64,000 nt of DNA from Saccharomonospora cyanea NA-134. Its GTDB lineage: Bacteria; Actinomycetota; Actinomycetes; Mycobacteriales; Pseudonocardiaceae. The translations under genes and the position numbers were made by a program. The stretch is taken from positions 2,030,325 to 2,094,324 of the forward strand of contig NZ_CM001440.1 in NCBI RefSeq assembly GCF_000244975.1. The letters are read 5' to 3'. This document shows positions 1-64,000 of the stretch, in pieces. The notes under the pieces are model-generated. The model ran no database searches. It saw nothing but the letters and a program-made list of their open reading frames with translations, and had not been told where the DNA came from. Numbering within the stretch: position 1 is the stretch's first letter; each line of letters begins with the position of its first letter.

Positions 1-1578
1 CTCGTCCGCCGCGAACGCGCGCGCAGCACCGAGGAGGTCGAACTCGGGGGCCAGGGCCGTGAGAGTGCCCTCCAGTGTCGCGAGCGCACGGAACACCGCG
101 GCTATCGGCGCGGGAACGGAGAGCCGGAACTCCGCGACGAGCCGGAACAGATCGGTGAACAGCGCGGCGTCCGGGCCGGCGCCGCTCTGCAGGTGCTGCG
201 CGAGGAGTCCGCCGAGCGCGCGTTCGAGCCGTTGCTCGTCGAGGTCGTCCGGATGTTCGAGGACCAGCAGCAGGCTGTCGCGCAACGCCGCCGGATCACT
301 GCGGTCGACCGCCACGAACAGTGACCGCAGGCCTTCGCGCAACCCGAGGTCGAGCCGTCCGACGGAGCCGAAGTCGAGCAGGCCGAGGGTGCCGTCGTGC
401 ACGAGCACGTTGCCCGGATGCGGATCGGCGTGGAACGTGCCCGCGTCGAGGATCTGGCGCAACAGGCAGGTCAGTAACGCGGTGGCCAGGCCGCGCCGCT
501 CGTCGCGGTCGTCCGGTAGGCGGGCCTGGGTCACCGGAGTGCCCTGGAGCCGTTCCATGACGAGCACGCGCTCCGTCGTCCACTCCGGATGCGGGCGGGG
601 GATGCGCACGGCAGCCTTCGGTGTCGCCGCGGCGGCCTTGGCGATGGCTTCGGCGTTGCGGGCCTCGATGCGGAAGTCGAGCTCCTCGAACAGGGCGGAG
701 GCGAAGCCGTCGGCGAGGTCGAGCACGCCGAGTGCGCGGGCCCACGCCGCGCGGCGGTGCAGTGTTCTGGCGAGCTGGGTGACGATGTCGATGTCCCGCT
801 CCACCCGTTCCCGGATGTCGGGACGCTGCACTTTCACGACCACCTCCTCACCGCTGTGCAGGCGGGCGCGGTACACCTGTGCGATCGAGGCCGACGCCAG
901 CGGTTCGGAGTCGAACTCGGCGAACACCTCGTGCACGGGTCTGCCGAGTTCGTCGCGCAGGACGCGCTCGATCTCCGCCTGCGGGGCCGCGGTGACCTGA
1001 CTCTGCAGGCGGCTCAGCTCGTCGATGAACGAGGGCGGCAACAGGTCGGTGCGGGTGGACAGCACCTGACCCAGTTTGACGAACGTGACCCCGGCTTCCT
1101 CCAGCGCGCGACGCAGCGACCGGGCCAGAGTGGCCTGCCGGACGTCGGTGTCGTGGCCGGCGCGTCGTCCGGCGAGGTACGGCCCGAGGCCGTGGCGGAC
1201 GGCGATGGTCGTGATGCGCGAGTAGCGGCGGGTGCGGGAGGCACGGCGCCGCAGGGCTCGGATCCTGCCGATCGGTCCGAGTCCGGAACCGCTGGGGAAC
1301 GCCATCTCGGCGACGAACAGGAACACGAGCGTGGCCAGGAATCCCACGCCCGCCACCGGGATGAGCAGCCAGAACCCGACGCTGGGGTCTTCGCGGACCT
1401 CGAACAGCGGCAATCGTGACACGACGAAACCCGCGATCGCCCACCCGAACAGGGCGGCGGCGAAGGCCCGCACGGTGCCGATCGGCACGCCGAGAACCCG
1501 TCGGGAGGCCACCACGAGTGGCCACAGCATCAACAGGTAGAGCGGCAGACTCAGAACAGCGAGCAACACCGAGGACAT
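1..1578 (-). CDS. ABC1/AarF/UbiB-family atypical protein kinase (3' end beyond window)
   Basis: I translated the minus strand from the ATG at 1578. The frame is open to the window edge, giving 526 codons with no stop, so the C-terminus is missing. The first ~75 residues hold two hydrophobic stretches (starting MSSVLLAVLSLPLYLL), so the protein is probably membrane-anchored at its N-terminus. The ABC1 signature follows: TFVKLGQVLSTR (the KxGQ motif), SIAQVYRARL with the alanine-rich nucleotide loop, VVVKVQRP (ATP lysine), FHADPHPGN (catalytic loop) and LLDFGSVG (metal site). This is a UbiB/ABC1 protein-kinase-like ATPase. In actinobacteria the role is unclear and not necessarily in quinone synthesis. 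It is divergent from the histidine kinase, with a 368-bp gap. Family assignment is secure; substrate unknown. Confidence 0.88.
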   Translation of the reverse strand, partial: MSSVLLAVLSLPLYLLMLWPLVVASRRVLGVPIGTVRAFAAALFGWAIAGFVVSRLPLFEVREDPSVGFWLLIPVAGVGFLATLVFLFVAEMAFPSGSGLGPIGRIRALRRRASRTRRYSRITTIAVRHGLGPYLAGRRAGHDTDVRQATLARSLRRALEEAGVTFVKLGQVLSTRTDLLPPSFIDELSRLQSQVTAAPQAEIERVLRDELGRPVHEVFAEFDSEPLASASIAQVYRARLHSGEEVVVKVQRPDIRERVERDIDIVTQLARTLHRRAAWARALGVLDLADGFASALFEELDFRIEARNAEAIAKAAAATPKAAVRIPRPHPEWTTERVLVMERLQGTPVTQARLPDDRDERRGLATALLTCLLRQILDAGTFHADPHPGNVLVHDGTLGLLDFGSVGRLDLGLREGLRSLFVAVDRSDPAALRDSLLLVLEHPDDLDEQRLERALGGLLAQHLQSGAGPDAALFTDLFRLVAEFRLSVPAPIAAVFRALATLEGTLTALAPEFDLLGAARAFAADE

Positions 1579-1946
1579 CGACGACCCTGAAGATCCGGCC
1601 CGGAACGGGCAGCGCGGCAGTGTGACCGCCGACAGTACCGTATCCGGCCGAACGTCCGTGAGCTGCGAGCACGCGTCCATGGCCCGCGGACAGGGCGGGG
1701 AGCGTGCCGTTCTCCGGTGTGTCCGGGGCTCCGCGAGGGCCTTCCGGCAGGGAACGACGGAACCGATCGGGCAGGCGGACCGGCAAGCTGCCGTCCGTAC
1801 ACACTGTCCGAACCCGACTGTCGCGCTCGGCCGGCACGCCGACCGGACGTGCGCCTCCGTCTGCTTCGGACGGTTTTTCCGAGGCGGTCGGAGGCGGTCG
1901 GAGGCGCCCGGCGAGCAGCGCGGAGCCGTTCTGGCAGGCTTGCCGT
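1579..1946. other. Divergent intergenic region, no gene seen
   Basis: This 368-bp stretch separates the ABC1 kinase (minus) from the histidine kinase (plus) and should hold both promoters. The histidine-kinase frame is open through part of it, but the translation upstream of 1947 is arginine/proline-rich and shows no family similarity, so I do not treat it as coding. The only structure I noticed is the short tandem repeat at 1881-1906. Confidence 0.5.
1881..1906. repeat. 10-bp tandem repeat, 2.6 copies
   Basis: The unit GAGGCGGTCG occurs twice without change and is followed by a partial third copy (GAGGCG). It lies 40-65 bp upstream of the histidine-kinase start and could be a regulator site or simple slippage. 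Confidence 0.7.
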
Positions 1947-3194
1947 ATGGCACGGTGGTTGTTCGGGTGGTTCGCCCGTCCCGCGACCTATCGCCGGTGG
2001 GTGTACTTCATCCTCGGCGGCGCGCTCTTCGTGCCGTTCCTGCTGTTCGGGGCGGTGCTCGTGCCTGCGGTCGTACCGGTGGCCGCCACCGCGCTCGGCG
2101 CACTGCTGATCGGTGGCGGTGCCGCGTTGCTGGTGCTCGGCGCGGTGGGGTTCCTGCCCGCCGTGCGGGTGCTGGAGGGCGCGGCCGTGCGGGAACTGCT
2201 CGACGACCCGGTGCCCGACGCCGAGTTCGGCGCGACCGACGACTGGTCGGTGCGTGTGCGGTCGGCGGTGATGTTCGCCGCGCACGTTCTCGCGGGTGGT
2301 GTGCTGAGCACACTGAGTCTCGCACTACCGGTGCTCGTGGCGATGACGATCCCGGTGCCGTTCACCGGGCGGATCTCGCTAGGGGTTCCCGAGCCGGTGC
2401 TCGTGCCGCGAGGCTGGGCTGGAGCGTGGATACCGGTGCTGGCCGTGCTGACGACGCTGGCGCTGGTGCCGGTGGTGGCCACCTCCGGGGCGGTGTTCCG
2501 GCGGATGGCGGTCTCCCTGCTGGGGCCGAGCGTCGCCGATCGGATCGCGCGGCTGGAACGCAGGACCGACCGGTTGCTCGAACGCACGCGGCTCGCGCGG
2601 GAACTGCACGACTCGGTGGGGCACGCGCTCAGCATCGTCGCAGTGCAGGCGGGCGCCGCCAGGCGGCTGCTGCGAAGGGACGCGGATGCCTCCGAAACGG
2701 CCCTCGAAGCGATCGAGGCCGCGGCGAGGGCCGCCCTCGACGACCTCGACCACGTGCTCGGGCTGCTGCGCGAGGACGGCGAGGCGGTGTCGCGGGCACC
2801 GCGGGCCGGGCTGAGTGACCTACCCGCGCTGCTGTCGGCCACCAGGCTCGCCGGGGTGTCGGTCGACGCCGACGTCCGGGGTGATCCGGAGGCCGTCGCG
2901 CCCGTGGTGTCGCGCGAGGCGTACCGCATCGTGCAGGAATGCCTGACCAACGCCGTCCGCCACGCCGGTAGGGTGCCGGTGACCGTGCGAGTGGAGGTCA
3001 TCGGACCGACGGTCGCGATCACGGTGCGCAACCGGATCGCCGACCCCGGCCGGGCGCGAGGTGGGCGCGGCGGGAGAGGACTGCGGGGGATGAGGGAGCG
3101 CGTCGACGTGCTCGGGGGGACGCTGGAGGCGGGCCCCGATGCGGACGACTGGGTGGTCGACGTGCGGCTGCCCACGGGAAGGGCGGCGTCGTGA
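1947..3194 (+). CDS. Sensor histidine kinase, NarL-partner (HisKA_3) type
   Basis: The 415-residue protein has an N-terminal membrane part (about residues 15-200, two hydrophobic hairpins starting YFILGGALFVPFLLFGAVL) resembling the actinobacterial putative-sensor domain. A HisKA_3 dimerization domain follows, with the phospho-acceptor His near residue 221 in LARELHDSVGHALS, then an HATPase domain (QECLTNAVRHAG, N-box near 335; GRGLRGMRERV, G-box). I chose the ATG at 1947 because the sensor domain starts there; the frame is open further upstream but the translation is low-complexity. The stop overlaps the start of the response regulator by 4 bp, so the two are co-translated. The signal sensed is unknown. 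Confidence 0.92.
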   Translation: MARWLFGWFARPATYRRWVYFILGGALFVPFLLFGAVLVPAVVPVAATALGALLIGGGAALLVLGAVGFLPAVRVLEGAAVRELLDDPVPDAEFGATDDWSVRVRSAVMFAAHVLAGGVLSTLSLALPVLVAMTIPVPFTGRISLGVPEPVLVPRGWAGAWIPVLAVLTTLALVPVVATSGAVFRRMAVSLLGPSVADRIARLERRTDRLLERTRLARELHDSVGHALSIVAVQAGAARRLLRRDADASETALEAIEAAARAALDDLDHVLGLLREDGEAVSRAPRAGLSDLPALLSATRLAGVSVDADVRGDPEAVAPVVSREAYRIVQECLTNAVRHAGRVPVTVRVEVIGPTVAITVRNRIADPGRARGGRGGRGLRGMRERVDVLGGTLEAGPDADDWVVDVRLPTGRAAS

Positions 3195-3853
3195 CGCGGA
3201 CGATCGGTGTCGTGCTCGTGGACGACGAGCCGCTCATCAGGACGGGGCTGCGAGCGATCCTGGAGTCGGAGGACGATCTGGCCGTGGTGGGCGAGGCGGC
3301 CGACGGCGCCGAGGTGGCCGGCCTGGTGCGCCGCGTACGTCCCGACGTCGTGCTGATGGACGTGCGCATGCCGGTCGTCGACGGCATCGCGGCCACCGAA
3401 CACCTCCTGTCCGTGGTGCCGGACCCGCCGAAGATCATCGTGGTGACCACGTTCGACAACGACGACTACGTCTACTCGGCGCTGCGGGCGGGCGCCAGCG
3501 GTTTCGTGCTGAAACGCGCTCGCCCCGAGGAACTCGTCGCGGCCGTGCGGACGGTGTGCGCGGGCGACTCGCTGCTGTACCCGTCGGCGTTGCGGCGGAT
3601 GGCGGCCCGGCACGCCGTGACCGGGTCGCGGTTGCGGGAGGCGGGGCTCACCGAACGGGAGCGGCAGGTGCTGCGGCTGATGGCCGCGGGCTTGTCCAAC
3701 GCCGAGGTCGCGGGCGAGCTGTTCCTCGGCGTCGAGACGGTGAAGACCTACGTCGGCAACGTCCTCGCGAAGCTCGGGGCCCGCGACCGTACCCAGGCGG
3801 TGATCGCGGCGTACGAGTCGGGATTCGTGTCTCCGGGCGGAGACCGGCGATGA
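3191..3853 (+). CDS. LuxR/NarL-family response regulator
   Basis: This is the 220-residue partner of the preceding kinase, starting with a GTG that overlaps the kinase stop. The REC domain covers about residues 3-120, with acidic residues in VLVDDEPL, the phospho-acceptor Asp near residue 57 in VVLMDVRMPV, and the conserved Thr and Lys in VVTTFDNDDY and FVLKRA. A LuxR-type HTH follows at about 150-210 (LTERERQVLRLMAAGLSNAEVA, then VETVKTYVGNVLAKL). It acts in the cytoplasm as a phosphorylation-dependent transcription factor. No target site could be identified; the upstream dGTPase neighbour is separated by 40 bp and may be independent. Confidence 0.95.
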   Translation: MTRTIGVVLVDDEPLIRTGLRAILESEDDLAVVGEAADGAEVAGLVRRVRPDVVLMDVRMPVVDGIAATEHLLSVVPDPPKIIVVTTFDNDDYVYSALRAGASGFVLKRARPEELVAAVRTVCAGDSLLYPSALRRMAARHAVTGSRLREAGLTERERQVLRLMAAGLSNAEVAGELFLGVETVKTYVGNVLAKLGARDRTQAVIAAYESGFVSPGGDRR

Positions 3854-3893
3854 CGTCGGTTCGCGAACCGGGTTCTCACGTACGGTGTGGGGC

Positions 3894-5468
3894 ATGGTGA
3901 GCGTGGTAACGCCCCCCGATCCCCGCGCCAGGCGCCGGGACGAGGCGGCGGAATCGGGTGGGTTCGCCGAACTGCAGTCCAGCCCGTTCCGGGTCGACCG
4001 CGACCGGCTGGTCGCCTCCCCGTTCTTCGCCCGGCTGAGCGGGGTGACGCAGGTGGTCAGTGCGGGTGGCTCGGCGCTGCTGCACAACCGCCTCACCCAC
4101 AGTCTCAAGGTCGCCCAGGTGGCCCGGTCGATCGCCGAACGCATCTCCTCGGCCGAGGACACGCGCGCGCTCGTCGCCAAACTCGGCGGTTGTGATCCCG
4201 ACGTGGCGGAGGCCGCGGCACTCGGCCACGATCTCGGGCATCCGCCGTTCGGCCATCTCGGGGAACAGGTGCTCGACCGCATCGCCCGCCACCGGTACGG
4301 GCTGGCCGACGGGTTCGAAGGCAACGCCCAGACGTTCCGGATCGTCACCACCACCGAGGTGGGCGGCCCGGTACCTCGCGGCCTGAACCTCACGGCAGCG
4401 GTCCGCGCGTCGCTGCTGAAGTACCCGTGGGCGCGCCTGCACCGTCCGCGGCCTCACCCGTCCGCGTTGCCCGTACCGCCTCGCGGTGCCGCCGAGCCGC
4501 CGCAGGCTCCCGGTTCGGGCTCGGCCAAGTTCTCCGCCTACTCCACCGAGCTGGACGAGCTGGAGGCGTGCCGGGCACCGTTCGCCGACAGGATCGAGTA
4601 CTGGCAGCAGACGGTGGAGGCGTCGGTGATGGACCTCGCCGACGACATCGCGTACGCCATCCACGATCTGCAGGACTTCCACCGCATCGGCGTGCTGCAA
4701 CACGCGGCGGTGGCCACGGAACTGGGTCACTGGTTGTCGCGGAGCAGTGAACTCGCCGTGCTGCCCGAGGCCGAGCTCGTCGAGACGCACCGCAAGCCGG
4801 GACGTTCGCTGGAGCACCTGCGTCGCCGCCTGCACGCCAAGGACTCCTGGATCGCCGACGCCGGAGCGTTCGCCGATGCGGTCGCCCGCGTGCGCGCCGA
4901 GCTGGTGGACGAGCTGCTCGGCATCCCGTTCGACGGGTCGGTGGAGGCCGAGCAGGCCACCGCTCGGTTCTCGGCGCGCTGGACCGCGCGGCTGGCGGAC
5001 GGGGTGGTCGTCACACCGTCACCCTCACCCCGCACCGGTCACGTCACCCTCGCCCCCGCGCAGTGGCACGAGGTGCAGGTGCTCAAGTTCGTCCACAAGC
5101 GGTTCGTGTTGCAGCGCCCCGACCTGGCACTGCACCAGCGGGGACAGGCGAGTCTGATCGTCACGCTGGTGGACGCGCTGGACGCGTGGCTGACCGACCG
5201 CGAGGAGGCCTCCCGGCTGCCGCGCAGGCTGCACGACCTCGTCGAGCTGGCGCAGGCCGAGTACGGCGAACTCGCCGACGACGCGCCCGAGCTGCTGGTG
5301 GGTGCCACGGGGGAGCCGGTGCGCGGCGCCGACGCGGTGCGGGCCCTGGCGCGGGGCAGGGCGGTGATCGACTTCGTGGCTTCGCTCACGGACCAGCAGG
5401 CGGCGGCCATGCTCGACGCGATCTCGGGCCGCTCGGCACAACCGTGGGCGGAACCGTCGGTGCTCTGA
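3894..5468 (+). CDS. dgt: dGTPase-like HD-domain triphosphohydrolase
   Basis: The 524-residue protein belongs to the dNTP triphosphohydrolase family, which cleaves dNTPs to the deoxynucleoside plus tripolyphosphate and so adjusts DNA precursor pools. The HD metal site is visible: NRLTHS supplies the first His, GHDLGHPPFGH (His112-Asp113) the HD pair, and DLADDIAYAIHD a further Asp. EGNAQTFRI and the RLHRPRP segment also match the family. An in-frame GTG at 3885 is an alternative start; ATG 3894 is preferred because MVSVVTPPDPRARRRDE looks like the usual basic N-terminus. The convergent vapC remnant ends 3 bp downstream. Family call is strong; nucleotide preference is not read from sequence. 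Confidence 0.92.
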   Translation: MVSVVTPPDPRARRRDEAAESGGFAELQSSPFRVDRDRLVASPFFARLSGVTQVVSAGGSALLHNRLTHSLKVAQVARSIAERISSAEDTRALVAKLGGCDPDVAEAAALGHDLGHPPFGHLGEQVLDRIARHRYGLADGFEGNAQTFRIVTTTEVGGPVPRGLNLTAAVRASLLKYPWARLHRPRPHPSALPVPPRGAAEPPQAPGSGSAKFSAYSTELDELEACRAPFADRIEYWQQTVEASVMDLADDIAYAIHDLQDFHRIGVLQHAAVATELGHWLSRSSELAVLPEAELVETHRKPGRSLEHLRRRLHAKDSWIADAGAFADAVARVRAELVDELLGIPFDGSVEAEQATARFSARWTARLADGVVVTPSPSPRTGHVTLAPAQWHEVQVLKFVHKRFVLQRPDLALHQRGQASLIVTLVDALDAWLTDREEASRLPRRLHDLVELAQAEYGELADDAPELLVGATGEPVRGADAVRALARGRAVIDFVASLTDQQAAAMLDAISGRSAQPWAEPSVL

Positions 5469-5471
5469 CCG

Positions 5472-5889
5472 TCAGCGCGTGGGCTGCGCGGGAACGGTGG
5501 GCAGCAGGTCCGCGACGTCGGCGTGCAACTGGGCGAGGCCCTGGTCGAAGGTCGCGATCCGGCCGCCGCGCGACCGCGCGAGTTGTGCGAGGTAGGAGTC
5601 GGTCACCTGTCGATGTCCGGGGACGCCGTTCAGCGGCACTTCGCCGTAACTGATCGTGTCGGGCCGGAACTCGTACCGCTCGTCGTCCTTCAGCGCGTCG
5701 AGAACGAGCCGGGCGGTGTCCGCCGACTGCCCTTCGTGGATCAGCAGCCGGAGGAGACCGCCCTCCGTGGCCGGGCACGTGGCGAATCCACCGTCGGAGT
5801 CCGCGAACCACTTCTCGGCGACGTCATGGTGGACATGATCGGCGACCACGAGAGCGATCAGGACGTTTCGCGTCGAGCAGCGTGGTCAC
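5472..5889 (-). pseudogene. vapC: VapC-type PIN-domain toxin with a +1 frameshift at its N-terminus
   Basis: The expected start is a GTG at 5889 that overlaps the antitoxin stop (GTGA). Translation from there reads VTTLLDA, carrying the first catalytic Asp of a PIN nuclease, and then leaves frame at an AAA triplet (5866-5868). Removing one A restores ANVLIALVVADHVHHDVAEKWF, typical of the Mtu-type PIN family, followed in frame by ATEGGLLRL, the NLTDS-type tail and IATFDQGLA. As sequenced, translation could only restart at an internal codon near 5849, which loses the first active-site Asp. The remaining domain is intact down to the stop. Either the toxin is inactivated or the base is a sequencing error. 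PIN toxins cleave RNA. Confidence 0.82.
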
Positions 5890-6113
5890 CGCTCGTCCTC
5901 CAGGGAACGGACGTCGTCCGTGGTGATGACTCTGCCGAGAGTGACCACGGGAAGCCCGGTCCTGGCGCTACGCGTCGTCTCGGCTGGCTTGACCTGGCCC
6001 AGCCCCCGGCGCATGAGTTCCGAGACGATCTCGCTCAAGGTACGGGAGGTGTCCCGCGCGAGGGACTGGGCCTGCCGGTACAGGTCGTCGGGCAGATCGA
6101 TGGCCGTCCTCAT
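5886..6113 (-). CDS. vapB: VapB-type ribbon-helix-helix antitoxin
   Basis: This 75-residue protein begins MRTAIDLPDDLYRQAQSLA, a ribbon-helix-helix DNA-binding N-terminus (beta strand then DDLYRQAQ helix). An acidic C-terminal tail (TTDDVRSLEDER) follows, suited to bind and block a PIN toxin. Its stop overlaps the vapC GTG by 4 bp, the usual antitoxin-first order. It would autorepress the operon; the promoter lies in the 51-bp gap shared with the divergent gene at 6165. Confidence 0.88.
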   Translation of the reverse strand: MRTAIDLPDDLYRQAQSLARDTSRTLSEIVSELMRRGLGQVKPAETTRSARTGLPVVTLGRVITTDDVRSLEDER

Positions 6114-6164
6114 GCCACGAAGCGTAGTTTCAGAACATCACGATGCGCGGAGATCGGAGTACGG

Positions 6165-6833
6165 ATGGCGCGCAAACGGCAGGTGCCGGGCGGTGGGACG
6201 GCCGTCGAGGTGGAGCCGGAGCGACTGGCCCGGTGGTTCGATCGCTTCGCCGAGCGCAACGACGGCGTGGCGAACACCGAGCTCGACCCGGGACAGGTGC
6301 GTGTCGTGGGCGGTAACGGCGTCACCGCGACGGTCTCCGTGCCGTTCGAGCCGCTCGCCGTCGAACCCGGTACCCGGCACGACGGTGCGGCCGTGGAAGT
6401 CCTGGTCGACCACGTGCGCAGACCACGCCGTATCGGCCTGCTGCTCGTACGGCTCGGCGGGCACAGCGTCGGCGTCGCCGAGGGTGGGCGGGTCACGGTG
6501 TCCCGTACCGACCGTCACCTGGTGCACGGGCGCAGCGCCGCAGGAGGGTGGTCGCAGCAGCGGTTCGCTCGCCGCCGCGACGGCCAGGCACGACAGGCGT
6601 TGCGCGCGGCGGCCGACGATACCGCCGACGTCCTCGGCGCCCGTGTCGCCGAGCTCGACGCCGTCGTACTCGGGGGTGACCGCCGGGCCCTGGAGGAGCT
6701 GCGAGCGGATCGGAGGCTCGCCGCGGTCTTCGCCAAGGCGGAACCCCGCGTGCTCGACGTGGCCGAACCGCGTCGCTCGGTGCTCGACGACGCGGCCGAG
6801 CGCGCACGTGCCGTGGAGATCATCGTGCGGTGA
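6165..6833 (+). CDS. acVLRF1-family peptidyl-tRNA hydrolase (eRF1/Vms1-like)
   Basis: The 222-residue protein matches the actinobacterial VLRF1-type family, bacterial relatives of eukaryotic Vms1/eRF1 that release nascent peptides on stalled large ribosomal subunits. The core shows the VLRF1 fold segments LLLVRLGGHSVGV, a GRSAAGGWSQQRFARRR stretch in the place of the GGQ-like catalytic loop (the Gln lies in GGWSQQ), and VVLGGDRRALEEL. The start is ATG 6165 (MARKRQVPGG); upstream in-frame codons overlap the vapBC region and are not coding. It is divergent from vapB and followed after 138 bp by the ABC-F gene, another ribosome-associated factor. Family assignment rests on motif memory; function is inferred. 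Confidence 0.75.
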   Translation: MARKRQVPGGGTAVEVEPERLARWFDRFAERNDGVANTELDPGQVRVVGGNGVTATVSVPFEPLAVEPGTRHDGAAVEVLVDHVRRPRRIGLLLVRLGGHSVGVAEGGRVTVSRTDRHLVHGRSAAGGWSQQRFARRRDGQARQALRAAADDTADVLGARVAELDAVVLGGDRRALEELRADRRLAAVFAKAEPRVLDVAEPRRSVLDDAAERARAVEIIVR

Positions 6834-6971
6834 CCCACGCCACCGTCGCGGAAAACGACTGGACACCCGCCCCTACACTGGGGAACGTGGTCGTTCGACT
6901 GGAGTAGGCGCGCGCTCGCGCCCCGTGCACACCTTGTCCGGCCACCACGTCCACCCCACGGAGTCTGCCAA

Positions 6972-8600
<1,629 letters not shown>

Positions 8601-8971
8601 TCGGGTGTTTTGCCGAGAAAATGTGCGACTTCTTCGTAAGGGCGCGCACCGGTCGCCGGTCCGATGTGCTCGCCGGGTGACCAAAAGATCACCCACAGCT
8701 TTCTGACCAGTGTTGTTGTGGCGACTCCCGGATCGGTGGAGTGGCCCCCCCTTTCGGGTGGAGTGTGGTGTGTCACCGGCCGCCACAACCAGGCGCCTTT
8801 TACGCGTTCCGTCATTGTTCGGTCTACAGCAAGTACCGTATCGGACGTTTTCGACGCCATTCGAGCATGTTTTCCCGTTGTCGTCTGGCATTCGGCGGCG
8901 TCGTGTTCGATCATTGCCACGGCAGGGGCTGAAAGTGGCCCGAAACATCAACGGGCGGAAGGTGGATTGAC
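8601..8971. other. 371-bp intergenic region with lower GC and a small hairpin
   Basis: I see no convincing gene here. The base composition is clearly less GC-rich than in the flanking genes, particularly around 8800-8920, which is typical of a promoter-bearing region in this DNA. A short inverted repeat, GGGTGA (8674-8679) and TCACCC (8689-8694) with an A-rich loop, lies about 75 bp after the ABC-F stop and may act as its terminator. The small HTH gene that follows presumably takes its promoter from the right half. Confidence 0.5.
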
Positions 8972-9181
8972 GTGGCAGACCTGAAGAAGGGTGCGCGCAT
9001 CACCGGATCCACGCGTGACAAGCTGGCCGCTGACCTGAAGAAGAAGTACGAGAAGGGGGCGAGCATCCGCGCTCTGGCCGAGTCGACGGGACGCTCCTAC
9101 GGCTTCGTGCACCGGGTCCTGTCGGAATCCGGCGTGCAACTTCGGGGCAGGGGAGGCGCCACGCGCGTCAAGAAGAAGTAA
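8972..9181 (+). CDS. Small basic helix-turn-helix protein (69 aa)
   Basis: The 69-residue protein starts with GTG at 8972 after a GGAAGG ribosome site. The centre (about residues 28-55, YEKGASIRALAESTGRSYG then FVHRVLSESGV) is a resolvase/MarR-like helix-turn-helix in which the second helix reads SYGFVHRVL. Both ends are lysine/arginine-rich (ADLKKGAR; RGRGGATRVKKK). I recognise it as a widely conserved small actinobacterial DNA-binding protein but know no assigned function. Its last 14 bp overlap the convergent GT87 gene. Confidence 0.85.
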   Translation: MADLKKGARITGSTRDKLAADLKKKYEKGASIRALAESTGRSYGFVHRVLSESGVQLRGRGGATRVKKK

Positions 9182-10523
9182 GAGGGACAGGATCTCCGTG
9201 GGTTCCGGAGCCGGGTTCGTCGGTGCCGAGGGGGGCCGTGGCCCGGTTCCGGAACACCAGCACCGCTCCCAGCAACACGGAGACGTAGACCAGGTAGCCG
9301 AAGCGGGTGGCCGTCGTCAGCAACGTGAAGGCGGCGAGTCCGACCGCGATCCGCAGGGCCGCGTCGGCCGCGGTCCGCGGCGGGCGGCGAACCAGCCACA
9401 GCAGCACGGCGAGCCCCGCGGCGACGAGCAGCACCAGGGCGATCACGGTGCCCACGGGGCCGGTGCTCGCGATCAGTCGGCCCGGCAGCGGACTCTCGGC
9501 GGGGGACGCGACCTCTCCGAGACCCGACGGGAACAGTAGTACGTGCTCGACGAAGGCTCTGGGATTCACCAGACAGACGGGCACGGTCACCAGTGCGGTG
9601 ACACCGACGAACACCACCGAGGACCGGGCGAGAGCGCGTCCACCCAGTCGGCTCGCGACGAGGAAACCGGCCACGACGGCGGCGGGTGCGGCGATCAGCT
9701 TCGCGCTCGTCACGAGCGCGCACGTCAGTGCCGCCCAGCCGGACCGGTCGGTGGCGGCGAGGGCGACGGTCAGCACGATCAGTCCCACGATCGCCAGGTC
9801 GGGACCGGCGGTCGCCCAGGTGAGCGCCGTCAGAGGGAACACCGCCGCGAGTTGGGCACCTCGAACCGGTATCGACGGCACCCGCAGCAGCCGCAGACTC
9901 GCGACCACGCAGACGGCGGCCACGAGCGCGAACGCGACGCGGGCGTCGGTGAGCACGTCGGTGAACGGCGAGCCGCCCAGCAGCGCGCGCGGCAGACCGA
10001 ACACCGCCATCACGGGGCCGTACGGCGTGTAGTCGTGGACGTTCGGGGCTCGGTCGAGCGCCGCGATGTCCAGATAGGGCGTTCCGCTGTCCAGCAGGGT
10101 GCTCGCCGCTCGCTCGATCACCCACACCTCGGGTTGGGCGTTCCACAGCCCTTCGGCGTCGGTCCAGTCGCCGCCCGAGGTTTCCCGCCGCACGAGCAAC
10201 GTCACCATCGGGGCGAGCATGCCGACGACACCGACCGCTCCCACGCCCACCCAGCGTGATCGTGACCGGGAGTGCCGGGCGTTCGGTGTGAGCAGTAGCC
10301 AACAGGTGTGCACCAGCGCGAGCCCGTAGCCGGCCACCGCGAAACCGCCCCATACCCGGTAGCCGAAGTGCTTGTCGGTCAACGCCATGACCAAGGCGTA
10401 GCAGGCGCAGCCCAGGTAGAGCAGGGCGTCGACGGCGAGTGGCCGCCGACCCAGTGCCGATCGCATGCGGCCGAACGCGCCGACCGGTGCGGGCTCCGCC
10501 CCCTGCTGTGCCTGTGTCCCCAT
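9168..10523 (-). CDS. GT87-like polytopic membrane glycosyltransferase
   Basis: The 451-residue integral membrane protein has about ten hydrophobic segments spread over its whole length. An external loop near residues 115-165 contains WTDAEGLWNAQPEVW and HDYTPYGPVMAVFG. This layout fits the DUF2029/GT87 polyprenyl-phosphate-dependent mannosyltransferases, which add mannose or arabinose to lipid-linked glycans on the outer face of the membrane. The acidic residues of the first long loop (D/E in SGGDWTDAE) are candidates for the catalytic base. The donor and acceptor cannot be told from sequence. Its 3' end overlaps the HTH gene, and its start is divergent from the ABC exporter with a 131-bp gap. 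Confidence 0.72.
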   Translation of the reverse strand: MGTQAQQGAEPAPVGAFGRMRSALGRRPLAVDALLYLGCACYALVMALTDKHFGYRVWGGFAVAGYGLALVHTCWLLLTPNARHSRSRSRWVGVGAVGVVGMLAPMVTLLVRRETSGGDWTDAEGLWNAQPEVWVIERAASTLLDSGTPYLDIAALDRAPNVHDYTPYGPVMAVFGLPRALLGGSPFTDVLTDARVAFALVAAVCVVASLRLLRVPSIPVRGAQLAAVFPLTALTWATAGPDLAIVGLIVLTVALAATDRSGWAALTCALVTSAKLIAAPAAVVAGFLVASRLGGRALARSSVVFVGVTALVTVPVCLVNPRAFVEHVLLFPSGLGEVASPAESPLPGRLIASTGPVGTVIALVLLVAAGLAVLLWLVRRPPRTAADAALRIAVGLAAFTLLTTATRFGYLVYVSVLLGAVLVFRNRATAPLGTDEPGSGTHGDPVPLTSS

Positions 10524-10654
10524 GGCGGTCGAGACTACCGAGGGAGTCGGGACTGTCGGTGGCGACCGGCAGAATCGCCCGGAAGCGGCGCGGGAAGATC
10601 CGCGACGTCACCGCTGTTGTGCTGAGCACACATGGGGAGAGGAGTTGTTGGCGA

Positions 10655-12523
10655 GTGGACAACACGTGGTCGCTGCTGCGGGGGGCGATGAACTCGGCCG
10701 ACGCTCCGAAAGGGCTGCGCAGGGGGACCGTTCGCCGAGTGGCCTCCTTCGCCAGGCCGCACTGGCGGAGGTTGCTCGTCTTCCTCGCGCTGACGGTCCT
10801 GTCGGCCGTACTGGCCGTCACCACTCCGCTGCTGGCCGGGCGCGTGGTCGACACCATCGTCGGAGGGCGGGCCGTCTCCACGGTCGTCTGGCTCGCCGTG
10901 GCCATCGCGGCCATCGCCGTGGCCGACGCGGCGCTGGGGCTCGCCGAACGCTGGCAGTCCGCCCACATCGGTGAGGGACTCATCCTCGACCTGCGCAGGG
11001 CGGTGTTCGAGCACGTCCAGCGGATGCCCGTGGCGTTCTTCATGCGTAGCCGCACCGGCGCGCTGGTGAGCAGACTGAACAACGACGTCATCGGTGCGCA
11101 GCGCACGTTCACCGCGACACTGTCCGGCCTCGTCACCAACGTCATCCAGTTGGTCCTCTCACTCGCCGTGATGGTGACGCTGTCGTGGCAGGTGACCCTG
11201 TTCGCGCTCGTGCTGCTGCCGATCTTCGTGCTGCCCGCCCGGCGGATCGGCCGGAGGATGGCCGACCTGCAGCACGAGTCGGCCGAGCTCAACGCCTCCA
11301 TGACAACCCAGATGACGGAGCGGTTCTCGGCGGCCGGTGCCACGCTGGTCAAACTGTTCGGCAGGCCGAAGGTGGAGGCGGAGGAGTTCGGCGAGCGTGC
11401 CGGCCGGGTCCGTGACATCGGGGTCCGCACGGCGATGCTGACCCGCTGGTTCATGACCAGCCTCACTCTGGTGTCGGCGCTGGCCCAGGCACTCGTCTAC
11501 GGCCTCGGCGGTTGGCTCGCGCTCACCGGCAGGCTCGACGCGGGCACCGTCGTGGCGCTGGCTCTGCTGCTCACCCGCCTCTACACGCCGTTGACCGCGC
11601 TGGCCAACGTCCGCGTGGACGTCATGACGGCGCTCGTGTCGTTCGAACGGGTCTTCGAGGTGCTCGACCTCAAGCCCATGATCACCGAGAAGCCGGACCC
11701 CACGCCGCTGCCCTCGGGCGGTGTGTCCGTCGAGTTCGACGACGTTCGTTTCGCCTACCCCTCCGCGGAGGGCTATTCACTGGCCTCGCTCGAAGACGTG
11801 TCCACACTGGACACGAGGGGCGGGGAGCAGGTGCTGCACGGCGTGAGCTTCCGGGCCGAGGCGGGCCAGATGGTGGCGCTCGTGGGAGCGTCGGGGGCGG
11901 GCAAGTCGACCATCGCCTCACTGGTCGCTCGGCTCTACGACGTCGACTCCGGGGCCGTACGGCTGGCCGGCGTGGACGTCCGGGACCTCTCGTTCGAGTC
12001 GCTGCGGCGCACGGTGGGGTTCGTCACGCAGGACGGACACCTCTTCCACGAGACCATCCGGGCCAACCTCGCCTACGCCCGTCCGGAGGCGAGCGACGAC
12101 GAGATCTGGGACGCGCTGCGCCGGGCCCGGCTGGAGGAGCTCGTGCGTTCACTTCCGGACGGCCTGGACACCGTGGTCGGCGAGCGCGGCTACCGCCTCT
12201 CCGGCGGCGAGCGGCAACGACTCACCATCGCCCGGCTGTTGCTCGCCCGGCCCCGCGTGGTGGTGCTCGACGAGGCCACCGCGCACCTGGACTCCCAGTC
12301 CGAGGCCGCGGTCGGCGAGGCACTGGCCGATGCGTTGACCGGGCGGACGGCACTCGTCATCGCCCACCGGCTGTCCACGGTACGGGCGGCCGACGCGATC
12401 CTCGTCGTCGAGGACGGCCGCATCGTCGAACGCGGCACGCACCAGGAGCTGCTGGCGCTCGGCGGCCGGTACGCCGAGCTGCACAACACCCAGTTCGCCA
12501 CCGACGAACGGTCGGCCGCGTGA
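10655..12523 (+). CDS. ABC exporter, fused transmembrane and ATPase domains
   Basis: The 622-residue half-transporter has an ABC type-1 membrane domain (about residues 30-330, six helices such as LLVFLALTVLSAVLAVTTPLLAG). The ATPase domain has Walker A GASGAGKSTIASL, signature LSGGERQRLTIARLL, Walker B VVLDEATAHLD and the switch His in ALVIAHRLSTV. I chose GTG 10655 (VDNTWSLLRGAMNS), which has a GGGGAGAGGAG ribosome site upstream; a second possible start is ATG at the AMNS codon. Its stop overlaps the start of a small hydrolase gene (GTGA), so the two form an operon. It probably homodimerizes to export a lipid, peptide or drug. Confidence 0.93.
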   Translation: MDNTWSLLRGAMNSADAPKGLRRGTVRRVASFARPHWRRLLVFLALTVLSAVLAVTTPLLAGRVVDTIVGGRAVSTVVWLAVAIAAIAVADAALGLAERWQSAHIGEGLILDLRRAVFEHVQRMPVAFFMRSRTGALVSRLNNDVIGAQRTFTATLSGLVTNVIQLVLSLAVMVTLSWQVTLFALVLLPIFVLPARRIGRRMADLQHESAELNASMTTQMTERFSAAGATLVKLFGRPKVEAEEFGERAGRVRDIGVRTAMLTRWFMTSLTLVSALAQALVYGLGGWLALTGRLDAGTVVALALLLTRLYTPLTALANVRVDVMTALVSFERVFEVLDLKPMITEKPDPTPLPSGGVSVEFDDVRFAYPSAEGYSLASLEDVSTLDTRGGEQVLHGVSFRAEAGQMVALVGASGAGKSTIASLVARLYDVDSGAVRLAGVDVRDLSFESLRRTVGFVTQDGHLFHETIRANLAYARPEASDDEIWDALRRARLEELVRSLPDGLDTVVGERGYRLSGGERQRLTIARLLLARPRVVVLDEATAHLDSQSEAAVGEALADALTGRTALVIAHRLSTVRAADAILVVEDGRIVERGTHQELLALGGRYAELHNTQFATDERSAA

Positions 12524-13227
12524 AGCCCGGTGTCGTGGCGCGGCCCTCGTTGACCACTCTGCCGCCGAGTGCTCCGCGGCCCAGGGCGGTCGCGCTCGTG
12601 CTGCACGGCGGCGCCGAGTACGGGGCCGCCGTCGTCCGGCCGTGGCGGCTGGCGTACCTGCGGATGGTGCCGGTGGCCCACGCCGTGCGGGCGGCGGGGG
12701 CCCGGCACGGCCTGGAGGTGAGGTTGCTGCGCAACCGGGTTCGCGGGTGGAACGAACCCGACCGGCACCCGGTGGAGGACGCGCGGTGGGCGTTGGAGCG
12801 GATCCGGGCTGAACGCCCGGGCCTGCCCGTGGTGCTGGTGGGGCATTCCATGGGAGGCCGCGTGGCGCTGCGGGTGTGCGACGACGAGGCGGTGCGGGGC
12901 GCGTGCGCGTTCGCGCCGTGGACGCCCGACGCCGAGCCCGTGGAGCCGGTGGCGGGCCGCACGGTCGTGATCGCGCACGGTGCGCTCGACAGCGTGACCA
13001 GCCCCGGGGACTCCTACCGGTACGCGCAACGTGCCGACGCCCACGCCGCGCGGTTGGCGCGGTTCGACGTGACGGCGGAGAGTCACGCGCTGCTGCGCAG
13101 GCCCGCCCTGTGGAACCGGCTCGCCGCCGAGTTCGCGGTCCAGACCGCAGGACTGGTTCCCCAGCACGGACTTTTGGCCCGTGCTTTCGCTCACGATGCG
13201 CCTCTTCGGTGGCGGCTACTACTCTGA
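12520..13227 (+). CDS. Alpha/beta hydrolase
   Basis: The 235-residue protein has an oxyanion-side segment ALVLHGGAEYG, a nucleophile elbow VLVGHSMGGRVAL (Ser of GHSMG), an acidic residue in IAHGALDSVTSPGDS, and a catalytic His in DVTAESHALLR. This is a single-domain serine hydrolase without a signal peptide, so it is cytoplasmic. Its GTG start overlaps the stop of the ABC exporter by 4 bp, so the two are translationally coupled. The substrate is unknown; coupling to an exporter hints at processing or releasing the exported compound, which is inference only. Confidence 0.85.
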   Translation: MKPGVVARPSLTTLPPSAPRPRAVALVLHGGAEYGAAVVRPWRLAYLRMVPVAHAVRAAGARHGLEVRLLRNRVRGWNEPDRHPVEDARWALERIRAERPGLPVVLVGHSMGGRVALRVCDDEAVRGACAFAPWTPDAEPVEPVAGRTVVIAHGALDSVTSPGDSYRYAQRADAHAARLARFDVTAESHALLRRPALWNRLAAEFAVQTAGLVPQHGLLARAFAHDAPLRWRLLL

Positions 13228-13364
13228 CCAGGTCTTTTTCGGCCGGATCTCCTTTTTTCCTCGCGCGAGGCACAACCTCACCGGGGGATGCTGCGTCTAC
13301 GCGGTCGGACATGCGGTTAGGTATGCGGGCAGCACGACAGCCGCACGAAGCGATCGGAGTGGCC

Positions 13365-14537
13365 ATGACCTACGGCGGGCACCAGGGCGGACACCGGCCA
13401 CCGCCTCCGGGCCGGAGGCCGCCGCGAGGGCCCCGGCAACAACAGCAGGCGCAGATGATGCCTGTCCCGGGCAGCAACCGGGCACGGCAGGCGGCGCGGC
13501 CGCCTCAGCCCACGCGGGTCGCTCCGCGACCGCCACAGCCGCCGCCACCCGGCGACCGGAAACCGTCTTCGGGTGGTGGTCCCCGACGTAGGCGGGCCTC
13601 GTTTCCCAAGGTGTTGCTGAGCCTGGTGCTCGTGTTCGTCCTGCTCCTGGGAGCCGTGTGGCTCTACCTGGAGTTCTCCATCAACCGCATCGACGCGTTG
13701 CCCGACGACTACGAGGGCAGGCCGGCGGCGGCCGAGGGCACCAACTGGTTGCTCGTGGGCTCGGACTCCCGTGAGGGGCTCGACGAGGACCGCATGGCGG
13801 AACTGTCCACCGGCGACGCGGGCGGCAGGCGCACCGACACGATCATGCTCGTCCACATTCCGGACAACGACACGAAGCCGACCCTGCTGAGCCTGCCGCG
13901 CGACTCGCGGGTCGAGATCCCCGGCCACGGCGTCAACAAGATCAACGCCGCGTTCGCCTTCGGCGGTGCCCCGCTGCTGACGAAGACGGTGGAGCAGGCC
14001 ACGGGACTGCGCATCGACCACTACGCCGAGATCGGATTCGGTGGGTTCGCGGAGGTCGTCGACGCCATCGGCGGTGTCGAAATGGACATTCCGCAGGAAA
14101 TGCGCGACACCAAGACCGGCATCGTGATCCCCGAGGGCAGGCAGACACTCGACGGGGCGCAGGCGCTCGGGTTCGTCCGTATGCGCTACAGCGAGGCCAC
14201 TCCGCGGTCGGATCTGGACCGCGTGGCGAACCAGCGCAAGTTCATCGGGGCACTCGCCAACGAGATCGCGAGCCCGGCCACCCTGCTGAACCCGTTCGAC
14301 GTGTTCCCGCTACTGGGTGCCGTGCCCGACGCGCTCACGCTCGACACCGACGACAACCTGCACCACCTCGTGGGACTGGCATGGGCCATGCGGGGCATCG
14401 GTGACGGCGGCGTGGTCACGACCACCGTGCCGGTCACCTCCGCCTCCGCCGAGACCTGGGATCCGGCGAAGTCGGAGACGCTGTTCGAGGCATTGCGTAC
14501 CGACTCGCCGATTCCTGAGGAGATCCTCATGGAGTGA
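13365..14537 (+). CDS. LytR-CpsA-Psr (LCP) family cell-wall glycopolymer transferase
   Basis: The 390-residue protein has a long cytoplasmic Pro/Gln/Arg-rich tail (residues 1-80), one membrane helix at about 83-105 (VLLSLVLVFVLLLGAVWLYL) and an extracellular LCP domain. LCP hallmarks are visible: LLVGSDSREG, RRTDTIMLVHI, LLSLPRDSRVEI, NKINAAFAFGG, DHYAEIGFGGF, IPEGRQTLDGAQALGFVRMR, and SDLDRVANQRKF with the Arg/Gln lipid-phosphate contacts. LCP enzymes transfer undecaprenyl-linked polymers (arabinogalactan or wall teichoic acid) to peptidoglycan. The LytR C-terminal domain is absent. ATG 13365 follows a GGAGTGGCC sequence. Confidence 0.93.
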   Translation: MTYGGHQGGHRPPPPGRRPPRGPRQQQQAQMMPVPGSNRARQAARPPQPTRVAPRPPQPPPPGDRKPSSGGGPRRRRASFPKVLLSLVLVFVLLLGAVWLYLEFSINRIDALPDDYEGRPAAAEGTNWLLVGSDSREGLDEDRMAELSTGDAGGRRTDTIMLVHIPDNDTKPTLLSLPRDSRVEIPGHGVNKINAAFAFGGAPLLTKTVEQATGLRIDHYAEIGFGGFAEVVDAIGGVEMDIPQEMRDTKTGIVIPEGRQTLDGAQALGFVRMRYSEATPRSDLDRVANQRKFIGALANEIASPATLLNPFDVFPLLGAVPDALTLDTDDNLHHLVGLAWAMRGIGDGGVVTTTVPVTSASAETWDPAKSETLFEALRTDSPIPEEILME

Positions 14538-14553
14538 CCGACGGCCGTGTGGA

Positions 14554-14580
14554 CCACGGCCGTGTCCCACACGGCCGTGG
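14554..14580. terminator. Bidirectional terminator hairpin between convergent genes
   Basis: A perfect 12-bp stem (CCACGGCCGTGT pairing with ACACGGCCGTGG) closes a CCC loop, 16 bp after the LCP stop and 33 bp before the thioesterase stop on the other strand. There is no T-tract, as is common in high-GC actinobacteria. Confidence 0.75.
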
Positions 14581-14613
14581 CGGTCTCGATCGCTCGAAAG
14601 CGTCCTCGTGAGG

Positions 14614-15048
14614 TCAGTTCTGCCGGGCCTGCGACACCAGGGCCGGGACCGGCCGGGGCCTGCCGTCCGCGTCGATCGCGACGAACGTCAACCGAGCGGT
14701 CGCAACCTCCGTCACCGGCCCTGAGGTGTTCCACCGTTCGGAGGTCACCCTGACCACGGTGGTCATCGAGGTCCGTCCGGCTCGCTCCAGTTCGGCGTGG
14801 ACGCTGAGCAGGTCACCGGCCCGTACCGGGGCCAGGAAGGTCATCCGGTCCACCGACACGGTCACGGCGGGACCGTCGGCGTGGCGGGCCGCGGCGGCAG
14901 CCGCCGCGTCGTCGATCAACTTCATCACCACACCACCGTGGATGGTGCCGTACAGGTTGGTGTCGTGCTCGCTCATGATGTGAGCGAGGGTGACCTGGGA
15001 ATCCGCTGGGGTCTTGGGCGTGGAACGCACCGTGCTCTGGTCGGCCAC
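14614..15048 (-). CDS. Hotdog-fold acyl-CoA thioesterase (YciA/BACH type)
   Basis: The 144-residue protein starts at GTG 15048 behind an AGGAGAGATCAC ribosome site. The hotdog core is clear: LAHIMSEHDTNLYGTIHGGVVMKLIDDAAAAAA gives the HGG-helix and the catalytic Asp region, and VSVDRMTFLAPVRAGDLLSVHAELE the second strand pair. It hydrolyses acyl-CoA to free acid and CoA in the cytoplasm. A cobalamin riboswitch lies immediately upstream on the same strand with no other gene between, so this thioesterase appears to be the only gene it can control in cis. That is unexpected for a family with no known B12 link. It converges with the LCP gene. Confidence 0.9.
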   Translation of the reverse strand: MADQSTVRSTPKTPADSQVTLAHIMSEHDTNLYGTIHGGVVMKLIDDAAAAAAARHADGPAVTVSVDRMTFLAPVRAGDLLSVHAELERAGRTSMTTVVRVTSERWNTSGPVTEVATARLTFVAIDADGRPRPVPALVSQARQN

Positions 15049-15084
15049 GTGATCTCTCCTTCGCGAGTCGCGGCGGGACGGCAC

Positions 15085-15104
15085 CGTGCGCGTGGTCGCG
15101 CACG
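15085..15104 (-). promoter_or_regulatory. Perfect 8-bp hairpin between riboswitch and thioesterase start
   Basis: On the minus strand CGTGCGCG-ACCA-CGCGCACG forms an 8-bp all-paired stem with a tetraloop. It begins a few bases after the B12 box and 36 nt before the thioesterase start. It is a good candidate for the switching part (terminator or ribosome-site control) of the riboswitch. No T-tract follows it. Confidence 0.6.
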
Positions 15105-15310
15105 GGCGGCGGGCAGGTCTTCGGACTCGTGGGCACTTCGGTCGCTTCCGGAAGGGATCCGGAGGACAGGCTCCTACTGGCCGTCGCTTCCCAGGCCGGG
15201 TGGCCCAGTGCTCGATGACGGCGGTCGTTCCCACTCACCGCTGCGGGGCAGTCCCGGATTCGCACCGGGTTCCCTCTTACGACGCCCCGGGGACGGGGCG
15301 AACCCACTGC
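15105..15310 (-). ncRNA. Cobalamin (adenosylcobalamin) riboswitch aptamer
   Basis: Read on the minus strand, the region contains the conserved core elements of a B12 riboswitch in order: AAGAGGGAACCCGGTG, then CGAATCCGGGACTGCCCCGC and AGCGGTGA; a GCACTGGGCCACC segment near 15205 matching the GCCACTG element; and the B12 box AGTCCGAAGACCTGCC at 15112-15127. These are the strongest conserved blocks of the family. Outer limits are approximate because I did not fold P1. It lies between the peroxiredoxin stop (15463) and the thioesterase start (15048), on the same strand as both. Confidence 0.92.
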
Positions 15311-15462
15311 GCACACCACCTTACGGCGCGGCCGGTGAGGCCGGTGAGGCCGAGGCTCCGGCGGTGGTCGAACCATCGTCCCGCTCCTGTGCGGCGAGCG
15401 GCCGACGAACATCACGGGCTTGTTCCGCGTCACGCCGGGGTTTCCCACGACTCGCGCGGTGG

Positions 15463-15921
15463 TCAAGCCCTCCCGCGCGAACGCAGGACCTCCAGGGCCT
15501 TGTCGGCGTGGACGGACATGCGGAGCTCGCTACGGATCACCGCGAGAACGGTCCGGTCGGTGTCGATGACGAACGTGTGTCGCCTGGTGCGCAGTGGACC
15601 GAACGCCCGCCGCACGCCGAACCGGCTCGCGACTGTGCCATCGGCGTCGGAAAGCAGCGGGAAGCCGAGGGCGTGGGCCTCGGAGAACGCCCGTTGGGTG
15701 TCCACCGGGTCGGGGCTCACGCCCACCGGTCGGGCACCGAGCTCGGCGAAGTCGGAGGCGAGGTCCCGGAAGTGGCAGCTCTCGGCCGTGCAGCCCGCGG
15801 TCATGGCCGCCGGGTAGAAGAACAGCACGACGGGGCCGGTCGCGAGGAACTCGGTCAGCCGGCGGGGAACACCCGCCTCGTCGGGCAACGTGAAGTCCGG
15901 TGCGGTGGCCGACTGTTTCAT
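15463..15921 (-). CDS. PrxQ/BCP-type peroxiredoxin
   Basis: The 152-residue protein has the thioredoxin-fold peroxiredoxin core: DFTLPDEAG, then LFFYPAAMTAGCTAESCHFRD. This gives the peroxidatic Cys in the P-x-x-x-T-x-x-C pattern and a second Cys five residues later, the PrxQ/BCP resolving position. The usual TPGCT is TAGCT here. VGVSPDPVDTQRAF and FPLLSDADG also match. It reduces hydroperoxides using a thioredoxin- or mycothiol-type donor in the cytoplasm. Its ATG overlaps the stop of the upstream GGDEF-EAL gene (ATGA), so they are co-translated. Confidence 0.92.
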   Translation of the reverse strand: MKQSATAPDFTLPDEAGVPRRLTEFLATGPVVLFFYPAAMTAGCTAESCHFRDLASDFAELGARPVGVSPDPVDTQRAFSEAHALGFPLLSDADGTVASRFGVRRAFGPLRTRRHTFVIDTDRTVLAVIRSELRMSVHADKALEVLRSRGRA

Positions 15922-17813
15922 GGCCGCGATGGTCCCATGCGCCCGGCGGACTCGGCGAGCAGCGATCGAATCCCCGCCGCGTCGACCTCCTCCCCGAACA
16001 GCTTGCCGCGACCCGCGACGGCGCCCAGCTCGGCGAGCCTGCGCGCGTGCTCGGTGCCGTGCACGCCGTCGACGCCGATCCGGAAGATTCCGAGTTCCCG
16101 GGCGCGCTCCACCAGCATGGCGAAGTGCCGGCGTGCTCCCTGCGAGCTCTCGCCGTCCTCGGCGAGCGCGTCGACCAACGTGCCCGACACGATGACGAAG
16201 CCGACGGGGAGCCGGTGCCGGTGGATCAGTTCGAGGTCGGCGGCACCGGACACCGCCAGGGTGATCTTGACGTCGAGTTCGGCGAGGACGGACAGGTTCT
16301 CCAGCACCTCACCACGGGGATCGGTCAGGTCCGCGCTGTCGGCGCAGATGCGTAGTTTGTCGTGTGGCAGGCCGGTGCGGTCGAGCTCGGTGCGCACGAT
16401 ACGGACCAGGTTCGGGTCGATGGCGAGCCGGGTGGGCAGCCGGACGCACAGATCGGGCGCGCCACCGAACTCGCGCTGCCACGTGGCGGCGTCGGCGATG
16501 GACTGGGCCAGCAGCAGCTCCCCCAAGGCGGGGGTCATGCCGGTGGTGTCGGCCAGCGCGGAGAAGTCGCGTGGCCGCAACACCCCGTGTTCGGGGTGGT
16601 CCCAACGGAGTTGGGCGTTGACCACCGCGATGCGTTCGTGGCCGTCGAGTGTGACCGTGGGCTCGTAGTCCACGCCGAACTGACCGTTCTCCAGACCACC
16701 GCCGATCGCGGCGCCGATGCCGAAGCGCCGCCGGTCGCGGTCGTGCAGTTCCCGCTCGAACAGCATCCACTGGGCCTTGCCGTTCTCCTTGGCGCGGTGC
16801 AGGGTCAGCTCGGCCGCGCGGTGCAGTTCCTCGCGGGTACGCCCGGGCACCTCGCTGACGACGATGCCCACACTGACGTTGACCCCGACGCCCGTGCCGT
16901 CCACGTACACGGGTTCGGCGAGGTCGCGCATCGTTTCCTCGACGAGATTGACCACGGTGGCGGTGTCCAGTTCGCCGTCCTGCCCGTCGTGGAGGAGTAC
17001 GGCGAAACCGTCACCGGACAACCTGGCCACCACCGCCTCGTACTGCGGTTGTGCGGCGAATCCGGCCTCGAGCTTGCGCGCCACCTGCCGGAGGACCTCG
17101 TCGCCCGCGCCCGGACCCAGGCCGTCGTTGACGACCCGGAACCCGTCGATGTCGAGATAGACGAGGGCGACCCGGCCACCTGGCGACGTGGCGAGGGCGG
17201 TGTCCAGCTTGTTGTCGAAGTGGTACGAGTTCGGCAGCCCTGTGAGCGGGTCCTGCACGTTCTGCCTGCGCAGTTGCTCGCTGAGCAGGGCGAGTTCGTG
17301 AATGTCCTCGATCAGCAGCACCGGATGGGGGAGTCCTGGGCCGTCGGCGGTGATGGTGGCGACGGTCACTCGGGTCCGCAGTGTGCCGTCCCGGCCGTGC
17401 GTCAGCGTGACTCGCTCCTGCCGGGGCCGCCGGGCCGGCAGGAGCGCTTCGTCGACGGCCGCGGCCAGCACCCGCGCGTCGTTCGGTGTGGCGGCGAGCC
17501 GCGTGAGCGGTTGCCCGACGAGTTCGGCGCGGGTGTGGTGGACCAGTTCGACGAAGGCGGGGTTGACGTCGTGGATCGTGCCGTCCGCGGCCCCGAGCAC
17601 GACGCCGATCGGTGTGGCGGCATAGAGATCGGCGAACCGGCGAGCGGCCGCGTCGCGGGCCGTCCGTGCCTCCGCCTGTGCCTCGCGCGCGACCGCGAGC
17701 AGCGCGGGTTCCAACGTCTCCGCGGGCAACGACACGCCGTCGACCTCGCCAAGACGCGCGGCCCAGCGGCGCACGATGTCACCCAGCCCTGGCGTGTCAC
17801 CAGGTTCCGACAC
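15918..17813 (-). CDS. PAS-GGDEF-EAL protein with degenerate catalytic motifs
   Basis: The 631-residue soluble protein (GTG 17813) has a PAS domain at about 58-172 (ADLYAATPIGVVLG...VNPAFVELVHHTR), a GGDEF domain at about 178-355 (DPLTGLPNSYHF, LVYLDIDGFRVVND) and an EAL domain at about 365-610. The GGDEF active site reads SGDGF (near 266-270) in place of GG[DE]EF. The EAL signature reads NAQLRW (near 399) in place of EALLRW, and later EAL residues are also replaced. Both c-di-GMP activities are therefore probably lost, leaving a ligand-binding or scaffold role. No transmembrane segment is present. It is coupled to the peroxiredoxin, which suggests a link with redox or oxygen signals. Confidence 0.9.
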   Translation of the reverse strand: MSEPGDTPGLGDIVRRWAARLGEVDGVSLPAETLEPALLAVAREAQAEARTARDAAARRFADLYAATPIGVVLGAADGTIHDVNPAFVELVHHTRAELVGQPLTRLAATPNDARVLAAAVDEALLPARRPRQERVTLTHGRDGTLRTRVTVATITADGPGLPHPVLLIEDIHELALLSEQLRRQNVQDPLTGLPNSYHFDNKLDTALATSPGGRVALVYLDIDGFRVVNDGLGPGAGDEVLRQVARKLEAGFAAQPQYEAVVARLSGDGFAVLLHDGQDGELDTATVVNLVEETMRDLAEPVYVDGTGVGVNVSVGIVVSEVPGRTREELHRAAELTLHRAKENGKAQWMLFERELHDRDRRRFGIGAAIGGGLENGQFGVDYEPTVTLDGHERIAVVNAQLRWDHPEHGVLRPRDFSALADTTGMTPALGELLLAQSIADAATWQREFGGAPDLCVRLPTRLAIDPNLVRIVRTELDRTGLPHDKLRICADSADLTDPRGEVLENLSVLAELDVKITLAVSGAADLELIHRHRLPVGFVIVSGTLVDALAEDGESSQGARRHFAMLVERARELGIFRIGVDGVHGTEHARRLAELGAVAGRGKLFGEEVDAAGIRSLLAESAGRMGPSRP

Positions 17814-18008
17814 GCTTCACCTCGCACAACGTCGTCGACCCATGGGGCTGTTGCCCGCACAGCGGCGGATTTTTCCGGACCACGGTCCGCAACTCTGCAA
17901 CAGCATCATGCAATGAGCATCTTGTCTACCGCCTGGAAGGGTGGATTGATCACACCACCGTGTCGCGCGGCGCTACTGCCTGTGCGACTTCCGGCGAGGG
18001 CCTGACGG

Positions 18009-18048
18009 CGGTCGGACCCGGCGGGTTCACCCCCGCCGGGTCCGACCG
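18009..18048 (-). terminator. Long perfect hairpin after the nrdAB operon
   Basis: A 17-bp perfect inverted repeat (CGGTCGGACCCGGCGGG at 18009-18025, complement at 18032-18048) encloses a 6-nt loop. It lies about 90 bp beyond the nrdB stop on the minus strand, in the 322-bp gap before the GGDEF-EAL gene. It probably terminates the RNR operon. The rest of the gap (17814-18008) must hold the promoter of the GGDEF-EAL gene; I recognised no specific site there. Confidence 0.75.
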
Positions 18049-18135
18049 TACCCTCTGCTCACCAATGACGCCGCCGGTCATCCTCGCAGGTGGCCATGCC
18101 GGGTGCCGCGGACGGGCTTTCCGTGGCGGGAGAGG

Positions 18136-19185
18136 TCAGTCCCACTCCAGTGCCGCACCACTGCGGTAGTCGGTGACCCTGGTCTCGAAGAAGTTCTTCT
18201 CCTTGCGCAGGTCCATGGCCTCCGACATCCACGGGAACGGGTTCTCCGGTTCGCCGAACACGGGTTCCAACCCGAGCTGGGCGGCCCTGCGGTCGGTGAT
18301 GAAGTGCATGTACTGCTCACACAGCTCCGCCGACAACCCGAGCATCGGCCTCGGCATGGTGTCCCGGGCGTAGGCCACCTCCAGCGCGCATGCCTCCACG
18401 AGCATGTCGCGCACCTCGCGCTGGAACTCCGGCGTCCACAGGTGGGGGTTCTCCGCCTTGATCTGGTTGATGCAGTCGATGCCGAAGTTCAGGTGGATCG
18501 ACTCGTCACGCAGGATGTACTGGTACTGCTCCGCGATGCCCACCATCTTGTTGCGCCTGCCCAGTGACAGCACCTGGGCGAACCCGGTGTAGAACCACAT
18601 GCCCTCGAACACGACGTAGAAGGCCACGAGGTCGCGCAGGAACTCCTGGTCGGCCTCCACGGTGCCCGTGCGGAAGTCCGGGTTCTCCAGGTTGCGCGTG
18701 TACCGCAACGCCCAGGAGTCCTTGTCCGCGATCGACGGCACCTCGCGGTAGGCGTTGAACAGCTCGCCCTCGTCGAGACCGAGGCTCTCGCAGACGTACT
18801 GGAAGGTGTGGGTGTGCACGGCCTCTTCGAACGCCTGCCGCAGCAGGTACTGCCTGCACTCGGGATTGGTGAGGTGCCGGTAGACGGCGAGCACCAGGTT
18901 GTTCGCCACCAGCGACTCCGCGGTGGCGAAGAAACCGAGGTTGCGCTTGAGCATCAGCCGCTCGTCGTCGGTCAGGCCGTCCGGCGACTTCCACAGCGCG
19001 ATGTCGGCCTGCATCGCGACCTCGGTGGGCATCCAGTGGTTGTCACACCCCGCGAGGTACTTCTCCCACGCCCAGCCGTACTTCATCGGCAGCAGCTGGT
19101 TGACGTCGGCGCGCGCGTTGATCATCGCCTTGTCGTCCACGTTCACGCGCGCGGCACCGAAGTCGAGGGTGAGGTTCTGGCTCAA
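18136..19185 (-). CDS. nrdB: Ribonucleotide reductase small subunit, class Ic type (R2c)
   Basis: This is a 349-residue beta subunit of class I RNR, which makes the radical needed to reduce ribonucleotides. The start is a TTG at 19185 after AAAGGA with six-base spacing; no ATG or GTG fits the conserved N-terminus. The metal ligands are Glu90 (FFATAES), Glu121 and His124 (EEAVHTHTF), Glu194 (EGMWF), and Glu228 and His231 (RDESIH). The position of the radical tyrosine is Phe128. From memory of Chlamydia trachomatis R2c (E89, E120, H123, F127, E193, E227, H230) every position is offset by exactly one. A Mn/Fe cofactor in place of a tyrosyl radical is therefore expected. It follows nrdA after 35 bp. 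Confidence 0.96.
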
Positions 19186-19220
19186 CGAGTGTCCTTTCGA
19201 AGAGATCGGTTGTCGGGTGC

Positions 19221-21686
19221 TCACTGGCAGGCTTCGCAGTCGGGGTCGTCGATCCGGCAGGCCGCGGTGGCACTCGCCTCGACGACAGCGGCGGGCACCG
19301 TGGGAGTGACGGCGTTGAGTCGCCCGTCGGTGCCGCGCAACGTGCTCTTCTCGACCTGTGTCGCGGCCCGCGAACGCAGGTAGTAGGTCGTCTTGAGACC
19401 ACGTCGCCACGCGTGCCGGTACAGCGCGTCCAGCGCACGCCCGCTCGGCTCGGCGAGGTAGAGGTTGAGCGACTGCGCCTGGTCGATCCACTTCTGCCGC
19501 CGCGACGCCGCGTCGACCAGCCACCGGCTGTCGATCTCGAACGCCGTCGCGTACAGCGCCTTGAGGTCGTCGGGGATGCGGTCGATGGGGGCGAGCACCC
19601 CGTCGTGGAACTTCAGTTCGGCGACCATGTCGTCGTCCCACAGGCCACGCCGCTTGAGGTCGCGCACGAGGTGCGGGTTCACGACGGTGAACTCACCGGA
19701 CATGTTGGACTTGACGAAGAGGTTCGAGAACAGCGGCTCGATCGACTGCCCGACTCCGCAGATGTTCGAGATGGTCGCCGTCGGGGCGATGGCAAGCACG
19801 TTGGAGTTGCGCATGCCGACCGTGCGTACGCGCTCGCGCAGCGACTCCCAGTCGAGAGTGGTGGTGGTGTCGATGTCGAGTTCGCCCTCACCCCGCGCCT
19901 CGGCCAGCAGCCGCAGCGAGTCGATCGGCAGGATTCCCCGGCTCCACAGCGACCCGTCGAACGACGAGTACGCGCCCCGCTCCTCGGCGAGGTCCGCCGA
20001 CGCCGAGATGGCGTGGTAGCTCAGCACCTCCATGCTGCGGTCGGCGAACTCGACGGCAGCCTGCGACGCCTGTGGGACACCCAGCTCGAACAGCGCGTCG
20101 GAGAAACCCATGAGGCCGAGGCCCACCGGCCGGTGGCGCAGGTTCGACCGCTCCGCCTCCGGCACGGTGTAGAAGTTGATGTCGATGACGTTGTCGAGCA
20201 TGCGGACCGCGGTGGTCACCGTGCGGCGCAGTGCCTCGACGTCCAGGCCGTCCTCGCCGACGTGGCGGGCGAGGTTCACCGAGCCGAGGTTGCACACGGC
20301 GATCTCGTCGGCGCTGGTGTTGAGCGTGATCTCCGTGCACAGGTTCGAGGAGTGCACCACACCGGCGTGCTGCTGCGGCGACCGCAGGTTGCACGGGTCC
20401 TTGAACGTGATCCACGGGTGGCCCGTCTCGAACAGCATGGTCAGCATCCGCCGCCACAGCTGCTTCGCGCTCACCCGGCGGAACACCCGGATCTCTCCCG
20501 CGTCGGCGGCCTCCTCGTACGCCCGGTAGCGTTCCGCGAACGCGGTGCCGTAGAGGTCGTGCAGATCGGAGACCTCGTCGGGGGAGAACAGGGTCCAGTC
20601 CTCGTCGGTCTCCACCCGGCGCAGGAACTCGTCGGGCACCCAGTTGGCGGTGTTCATGTCGTGGGTGCGCCTGCGGTCGTCACCGGTGTTCTTGCGCAGG
20701 TCGAGGAACTCCTCGATGTCGATGTGCCAGGTCTCCAGGTAGGCGCACGCGGCACCCTTGCGCTTGCCGCCCTGGTTCACCGCCACCGTGGTGTCGTTGG
20801 CGATCTTGAGGAACGGCACGACGCCCTGCGACTTGCCTCCGGTGCCCCGGATGTGGGCGCCGAGGCCGCGTACCGGGGTCCAGTCGTTGCCGAGCCCGCC
20901 GGAGTACTTCGCCAGCATCGCGTTGTTGCGGTAGCCGCTGAAGATGGAGGCCAGGTCGTCGGACACCGTGGTGAGGAAGCACGACGACAGCTGCGGGCGG
21001 CGAGTGCCGGAGTTGAACAGCGTCGGCGTGGAGGTCATGAACCGCAGTGAGGACAGCAGTTCGTAGAACTCGACGGCCCTGGCCTCGCGGTCGGGTTCGG
21101 CGACGGCGAGCCCCATCGCCACCCGCATGAAGAACGCCTGCGGCAGCTCGAAGCGCGTGCCGGCGTGGGGGTCGCGCAGCAGGTAACGGTCGTACAGCGT
21201 CTGCAGGCCCAGCAGGCCGAGGTCGAGGTCGCGTTCGGGGCGCAGCGCCGCCGTGATGACGTCGAGGTCGAACGTCGCGAGGTCCTCGGTGAGCAGGTGC
21301 AGTTCCACCCCGCGCCGGAGGTAGTCGCGGAAGTAGTCGCCGTACGTGGCGGCCATCTCGGGGTAGTCCGGGTGCCGGGGCTCGCCCGCGAGGTAGCCGA
21401 CGGCTTCACCGCGCAGCGAGTCCAGCAGCAGCCTGGCGGCCACGAACGAGTAGTCCGGTTCGCGCTCCACGAGCGTGCGGGCCGCCATGACCTGCGCGAG
21501 TGCGAGGTCACCTGCGCTGATGCCGTCGTAGACGTTGCGTTCCAACTCGGCGAGGACCGCCTCGGCGGAGGTGTCCGGAAGGCCTGCGACGGCCTCGCGT
21601 ACGGCCTTCTCGACGCGGTCCCACGGCACCTGCGTGGCCCTGCCCGAGCGGGACGGGGCAGCTTCCGGTGCGGTTTCCACTGACAT
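19221..21686 (-). CDS. nrdA: Ribonucleotide reductase large subunit, class I
   Basis: The 821-residue catalytic subunit (ATG 21686) reduces NDPs to dNDPs. Active-site elements are present: SSNLCTEI (Asn, radical Cys, Glu), [10 protein letters not shown] (disulfide partner Cys), [10 protein letters not shown] and [11 protein letters not shown]. The C-terminal tail ends DPDCEACQ, the shuttle cysteines that re-reduce the active site. The N-terminus (residues 18-110) resembles an ATP-cone but lacks its usual V-x-K-R-D-G opening, so the allosteric activity site may be reduced or lost. nrdB follows at 35 bp, and a pair of NrdR-like boxes lies about 100 bp upstream. Confidence 0.97.
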
Positions 21687-21781
21687 GCGACGACTCCAAA
21701 AGGGTGCGTTCGACCGTCTCGCGGGCAGGGGCGCCCGCGAGTTCGGCCGGTGTTTGGTTGTGCTCAGCTCTCGGTGATCGA

Positions 21782-21829
21782 AGCCTACATGTGGTGGTCC
21801 GAGAGTGGGCAGCACCCAAGATATGGGCG
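21782..21829 (-). promoter_or_regulatory. Tandem NrdR-like operator boxes upstream of nrdA
   Basis: Two 16-bp elements resemble the NrdR box consensus ACACWATATATWGTGT. One is CCACCACATGTAGGCT (21782-21797, minus strand) and the other ACCCAAGATATGGGCG (21814-21829, plus strand); each matches 10 of 16 positions. Their centres are 32 bp apart, three helical turns, which is the usual NrdR spacing. They lie about 100-140 bp before the nrdA start. This predicts repression by NrdR when dATP/ATP signals sufficiency. Confidence 0.62.
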
Positions 21830-21890
21830 TGTCGTCACATCGCGTCACGGCGGTGTACCGCTGGATGACCTGGGCGGAGACTCCTGAGCG

Positions 21891-23390
21891 TCACCGTACG
21901 GGGGCCGGTTCGGGCGTCGTCGAGGGCGTGCGGACACGTCCGAGACGGAAGTCGGCCAGCCGCAGAGCTCGCGTGTGACGCCGGTACTCGGACGTGCGTC
22001 CGGGCCAGATGGACACCACCCGCCCGCCCGCGTCGCGGTACCAGCTACGGCAGCGGGTCCACACCGACCGCGCGAGCCTGTCCTGCACCTCACGGTCCCA
22101 CCGCTGCTCCACCTCGGGGCGCACGTCGAGGTAGTGGTCGGAGTGGGAGGCGAGCCACCGCACCGCTTCACGAACGTAACGTGCCTGGCTTTCGAGCATG
22201 TGGACGATCGAGCCGCCACCGAGGTTGGTGTTGGGTCCGTACAGCAGGAACAGGTTGGGAAAACCCGGCACCGTGATTCCGAGGTGGGCCCGCGCGCCGT
22301 CCCGCCACGCGTCCGAAAGGTCGCGGCCTTCCAGGCCCCGCACGGTCATGGAGCCGAGGAACTCCGTCGCGGCGAAGCCGGTTCCGTAGACGATGACGTC
22401 GACCTCGTGGTGGGTTCCGTCGGCAGTGCGGACGCCGGTGGGAGTGACGGCGACGACCTCCGTGGTGACGACGTCGACAGTGGATGAGGCGAGCGCGGGG
22501 TAGTAGTCGTTGCTGAACAGCACGCGCTTGCAGCCGAGCTGGTGATCCGGTGTCAGAGCGGCCCGCAGGTCCGGATCGGACACCGATCGGCGAAGATGGC
22601 GTCGTGTTTGGACTGAGAACAGTGGACTGAGGAACCGCCACTTGGACAGGCACTGCTGCGCGAACTCGGTGTAGAGCCAGAAACCGAGCCGGTCGATCTT
22701 CTGCAAAACCGGAAACGCGCGGAGGATCGCCTTGTCGCGTTCGGTGTAAACGCGGTCGCGTTTGGGCAGAACGTACGGTGCGGTCCGCTGGAACACGGTC
22801 ACCGATGCGGCCCGCTGTCCCAGGAACGGCACGAACTGCACGGCGCTGGCGCCGGTGCCGATCACCGCGACCCGCTTGCCCGAGAGCTCACAGCCGTGGT
22901 CCCACCGTGCCGAGTGGAACGACGTCCCCGTGAAGGTGTCGACTCCGGGGACGGACGGGTACACCGGCCGCGACAGCTGCCCGGTGGCGGGCACCAGCAC
23001 CCGTGCGGAGTAGCCGGTGCCGTCGGCGGTACGCACCAGCCAGCGCCCGGTTTCGGCGTCGAAGTCGGCCGAGGTGACCTCGCTGTGGAACCGCACGAGG
23101 TTGTACACACCGAACCGGCGGGCCACCCGGCGCAGGTAAGCCAGGATGTCGGGTTGCAACGCGTAGCGCCGGGGCCAGTCAGGGTTCTGGGCGAACGAGA
23201 AAGAGTACAGCGGTGACGGCACGTCACACCCCGCACCGGGGTAGGTGTTCTCCCGCCACACCCCGCCCACGTCGCCTGCGGCCTCCAGCACGACGACGTC
23301 GTGGATGCCTGCCCGCCGTAGTTCCACGGCCATGGCGATGCCCCCGAAGCCCGCGCCGATCACGAGCACACTGGTGTCGATGATCCCCAT
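21891..23390 (-). CDS. FAD-dependent Baeyer-Villiger monooxygenase (MymA/EthA-like)
   Basis: The 499-residue protein has an N-terminal FAD Rossmann motif (VLVIGAGFGGIAMA), WRENTYPGAGCDVPSPLYSFS and a second NADPH Rossmann motif (VAVIGTGASAVQFVP). Between them is the Baeyer-Villiger fingerprint F-x-G-x-x-x-H-x-x-x-W-D, read as FTGTSFHSARWD. YGTGFAATEFL and LYGPNTNLGGGS are further type-I BVMO segments. It oxidises ketones or aldehydes to esters, or S/N centres, using NADPH and O2. It is divergent from an AraC-type regulator only tens of bases away, the arrangement of mycobacterial mymA and virS. The substrate is unknown. Confidence 0.93.
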   Translation of the reverse strand: MGIIDTSVLVIGAGFGGIAMAVELRRAGIHDVVVLEAAGDVGGVWRENTYPGAGCDVPSPLYSFSFAQNPDWPRRYALQPDILAYLRRVARRFGVYNLVRFHSEVTSADFDAETGRWLVRTADGTGYSARVLVPATGQLSRPVYPSVPGVDTFTGTSFHSARWDHGCELSGKRVAVIGTGASAVQFVPFLGQRAASVTVFQRTAPYVLPKRDRVYTERDKAILRAFPVLQKIDRLGFWLYTEFAQQCLSKWRFLSPLFSVQTRRHLRRSVSDPDLRAALTPDHQLGCKRVLFSNDYYPALASSTVDVVTTEVVAVTPTGVRTADGTHHEVDVIVYGTGFAATEFLGSMTVRGLEGRDLSDAWRDGARAHLGITVPGFPNLFLLYGPNTNLGGGSIVHMLESQARYVREAVRWLASHSDHYLDVRPEVEQRWDREVQDRLARSVWTRCRSWYRDAGGRVVSIWPGRTSEYRRHTRALRLADFRLGRVRTPSTTPEPAPVR

Positions 23391-23465
23391 GAACCCGGAA
23401 GGCTAGAGTCGGTGCGGAGACCGTTCCAGGTCCTCGCGGGACCGGAAGTTGATATTTTCGGACAC

Positions 23466-24431
23466 GTGGCCGGTTGGGACTTCCCTCGCGGCGTCGCGAG
23501 CGTCGCGCTTCTCGTCGACTTCGCCGCCGAACGGGGTGTTCCGCCCGACGACGTGCTGAAGGGCACCGGGCTCGACCTCTCCACGGTGCGGAACCCGTAC
23601 GCACAGGCGGAAGCGCGGCAGGAACTCGCGGTCGTGCGTAACCTGCTCGCCCGCTGTGCCGGTTCGGACGCCGAACTCGGCAGCGACCTCGGCCGCCGCT
23701 ACCACGCCACCGTCTACGGCATCTGGGGTTTCGCCGTCACCAGCAGCCGCACCGTCGGCGACGCCATGCGGCTCGCTCTGCGTTACGTCGAACTGACGTA
23801 TGTCTTCTGTGTTCCCGACCTGCGCGTCGAGGGCGATCTCGCGGTGCTCGACTGCCGCACCGACACCGTGCCCGCCGACGTCCGGCCGTTCCTGCTCGCC
23901 CGTGACGTGGCCGCGATCCACACCCTGATCGAGGACCTGCTCGGGATCACACCCACCCCGCCTCTCCGGTGCGGAACTCTCACCCTGCCCCGCGAGCTGC
24001 TGGACCGCCCGATGCCGCAGGCCAACGACCACACCGCAGCGATGTGCGAGGAACAGTGCCGGAACCTGCTGGCCGAGCGGAGGGCGCGGGACGGCGTGGC
24101 GAGGACGGTGCGTGACCGGCTGCTCGCCGTCGACGGGCTCGGCCTCGGTATGGCAGCGGTGGCCGCCGAGCTCGGCATGACCACGAGGACGCTGCGACGG
24201 CGGCTGGCCGCCGAGGGCGCCGGGTTCCGGGCACTGCTCGACGAGGTTCGGCAGGCCCTCGCCGAGGAACTCCTCGCCACCCGCTCGATGTCGGTCGAGC
24301 AGGTGGCCCACCGGCTCGGCTACGGCGATGCGGCTGCGTTCGTCCGCGCCTTCATGCGGTGGACGGGCGTTTCCCCCGGTCGGTACGCGCGGACGGGCCG
24401 GGGGAAACGGCCGGTTCCTAGACGGGCTTGA
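23466..24431 (+). CDS. AraC-family regulator with arabinose-binding-like N-domain (VirS-like)
   Basis: The protein is about 321 residues. The first ~200 form the Arabinose_bd-type domain seen in VirS/OruR regulators (GRRYHATVYGIWGFAVTSSRTVGDA, YVELTYVF). The last 90 form the AraC HTH pair (MAAVAAELGMTTRTLRRRL; MSVEQVAHRLGYGDAAAFVRAF). GTG 23466 is chosen because the domain begins there and a promoter gap remains. A GTG at 23412 has a better ribosome site (GGAAGG, 9-base spacing) and would add 18 residues. It probably activates the divergent monooxygenase. Its last 14 bp overlap convergent lysS. Confidence 0.88.
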   Translation: MAGWDFPRGVASVALLVDFAAERGVPPDDVLKGTGLDLSTVRNPYAQAEARQELAVVRNLLARCAGSDAELGSDLGRRYHATVYGIWGFAVTSSRTVGDAMRLALRYVELTYVFCVPDLRVEGDLAVLDCRTDTVPADVRPFLLARDVAAIHTLIEDLLGITPTPPLRCGTLTLPRELLDRPMPQANDHTAAMCEEQCRNLLAERRARDGVARTVRDRLLAVDGLGLGMAAVAAELGMTTRTLRRRLAAEGAGFRALLDEVRQALAEELLATRSMSVEQVAHRLGYGDAAAFVRAFMRWTGVSPGRYARTGRGKRPVPRRA

Positions 24432-25917
24432 CCATCGGGAACAGGATCGTCTCCCGGATGCCCTTGCCGGTGAAGGCCATCAGGAGGCGGTCGATGCCCA
24501 TGCCCGCGCCGACGGTCGGCGGCATCCCGTATTCCAGCGCGCGCAGGAAGTCCTCGTCGAGCTGCATGGCCTCCGGGTCGCCGCCCGCGGCCTTCAGGGA
24601 CTGCTCGGTGAGCCGCCTGCGCTGCTCCACCGGGTCGACCAGCTCGGAGAAGCAGGTGCCCAGTTCCATGCCGAACCCGATGAGGTCCCACTTCTCGGTG
24701 AGCAGCTCGTCGTCGCGGTGCTGGCGGGTCAGTGGGCTCGTCTCCACCGGGAAGTCCCGCACGAACGTGGGCTGGATCAGCGTGTGCTCGACCAGCTCCT
24801 CGAACAGGTGCTCAACGAACTTGCCCGGTCCCCACGCCGGGTCCCAGCTGATCTCCCGCTCGTCGGCGTGCTTGCGGAGCACGTCGATCGACGTGCGTGG
24901 GGTGATCTCGGCGTCCAGCGCCTCCGACACCGACCCGTAGAGGGTGATCTGAGGCCAGTCGCCGCTGAGGTCGACCTCCCCGTAGCGGGGGTTGCGCACG
25001 ATGGTCTCGCCGAACACCGCCTCCGCCGCCCGGCGCACGAGGTCCTGGGTGATGCCCATGCCGTCGTTGTAGTCGCCGTAGGCGCGGTACCACTCCAGCA
25101 TCGTGAACTCGGGGTTGTGTGTGGAGTCGGCGCCCTCGTTGCGGAACGACCGGTTGATCTCGAACACGGCGTCGAGATCGCCCACGATGAGTCGCTTGAG
25201 GAACAGCTCGGGAGCGATGCGCAGGTAGAGGTCGAGGTCGTAGGCGTTGATGTGGGTGGTGAACGGACGGGCGGTGGCTCCACCGTGCACCTGGTGCAGC
25301 ATCGGTGTCTCCACCTCGAGGAACCCGCGCTCCAGCAGGCCCTGCCGCAGCGCCTGGACGGTGGCGGCGCGCTTGCGCACCATGTCGCGGGCCTCGTCGT
25401 TGACGATCAGGTCCACGTAGCGCTGCCGCACGCGGGCCTCGGGGTCGGTCAGGCCCTTGTGCTTCTCGGGCAGCGGACGCAGTGCCTTCGACGTCAGCGT
25501 CCACTCGTCCACCAGCACCGACAGCTCACCGCGCTTGGAGGTGATCACCTCGCCGGTGACCCCGACGTGGTCACCGAGGTCGACGTCGCTCTTCCAGGAG
25601 TCGAGTGCCTCGGCGCCGACCTTGTCGAGCGACAGCATGATCTGGATCTGGGCGCCGGGGTCCTTGATCGTGGCGAAGCAGAGCTTGCCGCCCGTGCGGT
25701 ACAGCATGACGCGACCGGTGATCGAGACGCGCTCGCCCGTGTGGTGGTCGGGCTCCAGGCCACCGTGCCGTTCGCGGACCTCCGCGATCGTGGTGGTCCT
25801 GCCGAAACCGACGGGGTAGGGCTCCCTGCCCGAGGAGCGCAGCCGATCCAGCTTGGCTCGCCGGATACGCATCTGCTCGGGTAGGTCCTCGTGGAAATCG
25901 TCCAGCGCGTCACTCAC
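24418..25917 (-). CDS. lysS: Lysyl-tRNA synthetase, class II
   Basis: The 499-residue enzyme charges tRNA-Lys. The N-terminal OB-fold anticodon domain (about 50-160: GRVMLYRTGGKLCFATIKDPG) is followed by the class II catalytic domain. Motif 1 is RGFLEVETPMLH, motif 2 FRNEGADSTHNPEFTMLE and motif 3 GAGMGIDRLLM, ahead of the C-terminal TILFPMVKP. The start is the GTG at 25917, which shares GTGA with the end of the upstream SARP remnant. Length is normal for the family. It converges with the AraC gene with a 14-bp overlap. Confidence 0.98.
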   Translation of the reverse strand: MSDALDDFHEDLPEQMRIRRAKLDRLRSSGREPYPVGFGRTTTIAEVRERHGGLEPDHHTGERVSITGRVMLYRTGGKLCFATIKDPGAQIQIMLSLDKVGAEALDSWKSDVDLGDHVGVTGEVITSKRGELSVLVDEWTLTSKALRPLPEKHKGLTDPEARVRQRYVDLIVNDEARDMVRKRAATVQALRQGLLERGFLEVETPMLHQVHGGATARPFTTHINAYDLDLYLRIAPELFLKRLIVGDLDAVFEINRSFRNEGADSTHNPEFTMLEWYRAYGDYNDGMGITQDLVRRAAEAVFGETIVRNPRYGEVDLSGDWPQITLYGSVSEALDAEITPRTSIDVLRKHADEREISWDPAWGPGKFVEHLFEELVEHTLIQPTFVRDFPVETSPLTRQHRDDELLTEKWDLIGFGMELGTCFSELVDPVEQRRRLTEQSLKAAGGDPEAMQLDEDFLRALEYGMPPTVGAGMGIDRLLMAFTGKGIRETILFPMVKPV

Positions 25918-26250
25918 AGCGACGAGTGTATCCGCCCAGCTAGGCCGGGGTGCGAGACGTCCCGGCTACGCCGCGCCGGCCACCGGCCACCGGGCGGCTC
26001 GTCCCGCAGGACGGCCTCGTGGAGGCGGCTGACGTCGAGTGCTGGCCCGGCCCCGGAGAAGCGATAGCCGAACCGGTCCCTGCCGATCACCGGATCGCAG
26101 TCGCCGCCGCGTCGCAGGTACTTGCGCAACCGGTAGACGTACACCTGGACGACGTTGCCCTCCGGAGCCTGCGACCCCCATACGTCGCTCAGCAGCGCCC
26201 GCCTGCTCACCGGCACGTCGGGACGCAGGGCCAGCGCCGCGAGACACCCG
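25914..26250 (-). pseudogene. Remnant of a SARP/AfsR-type winged-helix regulator
   Basis: On the minus strand the frame from about 26250 to the stop at 25914 reads LAALALRPDVPVSRRALL, SDVWG, VVQVYVYRLRKYLRR, then VIGRDRFGYRF and ALDVSRLHEAV. This matches the DNA-binding half of SARP/AfsR regulators through the first residues of the BTAD domain. After that the similarity ends. Upstream of about 26250 the expected N-terminal start (ATG/GTG plus the first beta strands) is missing; the only start codons are internal GTGs near 26216. The piece is therefore both 5'- and 3'-truncated. On the plus strand at 26275-26345 a short hydrophobic peptide frame (VVFVLVAGALTLAVTLVFLAS, stop) abuts it, perhaps a second gene remnant. 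Confidence 0.6.
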
Positions 26251-26354
26251 TCTGCGGTCCCGGCCTTCGCCGGAGAGCAGTGGTGTTCGTGCTCGTCGCG
26301 GGTGCGCTCACGCTCGCCGTCACGCTGGTGTTCCTGGCGTCGTGACCGCGGACG

Positions 26355-26978
26355 TCACCGTCGGGTGGTGCCGAAGAGCAGGCGCGCGTCGCGCAGGTGG
26401 GTGTTGACGAGGGGACGGCGCCCGGCGAGGTAGCCGAGCGGGCCGTCCGGGTTCACCGACCACGTCGCGGAGGTGGACCGCGGACGGACGCGGGCCCGTA
26501 CGGGGCTGACGAGGGGCCTGCCTGCGACGGACTGGATGATCGAGAACCTCGCCCGGGTCTCGGGCCCCGACGGGCCTCGTGGGACGAACGTCGCGGTGGC
26601 GATCCACTCGTCCGGAGTGGCGGCCGACGCGGTGAACGCGTCCGCGCGGTCGAGTTCGAAGCTCGCGAGTTCCTTGGGGATGCCCCACAACGCGCGCCCG
26701 CCCGCGAGCGAGGTCTCGCTGTCGACCCAGATCTCGGTGATGCTGCCCGCCGGTGACAGTCCGTGCCGCACGGCGACCGTGGCGAGCAACTCGTGGTAAC
26801 TGAGCTGTCCCGGCGGGGTGTAGTCGATCCACGCCGTGACGACCACGGCCCGTCCTCCGACGGTGTGGGGGGTGACGGCGTCGCTCAATCGGGGAAGCTT
26901 TCGGTGCGGCACCGTCCACACGGACACGAAGGCCTCGCCTGCCAGCCGCCACGGTTCGTCCGGGTACTCGGCGTTCAC
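26355..26978 (-). CDS. Acetoacetate-decarboxylase-like protein
   Basis: The 207-residue protein matches the ADC-like fold: PWRLAGEAFVSVWTVP, a strand segment YTPPGQLSYHELL, then EIWVDSETSLAGGRALWGIPKELASFEL. The WGIPKELA segment is the region of the Schiff-base lysine in acetoacetate decarboxylase. One Lys is present, but the second Lys of the usual KK pair reads Glu, so decarboxylase activity is uncertain. The GTG at 26978 overlaps the stop of the enoyl-CoA hydratase (GTGA), so it is coupled to it. Many actinobacterial relatives are annotated only as ADC-like; a role in handling a beta-keto acid from the neighbouring acyl-CoA pathway is inference. Confidence 0.75.
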   Translation of the reverse strand: MNAEYPDEPWRLAGEAFVSVWTVPHRKLPRLSDAVTPHTVGGRAVVVTAWIDYTPPGQLSYHELLATVAVRHGLSPAGSITEIWVDSETSLAGGRALWGIPKELASFELDRADAFTASAATPDEWIATATFVPRGPSGPETRARFSIIQSVAGRPLVSPVRARVRPRSTSATWSVNPDGPLGYLAGRRPLVNTHLRDARLLFGTTRR

Positions 26979-27835
26979 GTGGTGTCCTCCCGGGTCCAGG
27001 GCAGGAAGCCGGGCAGGTCCTCGGGGACACGCCCGTGGAAGTCGGGTGGCCGCTTCTGGAGGAACGACAGTACTCCCTCGACGGCGTCCGGACTGTGGGG
27101 AATGCTCGCGACCAGGCGGGAGTCGAGGTCGTGGAGTGGGCCGGGGGAGTCCATGCCGGACATGCGGTAGAGGAGCTGTCGGGTGACGGCCACCGACACG
27201 GCAGCCGTGGTGGTGACGAGTTCGGCGGCCAGGTCGTAAGCCGCGGACAGCAGTTGCTCGGGTTCGTGCACACCGTGGACGAGCCCGGACCGCAGTGCCT
27301 CGTCGGCGCCGAACACCCGACCGCTGATCATCCAGTCGAGGGCCCGCCCCATCCCGACGAGCCGGGGCAGGAACCACGCGGACGCGCCCTCGGGGTAGAT
27401 GCCGCGGCGGGTGAACACGAACCCGAACCGTGAGTCGGTGGCGGCGAGTCGGTAGTCGGCCGCGAGCGCGATGGTGATCCCCGCGCCGACCGCCGCGCCG
27501 TTCAACGCGGCGATCACCGGCTTGTTCGACGCGAACATCCGGCGTGACACGCGGCCCGCGGGTTCCCGCCACGCGGCGTCGGGCCCGGTTTCGGTGTCGA
27601 AGTCGAAGTCTCCCTGGGACAGGTCGGCGCCGACGCAGAAGTCGCGGCCGTTTCCGGTGAGCACGACGACACGCACGTCGGCGTCGTGGTCCGCCCTACC
27701 GAGCGCGTCGGCGAGTTCGTCGGCCATCGTGACGGTGTACCCGTTGCGGGCGTGCGGCCGGTCGAGGGAGATGGTCGCGATCCGCTCGGCGACCGAGTAC
27801 GTGATCTGTGCGTAGTCGCGTCCGGTCTCCGTCAT
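26975..27835 (-). CDS. Enoyl-CoA hydratase/isomerase (crotonase) family
   Basis: The 286-residue protein starts at ATG 27835 behind GGGGAG. Crotonase features are [10 protein letters not shown], the oxyanion-hole segment [13 protein letters not shown], and [51 protein letters not shown] contains a Glu (YPEG) at one of the catalytic positions. It hydrates or isomerises enoyl-CoA thioesters. It is divergent from the acyl-CoA carboxylase operon across a 184-bp region and coupled to the ADC-like gene. It may supply the hydratase step missing from that operon, like echA7 beside accA2/accD2 in mycobacteria. Confidence 0.93.
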
Positions 27836-27930
27836 GAACGTCTCCCCGCCACTCTCGCGCGATGTCGAGCGCTGTCGCGTCGTCGGCGCTGTCATTGCAC
27901 CACAGACGACACGACGCCAACAGAGGGAAA

Positions 27931-27948
27931 ACAATCATGCGTGCTTGC
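27931..27948. promoter_or_regulatory. Imperfect palindrome in divergent catabolic promoter region
   Basis: AATCATGCGTGCTTGCTT matches its own reverse complement at 12 of 18 positions (pattern AAnCAnGCnnGCnTGnTT), a TetR-operator-like design. It is the only clear symmetric element between the enoyl-CoA hydratase and the operon starting at 28020. It is directly followed by a T-run. The last gene of the operon encodes a TetR protein that could bind it. Confidence 0.4.
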
Positions 27949-28019
27949 TTTTTTTGACCTCCCGATGTCAGGCTGAGGCGGTCGGCAGGGCGGCGTGGCC
28001 GTCCACGAGGAGGTGGCAC

Positions 28020-28814
28020 GTGGCGGGAGCGAGCGCGGTCCTGCGGGACCTGGACGGCGAGAGCGAGGAGGTCGACGCCCTCGTGGCCGACCTGGACCCG
28101 CCGCGATGGTCGCTACCGACGCCCGCGCCGGGGTGGACGATCGCCCACCAGATCGCGCACCTGGTGTGGACCGACGCCAAGACGTTGATCGCCGTCCGCA
28201 CGCCGGACGCGTTCGCCGAGGAGGTCGCCTCCGCGTTGGCCGGGGGCGGGAACTACGTCGACGAGGGAGCCGAAGCCGGCGCCCGGACACCACCCGACCG
28301 GTTGCTGGAGACGTGGCGGCGACAGCGCCGGGAGCTCGGCGAGGCGCTGCGCGCGGTGCCCTCCGGCACGCGACTGCCGTGGTTCGGCCCGCCGATGAGC
28401 GCGGCGTCGATGGCCTCGGCCCGCCTGATGGAGACGTGGGCCCACGGCCAGGACATCGCCGACGCCCTCGGCGTGCGCCGCGCGCCGACGGGCAGGCTGT
28501 GGCACGTCGCCCGGCTCGGGGTGCGCACCCGCGACTTCGCCTTCGGCGTGCGCGGGCTGGCGGCGCCGACCGAGGAGTTCCGGGTGGAGCTCACCGCGCC
28601 CGACGGCGACACCTGGACGTTCGGGCCGGAGGACGCGGCGCAGCGCGTCACCGGAAGTGCCCACCACTTCTGCCTGCTCGTCACCCAACGGGTGCACAGG
28701 GCCGACACCGACCTTCGCGCCGACGGTGAGCAGGCCACGGCGTGGCTGGACATCGCGCAGGCCTTCGCCGGTCCGCCGGGGCCCGGCCGCGCCCGCGAGG
28801 GGACCCGGCAGTGA
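28020..28814 (+). CDS. TIGR03084-family, maleylpyruvate-isomerase-like (DinB fold) protein
   Basis: The 264-residue protein starts with GTG 28020 behind GAGGAGG. The N-terminal half is a four-helix DinB/MPI_N bundle with histidine positions [11 protein letters not shown] and [18 protein letters not shown], suited to bind a metal ion, as in mycothiol-dependent isomerases. The C-terminal part ([19 protein letters not shown]) matches the C-terminal domain of TIGR03084. It opens the plus-strand operon; its stop overlaps the AtuA-like start (GTGA). Function is unknown. The family is often found beside AtuA-type genes, which supports a role in this pathway. Confidence 0.8.
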
Positions 28815-30496
28815 TCCGCATCGGCAACGCCTCCGGTTTCTACGGTGACCGGTTCTCGGCCGTGCGCGAGATGCTCACCGGCGGCCCGCTCGACGTGCTG
28901 ACCGGCGACTACCTGGCCGAACTCACGATGCTCATCCTCGGCAGGGACCGGTTGAGAGACCCCGCGCGCGGCTACGCCACCACGTTCCTGCGGCAGCTGG
29001 AGGAGTGCCTCGGACTGGCCGTCGACGCGGGCGTGACGGTGGTGGCCAACGCAGGCGGCCTCAACCCCGCGGGCTTGGCCGAGGCGCTGTGTGAGCTCGC
29101 GCAGCGGGTCGGGGTGACCGTGAAGGTCGCCCACGTCGAGGGCGACGACCTGGTCGCCCGGGCGGAGGAACTCGGCCTGGGCACACCCGTGACGGCCAAC
29201 GCCTACCTCGGCGCGTTCGGGATCGCCGAAAGCCTGCGGGCGGGCGCCGACGTGGTGGTGACCGGGCGGGTCACGGACGCCTCGCTCGTCGTCGGTCCCG
29301 CCGCGGCGCACTTCGGCTGGACGCCCGCCGACCACGACGCGCTCGCCGGTACCGTGGTCGCCGGTCACGTGCTCGAATGCGGTGCGCAGGCCACGGGCGG
29401 AAACTACGCGTTCTTCACCGAACACCCGCGCGGCCTCCCCGGCTTTCCGGTCGCGGAGATCGCCGAGGACGGCTCCAGCGTCATCACCAAGCACGACGGC
29501 ACCGGAGGCGCCGTCACCGTCGGCACGGTCACGGCGCAGTTGCTGTACGAGATCGCGGGCCCGCGCTACGCCGGACCCGACGTCACGGCGCGCTTCGACA
29601 GCATCCGGCTCGAACAGGACGGACCCGACCGCGTACGGGTGAGCGGAGTGCGCGGGGAACCGCCTCCCCCGCGGCTGAAGGTGGGCTGCACGACCCTCGG
29701 CGGGTACCGCAACGAGGTGACGTTCGTCCTCACCGGACTCGACGTCGAGGCCAAGGCCCAGTGGGTGCGGCACCAGCTCACCGAGGCGCTGGGTGAGGCC
29801 CCCCCACGTTCGGTCCGGTGGACGCTGGCCCGCACCGACCACGCCGACGCCGACACCGAGGAGACGGCGAGCGCGTTGCTGCACTGCGCGGTCCGCGACG
29901 ACGACGCCGACGTGGTGGGGCGCGCGTTCAGCGGTGCGGCGGTCGAGCTGGGCCTGTCCAGCTACCCGGGTTTCCATCTCACCGCGCCGCCGGGAAAAGC
30001 GGCTCCGTACGGCGTGTTCGGCGACGCCTTCGTGGACGCGGCCACCGTGCCGCACGTCGCCGTGCTTCCCGACGGGACCAGGATGGACATCGCCCCGCCC
30101 GCGTCGAGGAGGGAACTCACCGAGGTGCCCGAGCCCCCGCTGCCCGCGCCGTTGCCCGACGGGCCGAGCCGGCGTGTGCCGCTGGGCACGGTCGCGGGCG
30201 CTCGCAGCGGTGACAAGGGCGGCAGCGCGAACATCGGCGTGTGGGTGCGTTCCCCCGAGGCGTGGCGCTGGCTCGCTCACACGCTCACCGTCGACGCGGT
30301 ACGGACGCTGCTGCCCGAGGTGGCCGACCTGCCGGTGCGCCGGTACCTCCTGCCCAACCTGTGGGCGGTCAACGTCGTCGTCGACGGAATCCTCGGCGAG
30401 GGAGTGGCCTCGCGAGCCCGGTTCGACCCGCAGGGCAAGGCGCTGGGCGAGTGGCTGCGCAGTCGCCTCGTCGACGTTCCGGAGGTGCTGCTGTGA
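28811..30496 (+). CDS. atuA: AtuA-like protein (acyclic terpene utilisation, DUF1446)
   Basis: The 561-residue protein has an N-terminal DUF1446/AtuA domain ([64 protein letters not shown]). From about residue 450 there is a C-terminal AtuA-like domain ([20 protein letters not shown]). In Pseudomonas atuA is needed for growth on citronellol and geraniol, but its reaction is not established. Here it sits in front of an acyl-CoA dehydrogenase and a two-subunit acyl-CoA carboxylase, all with overlapping stops and starts. This supports a branched or terpenoid acyl-CoA route. The same order is recalled for the mycobacterial Rv0976c-fadE13-accD2-accA2-fadE12 locus. Confidence 0.88.
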
Positions 30497-31647
30497 CCCC
30501 GACCGACCCCTTCGCCACCCCCGAACGCGGGATGCTGCGTGAGACGGTGCGGCGATTCGTGACCACCGAGGTGCTGCCGTACCTGGACGACTGGGAACGG
30601 GAGGGCGAGCTGCCCCGCACGCTCCACAGCAAGGCGGCGGGGCTCGGGCTGCTCGGGCTGTCGTTCCCGGAGAGTGTCGGCGGCTCCGGCGGTGACGTCC
30701 TCGACGTCGTCACGGTCGTCGAGGAAGCCCACTACGCGGGTGCGTCGGGCGGTGTGATCGCGGCGCTGTTCACCGGCGGCATCGCCCTGCCGCACATCGT
30801 CGCGGCGGGCGACACCGAGCAGATCGACCGGTGGGTGCGGCCCACTCTGGCCGGCCGCACCGTCGGGGCACTCGCCGTCACCGAGCCGGACGGCGGTTCG
30901 GACGTCTCGGCCCTGCGCACCACCGCCGTCCGCGACGGCGACCACTACGTCGTCAACGGGGCGAAGACCTTCATCACGTCGGGCTGTCGGGCCGACTTCG
31001 TCACCACCGCGGTGCGCACCGGTGAGCAGGGCGCCCACGGCCTGTCGCTGCTCGTGGTCGAGAAGGGCACGCCGGGCTTCACGGTGAGCCGCAGGCTGGA
31101 GAAGCTGGGCTGGCACTGCTCCGACACGGCCGAGCTGTCGTTCAGCGATGTCCGGGTACCCGTCCGGCACCGGGTGGGAGCCGAGAACAGCGCGTTCACC
31201 CAGCTCGCGACACAGTTCGTCACCGAACGGCTCACGCTGGCCGTGCAGGCGTACGCGACGGCGCAGCGCGCCCTGGACCTCACCGTGGAGTGGTGCCGCC
31301 TGCGGGAGACGTTCGGCAGGCCGCTGATCTCCCGGCAGACCGTGCAGCACACGCTCGCGGAGATGGCCCGCCGGGTCGACGTCGCCCGCTCCTACGTGCG
31401 GCAGGTGGCGGTGCGGCACGCGGCCGGCGAGGAGGTCGTCGCACAGACGTGCTTCGCCAAGAACACGGCCGTCGAGGCGGGAGCCTGGGTGGTGGACAAG
31501 GCCGTCCAGTTGCACGGCGGGCTCGGTTACCTTCGGGAGTCCGAAGTGGAACGGCACTACCGGGACGTGCGGATCCTGGGTATCGGGGGTGGCACGTCGG
31601 AGATCATGACGCAACTGGCCGCCAAGCGACTGGGGTACGCCGCATGA
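30493..31647 (+). CDS. Acyl-CoA dehydrogenase (first of the operon)
   Basis: The 384-residue FAD enzyme oxidises an acyl-CoA to the 2,3-enoyl-CoA. ACAD hallmarks are ALAVTEPDGGSDVSAL (FAD/substrate loop), VVNGAKTFITSG, RETFGRPLISRQTVQHTLAEM, and the C-terminal VQLHGGLGYLRESEVERHYRDVRILGI. The catalytic-base region reads IGGGTSEIM, in which a Glu follows GGTS as in short/branched-chain enzymes. GTG 30493 overlaps the AtuA stop and its own stop overlaps the carboxylase beta start (ATGA). It resembles FadE13/AtuD-type enzymes by position; chain-length preference is not readable. Confidence 0.94.
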   Translation: MTPTDPFATPERGMLRETVRRFVTTEVLPYLDDWEREGELPRTLHSKAAGLGLLGLSFPESVGGSGGDVLDVVTVVEEAHYAGASGGVIAALFTGGIALPHIVAAGDTEQIDRWVRPTLAGRTVGALAVTEPDGGSDVSALRTTAVRDGDHYVVNGAKTFITSGCRADFVTTAVRTGEQGAHGLSLLVVEKGTPGFTVSRRLEKLGWHCSDTAELSFSDVRVPVRHRVGAENSAFTQLATQFVTERLTLAVQAYATAQRALDLTVEWCRLRETFGRPLISRQTVQHTLAEMARRVDVARSYVRQVAVRHAAGEEVVAQTCFAKNTAVEAGAWVVDKAVQLHGGLGYLRESEVERHYRDVRILGIGGGTSEIMTQLAAKRLGYAA

Positions 31648-33251
31648 CGATCCTGAAGTCGGGCGTGGACACCACGGAACCGCGCCACACCGCCTACCGC
31701 GAGGCGATGCTCGCCAGGCTCGCCGAGATCGAGGCCGAGCACGCCAAGGCCGTCGCGGGTGGAGGGCAGAAGTACGTCGAGCGGCACCGCCGCCGCGGCA
31801 AGCTGCTCGTGCGGGAGCGCATCGAGCTGCTCCTCGACCCCGACTCCCCGTTCCTCGAACTCTCCCCGCTGGCGGGTTGGGGCAGCGACTACCCGGTGGG
31901 TGCCAGCGTGGTGACCGGGATCGGGGTCGTCGAGGGCGTCGAATGCCTCGTCGTCGGCAACGACCCCACGGTGCGCGGCGGCGCGAGCAACCCGTGGACC
32001 GTGCGCAAGATCTTCCGGGCGTGCGACATCGCGTTGGAGAACCGGCTGCCCGTGATCAACCTCGTCGAGTCGGGTGGGGCGGACCTGCCCAGCCAGAAGG
32101 AGATCTTCATTCCGGGTGGGCGGCTGTTCCGCGACCTCACCCGGCTGTCGGCGGCCGGAATCCCCACGATCGCGCTCGTGTTCGGCAACTCCACGGCCGG
32201 TGGCGCGTACGTGCCCGGAATGTCCGACCACGTCGTGATGGTCGAGGAGCGGTCCAAGGTGTTCCTCGGCGGTCCGCCTTTGGTGAAGATGGCCACCGGA
32301 GAGGTCTCCGACGACGAGTCGCTCGGGGGTGCGGCCATGCACGCGCGTACCTCCGGCCTGGCCGACCACCTGGCGCGCGACGAGGTCGACGCCATCCGGA
32401 TCGGCAGGAACATCGTGAAGCGGCTGAACTGGCGTAAGCGCGGTCCCGCGCCCGCCGTCGTGGCACCGCCGCGCTATGACCCCGAGGAACTGCTGGGCAT
32501 CGTGCCTGACGACCTCAAGGTGCCGTTCGACCCGAGGGACGTGCTCGCCAGGGTGGTGGACGACTCGGACTTCGACGAGTTCAAACCGCTCTACGGCGCC
32601 AGCCTGGTCACGGGCTGGGCCCGCATCCACGGCTACCCCGTCGGGGTGCTCGCCAACGCCCAGGGCGTGCTGTTCAGCGAGGAGTCCCAGAAGGCCGCGC
32701 AGTTCATCCAGCTCGCCAACCAGGTGAGCACCCCGCTCGTGTTCCTCCACAACACCACGGGGTACATGGTCGGGAGGGACTACGAACAGGGCGGCATCAT
32801 CAAGCACGGCGCCATGATGATCAACGCCGTGTCGAACAGCCGGGTGCCGCACTTGTCCGTCCTCATGGGAGCGTCCTACGGAGCCGGGCACTACGGTATG
32901 TGCGGCCGCGCGTACGACCCCCGGTTCCTGTTCGCGTGGCCGAGCGCGAAGTCGGCGGTGATGGGGCCCGCGCAGCTCGCCGGGGTGCTGTCCATCGTGG
33001 CGCGCAACGCGGCACAGGCGCGGGGCCAGGACTACGACGAGGATGCCGACGCGGCGCTGCGCGCGGCGGTCGAGGCGCAGGTGGAGGCGGAGTCGCTGCC
33101 GCTGTTTCTGTCCGGCCGTCTCTACGACGACGGCGTGATCGACCCCAGGGACACGCGCACGGTGCTCGGTCTGTGCCTGTCGGCCGTGCATTCCCAGACC
33201 GTCCAGGGTGCCTCGTTCGACGGCACCGGCTTCGGCGTCTTCCGGATGTGA
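31644..33251 (+). CDS. Acyl-CoA carboxylase beta subunit (carboxyltransferase)
   Basis: The 535-residue subunit transfers CO2 from carboxybiotin to an acyl-CoA. It has the N-half CoA site (SGGADLPSQKEIF, FGNSTAGGAYVPGMSD) and the C-half biotin site (FLHNTTGYMVGRDYEQGG, MGASYGAGHYGMCGRAY), with the MCC/GCC-type pattern more than the propionyl type. Partners in Atu (AtuC) and Liu (LiuB) pathways carboxylate geranyl-CoA or methylcrotonyl-CoA. Which substrate applies here is not decided by sequence alone. The order AtuA-ACAD-beta-alpha-ACAD matches the mycobacterial accD2/accA2 locus as I recall it. The alpha subunit follows after 7 bp. Confidence 0.95.
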   Translation: MTILKSGVDTTEPRHTAYREAMLARLAEIEAEHAKAVAGGGQKYVERHRRRGKLLVRERIELLLDPDSPFLELSPLAGWGSDYPVGASVVTGIGVVEGVECLVVGNDPTVRGGASNPWTVRKIFRACDIALENRLPVINLVESGGADLPSQKEIFIPGGRLFRDLTRLSAAGIPTIALVFGNSTAGGAYVPGMSDHVVMVEERSKVFLGGPPLVKMATGEVSDDESLGGAAMHARTSGLADHLARDEVDAIRIGRNIVKRLNWRKRGPAPAVVAPPRYDPEELLGIVPDDLKVPFDPRDVLARVVDDSDFDEFKPLYGASLVTGWARIHGYPVGVLANAQGVLFSEESQKAAQFIQLANQVSTPLVFLHNTTGYMVGRDYEQGGIIKHGAMMINAVSNSRVPHLSVLMGASYGAGHYGMCGRAYDPRFLFAWPSAKSAVMGPAQLAGVLSIVARNAAQARGQDYDEDADAALRAAVEAQVEAESLPLFLSGRLYDDGVIDPRDTRTVLGLCLSAVHSQTVQGASFDGTGFGVFRM

Positions 33252-33258
33252 GGTTGTC

Positions 33259-35253
33259 GTGATCACGAATCTGCTGGTCGCCAACCGTGGCGAGATCGCA
33301 CTCCGGATCTTCCGTACGTGCCGTGAGTGGGGTGTCGGCACCGTCGCCGTGCATTCCGACCCGGATGCGAACGCGCTGCACGTCGCCGCCGCGGACGCCG
33401 CCGTCCGCCTGCCCGGGGCCGCTCCGGCCGACACGTACCTGCGGGTGGACGCGGTGGTGTCGGCCGCGCTCGCCGCGGGCGCGGACGCGGTCCACCCCGG
33501 ATACGGTTTCCTGTCCGAGAACGCGGAGTTCGCCCGCGCCGTGCTCGACGCGGGCCTGGTGTGGGTGGGGCCGTCGCCGGAGAGCATCGCGCTCATGGGC
33601 TCGAAGACCGAGTCCAAGCGCGTGGTGGCCGCCGCCGGAGTGCCCGTGCTGGCCGAGCTCGACCCGGAGAGCCTCACCGAGGAAGACCTGCCCGTGCTGG
33701 TGAAGGCGTCGGCGGGCGGGGGTGGTCGTGGCATGCGTGTGGTCCGCGACCGGGCCGAGGCCGCCGAGGCCGTGGCGGCGGCCCGTGCCGAGGCCGCGTC
33801 GGCGTTCGGGGACTCGGCCGTGTTCTGTGAACGCTTCCTCGAACGCGGCAGACACATCGAGGTGCAGGTGCTGGCCGACACCCACGGCACCGTGTGGGCC
33901 GTCGGGGAACGCGAGTGCTCCATCCAGCGCAGGCACCAGAAGGTGGTGGAGGAAGCTCCGTCCGGTGTGGACGAAGGACTGCGGCAGCGGCTGTTCGAGG
34001 CCGCGCGTGAGGTGTGCCGGGTCACCGACTACGTCGGCGCGGGCACCGTGGAGTTCCTCGTCACCGACGACGGCGAGTTCTTCTTCCTGGAGATGAACAC
34101 GCGCTTGCAGGTGGAGCACCCCGTCACCGAATGCGTCACCGGGCTCGACCTCGTGGCGTGGCAGCTGCGGATCGCCGAGGGGCAGGCTCTGCAGGGCGAG
34201 CCGCCGCGACCCCGGGGCCACGCGATCGAGGCCCGCCTCTACGCCGAGGACCCGCGCTCCGACTGGCGTCCCGGCAGCGGGACGCTGCACCGGTTCGCGG
34301 TGCGGGACGTGCGGGCGGAGTTCACGGTGCCCGATCGCTACGGAATCCGGCTCGACAGCGGTGTCGCCGACGGCACCGAGGTGAGTGTGCACTACGACCC
34401 GATGCTCGCCAAGGTGATCGCCTGGGGCCCGGACCGCACCTCGGCGGCGCGGATGCTCGCCGGGACACTCGCCTCGGCCCGCGTGCACGGGCCCGTGACC
34501 AACCGCGACCTGCTGGTGGCCGTGCTGCGGCACCCCGACTTCCTCGCCGGCGACACCCACACGGACTTCCTCACCCGGCATGCCGACCGCGTGCTCGACG
34601 CGGGGCCCGGCGAGGCGGGCGCGCGGCTGTCGGTACTGGCCGCCGCGCTGGCGGACGCGGAGCACAACCGAACGCACGCCCGGGTGCTCGGGTCGCTCCC
34701 CGGCGGCTGGCGCAACGTGCCGTCGGCCCCGCAGGTGAAGACGTACCGGCACGACGGCACCGACCGCTCCGTCCGCTACAGCGCCACCCGCACCGGTCCG
34801 GTGCTGGAGGAACACCCGGAGGTCACCGTGGTGGCCGTGACGCCGGAGCGGGTGCTGCTGTCGTGTGACGGCGTGCGCCGCACGTTCCACGTGACTCGCC
34901 ATCCCGGTCTGGTCGTGGTGGACTCCCCGCTGGGTTCGGTGAGCCTCGCACCCGTGCCGCGCTTCACCGACCCGGCCGCCGAACTCGCCGAGGGTTCGCT
35001 CGTGGCGCCCATGCCCGGCACGGTGGTGCGCCTGGCCGTGTCCGTCGGTGACGAGGTGCGGGCGGGACAGCCGCTGTTGTGGCTGGAGGCGATGAAGATG
35101 GAGCACCGTGTCACCGCACCCGCCGACGGCGTGGTCACCGAGCTCGCCGTGGCCGAGGGCGCTCAGGTGGAGCAGGGTGCGGTCATGGCCGTCGTCACCG
35201 CAGGGGAAGCCACCGACGTCGGGGCAGTCGAGACAACGGAGGAGTCAGCGTGA
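33259..35253 (+). CDS. Acyl-CoA carboxylase alpha subunit (biotin carboxylase + BCCP)
   Basis: The 664-residue protein starts at GTG 33259. It has an N-terminal biotin carboxylase domain (LLVANRGEIALRIFR; HPGYGFLSENAEFA; ATP loop KASAGGGGRGMR; ERECSIQRRHQKVVEEAP; FFFLEMNTRLQVEHPVTE), a middle linker domain and a C-terminal biotinyl domain. The biotin-accepting Lys613 lies in EAMKMEH, close to the C-terminus. It carboxylates biotin with ATP and bicarbonate and delivers it to the beta subunit encoded next door. Its stop overlaps the next dehydrogenase start (GTGA). The full-length, intact domain order indicates a working enzyme. Confidence 0.96.
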   Translation: MITNLLVANRGEIALRIFRTCREWGVGTVAVHSDPDANALHVAAADAAVRLPGAAPADTYLRVDAVVSAALAAGADAVHPGYGFLSENAEFARAVLDAGLVWVGPSPESIALMGSKTESKRVVAAAGVPVLAELDPESLTEEDLPVLVKASAGGGGRGMRVVRDRAEAAEAVAAARAEAASAFGDSAVFCERFLERGRHIEVQVLADTHGTVWAVGERECSIQRRHQKVVEEAPSGVDEGLRQRLFEAAREVCRVTDYVGAGTVEFLVTDDGEFFFLEMNTRLQVEHPVTECVTGLDLVAWQLRIAEGQALQGEPPRPRGHAIEARLYAEDPRSDWRPGSGTLHRFAVRDVRAEFTVPDRYGIRLDSGVADGTEVSVHYDPMLAKVIAWGPDRTSAARMLAGTLASARVHGPVTNRDLLVAVLRHPDFLAGDTHTDFLTRHADRVLDAGPGEAGARLSVLAAALADAEHNRTHARVLGSLPGGWRNVPSAPQVKTYRHDGTDRSVRYSATRTGPVLEEHPEVTVVAVTPERVLLSCDGVRRTFHVTRHPGLVVVDSPLGSVSLAPVPRFTDPAAELAEGSLVAPMPGTVVRLAVSVGDEVRAGQPLLWLEAMKMEHRVTAPADGVVTELAVAEGAQVEQGAVMAVVTAGEATDVGAVETTEESA

Positions 35254-36407
35254 CCTTCACCGAACCCGCCGAACGGTCGGCGCTGCGCGAAGCCGTGGCC
35301 GAGCTCGCGGCGAAGTACGGCCACGAGTACTACCTGGAGAAGGCCCGCGGCGGCGGACACACCAGCGAACTCTGGGACGAGGCGGGCAGGCTCGGCTACC
35401 TCGGCGTGTCCGTGCCGGAGGAGTACGGCGGCGGGGGTGCGGGCATCGGCGAGCTGGCGGCCGTGTGCGAGGAGTTCTGCGCTGCGGGTACCCCGATGCT
35501 GCTCATGGTCGTCTCACCCGCGATCTGCGCGACGGTGATCGCGCGGTTCGGCACCGACGAGCAGAAGTCCCGCTGGCTTCCCGGGTTCGCCACCGGAGTG
35601 GTGCGGATGTCCTTCGCCATCACCGAACCCGACGCCGGGTCGAACGCCCACCGCATCACCACCACGGCCCGCCGCGACGGCGATGACTGGATCCTGAGTG
35701 GACGCAAGGTTTTCATCTCCGGAGTGGACGAGGCGGACGCGGTGCTCGTGGTGGGCCGCACCTCCGACGCCCGCACGGGCAGGCTCAAGCCCGCGTTGTT
35801 CGTCGTGCCCACCGACACGCCGGGCTTCGAGTACCGGGCCATCCCGATGGATCTCGTGTCGGCCGACAAGCAGTTCGAGCTGCTCCTCGACGACGTGCGG
35901 CTGCCCGGTGACGCCCTTGTGGGAAGCCAGGACGCGGCGATCGCGCAGCTGTTCGCGGGGCTGAACCCGGAACGGATCATGGGGGCGGCGTTCTCCGCAG
36001 GCATCGCGCGTTACGCCCTGGACAAGGCGGTGACCTACGCCAGGCAGCGCAGCGTGTTCGGGGTACCCATCGGATCGCACCAGGGGCTGGCCCACCCACT
36101 GGCCGAGGTGAAGATCGAACTGGAACTGGCGAGGCTCATGACCCAGAAGGCCGCCGCGATCTACGACTCGGGTGACGACGCCGCGGCGGGTGAGGCCGCC
36201 AACATGGCCAAGTACGCCGGGGCCGAGGTGGCCGTGCGTGCCGTCGACCAGGCCGTGCAGGTGCACGGCGGCAACGGACTGGCCTCCGAGTACGGTCTTG
36301 GCACGATGCTGGCCGCGGTGCGGGTGGGCAGGATCGCCCCGGTGAGCCGGGAGATGGTCCTGAACTACGTGGCCCAGCACAGTCTGGGACTTCCCAAGTC
36401 CTACTGA
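35250..36407 (+). CDS. Acyl-CoA dehydrogenase (second of the operon)
   Basis: The 385-residue FAD enzyme has MSFAITEPDAGSNAHRI, ILSGRKVFISGVDEADAVLVV, RQRSVFGVPIGSHQGLAHPLAEVKIEL and VQVHGGNGLASEYGLGTM. The C-terminal catalytic segment reads RIAPVSREMVLNYVA. It differs from the first dehydrogenase, so the two probably act on different intermediates (for example citronellyl-CoA before carboxylation and a shortened acyl-CoA later). It corresponds by position to FadE12 beside accA2. Its last codons form the first copy of a near-perfect duplication (36386-36430). Confidence 0.94.
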   Translation: MTFTEPAERSALREAVAELAAKYGHEYYLEKARGGGHTSELWDEAGRLGYLGVSVPEEYGGGGAGIGELAAVCEEFCAAGTPMLLMVVSPAICATVIARFGTDEQKSRWLPGFATGVVRMSFAITEPDAGSNAHRITTTARRDGDDWILSGRKVFISGVDEADAVLVVGRTSDARTGRLKPALFVVPTDTPGFEYRAIPMDLVSADKQFELLLDDVRLPGDALVGSQDAAIAQLFAGLNPERIMGAAFSAGIARYALDKAVTYARQRSVFGVPIGSHQGLAHPLAEVKIELELARLMTQKAAAIYDSGDDAAAGEAANMAKYAGAEVAVRAVDQAVQVHGGNGLASEYGLGTMLAAVRVGRIAPVSREMVLNYVAQHSLGLPKSY

Positions 36408-36430
36408 AGTCCGGGACTTCCGAAGTCCTA
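36386..36430 (+). repeat. Imperfect direct repeat spanning the ACAD stop codon
   Basis: GGGACTTCCCAAGTCCTA (36386-36403, encoding the C-terminal LPKSY region) recurs as GGGACTTCCGAAGTCCTA (36413-36430), with a 27-bp period and 17 of 18 matches. Each copy also contains a short self-complementary core (GGACTTCC/GGAAGTCC type), so a small mRNA hairpin in the SDR leader is possible. Confidence 0.8.
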
Positions 36431-36460
36431 CCGACCCGTGATTCGAACGAGGAGTTGTCC

Positions 36461-37312
36461 GTGACCGACCTGTCAGGCAAGACCATCATCATGTCCGGCG
36501 GCAGCCGCGGCATCGGCGAGGCCATCGCCGTGCGCGCGGCGCGCGACGGCGCCAACGTGGCGTTGCTCGCCAAGACCGCCGATCCGCACCCCAAGCTGCC
36601 CGGCACCATCCACACGGCGGCGAAGGCCATCGAGTCCGCGGGCGGCCACGCGCTGCCGATCGTGGGTGACATCCGTGACGACGAGACCGTGGTGCGGGCG
36701 GTCGAGAGCGCCGTCGAGCAGTTCGGCGGCGTGGACATCGTGGTGAACAACGCGAGCGCCATCGACCTCACGCCGTCCGAGGTCATCCCCATGAAGCGCT
36801 ACGACCTCATGCAGGACATCAACGCGCGCGGCTCGTTCCTGTTGTCGCGCACGGCGATCCCGCACCTGCGCCGCTCGGACAACCCGCACATCCTGACGTT
36901 GTCGCCGCCGATCCGGCTGGAGGAGAAGTGGTTCACCGGCGGCCACCTCGCCTACAGCATCGCGAAGTACTCGATGAGCCTGGTCACCGTGGGGCTCGCC
37001 GCGGAGCTGAAGGACGCCGGGGTGGCCGTGAACTCGTTGTGGCCGCGCACCACCATCGACACCGCGGCCATCCGCAACGTGGTCGGTTCGGAACTGTCGA
37101 GCCGGTCGCGCACACCGGAGATCATGGCCGACGCGGCGTACGCGGTGCTCACGAAGCCGAGCCGCGAGCTCACGGGGCGGTTCCTCATCGACGACGAGGT
37201 GCTGGCCGCCGAGGGCGTCACGGACTTCTCCCGCTACCGGCTCGCCGAGCGCGAGGAGGACCTGCAACTCGACTTCTGGGTCGAGCCCGCCGACGGCACC
37301 GATGGCGCGTGA
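36461..37312 (+). CDS. Short-chain dehydrogenase/reductase (AtuB/HSDL2-like)
   Basis: The 283-residue protein starts at GTG 36461 behind GAGGAG. The NAD(P) motif is MSGGSRGIGEAIAV, followed by LAKTADPHPKLPGTI, a long loop typical of the HSDL2/AtuB-type subgroup. VVNNASAIDL and the catalytic Tyr-Lys pair in LAYSIAKYSMSL follow. C-terminal residues VNSLWPRTTIDTAA also fit that subgroup. It probably oxidises a hydroxyl or reduces a keto group in the same acyl-CoA route. The gene overlaps the TetR gene by 11 bp. Confidence 0.9.
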   Translation: MTDLSGKTIIMSGGSRGIGEAIAVRAARDGANVALLAKTADPHPKLPGTIHTAAKAIESAGGHALPIVGDIRDDETVVRAVESAVEQFGGVDIVVNNASAIDLTPSEVIPMKRYDLMQDINARGSFLLSRTAIPHLRRSDNPHILTLSPPIRLEEKWFTGGHLAYSIAKYSMSLVTVGLAAELKDAGVAVNSLWPRTTIDTAAIRNVVGSELSSRSRTPEIMADAAYAVLTKPSRELTGRFLIDDEVLAAEGVTDFSRYRLAEREEDLQLDFWVEPADGTDGA

Positions 37313-37916
37313 ACCCCGGCAGGAGCGCAGCCGGACGACCCGCCGTCGGCTGATCGACGCCACCGTGGAGTGTCTGGCCGAACTCGGCTGGACCGGCACC
37401 ACGGTGGGTGTCGTCGCCGAACGGGCGGGTGTGTCCCGGGGCGCGGCCCAGCACCACTTCCCGACGCGGGAGGACCTCGTGGTGGCCACCGTCGAGTTCC
37501 TCACCGAGGAACAGATCACCGAGGTCCGGCGGCGGGCCGAGACCCTGCCGCAGGGCCGGGGCCGCGCCGAACCGGTGGCGCGCATGCTCCTGAACCTCTA
37601 CACGGGGGCGAAGTTCCGGGCCGCGCTGCACCTGTGGGTGGCGGCGTCCACCGACGACGCACTGCGGGCCGTGCTGGCCCCGCTGGAGGCGAAGGTGGGC
37701 CGGGAGTCGCACCGCGTGGCCGTCGACCTGCTCGGCGCGGACGAGTCCCGGCCGGGCGTGCGCGAGACCGTGCAGGCGACCCTCGACCTCGCCCGTGGCC
37801 TCGGGCTGGCGGACCTGCTCAGCGACGACTCGAAACGCCGGCAGCGCCTGGTACGCCAGTGGGCGAAGGTGCTCGAACCCATCGTCGGGGAGGGTGGAGA
37901 CCGACCCGTACCGTGA
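37302..37916 (+). CDS. TetR-family regulator of the catabolic island
   Basis: The 204-residue protein has an N-terminal TetR HTH (about 12-60: TTRRRLIDATVECLAELGW, VGVVAERAGVSRGAAQHHFPTREDLV) and a variable ligand-binding helical domain. As the last gene of the operon, overlapping the SDR stop, it is likely an autoregulator that derepresses the operon with an acyl-CoA ligand. A candidate operator lies at 27931-27948. The gene converges with the amino-sugar locus. Confidence 0.9.
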   Translation: MAREPRQERSRTTRRRLIDATVECLAELGWTGTTVGVVAERAGVSRGAAQHHFPTREDLVVATVEFLTEEQITEVRRRAETLPQGRGRAEPVARMLLNLYTGAKFRAALHLWVAASTDDALRAVLAPLEAKVGRESHRVAVDLLGADESRPGVRETVQATLDLARGLGLADLLSDDSKRRQRLVRQWAKVLEPIVGEGGDRPVP

Positions 37917-38015
37917 GTGCGGTCTCGGCGCGTGTGGCGGCGGGTCGGGTCTCCGTGTGGACCAGGTCACGTGCCCCAGTGTCCGGGGCGATCGCTCCTC
38001 TGAGCTGGAAGGTCT

Positions 38016-38037
38016 CACCTGCTTCCAACAGCAGGTG
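38016..38037. terminator. Hairpin between convergent tetR and aldolase genes
   Basis: CACCTGCT-TCCAAC-AGCAGGTG forms an 8-bp stem with a 6-base loop, about 100 bp after the TetR stop and 35 bp after the aldolase stop on the minus strand. It could end transcription from either side. Confidence 0.6.
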
Positions 38038-38071
38038 CCGTGCCGCTGCTTCTCCAGGTCTTCGCGGGACC

Positions 38072-38908
38072 TCACACCGCGTCGAGGACGTCCAGCAGGC
38101 GGATCACCTCGGCGGTCATCGCGGCGCGACCCGCGCCGAGGTACTTGCGGGGATCCACCACCTCGGGCCGCTCGGCGAGATAGGCGCGTACCGCGTCGGT
38201 GAACGCGTGGTTGAGGTGCGTGGCGATGTTGATTTTCGTCATGCCCGCCCGCACCGCTGCGGTCAGTGTCTCGTCGGGCACGCCCGACGACCCGTGCAGC
38301 ACCAGCGGCACGTCCAGAGCCTCCCGGAGTTCGGTGATGCGGTCGAGGTCGAGGCTGGCCGTGCGTTCGGTCATCGCGTGCGAGGAGCCCACGGCCACGG
38401 CGAGTGAGTCCACCCCGGTGTCGCGGACGAACGCCACGGCCTCCTTGGGATCGGTCCGCACGCCCGGCGCGTGGACGCCGTCCTTGCCCCCGACCTCGCC
38501 GAGTTCCGCCTCCACCGTGACGCCGACGGCGTGCGCCTCGGCCACGACCTCGGCCGTGTTCGCGACGTTGTCCTCGTAGGGCAGGGCGGAGGCGTCGAAC
38601 ATCACCGACGTGAACCCCAGATCGAGCGCCTCACGGACGAGCGTCCGGTCGTCGGCGTGGTCGAGATGCAGTACGAGCGGCGCCGTGGAGGCCTCGGCGA
38701 CGGCGATCACCGCCTTCGCCAGCGGTGTCAGCGCGCCGTGGTAGCGCACGGCGTTCTGGCTGATCTGGAGCACGATCGTGCGTCCCGCCGCTTCCGCCGC
38801 CGTCGCGTACGACTCCGCGTGTTCGAGCTGGATCACGTTGAACGCCGCCAGCCCACGCCGTTCGGTGTGGGCTCGCCGCAGCGCCGCGTGTGGGGTGACC
38901 AGAGGCAC
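38072..38908 (-). CDS. Class II ketose-bisphosphate aldolase (tagatose/fructose type)
   Basis: The 278-residue zinc aldolase shows the family motifs LAAFNVIQLEHAES, LHLDHADD (catalytic Asp and zinc His), SVMFDASALPYEDN, EAELGEVGGKDG, LVLHGSSGVPDE and MTKINIATHLNHAF. It splits a ketose-1,6-bisphosphate into DHAP and glyceraldehyde-3-phosphate. In the context of a SIS isomerase, ROK kinase and PfkB kinase it is best read as a tagatose-1,6-bisphosphate aldolase of an Aga-like pathway. It is the last gene of the minus-strand sugar operon, 3 bp after the SIS gene. Fructose-1,6-bisphosphate cannot be excluded. Confidence 0.9.
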   Translation of the reverse strand: MPLVTPHAALRRAHTERRGLAAFNVIQLEHAESYATAAEAAGRTIVLQISQNAVRYHGALTPLAKAVIAVAEASTAPLVLHLDHADDRTLVREALDLGFTSVMFDASALPYEDNVANTAEVVAEAHAVGVTVEAELGEVGGKDGVHAPGVRTDPKEAVAFVRDTGVDSLAVAVGSSHAMTERTASLDLDRITELREALDVPLVLHGSSGVPDETLTAAVRAGMTKINIATHLNHAFTDAVRAYLAERPEVVDPRKYLGAGRAAMTAEVIRLLDVLDAV

Positions 38909-38911
38909 TGT

Positions 38912-39796
38912 TCACTCTCCCGACAGGACGATCGAGCGGGTCAGGTTGCGGGGCCGGTCGGGGTCGAGTCCCTTCGACAGCGCGTACTCCACGGCGAACC
39001 GCTGGCAGCGCACCAGCGTGAGCTGCGGGTCCTCGTCGAACCACAGCGCCAGCGCTCCCGTGGCCTCCACCTCGGCCACGAGGCCGTCCGGCCGCTCGCC
39101 GAGGAACACCACGGCCGAGTCGGAGTCGGAGATGGCTTTCGGACCGTGGCGGTAGTCCATGGCCGGGTACGACTCGGTCCAGGCGATGGCCGCCTCACGT
39201 GCCTTGAGCGCGGCCTCGTGGGCGAGCCCGACACTCCAGCCCCGGCCGAGGAACGTGAACTGGGTGCGCTCCAGCAGCGCCTCGGGCACGGGCCAGTGCA
39301 CCACCTCGTCCGCGGCGGCGGCCAGCGACTCGGTGTCGTCACCCAGCCCGGCGCGCAACAGGGTCAGCGCGGAGGTGGCGAACCGGGTCTGCACCACCGA
39401 CCGCTCGTCGGCGAACGGCAACACGACGACGTCGTCGGCGGCACCGCGGCCGGGAGACTCCGGGTCGCCGATCACGGCGAGCGTGCGCACCCGGCCTCGC
39501 AGCGTGCCCAGCAGGTCCAGCACCTCCGTCGTGGTTCCCGACCGCGAGATGGCCACGACGAGGTCGTAGTCACGCTCGACCGGGAACTCGCTCGCCGCGA
39601 AGGCGTCGGTCACGCCGTGTCCGAGGCTCTCCCGGCGCACGGCGTACGCCTGGGCGACGAACCAGCTCGTACCGCAGCCGACGACGGCGACCCGCAGACC
39701 GCGGGCGGGCAGCGGGGCCGAGGCGGCGAGTGCCGCGGCCTGACGCCAGGCGTGGGGCTGACTGGCGATCTCCTCGGAGACGAGGGGAGTGGTCAC
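38912..39796 (-). CDS. SIS-domain sugar isomerase/deaminase (AgaS-like)
   Basis: The 294-residue protein has two SIS domains and no glutaminase domain. Domain 1 has VVGCGTSWFVAQAYAV and AISRSGTTTEVLDLL; domain 2 has FLGRGWSVGLAHEAALK and YRHGPKAISD. These match AgaS, the galactosamine-6-phosphate deaminase/isomerase, and the isomerase half of GlmS. The predicted reaction is galactosamine-6-P to tagatose-6-P plus ammonia. GTG 39796 overlaps the ROK stop (GTGA). Neighbouring aldolase and kinase complete the pathway; the specific sugar is inferred from the GH109 gene in the same operon. Confidence 0.85.
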   Translation of the reverse strand: MTTPLVSEEIASQPHAWRQAAALAASAPLPARGLRVAVVGCGTSWFVAQAYAVRRESLGHGVTDAFAASEFPVERDYDLVVAISRSGTTTEVLDLLGTLRGRVRTLAVIGDPESPGRGAADDVVVLPFADERSVVQTRFATSALTLLRAGLGDDTESLAAAADEVVHWPVPEALLERTQFTFLGRGWSVGLAHEAALKAREAAIAWTESYPAMDYRHGPKAISDSDSAVVFLGERPDGLVAEVEATGALALWFDEDPQLTLVRCQRFAVEYALSKGLDPDRPRNLTRSIVLSGE

Positions 39797-40836
39797 TGTT
39801 CGCTCCTTTGTCGAAACGGGTGGCCTGGGGTGCGGTGAGGGCGCTCGGCAGGTCTTCGCGCCTCGTCCGCGTACGCGGCGACTATCGGGTCGAGGTCGGC
39901 TTCGGCGGCCTGCCAACCGAGGAGCGCCGCGCCCCACGACCCGGCGGACCCACCGAGCGCGGCGGGCACGATCCGCGGGTCGGGGTGCACGGTGAGCCGT
40001 GCGCGGACCTGCTCCCGCAGCGGTGTGAGCAGGGCGTCGCCCGCGTGCACCAGGCCGCCGCCGACGACGACGTGCGCGGCGCCGGTCACCCGGACCAGGT
40101 CGGCGACCAGCGCGGAGAGCACCTCGACGGCGTCGTCCCACACGCGGCGGGCGAGAAGGTCGCCGTCGAGGGCACGGGCGAGGACGTCCCGGGCACCGTC
40201 GACGGCCACACCGGAGGCCGCGGTGTAGCGGCGGGCGATCGCGGCGGCCGAGGCGACGGTCTCGGCGCAGCCGCGCCCGCCGCACACACACGCCTCCCCG
40301 TCGGCGGCGCCACCGTGGCCGATCTCGCCCGCGTAGCCGCCCGAGCTCACCATCCGCCCGTCGAGCAGCAGCGCGGCGGCCAGACCGGTACCCACCGACA
40401 CGTACACCTGGTCCGCCACGCCCCGGCCCGCACCGAGCCGCCACTCCGCCGTCGCTCCGGTGCGCACGTCGTGGCCGAACCCCACCGGCAGGCCGGTGTG
40501 CGCCCGGAGACGCCGCGCCACGGGCAGCTCACGCCATCCGAGGTTCTCCGAGTGCACGCACACCCCCCGCCGCTCGTCGACGGTGCCGGGGACGGCGACA
40601 CCGACGCCCACCGCGGTGTGTGTCGCGGGTATGGCTGCCAGCGCGGCGTCCACCGTGTCCAGCACGCCCCGGAAGGCGCGCTCGGGGCCGTCCGCCGCGC
40701 GCGTGGGGGAGCTGCCCTGCCGGAGCACGCCCGTGTGGTCGGCGACGAGCCACTTGACGAACGTTCCGCCCACGTCGAGGGCGACGACGGCGGGCCGGTG
40801 CGGTGCCGGTGCGCTGGTGTCGAGTGCGTCGGACAC
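39793..40836 (-). CDS. ROK-family sugar kinase
   Basis: The 347-residue protein has the phosphate motif ALDVGGTFVKWLVAD, a VAVPGTVDERRG segment, the catalytic Asp in GFGHDVRTGATAEW (the usual ENDANAA is altered but Asp is kept), the ROK zinc motif GEACVCGGRGCAE, and AHVVVGGGLVHAG. There is no HTH domain, so it is an enzyme, not a repressor. In this operon it probably phosphorylates the imported hexosamine at C6. It starts at GTG 40836, 7 bp after the permease stop, and overlaps the SIS gene. Confidence 0.9.
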   Translation of the reverse strand: MSDALDTSAPAPHRPAVVALDVGGTFVKWLVADHTGVLRQGSSPTRAADGPERAFRGVLDTVDAALAAIPATHTAVGVGVAVPGTVDERRGVCVHSENLGWRELPVARRLRAHTGLPVGFGHDVRTGATAEWRLGAGRGVADQVYVSVGTGLAAALLLDGRMVSSGGYAGEIGHGGAADGEACVCGGRGCAETVASAAAIARRYTAASGVAVDGARDVLARALDGDLLARRVWDDAVEVLSALVADLVRVTGAAHVVVGGGLVHAGDALLTPLREQVRARLTVHPDPRIVPAALGGSAGSWGAALLGWQAAEADLDPIVAAYADEARRPAERPHRTPGHPFRQRSEQ

Positions 40837-40843
40837 GCCCCAC

Positions 40844-41773
40844 CTACTTGACGCTTCCGGCGGTGAGTCCCGCCACGAGTCGTTTCTCGATCCCGGCGAA
40901 CAACAGCACCACCGGCACGATCGCCACGATGGAGACGCCGAACACGTACTGCCACGCCGAGTCGTACTGGCCGACGAACTTGGTGAGCGCCACCGACAGC
41001 GGTTGGTTCTCCGCTGACGTGAGGATCACCAGCGAGGCGGCGAACTCGTTCCACGCGGCGACGAACGTGAAGATGACGGCCGTGACGATGCCGGGCCACA
41101 CGAGCGGCAACGTGACGCGGAAGAACACCGTCCACCGGCTCGCGCCGTCGATCTGCGCGGCCTCGTCGAGTTCCTTCGGGATCGAGGCGAAGAACGAGTG
41201 CATGATCCAGGTGGCGAACGACATGTTGAACGCCGCGTTGATGAGGATCATCGCGAGCCACGTGTCCTGGATGCCCCACGACAGCACCTGCCGGAACAAC
41301 CCGGCGACCAGCACGGCAGGCTGCAGCATCTGGGTGATCAGCACGCAGAACAGGAAGGCCAGCCTGCCGGGGAAACGGAACCGGGCCGTGTAGTACGCGG
41401 CGGGCGTGGCCACCGCCAGTGTCAGCAGCGTGGCGCAGCCCGCGATGACGAGGGTCGAGGTCAGGTTGTCGGGCAGCGGCGTCTCCGGAGTGGACCACAT
41501 GGAGACGTAGTTGTCCGGATGCCACTCCTCCGGCAGGTACGTCGGCGGAACGCGGAGGATCTCGGGCCGCGACTTGAACGAGCCGACGAGCATCACCACG
41601 TAGGGCAGCAGGAAGACCAGCGCGACGACGGCGCCCGCGACCATCCGCAGCGGGGTCGAGCCGCGCGCACCGGGTGCTTCCTGGACCCGCCGGGCGCGCC
41701 GCCGGGACATCCGCCGGGCGGTCGGGGAATCCGGTGCCCCGGCCGGGGCGGTGGTGTCGGCAACAGTGCTCAT
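40844..41773 (-). CDS. Carbohydrate ABC permease, MalG type
   Basis: The 309-residue protein has a basic N-terminus (RRMSRRRARR) and six membrane helices, with the cytoplasmic EAA loop ELDEAAQIDGASRWTVFFRVTLPL that docks the ATPase. It pairs with the MalF-type permease encoded 10 bp upstream and the binding protein before that. No ATPase gene is nearby; such actinobacterial transporters commonly share a multitask MsiK-like ATPase. Predicted substrate is an amino sugar. Confidence 0.94.
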   Translation of the reverse strand: MSTVADTTAPAGAPDSPTARRMSRRRARRVQEAPGARGSTPLRMVAGAVVALVFLLPYVVMLVGSFKSRPEILRVPPTYLPEEWHPDNYVSMWSTPETPLPDNLTSTLVIAGCATLLTLAVATPAAYYTARFRFPGRLAFLFCVLITQMLQPAVLVAGLFRQVLSWGIQDTWLAMILINAAFNMSFATWIMHSFFASIPKELDEAAQIDGASRWTVFFRVTLPLVWPGIVTAVIFTFVAAWNEFAASLVILTSAENQPLSVALTKFVGQYDSAWQYVFGVSIVAIVPVVLLFAGIEKRLVAGLTAGSVK

Positions 41774-41783
41774 TCGTCAGTAC

Positions 41784-42704
41784 TCATTCGTCGATCGCCT
41801 TCAGTGGTTTCACGATCCGCACGTACACCGCGATCACCGCGATCACGATGACGAGGTTGATCACCGCGAGCGCCGAGGCCATGCCGGAGTCACGCATGTC
41901 CTGGAGGATCTTGAACATCAGCGTCGTGGTGGTGTCGGCGTCGTAGCCCGGAAGTCCGCCGGTGACGACGGCGAGGATCGGGAAGTTGTTGTAGACGTTG
42001 ATGATGTTGATGATCGTGGCCACCGCGAGGGCGGGCCGCAGGTGCGGCAACACGATCCGGAAGTACGTCACCCGCGGGGACGCGCCGTCGATCCGGGCCG
42101 CCTCCAGCAGCTCCGGGCTCACCGACTGCAGTCCCGCCAGCAACGTGTAGGTGGTGAAGGGCAACGACACGAAGATCGCGATGCCGATGGCCACGAGGAA
42201 CGCCGACGGCATCGACTTGGTGAACCCGAAGTCCGGCGAGTCGATGACCCCGACGTCGTGGAGGAACTGCTGCACGATGCCGTAGCCGGGTTCGAGACCG
42301 TAGTAGACGACCGTCGTGGTCATCACCACCGATGCCGCCCACGGCACGATCACCGCCAGCCGCACGAACTGCCGTCCCGGAAACGCCTTGTTGAGCAGGT
42401 TCGCCAGCGCCATCGACAGCACGATGGTGACCACGACCACGACCGCCACCCACACCACCGTGCGCAGCAGGACGCCGGACAGGGCGGGCAGGTCGAACAG
42501 CGCCTCGTAGTTCTCGAACCCCGCGCTTCCCCGGTCCTTGCCCGTCTGCGAGATCTCCCGCGTGGAGTTGACGATCATGAGCACCGCCGGGTAGAGGACG
42601 ACCCCGGCGATGAGCAGCAGGCTGGGGCCGATCCACGGCAGTGCCCTCAGCAGATCACGGGCTGATCCGCCGCGGCGTGCGGTGTCGGCTGGTGTGCGTG
42701 GCAT
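41784..42704 (-). CDS. Carbohydrate ABC permease, MalF type
   Basis: The 306-residue membrane protein has six helices (first at about 25-45, PWIGPSLLLIAGVVLYPAVL) and the EAA loop ELLEAARIDGASPRVTYFRIVLP. Its length and the GF-type first loop (NYEALFDLP) fit the MalF/UgpA group without the large periplasmic loop. It lies between the binding-protein and MalG-type genes on the minus strand and would form a heterodimer with the latter. Confidence 0.94.
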   Translation of the reverse strand: MPRTPADTARRGGSARDLLRALPWIGPSLLLIAGVVLYPAVLMIVNSTREISQTGKDRGSAGFENYEALFDLPALSGVLLRTVVWVAVVVVVTIVLSMALANLLNKAFPGRQFVRLAVIVPWAASVVMTTTVVYYGLEPGYGIVQQFLHDVGVIDSPDFGFTKSMPSAFLVAIGIAIFVSLPFTTYTLLAGLQSVSPELLEAARIDGASPRVTYFRIVLPHLRPALAVATIINIINVYNNFPILAVVTGGLPGYDADTTTTLMFKILQDMRDSGMASALAVINLVIVIAVIAVYVRIVKPLKAIDE

Positions 42705-42775
42705 GGACGTTCCCTCTTCGTGGACGCACCGGGCGCGGTCGGCGTCGTTCGCGGACCGCGCCCGGCTCTCGCGCC

Positions 42776-43999
42776 TCAGGCGTTGTCGACCTCGGCTTGG
42801 ATTCCGGCCAGGACCTCTTTCGGGTCCTTACCCGTGGCGATCAGTCCGATCTGCGACTGCATCGCCGCCTGCGTGGTGGCCCACGTCGGGTTGGTGGACG
42901 GGTAGAAGCGCGCGTGCGGCAGCAGGTCGAGGAACGGCTTCATGGCCTCGTTCGTGCTCTGCTCCGCGCCCGACTTGGTGACGGGCAGGAAGCCCTCCGT
43001 CTCGACGAACTTCACGTAGTTCTCGGCCTGGTAGAAGTAGTCGAGGAAGGCGCCGATCTGCTCGGCCTTGTCCTCGTCGTTGCGGAAGGCCATGAGGTGG
43101 TCGGCGACACCGAGCGTCACCTTCTCCCCGTCCTTGGTGGGGATGTCCACGATGGAGTAGTCGAGGTCGGGGTTCTTCTCCTCGATCATGCCCACGATCG
43201 GCGGCAGGCCCATCGCCATGCCGAAGCGCCCCTGGATGAACTGGTCGAGCATCGGGGTGCGTTGCGTGGCCCCGGCATCGGGCTGGGTGAGCCCGTCGTC
43301 GTGGAGCTTCTTCATGAACCGCGCCGCCTCCAGGTTCTGCGGCGTGTCCACGGTGATCTTCTCGGGCGTGCCGTAACCGCCGCCCGCGCCGAGGAACCAG
43401 ATGCCCGCCTCGGCCTGTGACTCCTCCGAACCGAGCGGCAGGCCGTAACCGTACGCGTCGGTGTTGTCGGTGACGGCCTTGGCCGTGTCGTACAGCTCGT
43501 CCCAGGTCGTGGGCGGTTCCTCGACCCCCGCCTGCTCCAGCAGGTCGTTGTTGACGAACAGGGCCCTCGCCGAGGCGATCAGCGGGAACCCGTACTGGGT
43601 GCCGTTCACGGACGCGTTCTCGCGGAACGAGTCCTGGAAGTCGTCGATCGTCTCCTGCGACAGCACCTCCTCGGCCGAGTACAACAGCTCGTCCTCGACG
43701 TAGCCCGCGAACGCGTCGATGCTGAGGATGTCGGGAGCCTCGTTCGACTGCACCCGCGTACGGATGACGTCGTTGATGTTCTCCCAGGACTGCATCTCCA
43801 GGTTCACGGTCACGCCCTTGTTGGCCTTCTCGAACCCGGCGATCACCTCCTCCCACAGCTTCTTGGTGTTGTCCGAGTAGGACGCCGCGAGCATGGTCAG
43901 CTCGACGGTGCCGTCCTCTGCTGAATCACCGCCCGAGCACGCGGCGAGCGTCATGGCGGTCGCCGCGACCAGGGCCGTGGCTCGCGTCCGTCGGGTCAC
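42776..43999 (-). CDS. Sugar-binding lipoprotein of ABC transporter
   Basis: The 407-residue protein starts with a lipoprotein signal peptide (MTRRTRATALVAATAMTLAAC, lipobox LAAC with Cys21). A family-1 solute-binding fold follows: AGFEKANKGVTVNLEMQSWENIND, EAPDILSIDAFAGYVED, GFPLIASARALFVNND, TTWDELYDTAKAV. It would capture the sugar outside the membrane and deliver it to the two permeases encoded next. The 42-bp gap to the upstream secreted protein leaves little room for its own promoter, so it belongs to the same operon. Confidence 0.95.
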   Translation of the reverse strand: MTRRTRATALVAATAMTLAACSGGDSAEDGTVELTMLAASYSDNTKKLWEEVIAGFEKANKGVTVNLEMQSWENINDVIRTRVQSNEAPDILSIDAFAGYVEDELLYSAEEVLSQETIDDFQDSFRENASVNGTQYGFPLIASARALFVNNDLLEQAGVEEPPTTWDELYDTAKAVTDNTDAYGYGLPLGSEESQAEAGIWFLGAGGGYGTPEKITVDTPQNLEAARFMKKLHDDGLTQPDAGATQRTPMLDQFIQGRFGMAMGLPPIVGMIEEKNPDLDYSIVDIPTKDGEKVTLGVADHLMAFRNDEDKAEQIGAFLDYFYQAENYVKFVETEGFLPVTKSGAEQSTNEAMKPFLDLLPHARFYPSTNPTWATTQAAMQSQIGLIATGKDPKEVLAGIQAEVDNA

Positions 44000-44042
44000 G
44001 GCCGTTTCTCCTTCATGTCGGTGTGCTGGTTGTGCCTCACCG

Positions 44043-45071
44043 TCAGGACACGACGGCGAAGTCGAAGACGTGCAGGTGGGTGCTCGACGGCAGCGTCACG
44101 TACGCGACCGTGCGAGTCGGGTCGAGCGGCACGGCGTTCGCGTACACGCGGTAGGCGATTCCGTGGTTGGCGGGACCGTTCGGAGTGTTGCGGTAGTGGG
44201 TCTGGATCACCGGCACGGCCCCGTGCTCGTTCGGGTCGGCGCAGCACCAGTTGGGGAACCCGAGCGGGAGCCTGCTCACCGCGCCGTCGGCGTAGGTGAC
44301 GGTCACCGTGCCCGCCCCGAACCCGGTGGCCGCGCCGAGGAACACCAGTCGCTCACCGGAGGCGTCGACCGCGATCGTGCGCCCGCCCGCCACGTTGTTC
44401 GGGGTGCCCACCGGGACGTCCGGCCAGGTCAGGCTCGCCCCGAACGCGGAGAGGGCGGTGCCCGGTTCGACCCCGGCCTCGGCGAGAGCCTGAGCGGAGT
44501 AGCTGTTGCCGCCGCCGTCGAAGTCGCCGACGGTGGGGTTCGCGTCGTCGGTGACGCCGACGTTGTCATACGCCTCGGCCAGCGACGGGTAGGCGGTTCC
44601 CGTGTGCTGTGTCCGGCTGCCGGTGACCTCACCCGTCGTGCCCTGGGCGCGGTAGGTCGCGGTCGCGGTGAACGTGCGAAGCCGGAAGTCGTCCGTGGGC
44701 TCGGGAACGCGGACGTCGAACGTCGTGGTGGTCTCCTGACCCGGCTTCAGAGAGCCCGGAACCTCGACGGTGGCGGGGTACACGCTCCAGCCGAGTGGGC
44801 CCCGCAGCGACACCTCCAACCGCTGGAGCTTGGTGGTGCCCGTGTTCTCCACGGTCACCGTCACCGGCGAGATGCGCGGACCGTCGAGGTCGATCGCGCC
44901 CACGGTGACGGCTGCGGGAGCGTCGGCGTCCTCCGTCGTCGCCGTCTCTGTCGCCGCTGTCGTCACTGGGGCCGCCGTGGCCGGTGTCGCGCCCACGATC
45001 AGGGTGAGCGCGACACCGGCCGCGAGTGCACCGGCGAGGACACTGGGGGTACGGCGCCTCACCGGCCTCAC
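44043..45071 (-). CDS. Secreted NEW3-domain protein (glycosidase accessory domain)
   Basis: The 342-residue protein has a signal peptide (about residues 1-33, ending ATPATA-AP). The first half is an alpha-galactosidase-associated NEW3 domain (ISPVTVTVENTGTTKLQRLEVSLRGPLGW, LKPGQETTTTFDVRVPE). The second half resembles the C-terminal carbohydrate-binding region seen on actinobacterial glycosidases (DNVGVTDDANPTVGDFDGGGNS, QALAEAG, LPLGFPNWCCADP). No catalytic domain is visible, so it appears to be a free-standing binding module. Its GTG overlaps the stop of the GH109 gene (GTGA), so the two are likely made together and may work on the same polymer outside the cell. Confidence 0.75.
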   Translation of the reverse strand: MRPVRRRTPSVLAGALAAGVALTLIVGATPATAAPVTTAATETATTEDADAPAAVTVGAIDLDGPRISPVTVTVENTGTTKLQRLEVSLRGPLGWSVYPATVEVPGSLKPGQETTTTFDVRVPEPTDDFRLRTFTATATYRAQGTTGEVTGSRTQHTGTAYPSLAEAYDNVGVTDDANPTVGDFDGGGNSYSAQALAEAGVEPGTALSAFGASLTWPDVPVGTPNNVAGGRTIAVDASGERLVFLGAATGFGAGTVTVTYADGAVSRLPLGFPNWCCADPNEHGAVPVIQTHYRNTPNGPANHGIAYRVYANAVPLDPTRTVAYVTLPSSTHLHVFDFAVVS

Positions 45072-46492
45072 CGCCCCTTTCTCGCCACGGCGGGCATGTC
45101 GGTCTCCTCCGAGTCGAGTCCCGGGCGCAGTTCCTGCCAGCGTCCGCGGGTGAAGTCCGGCACCGCCACGGGCCGGCTCCCCTTACGGATCGACTCCGCC
45201 GACAGGGGAACCGACGAGCACCACACCGCCGAGTCGTACACGTCGATGTCCGGCACCAGGCCCGCGCGCATCTGCTGCACGATCCGCCACTGGAGGATGT
45301 AGTCCATGCCGCCGTGGCCGCCGTTGTTCGCGGCGTCGTCACCGACCTTGCGCCACAGCCAGTGGTCGTAGCGGTCGAGGTACGGCTGGGCGTCGGCCCA
45401 CTGGTGTCCGCTGTGGTCCGGCTCCACGTAGATTCGGGTGGGGTAGTCCTCGAACAGGCCCCGCGTGCCCGCGATGCTGTTGATGCGGCTGTAGGGGCGT
45501 GGCGAGCTGACGTCGTGCTCGGCGCGCACCATGCGACCCTTGGCCGTCATCAGCATGCTCGTGGTGCGGTCGCCCTTGACGTAGGTCTCCGTCCACGACG
45601 GATGGTCGGCGGGCATGAACCGCTCACGGTAGTCGGCGAGCCCGAGAGCGGCGGAGCTCGTCGCGGTGAGATAGGTGAACCGGTCACCGCGGTTGACGTC
45701 CATGCACGCGGCGATCGGGGCGAGACCGTGCATGGCGTAGAAGCTCGCGTCGATCCTGGTGTGCCACGCCCGCCGCCAGTCGTCGGGCTCGTAGTAGCCG
45801 CTGAAGAGCAGGTCGCGCAGGTCGTGCAGGTAGCCGCCGTGCCCGTTGGTGAGCTCGCCGAACAGTCCGTCGTGGGCCATGCGCAGGATCGCGAGCTCGT
45901 TGCGCCCGTACGAGCAGTTCTCCATGAGGAACAGGTGGCGCCGCGCGCGTTCCGAGGTGTCGACGAGCTTCCACAGCTCCTTCAGCTCGGTGGCGATCGG
46001 CAGTTCGATACCGACGTGCTTACCGCCCTCGAGCGCGGCCATGCCCTGCCGGAAGTGCCATTCCCACGGCGTGGCGACGTAGACCAGGTCCACCTCGTCG
46101 GACGCGCACAGTTCCTCGTAGGCGTGGTCGCCACCGGTGTACACGGTGGGCCGCAGTCCGGTCTTCGACCGGACGGTGTCGGCGGCCCGGTTCGCGCGGT
46201 CGGGCAGCGTGTCACACACCGCCGTGACGACGGCGCCGGGCACGGCGACCCAGCCGGACAGCATGCCCATGCCACGGTTGCCCAGTCCGATGAGACCGAT
46301 CCGGACCTCGTCGTGGCGCTCGAACGGCACGCCGATCATCGAGCGTTGCCCCGCCGCGCGTGCCGGTGCGGTGGCGGTGCTCGTCTCCGCGTTCGCTGGC
46401 AGCGCGCCACCTGCGGCGAGTGCCCCCGCTGCTCCCGCTGCCAGTCCCATGCTCTGCAAGAACGACCGTCGGCTCGGCCTGGCTTCCACCAT
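45068..46492 (-). CDS. GH109-like glycosidase (Gfo/Idh/MocA fold), Tat-exported
   Basis: The 474-residue protein begins with a Tat signal (RPSRRSFLQSMG then a hydrophobic stretch to ANAET). An NAD-binding Rossmann domain follows (RIGLIGLGNRGMGMLSGW), then the GH109 hallmarks YVATPWEWHFRQGMAALEGGKHV, MENCSYGRNELAILRM, GHGGYLHDLRDLLF and GGHGGMDY. GH109 enzymes are alpha-N-acetylgalactosaminidases that use bound NAD in a transient oxidation step. Export by Tat suits a folded cofactor enzyme. It is the first gene of the operon, behind a TTGACA element, and is followed by the NEW3 protein and ABC genes. GalNAc is therefore the likely product and substrate of the locus. Confidence 0.88.
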   Translation of the reverse strand: MVEARPSRRSFLQSMGLAAGAAGALAAGGALPANAETSTATAPARAAGQRSMIGVPFERHDEVRIGLIGLGNRGMGMLSGWVAVPGAVVTAVCDTLPDRANRAADTVRSKTGLRPTVYTGGDHAYEELCASDEVDLVYVATPWEWHFRQGMAALEGGKHVGIELPIATELKELWKLVDTSERARRHLFLMENCSYGRNELAILRMAHDGLFGELTNGHGGYLHDLRDLLFSGYYEPDDWRRAWHTRIDASFYAMHGLAPIAACMDVNRGDRFTYLTATSSAALGLADYRERFMPADHPSWTETYVKGDRTTSMLMTAKGRMVRAEHDVSSPRPYSRINSIAGTRGLFEDYPTRIYVEPDHSGHQWADAQPYLDRYDHWLWRKVGDDAANNGGHGGMDYILQWRIVQQMRAGLVPDIDVYDSAVWCSSVPLSAESIRKGSRPVAVPDFTRGRWQELRPGLDSEETDMPAVARKGR

Positions 46493-46618
46493 GACTTCTC
46501 CCTGTCGGCGTCGACGTGGTCGGCATCGGTGCGAACCCCGGTGTCGCCGGGTGCGGGAACCGCGGGATGCCGTCTGCTCCGTTGCGTGGCGGCAATCTTT
46601 GCCCTGCCGCCAACAAGC

Positions 46619-46665
46619 TGTCAAGAGTTGATTGGACCGACGCAGTTCCGATCAAAATCAATCAA
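46619..46665 (-). promoter_or_regulatory. Candidate promoter and inverted repeat before the GH109 operon
   Basis: The minus strand carries TTGACA (46624-46619), a good -35 element about 130 bp upstream of the GH109 start, with a weak -10 (AAAGAT) 18 bp further. Just upstream is an inverted pair TTGATTG (46628-46634) and CAATCAA (46659-46665), centres 31 bp apart, within a locally AT-rich stretch. This could be the operator of the DeoR protein encoded nearby. Confidence 0.45.
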
Positions 46666-46908
46666 GACGACATCGTGTCCGCAGATTGTGCACGCGTGTC
46701 CGCACCTGGCGTACAGGCGTTCGCAGTTCCGGTACGGCGAACGGAGCAACGAGCGTCGTCGACCGGCCTACCGGCCCGGACGGCGGGACCACGACCGAGC
46801 GGTGGTAAGCCGCCGAGACCGCCGCGCGTGACTTTCCGTCTCCTCGTGCCGGCGTTGCCCGACGCACCACGAAGCCAGGCGGGATCCGCTCCACGTGACC
46901 GGTTCCGG

Positions 46909-47184
46909 TCAGCCTGGGCGGATGCCGTTCACCGTGATCGTGATGCCGGGAACGCGCGGAACCGGGAGCCGCATCGTGACCGTGCCGTCGGCGGCCGCGA
47001 ACGTGCTCCAGAAGAAGCCGAACGTGCCGTCCGCGCCGATCCGGGCTCCTCGAACGGTCACCTGGGCTCCGCCGAGGTACCCACTTCCGGTGACCGTGAA
47101 CACGATCGGCTCACCGGCACCACTCGTGGGAAGGGCGGTCGCGGGGCCTTCGAGCCGGTCGCGGAGAGGGGCAGTGGTCCTCGG
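46909..47184 (-). pseudogene. Remnant of a secreted beta-sandwich domain
   Basis: The minus-strand frame from the TGA at 47187 to the stop at 46909 encodes about 91 residues, with no start codon until an internal GTG near 47103. The segment VFTVTGSGYLGGAQVTVRGARIG ... TVTMRLPVPRVPGITITVNG has the alternating pattern of an Ig/TIG-like beta-sandwich end, as at the C-terminus of exported proteins. I read it as the tail of a lost secreted protein between the PfkB and GH109 genes. No other gene is seen in the 759-bp gap 46493-47251, apart from the promoter elements at 46619-46665. Confidence 0.4.
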
Positions 47185-47251
47185 TCACGTTGCCGAGCGG
47201 CCGTGGTGAGGGCGCCGCGCACTCCCCGGCGGATAAGACGAGGGCGCGCCC

Positions 47252-48202
47252 TCAGCGGTCGTCGGGCCCCGACATCACCACTGCGGACCGGGCGCGCCGG
47301 TAGAACGCCAGGTCGACCTCACCCGCCACCGGCTTGGCCACAGCCGCCGCGGACAGCGCCACGGCGTCGGCGAGCTGGGCGGCGACGATGTCCGGAAGCG
47401 GCCTGTCCGAACGGTGCAACGCGCGGGCGAGCGCGGCGACGGCCGCGTCACCGGCACCGGTCGGGTTGCCCCGCACGACCGACCCCGGCCGTGCGTGCCA
47501 CGTCCGGAGTGGATCGTCGGCGTCCGTGTCCTGCCGGACGACGGCGAGCAGGCCCGCCTCCGCCCTCGACACCACCACGCAGCCGGCCCCGTCGCCGAGC
47601 AGAACGCGGGCACCCGCGAGCACGTCGTCGCGCCCCGTCGCGGCGCGCAGTTCGTGGTGGTTCGGTTTGACGAGCGTGGCGCCGGCACGGGCGGCGGCAC
47701 GCAGCAGCGGGCCGGAGGTGTCGACGACGACGTGCGCGCCGCGCTTCACCACCGTCGTGACGAGTGAGGTCACCGCCGCTTCGGACGTGCCGGGTGGCAT
47801 CGAACCGGACGCCACCACCACGTCCCCGTCGCCGACCAGGTCGGTGGCCAGCGTGCGCAGCCGGGTCCACGCCTCGTCAGGCACCGGGGCGCCGGGTTCG
47901 TTGAACAGTGTCGTTCCGGTGGAGTCGACGACGGCGGTCGTGCGCCGGGTGGGGGCCGAGACCGCAACCCACCGCTGTTCGACGCCGGTGAGCAGTCCGC
48001 GCAGCCGTTCACCGGTCTCGCCGCCGAGGAATCCCGTGCACGTCACCGGTTCGCCGAGCTGGTGGAGCACTCGGGCCACGTTGACGCCCTTGCCTCCGGC
48101 TGTCTCGGAGACCGCCTCGACCCGGTTCACGTCTCCCCAGTGCACCCGCTGGAGGTGGTAGGTGACGTCGAGGGCGGGGTTGGGTGTGATCGTGAGGATC
48201 AT
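47252..48202 (-). CDS. PfkB-family phosphosugar kinase (tagatose-6-P / fructose-1-P type)
   Basis: The 316-residue protein matches the 1-phosphofructokinase/LacC group: start MILTITPNPALDVTY, AGGKGVNVARVLHQLG, VVVASGSMPPG, LVKPNHHELRAATGR, and the ATP/anion motif NPTGAGDAAVAALA with catalytic Asp. It phosphorylates a sugar phosphate to the bisphosphate. Next to AgaS- and aldolase-type genes, tagatose-6-P to tagatose-1,6-bisphosphate is the best reading. It lies 760 bp upstream of the GH109 operon on the same strand and divergent from the DeoR regulator, with a shared 185-bp control region. Confidence 0.88.
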   Translation of the reverse strand: MILTITPNPALDVTYHLQRVHWGDVNRVEAVSETAGGKGVNVARVLHQLGEPVTCTGFLGGETGERLRGLLTGVEQRWVAVSAPTRRTTAVVDSTGTTLFNEPGAPVPDEAWTRLRTLATDLVGDGDVVVASGSMPPGTSEAAVTSLVTTVVKRGAHVVVDTSGPLLRAAARAGATLVKPNHHELRAATGRDDVLAGARVLLGDGAGCVVVSRAEAGLLAVVRQDTDADDPLRTWHARPGSVVRGNPTGAGDAAVAALARALHRSDRPLPDIVAAQLADAVALSAAAVAKPVAGEVDLAFYRRARSAVVMSGPDDR

Positions 48203-48263
48203 GGGTGCTCACTTCCCGCTGCCGGATGCGATGGCAGCCCGCAGTGTCCGGAGTGTCACAGTG

Positions 48264-48302
48264 TTGAAATGCTCTCTACTGCTCGTTTTTCCGGAGTTTC
48301 AA
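48264..48302. promoter_or_regulatory. Candidate DeoR operator between pfkB-type gene and deoR
   Basis: TTGAAA (48264-48269) and its complement TTTCAA (48297-48302) lie with centres 33 bp apart in the divergent control region, and a further TTTC follows 11 bp later (CAATCACTTTTC). TTTC/GAAA repeats at helical spacing are usual for DeoR-family operators such as AgaR and GlpR. The stretch is AT-rich relative to its surroundings. Confidence 0.4.
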
Positions 48303-48387
48303 TCACTTTTCATCACGAGCGCAGTACGATGAGGACGATAGCACTGGACACCGTCGCCGGGACATGACAAAGGGAAGAGAAGTGTCG

Positions 48388-49173
48388 ATGAAGCGCCATG
48401 AGAGGCTAGCGGGACTGCTCGAACTCGTCATCGAACGAGAGAGCGTCCACGTCGACGACCTCGTGCGCGAGCTCGGTGTCTCGGCGGCCACGGTGAGGCG
48501 TGATCTCGACGAGCTCGCCGAGCAGCAGCTCATCACGCGCACGCGCGGCGGCGCCACGACCGCCCCCGGCTCATCGGACCTCCCCCTGCGGTACAAGACG
48601 ACGCGGCACGCCGAGGAGAAGACGCGCATCGCGCGGGAGGCGGCGTCGCTGGTGGAGCCGAGGCAGGTGGTGGGTCTCAACGGCGGCACCACGACCACCG
48701 AGGTGGCGCGTGAGATCGCGTTGCGACCCGAACTGCGTGCTCCCGCCCCCGGCGACGAGGTCGTCGTCGTCACCAACGCCGTCAACATCGCCAACGAGCT
48801 GGCCGTGCGTCCGCACCTGCGGGTGGTCGTCACGGGGGGAGTGGCGCGGGCACTGAGTTACGAGCTGACCGGGCCGCTCGCGACGCCGATCCTGGAGCAG
48901 GTCTCGCTGGACGTGTTGTTCCTCGGAGTCGACGCGATCGACGCCACGCGTGGCGCCGCGGCGCACCACGAGGGTGAGGCGGCGGTGAATGGTGCGCTCG
49001 TCGCGCGGGCGAACCGCGTGGTGGTGGTGGCGGACTCGGCCAAGCTCGGCCGGACGGCGTTCGCCACCATCTGCGGGATCGAGGCGGTGGACACGCTGGT
49101 CACCGACACCGGAGCCGACCGGGGGCTGGTGAAGGAGCTGCGCCGAAGCGGCGTGGAGGTGGTTCGGGTGTGA
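48388..49173 (+). CDS. DeoR-family repressor of the sugar locus (AgaR-like)
   Basis: The 261-residue protein has an N-terminal DeoR HTH (about 4-58: RHERLAGLLELVIERESVHVDDLVREL, VSAATVRRDLDELAEQQLITR) with the family signature. A C-terminal ISOCOT sugar-phosphate sensor follows (VVGLNGGTTTTEVAREI, VVTNAVNIANELA, LFLGVDAID, VVVADSAKLGRTAF). ATG 48388 has AGGGAAGAGA eight bases upstream; GTG 48382 is too close to it. The expected inducer is a phosphorylated ketose such as tagatose-6-P. It is divergent from the PfkB gene. Confidence 0.93.
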   Translation: MKRHERLAGLLELVIERESVHVDDLVRELGVSAATVRRDLDELAEQQLITRTRGGATTAPGSSDLPLRYKTTRHAEEKTRIAREAASLVEPRQVVGLNGGTTTTEVAREIALRPELRAPAPGDEVVVVTNAVNIANELAVRPHLRVVVTGGVARALSYELTGPLATPILEQVSLDVLFLGVDAIDATRGAAAHHEGEAAVNGALVARANRVVVVADSAKLGRTAFATICGIEAVDTLVTDTGADRGLVKELRRSGVEVVRV

Positions 49174-49205
49174 GCGGCGGTCCAGAGCGGGGGTGGCGCA
49201 GCGCC

Positions 49206-49219
49206 TGAGCAAGCGCTTA
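49206..49219 (+). promoter_or_regulatory. Degenerate copy of the TAAGCG-N2-CGCTTA site
   Basis: TGAGCAAGCGCTTA matches the palindrome at 49920 in 12 of 14 positions and is also followed by G. It lies 33 bp after the DeoR stop and 64 bp beyond the tetR stop, with no promoter-proximal gene. It could be an auxiliary site or chance. Confidence 0.4.
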
Positions 49220-49282
49220 GTATGTCGCTGGCCGGCGGGAGCGAACCGGCGTGACGGTGCGGGAGGTGTGCGTGCGACGCGG

Positions 49283-49909
49283 TCAGCTCGGCGAGCGGGC
49301 GGGGTCGGCGCCGAGCATGCGCAACGCGAGTTCGCCGTACTCCCGGCCCAGTGCGGTGGGGGACTTGCGCGAGCGGTCCGTGTACCAGCGTGCGACGTCC
49401 ACGCCGAGCGAGAGCACCGCGCGGGCGGCCGTCATGGGGTCCGACACGGTGAAGACGCCCGCGTTCGCGCCCTTCACCACGAGGTCGTGCACGATGCGCT
49501 CGATGTCACGGCGCAGTTCGGCGACGACTCGGTACTCCTTCTCCGGCAGCGCACCGAGCTCGTACTGCACCACACGGGCGATCGTGTGGCGCCGCGCGTG
49601 CCAGGCCACGAACCGCTCCACGATCTCCCGCATCGCGCGGGTGGGTGCGTCGGCCGACTCGGCGGCGGTCCTGACGAGTTCGAGTGCCTGTTCGTGCCCG
49701 CTACGGCTGATCGCGAACAGCAGCGCGGCCTTCGAGGGGAAGTGCACGTACAGCGCGGCCGGGCTCATGCCCGCGTTGGTCGCGATGTCGCGGGTGGTGG
49801 TGGCGTGGTAGCCACGCTGGGCGAAGGACTCGACCCCGGCCAGCATGAGGCGGCGGGCCGCGTCCGGTTGGACATCCGGCCACAGCTCGGCCGACAACGA
49901 CATCGTCAT
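49283..49909 (-). CDS. TetR-family regulator, probable repressor of SDR/acyl-CoA genes
   Basis: The 208-residue protein has a TetR HTH at about 15-65 (ARRLMLAGVESFAQRGYHATTTRDIA, NAGMSPAALYVHFPSKAALL). The C-terminal domain (MREIVERFVAWHARRHTIARVVQYELGAL) resembles the regulator domain of FadR/KstR-like fatty-acid TetR proteins. ATG at 49909 or 49903 both fit. The palindrome 49920-49933 lies 10 bp before its start and 20 bp before the divergent SDR. An identical-pattern site precedes the fabG operon at 61003. Confidence 0.9.
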   Translation of the reverse strand: MTMSLSAELWPDVQPDAARRLMLAGVESFAQRGYHATTTRDIATNAGMSPAALYVHFPSKAALLFAISRSGHEQALELVRTAAESADAPTRAMREIVERFVAWHARRHTIARVVQYELGALPEKEYRVVAELRRDIERIVHDLVVKGANAGVFTVSDPMTAARAVLSLGVDVARWYTDRSRKSPTALGREYGELALRMLGADPARSPS

Positions 49910-49919
49910 GCCCGAATTG

Positions 49920-49933
49920 TAAGCGAGCGCTTA
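49920..49933. promoter_or_regulatory. TetR operator palindrome TAAGCG-AG-CGCTTA
   Basis: TAAGCGAGCGCTTA is a perfect 6+6 palindrome with two central bases. It sits between the divergent tetR (start 49909) and SDR (start 49954), where it would block both promoters. The same pattern, with TG in the centre, occurs at 61003-61016. Confidence 0.78.
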
Positions 49934-49953
49934 GCGTGGATTGGAGAACGGCC

Positions 49954-50706
49954 GTGGGAGCACTGACAGACCGTGTCGCCATTGTGACAGGGGCCAGCCG
50001 GGGAATCGGGTTCGGGGTCGCGCAGGCACTCGTCGACGCCGGGGCGAAGGTCGCCATCACCGCCCGTAAACCAGACCCCCTCGCCGAGGCGGTCGAGAAG
50101 CTCGGCGGTGAGGGGGTCGCCCTCGGGGTGCCGGGCAAGGCCGACGACTCCGCCCACCAGGACGAGGTGGTGAAGCGCACGCTGGAGACCTTCGGTCGCA
50201 TCGACTTCCTCGTCAACAACACCGGCATCAACCCCGTCTACGGGTCGATTCTCGACGTGGAGCCCGAGGCGGCGGCCAAGATCTTCGGGGTCAACGTGCT
50301 CTCACCGCTGGCGTGGACGCGGAAGGTCCGCGACGCGTGGCTGGGCGAGCACGGCGGTGCGATCGTCAACGTGTCGTCGATCGCGGGACTGCGCACGTCG
50401 CCGGGCATCGGCATGTACGGCGTGAGCAAGGCGGCACTGATCCGGCTCACCACCGAACTCGCCCAGGAGCTGGCACCGTCCATCCGGGTCAACGCCGTGG
50501 CGCCCGCCGTGGTGAAGACGTCGTTCGCCACGGCTTTGTACGCCGACAGGGAGGACGAGGTCGCCGCCTCGTACCCGATGAAGCGACTCGGTGTTCCGTC
50601 CGATGTGGCCGGTGCGGTGGTGTTCCTGCTGTCGGAACAGGCGGCATGGATCACCGGCCAGACGCTCGTCGTCGACGGCGGTGTCACGCTCGGCGGTGGA
50701 CTGTGA
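49954..50706 (+). CDS. SDR-family oxidoreductase
   Basis: The 250-residue classical SDR has a cofactor motif IVTGASRGIGFGVAQAL, LVNNTGINP, the active-site Ser in VNVSSIAGL and Tyr-Lys in MYGVSKAALIRL. The C-terminal GQTLVVDGGVTLGG is typical of FabG-like enzymes. TARKPDP after the second strand suggests NADP preference. GTG 49954 follows GGAG at eight bases. It is divergent from the TetR gene and coupled to the next SDR by a 4-bp overlap. It probably interconverts a 3-hydroxyacyl and 3-ketoacyl intermediate, which is inference. Confidence 0.92.
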   Translation: MGALTDRVAIVTGASRGIGFGVAQALVDAGAKVAITARKPDPLAEAVEKLGGEGVALGVPGKADDSAHQDEVVKRTLETFGRIDFLVNNTGINPVYGSILDVEPEAAAKIFGVNVLSPLAWTRKVRDAWLGEHGGAIVNVSSIAGLRTSPGIGMYGVSKAALIRLTTELAQELAPSIRVNAVAPAVVKTSFATALYADREDEVAASYPMKRLGVPSDVAGAVVFLLSEQAAWITGQTLVVDGGVTLGGGL

Positions 50707-51482
50707 CATCGGAGCTCGCCGGAGCCGGCGTCGTCGTCACCGGTGGCGGTAGGGGCATCGGCGCGGCACTCGCGGCCAGGCTGGCCGCCGAGGGCGCGCG
50801 GGTGGTGGTCTCCGACCTCGACGGTGACGCCGCGTCGGCCGTCGCCGAGCGGATCGGCGGTCTCGCCGTGGCCGGTGACGCGGCGTCGGAGGAGGGTGTG
50901 CGTGTCCTCGTCGCCGCCGCGCGAGCCCACCTGGGGGAGATCGACCTGTTCTGCGCCAACGCGGGTATCGCCGTGTCCGGTGGTCCCGAGGCGCCCGAGG
51001 AGGAGTGGGCGCGGGTGTGGGAGGTCAACGTCATGGCCCACGTCCGCGCCGCACGGGAACTGCTGCCGCGCTGGCTGGAGCGCGGCCGGGGGCACTTCCT
51101 CGCCACCGTGTCGGCCGCGGGGCTGCTCACCAACCTCGGGTCGGCGCCCTACTCCGTGACCAAGCACGCCTCGCTCGGCTTCGCCGAGTGGCTCGCCGTG
51201 ACGTACCGGCACCGGGGAATCCGGGTGCAGGCGATCTGCCCGCAGGGGGTGCGCACGGACATGCTCGCCGACGCCGGACCGGCGGGGGAGGCGCTGCTGG
51301 GGCCGGGTGCCATCGAGCCGGAGCAGGTCGCCGACGTCACCGTCGACGGCTTGCGCGACGGCCGGTTCCTCATCCTGCCGCACCCGGAGGTCGCCGAGTA
51401 CTACGCGCACCGCGCCACGCAGACCGAACGCTGGCTCACCGGGATGAACAAGCTCCAGCGCAAACTCGACGACGCGTCGTGA
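50703..51482 (+). CDS. SDR-family oxidoreductase (second of pair)
   Basis: The 259-residue SDR has VVVTGGGRGIGAALAARLA, VVSDLDGDAA (an Asp after the second strand, suggesting NAD), FCANAGIAV, TVSAAGLLTNLG and the catalytic Tyr-Lys in APYSVTKHASLGFAEWLA. The C-terminal third (EVAEYYAHRATQTERWLTGMNKLQRKL) replaces the usual GGFTGQ ending, as in the SDR c04040-like group. GTG 50703 overlaps the first SDR stop. Its stop is 20 bp from the convergent BlaB-like gene. Confidence 0.9.
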   Translation: MTSELAGAGVVVTGGGRGIGAALAARLAAEGARVVVSDLDGDAASAVAERIGGLAVAGDAASEEGVRVLVAAARAHLGEIDLFCANAGIAVSGGPEAPEEEWARVWEVNVMAHVRAARELLPRWLERGRGHFLATVSAAGLLTNLGSAPYSVTKHASLGFAEWLAVTYRHRGIRVQAICPQGVRTDMLADAGPAGEALLGPGAIEPEQVADVTVDGLRDGRFLILPHPEVAEYYAHRATQTERWLTGMNKLQRKLDDAS

Positions 51483-51502
51483 CGGTGGCCGGCCGGCCCG
51501 GC

Positions 51503-52426
51503 TCAGCGGCGCAGGCTTTCGAACGCGGTCCGCGCGGCGGCGCCGATCGCGAGGTCGATGTCGTGCGCGATGCTCGCCCTGCGACGGGAGCGGGTCAACG
51601 CGGCGATCGCCACTCGGTCTCCGGACTCCGCCGTGACGACGCCGATCTCGTGCCGCAGGTGCAGGAACGTGCCGGTCTTGCCGCTGATCTTCACCGTGTC
51701 GGTGCGCAGGTCGCTGGAGAGCCGGTGGGTGAACACCTGTAGGCCCATCAGCCGCCGTAGCTCCGCGCTGGCCGACGGGTGCGAGATCCGGTCGAGCCAG
51801 ACTCGCTGCAACAGATCGACCAGGGCCGTCGCGGTGCCGACGTTGCCGTGCGCCGGATCGAGGGTTTCGATGGAGTAGCGGCGCGTGGCGTCGTCCCGGA
51901 TCGCCAGTTCGAGGGCCAGCCCGAAGTCGTCGCCCGCGATCCCCGCCGCGCAGTCGTACATGCGTTGGAGTCGGTGGCGGACCCGGATTCCTGGACAACC
52001 CCACTGCTGGAGGCGCTCGTCCACGACCTCCACGCCCACGAGGTCGAACAGGGCGTCGCCACTGGCGTTGTCGCTGACGGACAGCGTCTGGTAGAGCAGG
52101 TCGCCGACCGCCAGGGTCGCGGGGTGACGGAACGCGGCCACACCCGTGGGGCCGACGCTCCGCGCCTCCGGGGGGATGGTCACCGGCAGAGCGGCGTCGA
52201 GTCGCCCGTGCGCGATCTCGTCGAGGACCACCAGAGCGAGGGGCACCTTGACGACCGAGGCCAGCGGCACGGGAGTGTCGGCGTCGAAGCCGAGCTCCTC
52301 GCCGGTGTCGAGGTTGCGGGCCAGCAGGTGTCCCAGGGCGCCGACCTCGGCCCAGTGCCCGGCGATCGACTCGGCGACGTCCAGCAGATCCGCAGACGTC
52401 GCCACGTACGCGGGGGCGGAACTCAT
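51503..52426 (-). CDS. BlaB-like serine hydrolase (beta-lactamase fold, no signal peptide)
   Basis: The 307-residue protein has the penicilloyl-serine motifs: S57VVK60, S118DN120 and K250TG252 (ISGKTGTF). No EPEL-type deacylation Glu loop can be aligned and no signal or lipid peptide is present, so it is predicted cytoplasmic. Its ATG overlaps the stop of the LysR gene (ATGA). The order bla divergent from LysR plus a signal-less serine hydrolase is that of blaL-blaA-blaB in Streptomyces cacaoi, where BlaB acts in beta-lactamase induction. I therefore read it as a regulator or sensor, not a resistance enzyme. Confidence 0.82.
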   Translation of the reverse strand: MSSAPAYVATSADLLDVAESIAGHWAEVGALGHLLARNLDTGEELGFDADTPVPLASVVKVPLALVVLDEIAHGRLDAALPVTIPPEARSVGPTGVAAFRHPATLAVGDLLYQTLSVSDNASGDALFDLVGVEVVDERLQQWGCPGIRVRHRLQRMYDCAAGIAGDDFGLALELAIRDDATRRYSIETLDPAHGNVGTATALVDLLQRVWLDRISHPSASAELRRLMGLQVFTHRLSSDLRTDTVKISGKTGTFLHLRHEIGVVTAESGDRVAIAALTRSRRRASIAHDIDLAIGAAARTAFESLRR

Positions 52427-53388
52427 CCTCGGGCCGCCAACCGGATACGAGCGTGGTGACTGTGGTCGTTGGGGGCCGTGTCGGGCTCCACCCCGCCGGG
52501 GCCGGATGTCGCGCCGAGCGCCGAGGCCACGAGGGGGCCGAGCCACGTGACCTCGGGCGCGCCGCGTCGTTCGGTCAGGCGGGAGGAGAGCGCGAACTCG
52601 TATCCGCGGTGCAAAGCCGTATCGGCGAGCGGCGACCACGACAGTGCGTGCCGCCGGGCGAACGGTGCCGTGCACAGCAGCATGGCCGCGCCGGCGAGTG
52701 CGTCGGCGACGGCCGCGGCCGAGGTGGCGGACCTGATCCGGCCGGTGGAGATGCCGGCTCGGGCGGCGGCCTTGGCGAGACGTTCGGCGGCGAAGGGGAC
52801 TTCGTCCTCGCCGGTGGTGAGAATCGGTGCGGGCGGGCCCTCCGCGCCCCGCCGTGGCCGCAGGTCCTCAAGGTGCACCGCACGCCCGGAGGGACCGCTG
52901 TGCGATGCGGTGGCGAGGCCGAGCGCCACGCGCAGCGACGCGGTCTCCGGCGCCACGCGCAGCACCGCGAACGCCAACGATCCGTCGGTCAGGCCGTGTT
53001 CCCGATCCTCGGCGGACAGTTCGCGCACGCCGATGGTGACACCGCGGTCGGCCCCGGCCCGGATCACACGAGCCAGGCCCGCCGGGTCGGTGTCGGGCGG
53101 GACGCCGAGAGCGTGGGTGGCAGTGGACAGCGCCGTCGAGGCCACCTGGCGCAGGTGGTCGACCCGACTCAGCACGTCGCGAGCATGGGGGAGGAGCAGA
53201 ACACCGAAGTCGGTCGTGCCGACCCGGCGGCGGGTGCGGTCGAACAACGTCCCACCGAGGTGTTGTTCGAGTGTCTTGATCCTTCGGCTCAACACCGGCT
53301 GCGCGACGTAGAGCTTGTCGGCGGCAGCGGAGAAGCTGCCCTCCTCGGCGATGGCGACGAACGCCTCGAGGTGCGCGAGTAGGTCCAC
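52423..53388 (-). CDS. LysR-family regulator, BlaA/AmpR-like
   Basis: The 321-residue protein has an N-terminal LysR HTH (about 1-65: LLAHLEAFVAIAEEGSFSAAADKL, VAQPVLSRRIKTLEQHLGG). The C-terminal domain is atypical, rich in Ala/Arg, ending in a His/Arg tail (NDHSHHARIRLAARG). It is divergent from the class A beta-lactamase with 124 bp between the starts and co-translated with the BlaB-like gene. This layout matches AmpR/BlaA control, so it probably activates bla in response to cell-wall stress. Confidence 0.88.
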   Translation of the reverse strand: MDLLAHLEAFVAIAEEGSFSAAADKLYVAQPVLSRRIKTLEQHLGGTLFDRTRRRVGTTDFGVLLLPHARDVLSRVDHLRQVASTALSTATHALGVPPDTDPAGLARVIRAGADRGVTIGVRELSAEDREHGLTDGSLAFAVLRVAPETASLRVALGLATASHSGPSGRAVHLEDLRPRRGAEGPPAPILTTGEDEVPFAAERLAKAAARAGISTGRIRSATSAAAVADALAGAAMLLCTAPFARRHALSWSPLADTALHRGYEFALSSRLTERRGAPEVTWLGPLVASALGATSGPGGVEPDTAPNDHSHHARIRLAARG

Positions 53389-53512
53389 ACCAGCGGTTAT
53401 ATCAGAACGCTATGGGTGCCACGAATATCTCTCTTGGACATAGGCGAGGGGGCGCTGCTTGGCTCAGGTGGAACCCGGTCATCGCAGATCCGAGCAGATT
53501 GGAGGTACGCCG
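53389..53512. promoter_or_regulatory. Divergent bla/lysR control region
   Basis: The 124-bp gap has a small AT-rich block with two direct ATATC elements (53399-53403 and 53425-53429), about 26 bp apart. LysR binding sites are expected here (T-N11-A type), but I could not define one with confidence. The bla ribosome site GGAGGT is at its right end. Confidence 0.35.
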
Positions 53513-54418
53513 ATGAGTTCCCAGTTCTCCCGCCGTTCGCTGCTCCGTACTGGGTTGGCGGTCACCGCAGGCCTGGCCACGGTGGGTTTCGCCGTGCCGG
53601 GGAGTGGTGCCCCGACAGTGGTTCCGCAGGGGGTGCGGGCGGAGTTGCGCGCGCTGGAGTCCCGTCACGCCGCCCGGCTCGGCGTGCACGCGATCAACAT
53701 CCGATCGGGAGCTGTCGTCTCCTACCGAGCGCATGAGCGGTTTCCGATGTGCTCGACGTTCAAGACTCTTGCGGTCGCAGCCGTGCTCCGCGATCTCGAC
53801 CACGACGGCGAGTTCCTCGACAGCTGGGTCCACTACACAGAGGACGACCTGGTGCCCAACTCGCCCGTCACGGAGAACCACGTCGGTAGGGGGATGCGGG
53901 TCGAGCAGTTGTGTGCCGCTGCCATCCGGAAGAGCGACAACACCGCGGCCAACCTGCTGCTGCGCCGGCTCGGAGGTCCGGGAGGCGTCACGCGTTTCTG
54001 CCGCTCGCTCGGTGATCCCGTCACCCGACTGGACCGGTACGAGCCGGAGCTCAGCGACGCCGTTCCAGGTGATCCTCGGGACACCACCACGCCTGCCGCC
54101 ATCGCGGCCGACTACCGGCGCCTGGTCCTCGGTCGGGCTCTGTGCCCCGCCGACCGGGAACGGTTGACGACCTGGCTCACCGAGAGCGTCACGAGCGACA
54201 CGCGGTTCCGTGCCGGGTTGCCCTCCCACTGGCGGCTCGCCGACAAGACGGGCTCCGGGGGCTACGGCACGGCCAACGACGTCGGCGTGGCGTGGACGGG
54301 CGACGGCGCCCCGCTGGTGCTGGCCGTGCTGTCGACGAAGCACGTCGAGGGCGCGGAGTGGGACGACGAGCTGGTCGCGCGGACCGCGAGCGTGCTGGCC
54401 CGAGCCCTCGTCGAGTGA
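53513..54418 (+). CDS. bla: Class A beta-lactamase, Tat-exported
   Basis: The 301-residue protein has a Tat signal (FSRRSLLRTGLAVTAGLATVGFA). The catalytic elements are S81TFK84 (preceded by Cys, CSTFK), S141DN143, E177PELS181 (Glu166 equivalent is present; the usual Asn170 reads Ser) and K246TGSGGYG. Length and motif spacing are normal. It hydrolyses penicillins and related drugs outside the membrane. The Ser at the Asn170 position may change how the deacylating water is held. GGAGG precedes ATG 53513. Regulated by the divergent LysR gene; an M15 carboxypeptidase follows 33 bp downstream. Confidence 0.96.
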   Translation: MSSQFSRRSLLRTGLAVTAGLATVGFAVPGSGAPTVVPQGVRAELRALESRHAARLGVHAINIRSGAVVSYRAHERFPMCSTFKTLAVAAVLRDLDHDGEFLDSWVHYTEDDLVPNSPVTENHVGRGMRVEQLCAAAIRKSDNTAANLLLRRLGGPGGVTRFCRSLGDPVTRLDRYEPELSDAVPGDPRDTTTPAAIAADYRRLVLGRALCPADRERLTTWLTESVTSDTRFRAGLPSHWRLADKTGSGGYGTANDVGVAWTGDGAPLVLAVLSTKHVEGAEWDDELVARTASVLARALVE

Positions 54419-54451
54419 GCCGAGTGGGCGGGGCGAGCAGGGGGAGAAAGC

Positions 54452-55030
54452 ATGGTGCGCACTCACGACGAACGACGCCGGGACTATGGGTACCGCGTCG
54501 TCACGCGGCTGTTGGCGGTCGTCCTGTCGCCGGTGGCGTTCGTACTCGCGTCACAGGGAGGCAGGCAACGTGCGTGCGAATGGGCGCTGGCGGCGCGGTT
54601 TCCCGGCGAACGGCTCACCGGACTCACCCCCGCGACCCGCGCGGCGTTCGCGGCCGCCCGCACGGAGGCCCTCTGGCGTCACGGCGTCCTGATCGGGCTC
54701 ACGTCGGGCTACCGGGACGCCGCGACACAACAGCGGTTGTATGCCGAGGAGCTGTGCCGTGCCGGTTCGGACACGGCGGCGCGGCGCCGGGTGCTGCCCG
54801 TGTCCGAGTCCCGGCACGTCGAGGGAACAGCGGTGGACGTGCGCCCCGTCGAGGGAGCCCGTTGGTTGGAGCGACACGGTCGGCAGTACCACCTCTACCG
54901 CGTGTACGACAACGAGTGGTGGCACTTCGAGTACCGGCCCGACGGCGCGCCCGCGCGCCTACCGCACCCGGGTGCGGAACTCTCGGCCGCGGGCGATTCG
55001 ATAGCAATGCCGTCACCGGCGCAGCCGTAG
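54452..55030 (+). CDS. M15-family D,D-carboxypeptidase (VanY-like)
   Basis: The 192-residue protein has one N-terminal hydrophobic stretch (VVTRLLAVVLSPVAFVLAS) that anchors or exports it, then a LAS/M15 zinc peptidase domain. The zinc motif S-x-H-x-x-G-x-A-x-D reads SRHVEGTAVDVRP and the second His is in NEWWHFEY. TSGYRDAATQQRLY is the substrate Arg region. It removes the terminal D-Ala of peptidoglycan stems. Being 33 bp after the beta-lactamase on the same strand, it is likely co-expressed with it and would modify the target of the same drugs. Confidence 0.9.
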   Translation: MVRTHDERRRDYGYRVVTRLLAVVLSPVAFVLASQGGRQRACEWALAARFPGERLTGLTPATRAAFAAARTEALWRHGVLIGLTSGYRDAATQQRLYAEELCRAGSDTAARRRVLPVSESRHVEGTAVDVRPVEGARWLERHGRQYHLYRVYDNEWWHFEYRPDGAPARLPHPGAELSAAGDSIAMPSPAQP

Positions 55031-55062
55031 CGCTGCGGGGTTTCGTTCGGCGACCACCGGCT

Positions 55063-56198
55063 TCAGCGCAACGGCAGGCCCACCACTCCGGCAAGGGCTG
55101 CGCGGTGGCGGCCCGGGGTACCCAGGGCGAGCTCGTCGGCCTTGGCGCGCTTCAGATACAGGTGGGCCGGGTGTTCCCAGGTCATGCCGATGCCACCGTG
55201 TAGCTGGATCGCTCCTCTGCGGCGTGTACCGCCACCGAGGAGCAGTAGGACTGCGCGACGGCCACCGCCACCTCGACGTCGGAGCCGGAGCCGAACGCGT
55301 CGGGGGCACCGAGCACCTCGGCGGCGTAGCGGGCGGCGGCGCGAGCGGCCACCAGTTCCAGCCAGACGTCGGCGAGCCGGTGTTTGAGCGCTTGGAACGA
55401 GCCGACCGGCCTGCCGAACTGGTGGCGTTGCCGCACGTACTCCACCGTCGTGTCCAGGCACCACTGTGCCACTCCGAGCTGTTCGGAGGCCAGCAGCCCG
55501 GCCGCGGTGCGCAGTCCTCGCGCCAGCGCGTCGGTGGCGGCGATGCCGCGGGCGAGTTCGTGCGCCGGTGCCTGCCGCAGCCGGACGTCGGCCACCCGCC
55601 GGGTCAGATCGAACGACGTCACCTCGTCGACGTCGACTCCCGCGGAGGTGTCCACCGCGAACAGCGCGGGACCGTCGGCGGTCACGGCGGGCACGACGAG
55701 GACGTCGGCCACGGAGGCGTCGGCCACCGTCGTCACGGTCCCGTCGAGCAGCCTCGCCTCCGCCTTCACCGAAGTCGGGAAGTCCGCGTGCGGGGCTGTG
55801 GACAGGGGCACGGCCAGCGTGGCCGTGACCTCGCCCGTCGCGAGCCGCCGCAGCAGCGCGGACACCGGCTCGGCACCGGTGTCCGCGTTCAGCAACACCG
55901 ATGTCGTGAGCACCGCGCTGCCGAAGAACGGGACCGGCGCGACGGCGCGGCCGAGTTCCTCCAGCACCAGAGCGGTCTCGCGCCATGTCGCTCCCTGGCC
56001 ACCGAGGTGCTCCGGCACGGGGAGCCCGGCGAGGCCGAGGTCGGCGGCCAGCGTCCGCCACAGTGCCGTGTCGTAGGCCGGTTCGCTGTCCATGCCTGAC
56101 ACGAGCGACGCGGGGAGCCCACGGTCGGCGAACACGTCCCGGACCGTGGCTCGCAGGTCGGCCTCGATGCCGGAGTACAGCAGGTCGGGTGTGCTCAT
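55063..56198 (-). pseudogene. Acyl-CoA dehydrogenase with a frameshift near the 3' end
   Basis: From ATG 56198 the frame reads as an ACAD: PVPEHLGGQGATWRETALVLEELGRAVAPVPFF, then QRHQFGRPVGSFQALKHRLADVW. At about 55212 the frame breaks: AVHAAEE is followed by RSSYTV and a stop at 55182. One base more (a G in the run at 55211-55217) would restore ALQLHGGIGMTWEHPAHLYLKRAK through to the stop at 55063, giving 378 residues. The last ~50 residues, with the conserved QLHGGIGMTWE, are in the other frame. Either a natural loss or a sequencing error. It is the last gene of the fabG-led operon. Confidence 0.85.
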
Positions 56199-57398
56199 CG
56201 GGGCAGGTCCTTCCACGCGACGTCCTTGTCCACCCTGGGCTCGGCGGGAAGCCCGAGCACCCGCTCGGCGACGATGTTGCGCAGCACCTCCGAAGTGCCG
56301 CCCTCGATGGAGTTGCCCTTGGCCCGCAGATAGCGGTAGCCCGCTCCCCGGCCGGTGAAGTCGACCAGCTCCGGTCTGCGCAACGACCAGTCGTCGTAAC
56401 GCAAGCCCTCCTCGCCCAGCAGGTCGAGTTCCAGACTCGACAGTGCTTGTGCGAGCCGCGCGAAGGCGAGTTTCATCGCCGAGCCCCTCCGGACCCGGCG
56501 AACCCGCCGCGAGCTGCTGGTGCAACCGTATTCCCGCGAGCCGGAACGCCTCCTGCTCGACCCACAGGCGCAGCAGCCGCTCGTGCAGCTCCGCGGTGCG
56601 TAGCTCCGGACGTGTCCGCCACGTCTCCACCACGCGACCCAGCATGCCGCTCTCGCGGGGCGCGACGTTGCCGCCGATGGCCACGCGCTCGTTCATCAGC
56701 GTCGTCTGCGCGACCCGCCAGCCCTCGCCGACACCACCGAGCCGGTGTGCGTCCGGGATGCGCACGTCGGTGAGGAAGACCTCGTTGAACTCGGCTTCGC
56801 CGGTGATCTGCCGCAGCGGGCGCACCTCGACGCCCGGCGCCGTCATGTCACACACGAAGTACGTGAGGCCCCGGTGCTTGGGTACGTCCGGGTCCGTGCG
56901 AGCGATCAGAATCGCCCAGCGGGCGTTGTGCGCGGACGACGTCCAGACCTTCTGGCCGTTCACCACCCAGTCGTCCCCGTCGCGCACGGCCCTGGTGGCG
57001 AGTGCGGCCAGGTCCGAGCCCGCCCCGGGCTCGCTGAACAGCTGGCACCAGATCTCCTCGCCGGTCCACAACGGACGTAAGAACCGACGCTTCTGCTCCT
57101 CGGTGCCGACGGCGAGGATCGTGGGCGCGGCCATGCCGAGACCGATGCCGTTGCGACGCGGATCGTTGTGCGGCGCGCCCGCGTCGGCGAGCGCGGCGTC
57201 GACCACCGCCTGCGCCTTCCGTGCCAGGCCGAGGCCGCCGAGTCCGACGGGGTAGTGCACCCAGGCCAGTCCCGCGTCGAACCGAGCCCGCAGGAAGTCC
57301 AGCCGGTCGGTGGTGGCGGGGTCGTGCTCGGCGAGCAACTCCGCCACCCGTTCACGGAGCTCGTCCCGCTCCTGTGAGGTCACCGTGTTCTCGTCCAT
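56195..57398 (-). pseudogene. Acyl-CoA dehydrogenase with a +1 frameshift
   Basis: ATG 57398 opens an ACAD of about 400 residues: WVHYPVGLGGLGLARKAQAVVDAAL, LFSEPGAGSDLAALATRAVRDGDDW, GQKVWTSSAHNARWAILIARTD. The frame breaks at a GGGG run (56484-56487 on the plus strand): after AAGSPGPEG the expected SAMKLAFARLAQ is shifted by one base. Removing one G joins it to the C-terminal part, which keeps KGNSIEGGTSEVLRNIVAERVLG, including the ACAD end signature. The gene is otherwise intact, with an ATGA overlap to the next ACAD and a 1-bp overlap with the upstream one. Confidence 0.85.
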
Positions 57399-58606
57399 CA
57401 CAGGTACCTCTTCAGTTCCCGCCGGGCGAGAGAGCGCTTGTGCACCTCGTCGGGGCCGTCGGCGAGCCGTAGTGTGCGCACTCCCGCCCACAGCGAGGCC
57501 AGCGGGAAGTCCTGGCTCACCCCGCCCGCGCCGTGGAGCTGGATCGCCTTGTCGATGATCCACTCGACGGTACGCGGCGTGGCGATCTTGATGGCCTGGA
57601 TCTCCGTGTGCGCGCCCTTGTTGCCCACGGTGTCCATGAGCCACGCGGTCCTGAGCACGAGCTGCCGTAGCTGTTCCACCCGGACGCGGGACTCGGCGAT
57701 CCAGTCCTGCACCACACCCTGTTCGGCGAGCGGCTTGCCGAACGCCACCCGGGACACCGCGCGGCGGCACATCAGCTCGATGGCGCGCTCGGCCATGCCG
57801 ATGGCCCTCATACAGTGGTGGATGCGGCCGGGGCCGAGGCGGGCCTGCGCGATGGCGAATCCCTCGCCCTCCCCTCCGACGAGGTTCTCCACCGGGACGC
57901 GGACGCGGTCGAAGACGATCTCGGCGTGGCCGCCGGCCTCCTCGTCGCCGTAGCCGAACACGGTCATCGCGCGCCTGACCTCCACACCCGGGGTGTCGCG
58001 CGGGACGAGGACCATGCTCTGCTGCCGGTGCGGCTCGGCGTCCGGGTCGGTCTTGCCCATGACGATGAAGACCCGGCAGTGCGGGTTCATGGCACCGGAG
58101 ATGAACCACTTGCGCCCGGTGATCACGTACTCGTCGCCGTCACGCTCGATGCGGGTGCCGATGTTGCGGGCGTCGGAGGACGCGACATCGGGTTCGGTCA
58201 TGGCGAACGCCGACCGGATCTCCCCTTCGAGGAGCGGCTCCAGCCACTGCCGCTGCTGGGCGGGCGTGCCGAACTCCGACAGCAGTTCCATGTTGCCCGT
58301 GTCCGGTGCCGCGCAGTTGGTGGCGATCGGAGCGAGGTGGGGGCTGCGGCCGGTGATCTCGGCCAGCGGAGCGTACTGGGCGTTGGTCAGTCCCGCGCCG
58401 CGCTCGCCGGGCAGGAAGAGGTTCCACAGACCGCGCCTGCGGGCCTCCGCCTTGAGCTCCTCGACCACAGGCAGCGGAGCCCACGGGTCGTCGGCGGCCC
58501 TCGTCTGTTCGGCCAGCACGGGCTCGGCGGGGTAGACGTGCTCGTCCAGGAACGCGGACAACCGCTCGCGATAGCGCTCGGTGGTGGCGTCGTACGCGAA
58601 GTCCAT
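57398..58606 (-). CDS. Acyl-CoA dehydrogenase
   Basis: The 402-residue FAD enzyme is intact. Motifs: FAMTEPDVASSDARNIGT, GRKWFISGAMNPHC, VRRAMTVFGYGDEEAGG, GPGRIHHCMRAIGMAERAIELM (catalytic-base region) and IDKAIQLHGAGGVSQDFPL. The SRVAFGKPL segment and the length place it with the ACAD10/11-like group, fitting its neighbour, an APH-type kinase-like gene. It is joined to that gene by a TGATG overlap. It oxidises an acyl-CoA; 4-hydroxyacyl-type substrates handled by APH/ACAD10 systems are a possibility. Confidence 0.95.
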   Translation of the reverse strand: MDFAYDATTERYRERLSAFLDEHVYPAEPVLAEQTRAADDPWAPLPVVEELKAEARRRGLWNLFLPGERGAGLTNAQYAPLAEITGRSPHLAPIATNCAAPDTGNMELLSEFGTPAQQRQWLEPLLEGEIRSAFAMTEPDVASSDARNIGTRIERDGDEYVITGRKWFISGAMNPHCRVFIVMGKTDPDAEPHRQQSMVLVPRDTPGVEVRRAMTVFGYGDEEAGGHAEIVFDRVRVPVENLVGGEGEGFAIAQARLGPGRIHHCMRAIGMAERAIELMCRRAVSRVAFGKPLAEQGVVQDWIAESRVRVEQLRQLVLRTAWLMDTVGNKGAHTEIQAIKIATPRTVEWIIDKAIQLHGAGGVSQDFPLASLWAGVRTLRLADGPDEVHKRSLARRELKRYL

Positions 58607-59625
58607 CAGTCCTCCTCCAGGACGGCGTTGCCGCGCGCCACCAACGGCGCGACACTCGCTCCGATGCGGTCGAATCCCTCGCCGACGGTCTTGCCCTGGC
58701 TGTGGCGGAAGTGGATGCCTTCCAGGATCACGGCGAGCTTGAAGAACGCGAACCCGAGATACCAGGCCATCGCCGAGGTGTCCCGCCCGGACGTGGCCGT
58801 GTAGCGGGCGACGAGGTCGCCGACGCGCGGGAACCCCGGGGCGGTGGCGACGCTGCTGATCTCGTCGCCGAGGGCCTCGCCCTCGGTGTAGGCGATGAGC
58901 AGGGCGATGTCGGTGAGCGGATCGCCGAGCGTGGACATCTCCCAGTCCAGCACGGCGGTGATCTCGTCGTCGGCGCCGACCAGAAGGTTGTCGAGCCGGT
59001 AGTCACCGTGCACGATCGTCGGTGCGGGCGACCCCGGGAGCCGAGCCGAAAGGCGTTCCCGCAACGTGTCGACACCGGGGATGTCGCGGCTGCGCGAGGC
59101 GTCGAGCTGCTTGCCCCAGCGCCGCAACTGCCGTTCGAGATAGCCCTCCGGCCTGCCGAACTCGGTGAGCCCCACCGAGGCGTAGTCCACCGCGTGCAGC
59201 CGCGCCAACGTGTCGATCATCGCCTCGGCGATCCGCCTCGTGCGGTCACCTCCGAGGGCTTCGAGCTGGTCGCGGCGCCGGTAGGGCGTGCCCTCGACGT
59301 GGTCCATGACGTAGAAGGGCGCACCGAGTACCGACTCGTCGGTGCACAGCAGCACGGTGGGCGGCACGGGCACCTCGGTGGGGCCGAGCGCGCTGATGAC
59401 CGTGTGTTCGCGGCCCATGTCGTGGGCCGTGGGCAGGACGTGGCCCAGAGGCGGGCGGCGGACCACCCACCGGTGGGTGCCGTCGCCGACGAAGTACGTC
59501 AGGTTCGACCGGCCGCCCTCCACGAGCCGCGCGTGCAACGGTCCCGTGACCAGGCCGGGTCGCTCGGAGTCGAGATGGGAACGCAGGCGGTCCAGGTCGA
59601 GCCCGGGTGGGTTCTCCTCGCTCAT
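58606..59625 (-). CDS. APH-fold phosphotransferase (ACAD10/11-type kinase domain)
   Basis: The 339-residue protein has an aminoglycoside-phosphotransferase-like kinase fold: GGRSNLTYFVGDGTHRWVVRRPP (nucleotide loop and Lys-like Arg), the catalytic loop IVHGDYRLDNLLV and the metal loop AVLDWEMSTLGDPLTDIALL. This domain is fused to acyl-CoA dehydrogenases in eukaryotic ACAD10/11, and in actinobacteria it is a separate gene beside an ACAD, as here. It likely phosphorylates a hydroxyacyl-CoA intermediate. ATG 59625 has CAGGAG upstream. An unusual hairpin (59643-59678) sits just before its ribosome site. Confidence 0.93.
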   Translation of the reverse strand: MSEENPPGLDLDRLRSHLDSERPGLVTGPLHARLVEGGRSNLTYFVGDGTHRWVVRRPPLGHVLPTAHDMGREHTVISALGPTEVPVPPTVLLCTDESVLGAPFYVMDHVEGTPYRRRDQLEALGGDRTRRIAEAMIDTLARLHAVDYASVGLTEFGRPEGYLERQLRRWGKQLDASRSRDIPGVDTLRERLSARLPGSPAPTIVHGDYRLDNLLVGADDEITAVLDWEMSTLGDPLTDIALLIAYTEGEALGDEISSVATAPGFPRVGDLVARYTATSGRDTSAMAWYLGFAFFKLAVILEGIHFRHSQGKTVGEGFDRIGASVAPLVARGNAVLEED

Positions 59626-59642
59626 GTGATCTCCTGGTTGTG

Positions 59643-59678
59643 GCGGGCACGGTACCGATCGGTCGGTACCGTGCCCGC
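59643..59678. terminator. Perfect 16-bp hairpin with TCGG tetraloop inside the operon
   Basis: GCGGGCACGGTACCGA pairs completely with TCGGTACCGTGCCCGC around a TCGG loop, forming one of the strongest hairpins in the window. It lies 32 bp after the maoC stop and 17 bp before the APH start on the minus strand, with no T-tract. It is likely a partial terminator or mRNA processing/stability element that separates fabG-maoC from the ACAD genes. Confidence 0.72.
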
Positions 59679-59709
59679 GAGGGCTTCGTGCTCCGACGTT
59701 CCGGGCGGG

Positions 59710-60171
59710 CTACGCCACCAGCAGTCCGACGGTCTCGGCGACGCAGGCCGGCTTCTCGGCGCCCTCGATCTCGATGGTCCACCGCACCACGGCCTGGCTA
59801 CCCTGGGCCCCTGGCGTGACCGAGACCAGCTCGGCGTGCGCCCTGATCCGCGAACCGACCGTCACCGGCTGCGGGAACCGCACCTTGTTGAGGCCGTAGT
59901 TGATGCCCATGCGCAGGCCCTCGACGCGGTAGACCTCCGCGATGAACTTGGGGATCAACGACAGCGTCAGGTAGCCGTGCGCGATCGGCGCCCCGAACGG
60001 GCCCTCGGCCGCCTTTTCGAGGTCGACGTGGATCCACTGGTGGTCGCCGGTGGCGTCGGCGAAGAGGTTCACCTGCTCCTGCGTGACCTCGTGCCACGAG
60101 CTCGTGCCCAGCGGCTCGCCCACCGCGGCGGCGAACGCCTCGAGGTCGGAGAAGACGCGCGGCCCGCTCAT
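59710..60171 (-). CDS. MaoC-like (R)-specific enoyl-CoA hydratase
   Basis: The 153-residue single-hotdog protein has the hydratase-2 motif FADATGDHQWIHVD (catalytic Asp and His) and PIAHGYLTLSL, followed by the beta-sheet NYGLNKVRFPQPVTVGSRI. It hydrates 2-enoyl-CoA to (R)-3-hydroxyacyl-CoA, or acts in related chemistry. ATG 60171 overlaps the fabG-like stop (ATGA). Paired with the FabG-like gene it could form a short beta-oxidation or polyketide-like unit. Confidence 0.93.
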   Translation of the reverse strand: MSGPRVFSDLEAFAAAVGEPLGTSSWHEVTQEQVNLFADATGDHQWIHVDLEKAAEGPFGAPIAHGYLTLSLIPKFIAEVYRVEGLRMGINYGLNKVRFPQPVTVGSRIRAHAELVSVTPGAQGSQAVVRWTIEIEGAEKPACVAETVGLLVA

Positions 60172-60929
60172 GCTTTCGGCCCGCCCGCCACGTAGATCAC
60201 CTGGCCGGACACGAACGACGCGTCGTCGCTGACCAGGAACGACACCACGCCCGCGATGTCGGACGGCTTGCCCACCCGCCGCACGGGGATCTCCGCGGCG
60301 GCAGCCTTCTTGAACTCCTCGAACGGCACGCCGAGGCGCTCGGCGGTGGCCGCCGTCATGTCCGTCTCGATGAAGCCCGGTGCGATGGCGTTGACGGTGA
60401 CGCCGAACTTGCCGAGTTCGATGGCCAGTGTCTTGGTGAAGCCCTGCAGGCCCGCCTTGGCGGTGGCGTAGTTGGCCTGCCCCCGGTTGCCCAGCGCGGA
60501 GGTGCTGGAGAGGTTGACGATGCGGCCCCAGCCCTGCTCGGTCATGTGCTTCTGCGCCGCGCGGCTCATCAGGAACGAGCCTCGCAGGTGCACGTCCATC
60601 ACCGAGTCCCAGTCGGATTCGGTCATCTTGAACAGCAGGTTGTCCCGCGTGATACCCGCGTTGTTCACCAGTACCGTGGGTGCGCCGAGCTGGTCGGCCA
60701 CGGCTGTCACGGCCGCGTCCACCGACTCGGCGTCGGACACGTCCACGCCCACGCCGATCGCGCGACCACCGTCGGCGTTGATCGCGTCAGCGCCCGCCTT
60801 CACGGCGTCGGAGGCCAGGTCCAGCAACGCGACGGCGAACCCGTCGGAGGCGAGCCGCCGGGCGACCTCGGCGCCGATGCCGCGTCCGGCGCCCGTCACG
60901 ATGGCGACGCGGGAGGGGGAGTCGGTCAC
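60168..60929 (-). CDS. fabG: 3-oxoacyl-[ACP/CoA] reductase, FabG type
   Basis: The 253-residue SDR has AIVTGAGRGIGAEVARRLA, VLVNNAGITRDNLLFKMTESDWD, VNLSSTSALGNRGQANYATAKAGLQGFTK (Ser, Tyr, Lys catalytic set), APGFIETDM, and the C-terminal SGQVIYVAGGPKA. These are canonical FabG motifs. It reduces 3-ketoacyl groups with NADPH, or the reverse in catabolism. It heads the operon and has the TetR-type palindrome (61003-61016) 74 bp upstream of its GTG start at 60929, linking it to the TetR gene at 49283. Confidence 0.94.
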   Translation of the reverse strand: MTDSPSRVAIVTGAGRGIGAEVARRLASDGFAVALLDLASDAVKAGADAINADGGRAIGVGVDVSDAESVDAAVTAVADQLGAPTVLVNNAGITRDNLLFKMTESDWDSVMDVHLRGSFLMSRAAQKHMTEQGWGRIVNLSSTSALGNRGQANYATAKAGLQGFTKTLAIELGKFGVTVNAIAPGFIETDMTAATAERLGVPFEEFKKAAAAEIPVRRVGKPSDIAGVVSFLVSDDASFVSGQVIYVAGGPKA

Positions 60930-61002
60930 TGCAATCCTCCTGTTCGGACCTCTGAGCGGTTCAGCCGTTCGCTCCGAAGTCCCCTCTCTTCGTTGAGTTG
61001 GG

Positions 61003-61016
61003 TAAGCGTGCGCTTA
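61003..61016. promoter_or_regulatory. TetR operator palindrome TAAGCG-TG-CGCTTA
   Basis: TAAGCGTGCGCTTA is a perfect palindrome of the same pattern as at 49920. It lies 74 bp upstream of the fabG-type start and overlaps the stop codon (TAA) of the DUF998 gene on the minus strand. The shared sequence and flank (GTAAGCG..CGCTTAGC) argue for a common regulator. Confidence 0.78.
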
Positions 61017-61712
61017 GCACCGTACCAGGGGATCGACCGACTCGGGGGTGAGATCGTCCACGCGCAGCAGACCCGGTGTCAGCGCCAGCACGGCCGCGAC
61101 CTCCGTGCCCGCGAGCAGCCGCTCGACGAGCCCGAGCGGGATCGACCGCCACCACGGCTCACCACCGGCGAGCATCACCAGGACGGCGCCGACGATGACG
61201 CCGAGCCACGCCAACGACGCGAGTGCGAGCAGCCGCGCCACGACGCGCAGCCGGGACGACGGGCCGAACACGGCGTTCGCGGCCGACCAGACGGCGATCG
61301 GCAGGCACACGAAGGCCACCACACTGGCGTAGCGGTGGATGGTGCCCCCCACGCTCGGACCCACCGACCAGTCCGTCTTGGGGAACACCACGACCGCCAC
61401 GAGCCCGAGCACCCACAGCCCCCCGAACACCGTGCTCGCCGACACGGGGCGGATCAGACCGCGCCCGGCCACGATGGCGAACACCCCCGCCGAACCGAGC
61501 GCCACCAGTAGCACCGACGTGTCGAACAGCCACTTGTCCGGACCGTGGGCGTACTCGCTGATCGTGCGTCGCACCGGGTCGACCCCCGCGCTCGACGGCA
61601 TGACGTGCAGCAGCCCCATGACGACGGCGCCGCCCATCAGTGCCGCCAGCGCGGCCAGTACCACGGGGGGTCTCGTCGCGAGTTTGCCGGCGTCACGGCC
61701 ACTGTGCGTCAT
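61014..61712 (-). CDS. DUF998 membrane protein
   Basis: The 232-residue polytopic membrane protein has about six hydrophobic segments: VVLAALAALMGGAVVMGLL, TSVLLVALGSAGVFAIVAG, GLWVLGLVAVVVF and further ones. The family-typical ISEYAHG and FPKTDW motifs are present. DUF998 is a conserved family without an assigned function. The stop codon lies inside the TetR palindrome. It is upstream of the fabG operon on the same strand, about 84 bp away. Confidence 0.85.
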   Translation of the reverse strand: MTHSGRDAGKLATRPPVVLAALAALMGGAVVMGLLHVMPSSAGVDPVRRTISEYAHGPDKWLFDTSVLLVALGSAGVFAIVAGRGLIRPVSASTVFGGLWVLGLVAVVVFPKTDWSVGPSVGGTIHRYASVVAFVCLPIAVWSAANAVFGPSSRLRVVARLLALASLAWLGVIVGAVLVMLAGGEPWWRSIPLGLVERLLAGTEVAAVLALTPGLLRVDDLTPESVDPLVRC

Positions 61713-61774
61713 GGAGGGCTCCTCCGGGAGGCGGGCGGTGGCGACAGGTTAGCGGCGTCGCCGTTTCCTCGGCG

Positions 61775-62923
61775 TCACGTGCGCGACGCGGTGGAGGAGC
61801 CCACCACCTGGCCCAGCACCGTGCGGAAGACGTGTCGGTCGACGGTGACCGGTTCCGCAGCCAGCCAGTCGCCCAGCAACCGCACGAACTGCTCGGGTGT
61901 CATCGGGGGAGGGACGTCGAGGTGGTCCAGGTCGGCCAGGTCGTCCGGGGTCCAGTCGTCGGTGGTGATCTCACCCTCCCGGCTCGGGTACAGCACGAGC
62001 GCGCCCCGCACCTCCACGTCGGGAAGCAGCCGACGGAAGGCCTCCACACTGGTGGATAGCTGGGTACCGCCGCCGCGGAACCGGCGACCGTTGCGGGTCA
62101 GTGTCGCGTCGTCGGCGAGACCGTAGTGGCCGGGCAGCCACGACTTCGACTCCACGAGCACGAGCCTGCGTCCACACAGCACGGCGTGGTCGATGTCGGC
62201 GAACACCGAGTCGGGCCAGGCGAGACCGTGGAAGATACGCACGCCGGGCAGCCGGGTGAGGTAGCGCTGGAACACCTCGGCGGTGAGCCGCTGCGCCACC
62301 TCGTCGTCCTCGGAACCCGGGGTGCCGAACACGATGCGGTCGCCGAACTCGCTGCGGAACGACCGGACCGCGCGCAACGACTCCAGGTGCCTTCGCACGA
62401 GCAGCACCCCGGTCGCCGCCGCCGACACCACGAGCAGCGCCCACACCGCCGCCAGCCACGCCGAGAAGGCGAACGGCACCACCAGCGGAAGCGGCAGGAG
62501 CGCGGCCCCCAGCAGCGCGCCTCCCGCGGGAGCGTGGCCAGGGGAGCCCGGGTGGGCGTAGTGGACTCGAAAGGCACCCTCCACGAGATCCCACCACGGC
62601 AGGTCACGGACGTCGATCGTGGGGGTGGGGGGCACGAAGTCGGGGTCCTCGCCGAACCGGCGGGGCTCGGCTCGGCGAGCGGCGCGCCTCTCCGCGGCCA
62701 GGGCCAGCGCCGGCCACCTGCCTCGGCGGTCGTAGGCGGCCCGCAGCATCGGGTCGGACAGCGTGTCGTAGGCCTGCCGCAGCAGTTGGAACTCCTCGGC
62801 CGAGCCACCCGCGTCCGGGTGAGCCCGGCGGACACGGGACCGGTACGCCGACTTGATCTCCGCGGTCGACGCGGCACGCTCGACGCCCAGCACTGCGTAG
62901 TAGTCGACCTCGGTCACGTCCAC
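61775..62923 (-). CDS. J-domain membrane protein with NERD nuclease-like domain
   Basis: The 382-residue protein joins three parts. Residues 1-70 form a DnaJ domain with HPD35-37 (RRAHPDAGG) and the helix YDTLSDPMLRAAYDR. Residues about 135-185 hold two membrane helices (PLPLVVPFAFSAWLAAVWALLVV). The C-terminal part (from about 215) is a NERD-like nuclease fold with a D...E-x-K signature: ADIDHAVLCGRRLVLVESKSW. The Hsp70-binding and possible DNA/RNA-nuclease activities at a membrane are unusual together. No partner is encoded beside it. GTG 62923. Confidence 0.85.
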   Translation of the reverse strand: MDVTEVDYYAVLGVERAASTAEIKSAYRSRVRRAHPDAGGSAEEFQLLRQAYDTLSDPMLRAAYDRRGRWPALALAAERRAARRAEPRRFGEDPDFVPPTPTIDVRDLPWWDLVEGAFRVHYAHPGSPGHAPAGGALLGAALLPLPLVVPFAFSAWLAAVWALLVVSAAATGVLLVRRHLESLRAVRSFRSEFGDRIVFGTPGSEDDEVAQRLTAEVFQRYLTRLPGVRIFHGLAWPDSVFADIDHAVLCGRRLVLVESKSWLPGHYGLADDATLTRNGRRFRGGGTQLSTSVEAFRRLLPDVEVRGALVLYPSREGEITTDDWTPDDLADLDHLDVPPPMTPEQFVRLLGDWLAAEPVTVDRHVFRTVLGQVVGSSTASRT

Positions 62924-63223
62924 CTCCGCTCGCGGGCGCTCACACTATGGCGTGGCTTCCGCCGGACGGTGACAACGACCTGTGGATATGCCGTCACTTA
63001 CCGTGTGCTATTGGTGGTTGTTTTCGGGGTTTGTGTTCCGTTCCTCACTCTGGCGGGTTGCTTCTTGGTCTCGAAAGGGGCCTGCGGTTCGTGGGTGTGG
63101 CGTCCGAAACCGGGTAATCCACCGCACAGCCGACGAACCCAGGTGGCCCGGCGTCAAGATCCGAGTGGCCCTGTCCGCGTGACGAGGTAAGACCGGCCGG
63201 CCACGGAAAGGACGTGAACACCG
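62924..63223. other. 300-bp divergent intergenic region
   Basis: The region separates the J-domain gene (minus) from the CmpX-like gene (plus). The middle, about 62975-63060, is less GC-rich than its surroundings (for example CTATTGGTGGTTGTTTTCGG) and probably holds the promoters. No gene is convincing here. GGAAAGGA at about 63205 is the ribosome site of the following gene. Confidence 0.5.
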
Positions 63224-63997
63224 ATGAACATCACGGAATCGTTCAACGACGCGCTTCGGTCGGTCATCACCTTCCTGCCGAAGTTCGCCGCGTTCCTGGT
63301 CATTCTGCTCATCGGATGGCTGGTGGCGAAGGGGCTGCGCAAGCTGGTCGACCTCGTGCTGGAGCGCCTGAACTTCGACCGTGCCGTGGAGCGCGGCGGC
63401 ATCAAGCAGGCCCTGGATCGGTCGAAGTACGACGCGAGCAGTCTCGTGGCGGCGATCGTGTACTACGCCGTGTTGCTGATCGCACTGCAGATCGCGTTCG
63501 GCGTCTTCGGTCCCAACCCCGTGAGTTCGATGCTCGCGGCCATCGTCGCCTGGTTGCCAAGGGCCATCGTCGCCATCGTCATCGTCGTCGTGGCAGCCGC
63601 GATCGCCAGCGCCGTCAAGGACATCATGAGCAGCGCGCTGGGCGGGCTGAGCTACGGTCGCACGCTCGCCACGGCCGCGCAGGTGGTCATCATCGGTCTC
63701 GGGGTGATCGCCGCCCTGAACCAGATCGGTATCGCCACCACGGTGACGACCCCGGTGCTGATCGCGGTGCTCGCGACGGTCGGTGCCATCCTCGCCATCG
63801 GTGTGGGCGGCGGTCTGATGCGGCCGATGCAGCAGAGGTGGGAGCGGTGGCTGGGCCGAGCCGAGGAGGAGATGCCGAACGCCAGGGCGCAGGCCGAGGC
63901 ATACCAGCGCGGCAGGGAGGACGTCAGCCGCGCGCAGACGGAACCCATCGAGACGCCGGAGGAGCAGACGCGTACCTCGCAGCGTCCGACGCCCTGA
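63224..63997 (+). CDS. CmpX-like small mechanosensitive-channel family membrane protein
   Basis: The 257-residue protein carries the conserved TM-helix (PF05552/CmpX) repeat: an N-terminal amphipathic part and helix (SVITFLPKFAAFLVILLIGWLVAKGLRKLVD), a second repeat (SMLAAIVAWLPRAIVAIVIVVVAAAIASAVK), and further hydrophobic segments (VVIIGLGVIAAL, VLIAVLATVGAILAIGVGGGL). A charged cytoplasmic tail rich in Glu/Arg/Gln ends the protein. The family is related to MscS-like channels. Function in actinobacteria is unknown. The gene ends 3 bp before the window edge. Confidence 0.88.
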   Translation: MNITESFNDALRSVITFLPKFAAFLVILLIGWLVAKGLRKLVDLVLERLNFDRAVERGGIKQALDRSKYDASSLVAAIVYYAVLLIALQIAFGVFGPNPVSSMLAAIVAWLPRAIVAIVIVVVAAAIASAVKDIMSSALGGLSYGRTLATAAQVVIIGLGVIAALNQIGIATTVTTPVLIAVLATVGAILAIGVGGGLMRPMQQRWERWLGRAEEEMPNARAQAEAYQRGREDVSRAQTEPIETPEEQTRTSQRPTP

Positions 63998-64000
63998 CCG

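Follow-up and report, generated by a model that had tools for sequence, protein, structure and literature searches.

The DNA analysed here, a 64,000-nt stretch of Saccharomonospora cyanea NA-134 (the window), contains a single Rfam match, a cobalamin riboswitch aptamer (RF00174) on the minus strand at 15095–15322 that spans model positions 1–189 of 189 and scores 94.7 bits (cmscan, E = 2.7e-22; gathering score 31.5 bits), which rules out a chance aptamer. By covariance score and by its same-strand position 5′ of a gene, the element is an ordinary RF00174 member, and cobalamin binding is predicted. The next gene on that strand (14614–15048) starts with GTG 46 nt beyond the aptamer and encodes a 144-aa hotdog (4HBT) acyl-CoA thioesterase (TE). 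A first-pass annotation, made from the letters of the sequence, had proposed this arrangement, and the significant, full-length covariance match bears out the aptamer and its location; the gene order and the fold hold as well. The details shift: the aptamer ends lie about 10 nt from the proposed 15085 and 15310, the spacing to TE is shorter than the 60 bp given, and the hairpin described as 8 bp long is real with 9 bp (CCGUGCGCG/CGCGCACGG, minus strand, 15084–15105). This hairpin follows the aptamer core and overlaps the end of the Rfam match; across the g1 alignment its stem is mostly retained and its loop varies.

As the annotation had also stated, no B12 gene adjoins the riboswitch and TE in the window. 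Genes for a peroxiredoxin (prx) and a GGDEF/EAL protein lie upstream, and an LCP-family gene lies downstream on the opposite strand. The class I ribonucleotide reductase genes that it had put 3 kb away, nrdB and nrdA (the latter named by sequence), do start 2.8 kb upstream on the strand of TE. Elsewhere in the window (28020–37916) is a run of genes that by sequence encode acyl-CoA dehydrogenase, acyl-CoA carboxylase and related proteins, with no riboswitch match.

TE matches PF03061 with 78 bits (gathering score 20.6), which places it in the hotdog superfamily and predicts hydrolase activity. Its best NCBIfam model is YciA (NF007970), at 65.9 bits and thus below the equivalog cut-off of 162, and the PDB entry that it matches best is a cytosolic acyl-CoA thioester hydrolase (E = 9e-34). 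TE therefore resembles the YciA/ACOT7-type hotdog thioesterases in fold and in best matches, but differs from them in falling short of the YciA cut-off and in lying behind a riboswitch. Values of dN/dS between 0.09 and 0.26 (eight pairs) support purifying selection on the protein. Known targets of cobalamin riboswitches are genes for uptake or synthesis of B12 and for B12-independent stand-in enzymes; judged from its 4HBT homology, the predicted TE product appears to belong to none of these classes.

The leader has the parts expected of a transcription unit. A putative −10 box, TAAGGT, can be read on the minus strand immediately upstream of the aptamer (15318–15323). Among 38 leaders of relatives, a set that does not include the window leader, TAnnnT occurs at one constant position 5′ of the aptamer in 32, versus 4 of 760 control windows. 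In five of the remaining six, TAGGCT or TAGAGT is visible at a slight offset, probably through misplacement of the anchor; one leader (L107) has no box at either the fixed place or slightly shifted from it. At the other end, a motif that includes the Shine-Dalgarno sequence, CTCGCGAAGGAG (minus strand, 15056–15067), is conserved across leaders and invariant in 39 of 39 aligned leaders, which were chosen by this motif; it is missing from two riboswitch leaders (L099 and L105). The distance from aptamer to CTCGCGAAGGAG ranges from 49 to 195 nt. The ribosome-binding site (RBS) motif CTCGCGA(A)GGAG is common to TE leaders and many metE leaders.

How regularly does the riboswitch accompany TE? A scan of public genomes, from which the best 80 of 85 TE relatives were taken, gave 79 loci, 43 of them actinobacterial (41 Streptomycetaceae, 1 Saccharomonospora and 1 Actinospica), and all 43 were run against Rfam. 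Since the scan retrieves close relatives, this set is biased to the riboswitch-linked type of TE. The synteny check that the annotation had called for came out in favor of the pairing: among these relatives, a riboswitch over the cut-off lies directly 5′ of TE in 34 of the 43 loci. In a further five (L094, L096, L099, L100 and L102) the order is riboswitch-metE-TE, so that one riboswitch heads both genes, and four loci of the set (L079, L104, L106 and L136) have no riboswitch over the cut-off. TE is incomplete at two loci, L108 and L136, and in L090 the order is riboswitch-TE-riboswitch-metE. Additional cobalamin riboswitch matches lie close to TE without preceding it at L097:5109–5334 and L094:5001–5309.

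A second sample of 200 Streptomycetaceae genomes shares several genomes with the first, so the two are not independent; 118 contained TE relatives at E = 1e-40. These copies fall into two groups, one at 68% identity or more (17 genomes) and one at 51%–63%. In the 17 genomes with the closer copy, the riboswitch is directly upstream in 14, the order is riboswitch-metE-TE in two (one metE match being incomplete) and there is no riboswitch in one. In Streptomycetaceae, one and the same leader, including its −10 box and RBS, accompanies TE in many differing gene contexts. At L079:2560–3005, Streptomyces sp. ERV7 carries a second TE copy in which the RBS motif and the leader's 3′ half remain but the aptamer's 5′ half is missing; from its sequence, this copy may be a natural variant without B12 control.

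For comparison we used 17 Streptomycetaceae loci of paralogues that are 54%–64% identical, hand-picked rather than random (those from the upper end of the list and those in genomes with both types). Rfam found no cobalamin riboswitch at five paralogue loci (L193–L196 and L198), and a short aptamer-core pattern was found in none of the 17 paralogue stretches, a weak test since the pattern misses some genuine riboswitches. The 20-kb paralogue stretches contain no metE, aceA, aceB, ramB, mutAB, mmsA or btu-like genes in any of the 17 cases. Riboswitch-type stretches have metE and/or aceA in 5 of 17 cases, two stretches being shorter (13 and 10 kb), and one further stretch has a metE fragment under the length threshold. 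Within about 3 kb on each side of TE in the 43 loci (among the best 80 of 85 relatives), metE is present in seven and aceA in seven, counts that are not independent events since kin species inherit neighborhoods. In Streptomyces sp. ERV7, methylmalonyl-CoA mutase and meaB-like genes lie ~6 kb from TE, beside aceA and a 3-hydroxybutyryl-CoA dehydrogenase gene, and in S. chumphonensis the riboswitch-TE pair, a riboswitch with metE and a riboswitch before btuFCD-like genes are clustered together. Judged by their sequences, the neighbors of TE appear to include genes that probably serve B12 uptake, genes for the B12-dependent turnover of methylmalonyl-CoA and genes for alternatives that do without B12.

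Within Saccharomonospora six of 12 genomes lack TE and two have a broken copy, which counts against the reading favored below. TE DNA is matched in 6 of 12 genomes and absent from the other six. Riboswitch and TE are both intact in four (the window, G001, G008 and G011). In the remaining two, G010 and G002, the RBS and first codons of TE are deleted, and the G010 match contains two stops; there the aptamers have lower scores, 75.3 and 77.9 bits, respectively, versus 89.4–94.7 in the four intact genomes, and are changed at positions invariant in the remaining aligned sequences. Five genomes (G003, G004, G005, G007 and G009) have an empty site, with prx adjoining the LCP gene at a distance of 30–70 bp and neither riboswitch nor TE. 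The sixth genome without TE (G006) has a regulator-like gene after prx, and the stretch examined stopped short of any LCP gene. Three Saccharomonospora genomes (L061:3218–6145, L062:7578–10490 and L068:34–2712) have a large regulator-like gene of ~970 aa, which by eye resembles SARP regulators, between prx and riboswitch-TE; the window lacks it.

A tree built from 73 TE proteins separates the riboswitch-linked type, a single group of 45 rows with support of 100/100, from the paralogues. The four rows from Saccharomonospora cluster together (95/92) and fall within Streptomycetaceae; the tree has only 130 columns and many open inner forks. Identity of the window TE reaches 90% with Streptomyces TE, compared with about 60% for the best TE from other genera of its family. 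For metE the pattern is opposite: 53%–54% with two Streptomyces proteins and 62% with a protein from its own family. Since TE nests within Streptomycetaceae, TE and metE differ in this way and five congeners have the empty site, promoter, riboswitch and TE were probably acquired together. On well-supported branches of the same tree, linkage to metE changed at least three times; therefore, rearrangements did not part TE from a riboswitch. Among the eight rows linked to metE, one (L104) lacks a riboswitch.

The pairing also occurs outside Actinobacteria. In Hymenobacter persicinus (Bacteroidota; L145), a 103.4-bit cobalamin riboswitch lies upstream of TE; the genome has only two cobalamin riboswitches, and the other precedes a gene for a TonB-receptor plug domain. 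From a sample of 100 Hymenobacteraceae genomes, 42 match the H. persicinus TE at E = 1e-30, and the best 30 of these 42 loci were examined with a covariance model, R1, built from seven Hymenobacteraceae loci. R1 finds a riboswitch in 26 of the 30, including 19 of 23 outside the model-building set, always on the TE strand and 159–247 nt 5′ of the TE match; the other four of these best 30 loci (L285, L299, L301 and L302) have no R1 match. The Hymenobacter TE belongs to the same superfamily and is 36% identical to the window TE (YciA model, 50.6 bits); the pairing thus has a second, probably separate occurrence in a distinct TE lineage from a different phylum. At 36 non-actinobacterial TE loci (in L109–L146), R1, which leans to Hymenobacter-like aptamers, found a match near TE only at L145; a further R1 match, at L140:112–259, is ~2.7 kb from TE. 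Closer to the window, in the genus g2 of the same family, genome G057 has a 65.7-bit riboswitch upstream of a TE outside the linked group, with an RBS motif that differs from that of CTCGCGAAGGAG-type leaders, and its congener G012 has no riboswitch over the cut-off; g2 may be a third separate case. In the genera g24 and g43 (five loci), TE and a riboswitch-metE operon are in divergent orientation.

From these patterns of linkage, TE is very likely a genuine target of a cobalamin riboswitch. We found no earlier report of a thioesterase in this role in the open-access literature searched, most subscription papers lying outside that scope, and as far as we have seen the target is new. The unreported target class that the annotation had raised as one of two explanations is supported by a conserved pairing that has apparently moved as a unit and that recurs in another phylum with a TE lineage of its own. 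Among published cases, the closest is a cobalamin riboswitch before mmsA in S. griseus, described in passages of PMC8914203; it resembles the TE riboswitch in acting on Streptomyces acyl-CoA metabolism but differs in its gene set and in its leader. The metE riboswitch, present in the same genome and in Streptomyces, is alike in RF00174 membership, in the RBS motif found in many of its leaders and in the five loci (among the best 80 of 85 relatives) where it heads metE and TE together. It differs in that TE is neither a B12-independent stand-in in any known sense nor a gene of B12 transport or synthesis.

If TE is under B12 control, how might it be regulated, and for what? The reading that we favor, with some reservation, is that riboswitch and TE form a self-contained single-gene unit in which B12 represses translation of TE and the enzyme relieves an acyl-CoA load. 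That TE is off when B12 is present is probable; that control is exerted at translation is somewhat less so, if still better than even; and relief of an acyl-CoA load at low B12 is put forward tentatively. Transcription would start at the promoter just 5′ of the aptamer and run into TE. With cobalamin bound, the aptamer strand would be held, and a hairpin covering the RBS and start codon (GCCGCG/CGUGGC plus CUC/GAG; minus strand, 15044–15074), predicted in the minimum-energy fold, would keep translation of TE low. Without cobalamin, the hairpin arm ACUCGCG would pair with the aptamer strand CGCGAGU/CGAGUC, and translation would be on.

Comparison of leaders gives this RBS-covering stem moderate support from covariation, since shuffled alignments match its changes on both sides more often than its share of paired cells. 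In relatives, a related 6-bp stem has 83% of cells paired (13 distinct sequences), a value reached by 17 of 500 shuffles; three of its six pairs are changed on both sides, which 173 of 500 shuffles equal, and its covariation score is reached by 61 of 500. Two of these six pairs do not form in the window leader. The left arm of the stem is complementary to the aptamer strand CGCGAGUC over 6–8 nt in 37 of 37 leaders; shuffles reach a 6-nt length in about 19%–31%. For the window, which is outside the 37-leader set, the complementarity read by eye is 6 nt, a length that by itself is within chance. The whole-leader fold is no more stable than shuffles (z = −0.27), nor are short folds of the RBS region (z = −1.40 to 0.31). 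According to parts of PMC2258182, the cobalamin riboswitch family usually switches through a C-rich-loop pseudoknot; no clear partner for such a pseudoknot was seen in the TE leader.

It is also possible, if unlikely, that control occurs through early transcription termination, or through Rho or RNA decay, rather than by hiding the RBS, with TE still on at low B12. The strong 9-bp hairpin 3′ of the aptamer would suit such a mechanism, and in the S. griseus case, passages of PMC8914203 describe transcripts that end early, in a growth-phase-dependent manner, upstream of the gene for methylmalonate-semialdehyde dehydrogenase. However, no T-run follows the hairpin in the window sequence, so it is not a classical terminator and we dropped an intrinsic terminator at 15084–15105; moreover, the RBS motif is better conserved than the hairpin loop or the spacing between aptamer and motif, which favors translational control.

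As for function, B12-dependent mutases stall when B12 is short. Under the proposed unit, TE would be made when B12 is scarce and would hydrolyze acyl-CoAs that pile up at the stalled mutases, freeing CoA; candidate substrates are methylmalonyl-, propionyl- or isobutyryl-CoA. The metE, aceA/aceB, methylmalonyl-CoA mutase and btu-like neighbors agree with this suggestion, as do the two mutases that the S. cyanea genome itself encodes. Besides the stalling of mutases, it draws on Methylorubrum expressing YciA, in which, according to parts of two reports (PMC10560148; PMC9529712), CoA-esters of the B12-using ethylmalonyl-CoA pathway are hydrolyzed and low cobalt increases product yield ~sixfold. 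Portions of the former report state that H. influenzae YciA converts methylsuccinyl- and mesaconyl-CoA and does not considerably convert other CoA-esters of the pathway (PMC10560148), which argues against assuming methylmalonyl- or propionyl-CoA as the TE substrate by analogy to YciA.

Alternatively, TE could be a catalytic step of a B12-independent bypass, such as the CoA-ester hydrolase of a side path for propionate or valine that is used when the methylmalonyl-CoA route is blocked. In S. lavendulae (L207:4332–10091), a 97.1-bit cobalamin riboswitch, a leader of the kind described for S. griseus, heads mmsA (for methylmalonate-semialdehyde dehydrogenase) and genes for an acyl-CoA dehydrogenase, a 3-hydroxyisobutyryl-CoA hydrolase, a 3-hydroxyisobutyrate dehydrogenase and an enoyl-CoA hydratase. 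The gene content suggests a B12-controlled path for propionate or valine that itself needs no B12, and TE often has metE or aceA, both B12-independent alternatives, in its vicinity. Yet the S. lavendulae operon has its own hydrolase from a different family, and TE is mostly the sole gene behind its riboswitch, so that we consider a role in a bypass doubtful. The S. lavendulae operon adjoins ramB-aceA-aceB, and aptamer-like cores, identified by pattern only, precede mmsA in 10 of 10 further Streptomycetaceae loci (L251–L260).

The other explanation offered by the annotation, that the riboswitch was left behind by rearrangement of the nearby ribonucleotide reductase operon (or of another B12 operon) and has no role for TE, has in its favor nrdB/nrdA on the same strand, but is highly improbable given the same leader and TE in so many Streptomycetaceae contexts with one −10 box and RBS, the prx-LCP adjacency without either element in five congeners and the separate occurrence in Hymenobacteraceae. 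The Streptomyces nrdABS genes reportedly have a riboswitch, in work attributed to Borovok in 2006.

Returning to the proposed single-gene unit, we suggest, with the same tentativeness as for its function, that at least two phyla have separately placed TE under a cobalamin riboswitch as a safety valve, in which stalled methylmalonyl- or propionyl-CoA, or related branched acyl-CoAs, would be hydrolyzed, the acid released and CoA freed. B12-deficient animals release methylmalonic acid; if the suggestion is true, the valve would be a programmed bacterial counterpart. A thioesterase target in two separate lineages would mean that B12 shortage also brings an acyl-CoA problem that is answered by gene control, and it makes two questions testable: which acyl-CoA accumulates without B12, and does TE remove it? 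In Streptomyces, propionyl- and methylmalonyl-CoA are polyketide precursors, and the riboswitch-TE unit may tie the supply of B12 or cobalt to these precursor pools.

Finally, the S. cyanea genome as a whole has two cobalamin riboswitches over the cut-off, in the leaders of TE and metE. It encodes both methylmalonyl-CoA mutase and an IcmF-type mutase, and its match to MetH domains contains one in-frame TGA. A weak cobalamin riboswitch match of 25.9 bits, under the cut-off, precedes (L003:1501–3141) a pair of genes that, as named from sequence, encode a BtuF/FecCD-like binding protein and permease and resemble a B12 importer.
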